From Phycisphaeraceae bacterium (GTDB lineage Bacteria > Planctomycetota > Phycisphaerae > Phycisphaerales > Phycisphaeraceae): a DNA stretch of 10,353 nucleotides. Made by a program: the position numbers and the translations under genes. Positions 1-10,353 of the stretch are shown here, piece after piece; position 1 is the stretch's first letter; each line of letters begins with the position of its first letter. The DNA lies in the NCBI GenBank assembly GCA_007119405.1, contig SKPT01000374.1:1-10353 (forward strand). Reading direction: 5' to 3'. The notes beneath the pieces are model-generated. The model was not told the DNA's origin. It did no database searches and worked only from the letters and a program-made list of their open reading frames with translations.

Positions 1-1
1 C

Positions 2-631
2 GGCCCCGATCTGCGCGAGCTGCTGACCGGCATCGCGGTGCTGAGCCGGGCCCGCGAGGCCGCGCGCTGGCGGGCCTTCGACCTGGAGGTCCACGCCCCG
101 CCCGGCTGGCGCCTCGACACCGTGCAGGTCAACCCCGCCGACGCCTCCCTGCGCTTCAAACCCGCGAGCAAGGATGGGCGTAAGCAGCGCAGCGCCGCCG
201 GCATGGAGGTCGCCGGCCCCGAGCTGGTCGTGCGGCGGATGGGCATGGCCTCGAGCTGGTACAAGGGCCCCGAGGCCCTTTTGCGCAAGGCCCTTGGCCG
301 CGACGTGGACTTCGAGATGGCCGCGGCCCACCACCCGCCGCACAACGCCGTGCGGGCGATCTCGGACGAGCAGGGCACGCGGCTGCGACGTTACGCCGGT
401 CGGCTTCGCCGCCGCGAGGACGTGATCTGGCATTGCCAGCGCGAGAACGCGGTGTACCAGTTGACGCGGATGTCGGCCCCGTCGCGCGGGCCGGGTGCCC
501 GTCAGGCCCCGGCGGCCCTGCCGGAGGTCGACGGCGGGATCCCGATGGCGACGGCGGTGGCGGGCGAGGGAGGTTTTCGGGTAGGCTGTTGCGGTCGTCG
601 CGAGGAGCCGGGCAGATGGCTAAACGGCTGA
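2..631 (+). CDS. Hypothetical protein, 5'-truncated by window edge
   Basis: The reading frame is open from the first bases and ends at TGA 629-631, giving 209 residues of a protein whose start lies outside the window. A GTG at 38 is in frame, but nothing marks it as the true start because the frame continues upstream. I do not recognise the family. The N-terminal two thirds look like a folded soluble domain, including the stretch FDLEVHAPPGWRLDTVQVNP and a later VIWHCQRENAVYQL strand-like segment. The last ~50 residues are rich in Gly, Pro, Ala and Arg and are probably disordered. I see no signal peptide or membrane segment in the visible part. Its final 16 nt overlap the start of the PqqD-like gene, so the two are probably translated together and may act together. 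Coding is supported by codon bias and by this tight linkage, not by homology. Confidence 0.6.
   Translation, partial: GPDLRELLTGIAVLSRAREAARWRAFDLEVHAPPGWRLDTVQVNPADASLRFKPASKDGRKQRSAAGMEVAGPELVVRRMGMASSWYKGPEALLRKALGRDVDFEMAAAHHPPHNAVRAISDEQGTRLRRYAGRLRRREDVIWHCQRENAVYQLTRMSAPSRGPGARQAPAALPEVDGGIPMATAVAGEGGFRVGCCGRREEPGRWLNG
602..607 (+). promoter_or_regulatory. Ribosome binding site of the PqqD-like gene
   Basis: GAGGAG lies 8 nt before the ATG at 616, inside the coding sequence of the preceding gene. It is the reason for choosing 616 as the start, although the frame is open further upstream to an ATG at 433. The sequence between 433 and 615 translates to a Gly/Arg/Asp-rich string with no domain character. 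Confidence 0.6.
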
Positions 632-1032
632 AAGGAAAAGAGTTGGCCCGCGTCCAGCGCCGGGCGAGCCGACACCTGCTCGACGCGGTGCCGGTGGTCA
701 ACCAGGCCGTGCGCGTCAAGCAGCACGGCAAGACGCTGCTCGTGGAAGTGCCCATCCAGCAGCGCTGGTGGATGGGCCCGCCGCTGAGCTGGTTCTGCCA
801 GTTCCGCGATCGCAAGCGCTACCTGCTCGACGAGCAGGGCCAGGAGCTGTGGCGGCTGTGCAACGGCAAGCGGCGAACGGAGGAGATCGTGGAGAAGTTC
901 GCCGCACGCCACCAGTTGCGCTTCCACGAGGCGCGCGTCGCGGTGATGGAGTACCTTGGCACGCTCCTGAAGCGCAAGCTGATGGTCATGGTGATGCCCC
1001 CGGCCCCGGGCTCGCGGAGTGAGGACGCATGA
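616..1032 (+). CDS. PqqD-like small protein (RRE fold)
   Basis: This 138-residue protein resembles the PqqD family. Residues about 25-68 would form the N-terminal beta sheet, with an unusual Trp-rich stretch, RWWMGPPLSWF, at 50-60. Residues 72-123 give the family's helical half: the LDEQGQELWRLCNGKRRTEE region (72-90), where PqqD proteins have an 'xxGxxIWxLlDGxrTveEI' pattern, followed by a last helix ending in LLKRKLM. In known systems such domains bind the leader of a ribosomally made peptide and hand it to a maturation enzyme; others have no assigned role. No radical SAM enzyme and no obvious precursor peptide is visible here, so a RiPP function is only a possibility. The gene overlaps its upstream neighbour by 16 nt and the downstream permease by ATGA (1029-1032), which argues for translation coupled to the ABC transporter. 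The family call is from pattern recognition; function is unknown. Confidence 0.72.
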   Translation: MAKRLKGKELARVQRRASRHLLDAVPVVNQAVRVKQHGKTLLVEVPIQQRWWMGPPLSWFCQFRDRKRYLLDEQGQELWRLCNGKRRTEEIVEKFAARHQLRFHEARVAVMEYLGTLLKRKLMVMVMPPAPGSRSEDA

Positions 1033-2501
1033 AGCCGATCGAGGCGAGGCAGCAGGTCAAGCTCGGGCCCCGGCGGTGCTTCCAGTTGGCGCTGTCGGGC
1101 ATGTCCTATCGCCTGTTCCGCTCCATGATCACCGTCGCCATCCTCGCCCTGGCGGTGGCGTTCCTGGTGCACATGCTGGCCTACGGGCTGCTGGCGCACG
1201 AGACGGAGCTGCAGGCGGCGCGCGAGCTGCGCGAGAGCCGGTCCCTGGGCCAGATCCTCACCCGCGTCACCAGCCCCGACGCCACCGCGTCGATCGTCGA
1301 CCGCCTGGCCGAGGACGACGACGCCCGCCTGGCCGAGTACCAGGCCTGGTCGGGGCTGGACGAAGCCGCGTTCGCCGAGGTCGTCGACGCCGCCCGCGAC
1401 CGGGCCGCGGCGCGCGAGCATCTGATCAGCCTGCCGTTGGCGCAGCGGGTCCGCCTGATGGGCGAGGTCGAGGCCGAGGGCCTGTTCGCGCGGTTGCGCG
1501 ACGCCGATCGCTGGCAGCGCTTCGCCGACGACGTCGAGGAGCTGGGCGTGCGCCCGCCGCTGGGCGACATGGCCGCGTTCAAGCAGTTGATCGACGAGCG
1601 CCGGCCGCGGCTGCTCGAGGCGGCCTCCGCCATCCACCAGGGCCACCGCGAGGCCATCGCTGCCCTGGACCGGGCCTATCCCGACCGCTCGCCGCGGGAG
1701 CTGTTCATCGATCGGCCGGCGGGCCTGGGCCAAACCCTGCGCGAGCTGGGCTTCGCCGTCGACGACGAACGCCTCGACGCCGTCGGCGCCTTCGCCCGCC
1801 GCGCCAGGGACATGGACCGGCTGACCGAGCTGATGACCGAGCCGGACGTGCGTGCGGCCGTGGCCCGGCGAATGAACATCTCGCCCGGCGACGTGACCTA
1901 CGACGCGACGCTGCGCTACGTCGCCGGCGGGCGCGGCGACTGGTTCGCCTCCGTCCTCGCCGACGCCACCGCCCCGCCGCAGCTCGCCGACGGCGAGCAC
2001 CTGACCGCGCTGGCGCGCGACTACCGCCGCGAGCAGCGCCTCGACGCCGTCGTCACCGACATCAACATCCAGCCACGCCAGGGGCTGTTCGGCCTTCCCG
2101 CGCAGACGATGTGGCTGATCGGCCTGTCGTTCATGGTCTGCGTCGTGGGCGTGGCCAACGCCATGCTCATGTCCGTGACCGAGCGCTTCACCGAGATCGC
2201 CACCATGAAGTGCCTCGGCGCCATGGACGGGTTCGTGATGATGATGTTCGTCTTCGAGGCCGTCATCCAGGGCCTCGTCGGCGGGGTGATCGGCGTGATC
2301 CTGGGCTCCCTGCTGGCGCTGTTGCGCGGCGCGGTCGAGTATGGCGGGCTGCTCGGCGGCGCCAGCACCGTCATCGACGAGGTGGCGATCGCCGCGGCGA
2401 TGTCGCTCGTGATCGGCGTGGCCCTGGCGGCCTTCGCCGCGATCGGCCCGGCCTGGGTCGCCGCCCGCCTGGCGCCCATGGAGGCGATGCGGGTCGAGTA
2501 A
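1029..2501 (+). CDS. FtsX-like ABC transporter permease (MacB/LolC type)
   Basis: The 490-residue product has the layout of a type VII (MacB/LolCDE/FtsX) ABC permease. There is one membrane helix near the N-terminus (about 33-54), a large extracytoplasmic region (about 56-359), then three helices (about 361-383, 402-432 and 453-474). The FtsX hallmark TERFTEIATMKCLGA at 384-398 follows the second helix; it corresponds to the coupling region that contacts the ATPase. The C-terminus, PAWVAARLAPMEAMRVE, is the typical MacB-family ending. The extracytoplasmic region is rich in Glu, Arg, Asp, Ala and Leu and looks mostly helical, unlike the mixed alpha/beta MacB periplasmic domain, so its partner is unclear. 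The start is ATG 1029, overlapping the previous stop by ATGA, with GAGGA at 1021-1025 close by and GGAG at 1016-1019. It should pair with the ATPase at 2546 and probably with the giant permease at 3334. Confidence 0.9.
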   Translation: MKPIEARQQVKLGPRRCFQLALSGMSYRLFRSMITVAILALAVAFLVHMLAYGLLAHETELQAARELRESRSLGQILTRVTSPDATASIVDRLAEDDDARLAEYQAWSGLDEAAFAEVVDAARDRAAAREHLISLPLAQRVRLMGEVEAEGLFARLRDADRWQRFADDVEELGVRPPLGDMAAFKQLIDERRPRLLEAASAIHQGHREAIAALDRAYPDRSPRELFIDRPAGLGQTLRELGFAVDDERLDAVGAFARRARDMDRLTELMTEPDVRAAVARRMNISPGDVTYDATLRYVAGGRGDWFASVLADATAPPQLADGEHLTALARDYRREQRLDAVVTDINIQPRQGLFGLPAQTMWLIGLSFMVCVVGVANAMLMSVTERFTEIATMKCLGAMDGFVMMMFVFEAVIQGLVGGVIGVILGSLLALLRGAVEYGGLLGGASTVIDEVAIAAAMSLVIGVALAAFAAIGPAWVAARLAPMEAMRVE

Positions 2502-2535
2502 CAGCGTCCGCGGGCCGCACCGCAACGTCCGCTAC

Positions 2536-2540
2536 GGAAG
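2536..2540 (+). promoter_or_regulatory. Ribosome binding site of the ABC ATPase gene
   Basis: GGAAG lies 5 nt before ATG 2546 in the short 44-nt gap after the first permease. It supports 2546 as the start. The same frame stays open upstream through the permease gene, but that sequence has Arg/Pro/Gly-rich shadow composition. Confidence 0.5.
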
Positions 2541-2545
2541 CGTGC

Positions 2546-3337
2546 ATGACTGAGCCGACCACCACGAACGTCCACGAGCAGGCCGCCGCCGCCGACACCG
2601 GCGACGACCGGGCCACCATCATCCGCACGCTGGGCCTGGAGAAGCGCTACGGCGAGGGCGAGGCCACCACCTACGCCCTGCGCGGCGTGGACTCGAAGAT
2701 CCGCCGCGGCGAGCTGATCGCCGTCATGGGCCCGTCCGGCTCGGGCAAGAGCACCTACTTCAACATGATCGGCGCCCTGGACTCGCCGACCAAGGGCCGC
2801 ATCCTCATCGACGAGGTCGACGTCGCCCAGCTCTCGGCCGTCGAGCTCGCCTTCCTGCGCTGCCGCAAGATCGGCTACATCTTCCAGAGCTACAACCTCA
2901 TCAGCTACATGACCTGCCTCGAGAACGTCACCGTGCCCATGACCTTCGCCGGCGTGCAGCCCGAGCAGGCACGCAAGCGCGGCATGGAGCTGCTGGCGCT
3001 CGTGGGCCTGGCCGACCGCTGGGACCACCGCCCCATCGAGATGTCCGGCGGGCAGCAGCAGCGCACCGCCATCGCCCGCTCCATGAGCAACCAGCCGCGC
3101 ATCCTCCTGGCCGACGAGCCCACCGCCAACCTGGACCTGAAGACCGGCCAGGCCATCCTCGACATCCTCGAGCGCATCAACAAGGAGCGCGAGGTCACCG
3201 TCGTCTGCTCGACGCACGACCATCGCCTGCTGAACGTCTGCGACCGCATCATGTGGATCCGTGACGGCCGCGTCGAACGCGTCGAAGAGCGCAAGGACCT
3301 GACCATCAAGCTCGGACGCATTGGAGGCGAGGCATGA
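2546..3337 (+). CDS. ABC transporter ATP-binding protein (LolD/MacB-type)
   Basis: The 263-residue cytoplasmic ATPase has every motif needed for activity: Walker A GPSGSGKST (62-70), Q-loop Gln114 in YIFQSYNL, signature MSGGQQQR (166-173, with Met for the usual Leu), Walker B ILLADEP (186-192), D-loop NLDL (195-198) and switch His224 in STHDH. The FQSYNL segment and the overall length match the LolD/MacB/FtsE group, which powers FtsX-fold permeases that move extracytoplasmic domains rather than forming a classic channel. The first ~25 residues are an Ala/Thr/Asp-rich extension before the first beta strand. The gene sits between two different FtsX-type permeases, so one ATPase dimer driving an asymmetric permease pair, as in LolCDE, is the simplest reading. 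Its TGA (3335-3337) overlaps the next ATG (3334). The family assignment is secure; the substrate is not visible. Confidence 0.96.
   Translation: MTEPTTTNVHEQAAAADTGDDRATIIRTLGLEKRYGEGEATTYALRGVDSKIRRGELIAVMGPSGSGKSTYFNMIGALDSPTKGRILIDEVDVAQLSAVELAFLRCRKIGYIFQSYNLISYMTCLENVTVPMTFAGVQPEQARKRGMELLALVGLADRWDHRPIEMSGGQQQRTAIARSMSNQPRILLADEPTANLDLKTGQAILDILERINKEREVTVVCSTHDHRLLNVCDRIMWIRDGRVERVEERKDLTIKLGRIGGEA
3323..3327 (+). promoter_or_regulatory. Ribosome binding site before the giant permease
   Basis: GGAGG stands 6 nt before ATG 3334, an almost ideal Shine-Dalgarno position, and that ATG overlaps the ATPase stop as ATGA. This favours 3334 as the initiation codon although the next ~73 codons are repeat sequence. 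No comparable purine-rich site precedes any later in-frame start candidate. Confidence 0.6.
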
Positions 3338-6300
3338 GCAGAATAACGCACAATGCAGAATGCCCAATGCAGAAATGCCTGATGCTTGCCCGGATGCGGA
3401 TCGGGGCGCCGGGTGCCACTGACAAGCGCAGTCCGCGGAGCTTGTCAGTGCCGTCCGCCCGGTGGCACCACCCGCCCACCGGGTGCCACGGCTTGTCCGC
3501 GAAGCGGCAAGCCGGGCGGCGCGCCACCGACACGCGACTCGCCCCTGGGCTCAAGCCCTGGCATGCGCTGGTCACGCTCGCCCTGGCGATGCTCGTCGCC
3601 CTGAGCCCCGCCGCCGCCCTCGCCGACGACGACGCCGAGGCGCAGTTCCAGGCCGACCTGGCGGCGCTGACGGCGCATCCGCATCGGCTCTCGGGCACCG
3701 CCGAGGCGTGGGACGCGGCCGAGCACATCGAGCAGCGGCTGAGCCGGATCGGCGTCACCGACATGCTGCCGCTGGACATGGCCGTCTGGCAGACGCGCAT
3801 CGAGCGCTGCGAGCTGAGCGTCGGCGAGGTGGCCGTGCCGCTGGTGCCCCTGCGCCCCAACGTCACCGTCCCGCCGACGACGCCCGACGAAGGGCTCACC
3901 GGCCCGCTGCTGTACGTCGGCCGCGGCGCGATGCGCGACTACGGGGATCGCTCGCCCGAGGGGGCGATCGTCGTGATGGACTACGACAGCGGCCGCAACT
4001 GGCAGCTCGCCTTCGCGCTGGGCGCCCAGGCGGTGATCTTCCTCGAGCACGAGCAGGCCGCCACCCCCGTCCAGGCCAAGCACGTGGGGGTGCCCGCCAA
4101 CCAGGTGCGGCTGTACGCCGACCGCGACGCCCAACGCGCCGCCGCCGAGGCGGGCCTCGACCTGCGCCGCGACCACGACCAGGCCACCGTCGTCAGCCAC
4201 GTCTCCTGGCAGCGGAAGCTCGGCCGCAACATCATCGCCCGCATCGAGGGCACCGACCCCGCCTTCGAGCGTCACGCCGACCAGCGCGAGACGCTCGTGC
4301 TCGCCGCGCACTACGACAGCTTCGGCGCCGTGCCGCGACGCAGCCCGGGCGCGCGCTCGGCGGCGAACGTCGCGGCGCTGCTGGAGCTGGCCCAGCGCAT
4401 CGCCGCCGACCCGCCGCGACGCGACGTCGTGCTGCTGTTCCTTGACAACCAGGCCCGCTACCACCAGGGCGCCCGCGAGTTTTACTGGGCGCTGGAAGGT
4501 GACGAGTACGACGACGAGGGCGTCAGCGCCCAGGGCGAGTACCACGCCGAGGAGCACGATTTCGTGCTTCAGATGCGCGACTGGCTGGCGCGCGACGGGC
4601 TGAGCTACGACCGCGACGAGGATCGCATCGTGGCGGGTCGGCTGCGGGCGACGCTGGCGTCCGTCGCCGACGCCCGCCGCGGCGACTGGAGCCAGCGCCT
4701 CCGCGTGCTGCGCCTGGAGATGGACCCGCTGCGTCGCACGCTCGAGATCGCCGAGACCGATGTCGAGCGGTTGCCCGGCCGGATCGAGGCCCTGGAGGCC
4801 GAGATCGCCGCGGCCGAGGACGACGACGAGCTCGAATCGTTGCGCCAGCGCCGCCGCGACAAGGTCGCGCTGCTGGACCAGCGCCGGCGCGAACTCAACG
4901 AGATCCCCCCGCGCCTCGAGCCGATGGAGGAGCAGGAGCAGCGCTGGGACGCCCGCCGCACGCGCTGGGACGACGTGCGCCGCGAGCTGCATCACGATCG
5001 CCTGCGCGACTTCTACCTGCGCATGCAGCGCTACCGCGCCGGGGACATCGACGACGACGAGATCACCGCCCAGCTCAGCCGCGAGGACCTGATGGCGCGC
5101 GGCCACGAGTTCACACCCATCTTCGAGGACCTCGAGTCCCTGACGATGCAGCGCCTGGAGAACCGCCTGGCCGAGCTCGATCAGCTCCGCGCCATCGACG
5201 CCCAGCGCGAGGCGATCCACGCCGTGCTCGGCGACGCCCACGTCGCCCTGCACGCGACGCTGAACCTGTCTGACGGCGGCGGCCGCTGGGGCGCCGTCGT
5301 CGGCGACTGGACCCACCGCATCTACCACTTCCGCGGCACCAGCGCGCAGGCGGACAGCCCGGGCTACTACACACGGGTGCTCGCGGCGCTGAACCGCGCC
5401 ACGGACGTGCTCGGCGAGGACAGCCGGCTCGAGCCGCGCACCCTGCGCGACACGATGCTGGGCATGAGCTTCGCCCCCCAGCCATTCGTCAACAGCGGCG
5501 CGATCGCCGGGAGCTTCGGGTTCTACAACCTGGCGATGATGACCGGCCACGACGCGCGCCCGCGCGACGGCCACCCCGCTGACACGCTCGATCGCCTGGA
5601 CTGGCGCAACCTGCGCGCCCACGCCGCCGAAGCCGGCGCCCTCCTGCACGCCGTCGCCGAGACCGAGGCACTGTCGCTGGGCGCGCGCTTCAACGCGCAG
5701 GTGCGCAGCAAGCACCAGAGCTGGGCCAACAACCGCTCGCGGGGCGATTACGTCGGCATCCAGGTCGTCGGCGGCCTGGCCGAGGATCGCCCCGCCGCCG
5801 GCGCCCTGCTGGCGGTGTACCCGCGCACCGGGCAGCAGCGCAACTGGACGGAGCTGCGCGACATCGACCTCGTGCGCGACTACGACCCGATCATGCTCGA
5901 ACCGGTGGACGAGAACGGCCGGTTCCGCATCCTCGCCGCTCGCAACGACATCCACAACGACCTGGCCACGCTCGGGGCGCTGTTCGACGACGCCGGCCGC
6001 GTCACCGCCATCACGCAGCAGGGCGCGCTGCATCACAACCTGACCAGCGCCATCCGCGTCGAGTTGTTCCGCGCCAGCGGCGTGTCGCTGACGAGCATGC
6101 AGAGCTACCAGCTCCGCCCGCAGTTGCTGCGCCTGCTGCGGGCGTCGACCAACGCCAGCTTCCGCGACAACGAGGCGCTGTGGGGCCAGCTCGGCGGCAG
6201 CACGTTCTTCTACATCGAAGACGCCGTCGTCGACGACCGCATCAAGATCTTCCAGCCCATGGGCCCGGTGCTGCTGAACATCGCCGACGCCCCCCCCTTC

Positions 6301-8697
6301 GGCGCCGGCTTCTCCGCCGCCACGCTCGGCCCGGCGCTGCCCCTGGCCGAGCAGGCCTCGGCCGACGTCTGGCTGCTCAACGAGCACCGCCTGCGCCAGT
6401 TGCGCAGCCGCGGCGTCAGCAGCATCGACCTGGAGCTGCTGCACAGCCGCTCACGCCAGGCCACCGACCGCGCCGACGACGCCGTCACCCTCGCCCAGTT
6501 CACCGCCGCCCACATGCAGGGCGCGGCCCTGGGGCACAAGGTCTACGGCCCGCTGCGCCAGGCCATGGACGACCTCGTCCACGCCATCGTCCTGCTGCTG
6601 CTGCTGACCATCCCCTTCGCCTTCGCGCTCGAACGCCTGCTGGTGTGCTCCACGAGCGTCTACGGCCGGATCCTCGGCTTCACCGCCGCCTTCCTCGTCA
6701 CCTTCGGGCTGCTGTTCTTCATGCACCCGGGCTTCGCCATCGCCGCCACGCCCATCGTCATCTTCCTCGCCTTCGCCATCATCCTGCTCTCGGGGCTGGT
6801 GATCTACCTGGTCGTGCGCAAGTTCCGCGTCGAGCTGCGCGCCTTGCAGGGCCAGCGCGTGGGCGTGCATGACGCCAGCGTCAGCCACGCCGGGACGCTG
6901 CTCGCGGCCGTGGGCATGGGCATGTCCACCATGCGCCGCCGGCCGACGCGCACCACGCTCACCGCCATCACGGTGATCATGCTCACGTTCACGATCCTGG
7001 GCTTCGCCTCGTTCACGCGCACCATCGGCGTGCGCACCGTCTACGAGGGCCCGGTCACCGAGCTGATGCCCAGCGGCATGCTCATGCGCAACCTCGACTA
7101 CTCGCGCCTGCCCCACGACCTGACGCGCCTGCTCGAAGGCTACAGCGGTGACGACGGCCTGCTGGCCGAGCACTGGTGGCGCGTCCGCGAGAACGGCGAC
7201 GAGCCCGCCATCAACGTCGCGACCGTCACCGACGGCCAGGCCCAGCGCCTCGACGCCGTGCTCGGCATCATGCCCGAGGAGCTCGAGCGCTGGCCGGGCC
7301 TGGCGCGGGCCCTGGGCGAGGGCGAGCTCGCCGCCAAGCAGCAGGCCCTGGCCGACGGCGGCGTGTTCCTGCCACGCATCTACCGCGAGCTGCTCGACCT
7401 GGAAATCGGCGACCCCGTGCGCATCGACGGCCGCACGCTCACCTTCGTCGGCACCCTCGACGGGCCCGAGCTCCAACGCCTGCGCCAGCTCGACCGCAAC
7501 GCGATGCTTCCGGTCAACTTCCAGGACGTCACCGGCGAGGGGCTCGACGACGACCCCGACGAGACCGAGCTGCTGATCGCCGACGAGGTCGACCGCGACT
7601 TCACCTACTTGAGCGCCGACCAGGTCGCCATCACCTCGACCGACGTCGTGCGCGAGCTCGGCGGCGACCTGCACGTGCTGACGCTCTACCCCGACGAGGA
7701 CATCGACCCCCGCGACCAGGGCCGGGCGCTCGCCGAGCTGCTGGTCATGCCCGTCTGGGTCGCCGGGCCCGAGGGCGTCGAGCGCATGATCCTGACCGTG
7801 CTCACCGAGGTCACCGGCGGCCTGGCGCTGGCGGTGCCCGTGCTGCTGGGCGGGCTGATCATCTTCGGCACGCTGCTGGGCTCGATCAGCGACCGCGAGC
7901 GGGAGATCTACACGTTCAGCGCCTTGGGCCTGTCGCCCGGGCACGTGGGCGTGCTCTTCTTCGCCGAGGCCGCCGTCTACGCCGTCGTCGGCGGCATGGG
8001 CGGGCAGTTGCTCGCCCAGGCGGTGGCACTGGTCGCCACGCAGCTCGCCGCCATGGGCTGGATCGACCCGCCGTCGATCAACTACTCCTCGACCAACTCG
8101 CTGTTCGCCATCGGCATCGTCATGGCGACGGTCATGGTCTCGGCCATCTATCCCGCCATGCGCGCCTCGCGCAGCGCCAACCCGGGCCTGGCCCGGGCCT
8201 GGCGCATGCCCGCGCCCGAGGGCGACGAGATCCACATGAAGTTCCCCTTCACCGTCTCGGCCTACGACATCACCGGCGTGGTCAGCTTCCTCGCCGAGCA
8301 CTTCCGCCGTCACGACGACGCCGGCCTGGGCAACTTCGCCGCCACCGACGTCCAGGTCCGCCGCGACGACAAGGGCAACCTCGAGCTCGCCGCCGAGCTC
8401 GCCCTGGCCCCGTTCGACCTGGGCGTCACCCAGCACCTGACCCTCACCGCCGTGCCCTCGGAGATCGAGGGCGTCGACGAGGTCATGGTCCACGTCCACC
8501 GCATCAGCGGCGCCCGCGGCGACTGGTACCGCTCCAACAAGGTCTTCATCCGCGACCTGCGCCGCCAGTTCCTGCTCTGGCGCACGCTGAGCAACGAGCT
8601 GATCGAGCGCTACCGCATGGAGACCTTGCAGAGCCTGGGCGAGCGGCCGAGCGAGCCCGAGACCACGCAACCCGAGCCCGCGGGGGGACGGGCGTGA
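3334..8697 (+). CDS. Giant FtsX-like permease with degenerate M28 peptidase domain
   Basis: The frame of 1787 codons encodes, in order: a repeat-derived leader (1-73); a signal-peptide or signal-anchor segment (about 74-97, ending SPAAALA); an M28-aminopeptidase-like domain from HPHRLSGT (115-122) with a PA-like insert (about 189-270) and a core from His326 to Phe383; an acidic, mostly helical insertion (about 390-630, coiled coil about 452-567); the resumed M28 fold (about 632-775, with GHPADT at 746-751); a beta-rich region (about 804-880); and further extracytoplasmic sequence. Seven predicted helices follow at about 1082-1104, 1113-1131, 1134-1161, 1209-1228, 1496-1516, 1538-1568 and 1589-1608. 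The FtsX hallmark DREREIYTFSALGLS lies between helices 5 and 6. A soluble C-terminal domain covers about 1635-1770. Several M28 metal and catalytic residues are replaced, so peptidase activity is unlikely. It is probably the second permease for the ATPase upstream. The start at 3334 is uncertain; the rest of the frame is secure. Confidence 0.88.
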   Translation: MSRITHNAECPMQKCLMLARMRIGAPGATDKRSPRSLSVPSARWHHPPTGCHGLSAKRQAGRRATDTRLAPGLKPWHALVTLALAMLVALSPAAALADDDAEAQFQADLAALTAHPHRLSGTAEAWDAAEHIEQRLSRIGVTDMLPLDMAVWQTRIERCELSVGEVAVPLVPLRPNVTVPPTTPDEGLTGPLLYVGRGAMRDYGDRSPEGAIVVMDYDSGRNWQLAFALGAQAVIFLEHEQAATPVQAKHVGVPANQVRLYADRDAQRAAAEAGLDLRRDHDQATVVSHVSWQRKLGRNIIARIEGTDPAFERHADQRETLVLAAHYDSFGAVPRRSPGARSAANVAALLELAQRIAADPPRRDVVLLFLDNQARYHQGAREFYWALEGDEYDDEGVSAQGEYHAEEHDFVLQMRDWLARDGLSYDRDEDRIVAGRLRATLASVADARRGDWSQRLRVLRLEMDPLRRTLEIAETDVERLPGRIEALEAEIAAAEDDDELESLRQRRRDKVALLDQRRRELNEIPPRLEPMEEQEQRWDARRTRWDDVRRELHHDRLRDFYLRMQRYRAGDIDDDEITAQLSREDLMARGHEFTPIFEDLESLTMQRLENRLAELDQLRAIDAQREAIHAVLGDAHVALHATLNLSDGGGRWGAVVGDWTHRIYHFRGTSAQADSPGYYTRVLAALNRATDVLGEDSRLEPRTLRDTMLGMSFAPQPFVNSGAIAGSFGFYNLAMMTGHDARPRDGHPADTLDRLDWRNLRAHAAEAGALLHAVAETEALSLGARFNAQVRSKHQSWANNRSRGDYVGIQVVGGLAEDRPAAGALLAVYPRTGQQRNWTELRDIDLVRDYDPIMLEPVDENGRFRILAARNDIHNDLATLGALFDDAGRVTAITQQGALHHNLTSAIRVELFRASGVSLTSMQSYQLRPQLLRLLRASTNASFRDNEALWGQLGGSTFFYIEDAVVDDRIKIFQPMGPVLLNIADAPPFGAGFSAATLGPALPLAEQASADVWLLNEHRLRQLRSRGVSSIDLELLHSRSRQATDRADDAVTLAQFTAAHMQGAALGHKVYGPLRQAMDDLVHAIVLLLLLTIPFAFALERLLVCSTSVYGRILGFTAAFLVTFGLLFFMHPGFAIAATPIVIFLAFAIILLSGLVIYLVVRKFRVELRALQGQRVGVHDASVSHAGTLLAAVGMGMSTMRRRPTRTTLTAITVIMLTFTILGFASFTRTIGVRTVYEGPVTELMPSGMLMRNLDYSRLPHDLTRLLEGYSGDDGLLAEHWWRVRENGDEPAINVATVTDGQAQRLDAVLGIMPEELERWPGLARALGEGELAAKQQALADGGVFLPRIYRELLDLEIGDPVRIDGRTLTFVGTLDGPELQRLRQLDRNAMLPVNFQDVTGEGLDDDPDETELLIADEVDRDFTYLSADQVAITSTDVVRELGGDLHVLTLYPDEDIDPRDQGRALAELLVMPVWVAGPEGVERMILTVLTEVTGGLALAVPVLLGGLIIFGTLLGSISDREREIYTFSALGLSPGHVGVLFFAEAAVYAVVGGMGGQLLAQAVALVATQLAAMGWIDPPSINYSSTNSLFAIGIVMATVMVSAIYPAMRASRSANPGLARAWRMPAPEGDEIHMKFPFTVSAYDITGVVSFLAEHFRRHDDAGLGNFAATDVQVRRDDKGNLELAAELALAPFDLGVTQHLTLTAVPSEIEGVDEVMVHVHRISGARGDWYRSNKVFIRDLRRQFLLWRTLSNELIERYRMETLQSLGERPSEPETTQPEPAGGRA
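3351..3378 (+). repeat. Degenerate AATGC heptamer repeat inside the giant gene's 5' end
   Basis: Successive units of about seven bases (CAATGCA, GAATGCC, CAATGCA, then an 8-base GAAATGCC) form an AT-richer island in otherwise very GC-rich DNA, starting shortly after the ATPase stop. The 12-mer AATGCAGAATGC at 3352-3363 recurs twice in the tract behind the giant gene (8713-8724 and 8727-8738). If translation starts at 3334 this tract is coding. Confidence 0.7.
3411..3513. repeat. Cluster of REP-like palindromes (GGGTGCCAC family)
   Basis: GGGTGCCAC occurs twice in direct orientation (3411-3419 and 3481-3489), with its near complement GTGGCACC between them (3462-3469). A perfect 11-bp inverted repeat, CACTGACAAGC (3417-3427) with GCTTGTCAGTG (3440-3450), has a 12-nt loop. 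A second hairpin, GGCTTG at 3490-3495 with CAAGCC at 3508-3513, extends inward with CCGC (3497-3500) and GCGG (3504-3507) around a GAA loop, with one bulged T. The arrangement is like a REP/BIME element and looks like interspersed repeat DNA rather than ordinary coding sequence, yet the giant gene's frame reads through it. From memory, similar palindromes occur dispersed in planctomycete genomes; this was not checked. Confidence 0.7.
3547..3558. repeat. Short palindrome GGGCTCAAGCCC
   Basis: GGGCT and AGCCC can pair around a CA loop, and the flanking CC/GG bases extend the stem past a T-T mismatch. It directly follows the REP-like cluster and directly precedes the codons for the signal-peptide-like segment, so it may mark the downstream edge of the inserted repeat block. 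It is short and could be chance. Confidence 0.4.
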
Positions 8698-8746
8698 GAA
8701 TTCAGAATTCAAAATGCAGAATGCGGAATGCAGAATGCGGAATGCG
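8698..8746 (+). repeat. Seven tandem heptamers (consensus GAATKCR)
   Basis: Forty-nine bases directly after the giant gene's TGA divide into seven units of seven: two GAATTCA units, one AAATGCA, then alternating GAATGCG and GAATGCA forms. The tract is AT-rich against its surroundings. It fills about half of the 93-nt gap before the next gene and shares the 12-mer AATGCAGAATGC with the tract at 3351-3378. No hairpin followed by a T-run is present, so it does not look like an intrinsic terminator, and the operon probably continues through it. Function is unknown. Confidence 0.85.
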
Positions 8747-8779
8747 GAAGGTGACCTTGGTGGCCGGCCCGGCCCTGAC

Positions 8780-8783
8780 GGAG
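8780..8783 (+). promoter_or_regulatory. Ribosome binding site deciding the GTG start of the OPT-like gene
   Basis: GGAG lies 7 nt before GTG 8791. The first in-frame ATG (8863, codon 25) lacks a comparable site. The sequence between the heptamer tract and this site (8747-8779) is GC-rich and shows no promoter or terminator that I can support. Confidence 0.55.
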
Positions 8784-8790
8784 TGATTCG

Positions 8791-10353
8791 GTGAGCGAGC
8801 AGTCGAACAACCCACCCCCGACGCAGCGGCTGGACGCGGAGCTGGAGGAGTTCCGCTCGCTCATGGAGCCGCCCTCGAGCTTCGAGGACGGCTTCAGTTG
8901 GGCCACCTTCCTCGGCGCCATCTTCGTCGCCCTGCTCATGGTCCCGGGCTCGATCTACATGACCCTGATCGCCGGCACCGGCTCGGTCGGGCCGGCGGCG
9001 CAGTGGGTCACCGTCATCCTCTTCATCGAGGTCGCCCGCCGCGCCAACAAGTCCCTGCGCAAGGCCCAGCTCTTCACCCTCTTCTATGTCGCCGGCGCGA
9101 TCATGGTCACCGTCTCCCAGCTCGAGGGCAACTTCCACGGCGGCATGGGCGCGCTCTGGGCCCAGTTCTACCGCACCTCCGACGCCGCCACCGCCGCCGG
9201 CGTCGCCGAGCAGATCCCCGACTGGGTCGCCCCATCCGACCCGCGAATCCTCGACCAACGCAGCCTCTTCCAGTGGGAGTGGCTGCCGGCGCTGGGCCTG
9301 ATCGCCTTCAACATGATCATCGGCCGGCTGGACAACATGGTCCTGGGCTACGGGCTGTTCCGCCTGACCAGCGACCTCGAGCGCCTGCCCTTTCCCATGG
9401 CCCCGGTCCAGGCCCAGGGCATCATCGCCCTGGCCGAGGAGCAGGAAGAGGAGCTCGCCAGCCAGGTCTCCGCCACCGACGAGCCCGAGGACGACGGCCG
9501 ACCCGCCAACTGGCGCTGGCGCGTCTTCTCCATCGGCGCCATGCTCGGGCTGGTCTTCGGCCTGATCTACCTCGGCCTGCCCACCGTCACCGGCGCCCTG
9601 CTCGACGCCCCCATCACCATCCTTCCCGTGCCCTTCATCGACTACACCGCCGAGACCGCCGAGCTGCTCAACGCCGTGCCCATCGCCATCGCCCTGGACC
9701 TGGGCCTGGTCATCCTCGGCATGGTCCTGCCCTTCTGGGCCATGGTCGGCAGCTTCGTCGGCCTGCTGATCACCGTCGTCGTCAACCCCATCCTTTACAA
9801 CGGCTTTCCCGAATGGCTCCCGCTGCTCGGCGCCTTCCAGGGTGACATCCTCACCACCTGGAACCCCGGCGACAACATGCAGCAGACCTTCTACAAGAAC
9901 AACATCGACTTCTACTTCAGCTTCTCCATCGGCATCGCGCTCGCCATCGCGCTCGTCGGCTTCTGGAGCGTCGGCCGCGGACTCATCCAGTACCGCCGAC
10001 GCAAGCAGGACGAGGAGCTCTCGCTCAGCGAACGCATGGCCCGCACCGTCCCCGAAGGACGCGGCGACATCCCCCCCATCCTCATCTTCGGCGTCTACCT
10101 CTTCGTCTCCAGCCTCTACATCACCGTCTCGACCTGGCTGCTCTACACCGTCGACCGGGAAATGGGCATCCACTGGAACGTCGTCGCCGTCATGTGCTTC
10201 TACGCCTTCCTCTACACCCCCCTGGTCAGCTACGTCTCGGCCCGCCTCGAGGGCATCGCCGGCGAGGTCGTCAACATCCCCTTCGTCCGCGAAGCCACCC
10301 TCATCCTCTCCGGCTACCAGGGCGTCGCCGTCTGGTTCATGCCCCTGCCCTTC
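8791..10353 (+). CDS. OPT-like oligopeptide transporter family protein, 3'-truncated
   Basis: The frame opens at GTG 8791 and runs without a stop for 521 codons to the window edge. After a hydrophilic, acidic N-terminus (about 1-36) the protein is strongly polytopic. Helices are visible at about 37-61 and 95-112 and repeatedly thereafter, with a cytoplasm-like charged loop rich in Glu around EEQEEELASQVSATDEPEDD. The motif LPFPMAPV (199-206), after GLFRLTSDLER, resembles the Pro-rich motif near the middle of OPT family carriers, which import peptides or metal chelates with protons. Segments such as RWRVFSIGAMLGLVFGLIYLG also fit bacterial 'peptide transporter' members as I remember them. It is the last visible gene in the run, 93 nt after the giant permease. 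The membrane-carrier call is firm; OPT membership is likely but should be tested by profile search, and the substrate is not known. Confidence 0.68.
   Translation, partial: MSEQSNNPPPTQRLDAELEEFRSLMEPPSSFEDGFSWATFLGAIFVALLMVPGSIYMTLIAGTGSVGPAAQWVTVILFIEVARRANKSLRKAQLFTLFYVAGAIMVTVSQLEGNFHGGMGALWAQFYRTSDAATAAGVAEQIPDWVAPSDPRILDQRSLFQWEWLPALGLIAFNMIIGRLDNMVLGYGLFRLTSDLERLPFPMAPVQAQGIIALAEEQEEELASQVSATDEPEDDGRPANWRWRVFSIGAMLGLVFGLIYLGLPTVTGALLDAPITILPVPFIDYTAETAELLNAVPIAIALDLGLVILGMVLPFWAMVGSFVGLLITVVVNPILYNGFPEWLPLLGAFQGDILTTWNPGDNMQQTFYKNNIDFYFSFSIGIALAIALVGFWSVGRGLIQYRRRKQDEELSLSERMARTVPEGRGDIPPILIFGVYLFVSSLYITVSTWLLYTVDREMGIHWNVVAVMCFYAFLYTPLVSYVSARLEGIAGEVVNIPFVREATLILSGYQGVAVWFMPLPF

What the first reader, a model, noticed from the sequence alone, without database searches (positions are those of the whole stretch)
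4309..5580. M28 peptidase fold with catalytic residues lost, fused to an ABC permease
Seen: the giant permease carries HYDS (326-329), PGARSAANVAALLELA and FLDNQARYHQGAREF (369-383), then a GHPADTLDRLD segment (746-756). Family knowledge: M28 enzymes have HxD, GADDN, an F-x-D/G-x-E-E-x-G-L-x-G-S-x-x-F block and a late His-x-x-x-D-T. Laid side by side, the block matches at Phe369, Asp371, Gly379, Arg381, Glu382 and Phe383, but the Glu-Glu pair is Gln373-Ala374. The GADDN Asp positions are Arg341/Ser342, and the later NLD strand reads NLS (644-646). His326 and His747 remain. Inference: this is a dead peptidase reused to bind a peptide or protein, comparable in principle to nicastrin, and coupled to ATP-driven movement.
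Basis: partly seen in the sequence, partly recalled or inferred. Interest (0 to 1): 0.78.

Follow-up and report, generated by a model that had tools for sequence, protein, structure and literature searches.

The report
Dead peptidase fused to ABC motor
A very large bacterial membrane protein carries, outside the cell membrane, a protein-cutting enzyme domain that has lost its zinc-binding parts but kept a conserved pocket, joined to an ATP-driven ABC motor subunit and encoded in a conserved gene set, so it probably grips a peptide or protein rather than cutting it.

The parts
3565..3621 (+). Signal sequence or anchor, residues 78-96 of the giant ORF; the true start is probably near here (in-frame ATG at 3589), not at 3334
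   Evidence: hydropathy and in-frame start scan; homologue P0002 starts at about the equivalent place
3625..6561 (+). Extracytoplasmic part, residues 98-1076: M28-fold domain with a PA-type region (by alignment to YwaD; no Pfam PA hit in the window protein itself) and a helical insert, then a beta-rich region
   Evidence: AlphaFold2 model of residues 88-1087, pLDDT 94.8, pTM 0.92; fold matches; profile alignment
4309..4317 (+). HxD motif, His326-Tyr-Asp328; Asp328 kept in 203 of 203 sequences, His326 in 39 of 203
4354..4356 (+). Arg341 in the column of the bridging Asp; Arg in 68 of 69 sequences of the close group, the window's own included
4450..4455 (+). Gln373-Ala374 in place of the catalytic and ligand Glu pair; column 374 Glu or Asp in 0 of 203
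4528..5229 (+). Helical coiled-coil-like insert inside the M28 domain (residues about 399-632)
   Evidence: helices in the model; least conserved of eight regions compared
5263..5265 (+). Asn644 in the column of the Asp ligand of the NLD strand
   Evidence: family alignment
5569..5574 (+). Gly746 in the column of the late His ligand; His747 in the neighbouring Thr column
6562..6831 (+). Three hydrophobic stretches ahead of the FtsX core (residues 1077-1166)
   Evidence: hydropathy
6952..8172 (+). Type VII (FtsX/MacB-like) permease core: TM1 1207-1229, extracytoplasmic loop, TM2-4 to 1613
   Evidence: PF02687 1498-1613 E 1.6e-9; hydropathy; MacB, YtrF and LolC chains matched by the family profile
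3334..8697 (+). Whole ORF of the giant permease as called, 1787 aa plus stop
2..631 (+). C-terminal part of the first cassette protein (tandem PsbP/Mog1/DcrB-like domains)
   Evidence: 38% identical to L007:4294-5190 in alignment A5; model of the L007 protein pLDDT 94.1; fold matches
616..1032 (+). PqqD-like protein
   Evidence: PF05402 E 4.4e-8, 33.8 bits against cut-off 23.4
1029..2501 (+). Second FtsX-type permease, 490 aa
   Evidence: PF02687 E 7.4e-12
2546..3337 (+). LolD/MacB-type ABC ATPase
   Evidence: ABC_tran E 2.3e-31; best NCBIfam model LolD, 215 bits, below its cut-off of 307.75; Walker A, signature and Walker B motifs present
8791..10353 (+). OPT-like transporter, cut by the window end
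   Evidence: 46% identical piece in L043, whose full protein hits OPT PF03169 E 3.2e-8; the window piece itself has no Pfam hit

Best explanation
The protein is one permease half of a heteromeric type VII ABC machine. Its partners are probably the 490-aa FtsX permease and the LolD-type ATPase encoded just upstream, much as LolC, LolE and LolD work together. Fused to its outside end is an M28 aminopeptidase domain that has lost its zinc site and no longer cuts. The old active-site cleft, with conserved Asp328, Arg341, Asn345, Asp371, Arg381, Asp740, Arg744 and Asp750, most likely binds a peptide or protein on the outer face of the membrane, and ATP hydrolysis inside moves this domain by mechanotransmission. 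With the PqqD-like protein, the PsbP/Mog1-like protein, the OPT-like carrier and a second ATPase it forms one peptide- or protein-handling system. Shown by computation: fold, loss of zinc ligands, conservation of the active-site-equivalent loops, FtsX core, gene cassette. Inferred: subunit pairing, ligand class, that the conserved residues line one cleft, mechanical coupling. Not known: direction and purpose.
Against: No ligand, complex or activity was tested. PqqD-like and OPT-like names suggest peptides but are family resemblances: OPT reaches the Pfam cut-off in only 3 of 6 full-length neighbours scanned (L043, L047, L098 yes; L001, L007, L012 no), and OPT proteins also move metal chelates (recall). 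In 6 of 53 named loci with room no upstream PqqD-like gene was found, and only 8 of 20 diverged loci have one. The M28 part evolves faster than the FtsX core in all 14 printed pairs. The neighbourhood of archaeal and Armatimonadota members could not be examined.
Confidence: 0.5

Rival explanations
1. The M28 domain is only a structural spacer or dimerisation platform, in the manner of the transferrin receptor ectodomain, and its old cleft binds nothing; the substrate meets the FtsX part or the beta-rich region.
Against: The active-site-equivalent loops are far more conserved than the rest of the domain, 1 of 451 shifts as low; a mere spacer would not be expected to keep them. The loop boundaries were set by me.
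Confidence: 0.25
2. The machine is an envelope-maintenance system for lipids, lipoproteins or membrane proteins, like LolCDE or YbbAP-TesA, and the dead M28 domain binds a protein partner rather than a transported peptide.
Against: The ATPase stays below LolD's cut-off (215 against 307.75 bits). OPT-like and PqqD-like neighbours point to peptides.
Confidence: 0.2
3. The domain still has hydrolytic or cyclase activity with a different or mononuclear metal site.
For: 46 of 246 distant members keep H326, D341 and D644, which by recall are the ligands of one of the two zinc ions; 38 of those 46 also carry His at the catalytic Glu column. A PDB title calls the Glu151-to-His aminopeptidase mutant functional (2anp).
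Against: The window protein keeps only His326; its bridging-ligand column is Arg. Among the 246 the ligand Glu column is never Glu (one Asp) and the late His is found in 4. Glutaminyl cyclases need that Glu and His (recall).
Confidence: 0.05

Closest known systems
M28 aminopeptidases 2ek8 and YwaD/BSAP 6hc6 (with PA region) and the prototype 1amp
   Same: Fold, order of the active-site segments and, for the first two, sequence similarity through the N-terminal region that holds the PA domain in those enzymes
   Different: Four of five zinc ligands and the catalytic Glu lost; helical insert; fused to an ABC permease
Transferrin receptor, nicalin and nicastrin (inactive M28-fold proteins of eukaryotes, by recall)
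   Different: Those are receptor or scaffold subunits without an ABC motor; the present protein is prokaryotic
Type VII ABC systems: MacAB-TolC, FtsEX-EnvC, LolCDE-LolA, YbbAP-TesA
   Same: FtsX-type core and LolD/MacB-type ATPase; an extracytoplasmic partner (PMC12646458)
   Different: Here the extracytoplasmic part is covalently fused, is a dead peptidase, and travels with PqqD-like and OPT-like genes

Membership tests
Peptidase family M28 (fold and homology) | Profile match above the curated cut-off and M28 fold | tested here: met
Peptidase family M28 (active enzyme) | Five zinc ligands His, Asp, Glu, Asp, His (list recalled; columns mapped) | tested here: not met
   Window has H326, R341, A374, N644, G746: one of five
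Peptidase family M28 (active enzyme) | Catalytic Glu | tested here: not met
   Gln373; Glu in 11 of 203 sequences, none with the EE pair
Glutaminyl cyclase (M28 fold) | Single zinc held by Asp, Glu and His (recalled) | tested here: not met
   R341, A374, G746 in the corresponding columns
Protease-associated (PA) domain | Pfam PF02225 match | tested here: inconclusive
   no hit in the window protein; precomputed hit in some homologues, for example P0071; region aligned to PA-containing enzymes
Type VII ABC transporter | FtsX-type four-helix core with large extracytoplasmic loop after TM1 | tested here: met
   PF02687 E 1.6e-9; hydropathy; the core itself was not modelled
Type VII ABC transporter | LolD/MacB-type ATPase partner | tested here: inconclusive
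   ATPase gene directly upstream and in 58 of 59 named loci with room; physical pairing not tested
LolCDE | Equivalog score for LolD or LolC/E | tested here: not met
   LolD 215 against 307.75 bits; LolC/E 37 against 362.45 bits for the 490-aa permease
ADOP duplicated permease | TIGR03434 score | tested here: not met
   25.8 against 622.3 bits
Nicastrin/nicalin | Partner subunit APH1 or TMEM147 | not testable with these tools
   eukaryotic complexes; passages of PMC7505659
OPT transporter family (neighbour gene) | PF03169 match above cut-off | tested here: inconclusive
   met for L043 (33.1 bits), L098 (29.0) and L047 (27.6) against 25.8; no hit for L001, L007, L012 or the window piece

The most novel reading that the evidence does not exclude
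An ancient family of pseudopeptidase-ABC motors, present in bacteria and archaea, in which a dead aminopeptidase cleft grips polypeptides and a type VII motor pulls or gates them. In PVC-group bacteria it works with an OPT-like carrier and PqqD-like and Mog1-like proteins as a previously undescribed peptide or protein translocation system. Some archaeal members keep half of the zinc site as an intermediate state.
Probability: 0.3. Interest if true: 0.88.

Novelty: new variant of a known kind. Interest (0 to 1): 0.7.

Why it matters
The type VII ABC systems I read about use separate extracytoplasmic partners (PMC12646458, abstract and passages). A covalently fused, inactivated peptidase would be a new way to give such a motor a substrate grip, and it sits in a gene set that recurs across PVC-group genomes with no published function that I found. 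Database names such as 'M28 family peptidase' are misleading: none of the 315 sequences examined keeps the full zinc site. The family also gives many natural examples of an enzyme site turned into something else.

Tried and rejected
Rejected: chance similarity (profile, fold and about 300 homologues); frameshift or chimera (long open frames in many separate records); decaying pseudodomain; active M28 enzyme or glutaminyl cyclase; His747 as surviving ligand; an N-terminal domain swap in the diverged paralogues, many of which matched by BLAST mainly over the C-terminal half: the family profile reached the N-terminal part in 20 of 20.

Led nowhere: scan of genome contigs with the single sequence (none confirmed); scan of viral contigs for archaeal context (none confirmed). 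Paper searches aimed at the subject: 14 (19 listed of 19), 40 (none), 41 (10 listed of 14), 42 (2 of 2), 54 (none), 55 (none); nothing on such a fusion in those listings. Searches (8 listed of 34; 6 of 23) gave background only. Neither nicalin nor nicastrin is among the 50 rows shown; that is no evidence against them. P0087 was meant as an intact control: its HxD, Asp and EE columns came out right, but the two late columns did not align, so it controls only the first half.

Limits of the counts. Searches listed 120 of 255 and 120 of 196 hits, and only listed proteins were examined: 315 of 317, leaving out P0087 (other architecture) and P0079 (M28 part missing). Counts include the window's own protein. 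In one search a gap counts as lost; one of 246 has a gap. One search asks for the gene on the same strand and side within the locus, not strict adjacency; one second-ATPase case (L036) rests on a 147-base piece 5.3 kb away, so 55 of 57 becomes 54 of 57 and 33 full sets become 32 if it is dropped. L081-L100 were picked by me from the match lists, not at random. In some searches only two first-look candidates per genome were scored, so prevalence is a lower bound. In one search, 15 of 80 named loci were dropped because a ligand column was empty. In one search the loops were bounded by me and the partial P0004 was left out. In one search, 14 of 28 pairs were printed, several with dS above 1. Model coordinates could not be read in the script box, so the pocket was not inspected.

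Full report
What is in the window. Six genes lie on the + strand: the end of an unknown protein (2-631), a PqqD-like protein (616-1032), an FtsX-type permease of 490 aa (1029-2501), a LolD/MacB-type ATPase (2546-3337), the 1787-aa giant (3334-8697) and the start of a multi-helix protein (8791 to the end). Pfam finds PqqD, FtsX, ABC_tran, and in the giant Peptidase_M28 (residues 299-384, E 2.3e-9) and FtsX (1498-1613, E 1.6e-9); it finds no PA domain in the giant and nothing in the first and last pieces. The closest named relatives are Phycisphaeraceae MAG proteins, so the window probably comes from that group; no genome is held for it.

Zinc site. The alignment fixes four columns: bridging Asp is Arg341, catalytic Glu is Gln373, ligand Glu is Ala374, late His is Gly746. 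The NLD Asp column is Asn644, read from the family alignment. The names of the ligands are recalled knowledge of M28. The window keeps one of five ligands, His326. In 203 of 204 sequences with all columns filled, the first His is kept in 39, the bridging Asp in 51, the ligand Glu in 0, the NLD Asp in 138, the late His in 2; no sequence keeps more than 3 of 5. In the close group of 69, window included, Arg341 is Arg in 68, Gly746 in 69, Asp328 in 69, and 33 keep none, 30 one and 6 two ligands. A third search added 112 proteins. Among 246 distant members 8 keep none, 128 one, 60 two and 50 three. Of these, 46 keep the set H326, D341 and D644, which by recall are the ligands of one zinc ion, and 38 of the 46 have His at the catalytic Glu column. 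Eight of the 46 (identifiers) carry an organism name, and all eight are archaeal. Among 65 scorable of 80 loci from named genome records, 50 keep none and 15 keep one; in 20 diverged paralogues 0 to 2 are kept.

The dead domain is still used. In 68 close sequences, mean column entropy is 1.18 in the five active-site-equivalent loops and 1.96 in the rest of the domain; 1 of 451 circular shifts of the loop mask is as low. Among the most conserved there are Asp328, Arg341, Asn345, Asp371, Gly379, Arg381, Asp740, Arg744, Gly746, Pro748 and Asp750. dN/dS for the PA/M28 part is 0.083-0.361 in the 14 printed of 28 pairs, against 0.037-0.138 for the FtsX core; the M28 part is the faster one in each printed pair.

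Gene cassette. A scan of one-genome-per-species contigs gave 545 confirmed places, best 80 kept, from records labelled Planctomycetota, Verrucomicrobia, Lentisphaerae, Kiritimatiellae, Chitinivibrionales and Omnitrophota among others, and one Myxococcales MAG. Counting only loci with enough sequence on that side, and asking for the same strand and side within the locus: ATPase upstream 58 of 59, FtsX permease 55 of 55, PqqD-like 47 of 53, first protein 43 of 51, OPT-like downstream 73 of 73, second ATPase 55 of 57; 33 loci have all six neighbours. One of these (L036) depends on a short distant piece; without it 54 of 57 and 32. Oligosphaera ethanolica DSM 24202 carries the whole set (L043). 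The OPT assignment rests on Pfam matches above cut-off in 3 of 6 full-length neighbours scanned and on their similarity to each other. A DUF6785 gene is detected in 32 of the 80 loci (both queries used are DUF6785 by Pfam). In 20 diverged loci, chosen by me, the giant is next to an OPT-like gene in 20 and a PqqD-like gene is found in 8, with the order changed. At least 34 of 294 sampled genomes of the phylum of L007 and 50 of 288 of the phylum of L043 have a match.

Mechanism. Type VII ABC proteins of the MacB kind couple ATP hydrolysis to work outside the membrane (PMC5985334, abstract) and typically pair with a periplasmic partner (PMC12646458, passages). I infer that here the partner is fused and is a dead aminopeptidase whose cleft holds a peptide or protein. 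PqqD-like and OPT-like neighbours favour peptides; the Mog1/Eag-like protein would also fit a protein with membrane segments. Direction is open. Confidence: dead M28 domain fused to a type VII core 0.97; working with the 490-aa permease and ATPase 0.75; peptide or protein ligand 0.5.

Novelty. Eight paper searches were made: six aimed at this subject (seen as listings) and two for background. Three papers were opened: PMC12646458 (abstract and passages), PMC5985334 (abstract), PMC7505659 (passages). None of the listings describes such a protein or cassette. Most subscription journals, and bioRxiv preprints, are outside that library. Inactive M28 proteins and type VII ABC systems are known separately; the fusion and the cassette make this a new variant of a known kind.

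Noticed in passing
window 3352-3370 and 8713-8745: Copies of AATGCNGAATGC (up to one mismatch) occur six times in the window against 0.07 expected, all at the two gene borders around the giant ORF; they look like non-coding DNA and suggest the start at 3334 is called too early.
   Followed up: partly
window 3410-3457: Imperfect 18-base inverted repeat, 83% complementary, between the repeats and the likely true start.
   Followed up: no
46 of the proteins P0157-P0287 (list): 46 of 246 distant members keep His326, Asp341 and Asp644, half of the zinc site, and 219 of 246 have His at the catalytic Glu column; a possible one-metal state.
   Followed up: partly
P0080-P0086, P0140: Members of 2422-2468 aa carry an added LysM domain (PF01476, precomputed), a peptidoglycan-binding type by recall.
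   Followed up: no
P0087: A different fusion: MFS transporter plus an M28 domain whose HxD, Asp and EE columns are intact.
   Followed up: no
L098 (genome of Oligosphaera ethanolica): A second, diverged copy of the giant with OPT, DUF6785, FtsX, PqqD-like and ATPase genes in a different order.
   Followed up: partly
L007:1593-4241, L047:3185-5269: A DUF6785/DUF6784 multi-helix gene near or inside the cassette.
   Followed up: partly
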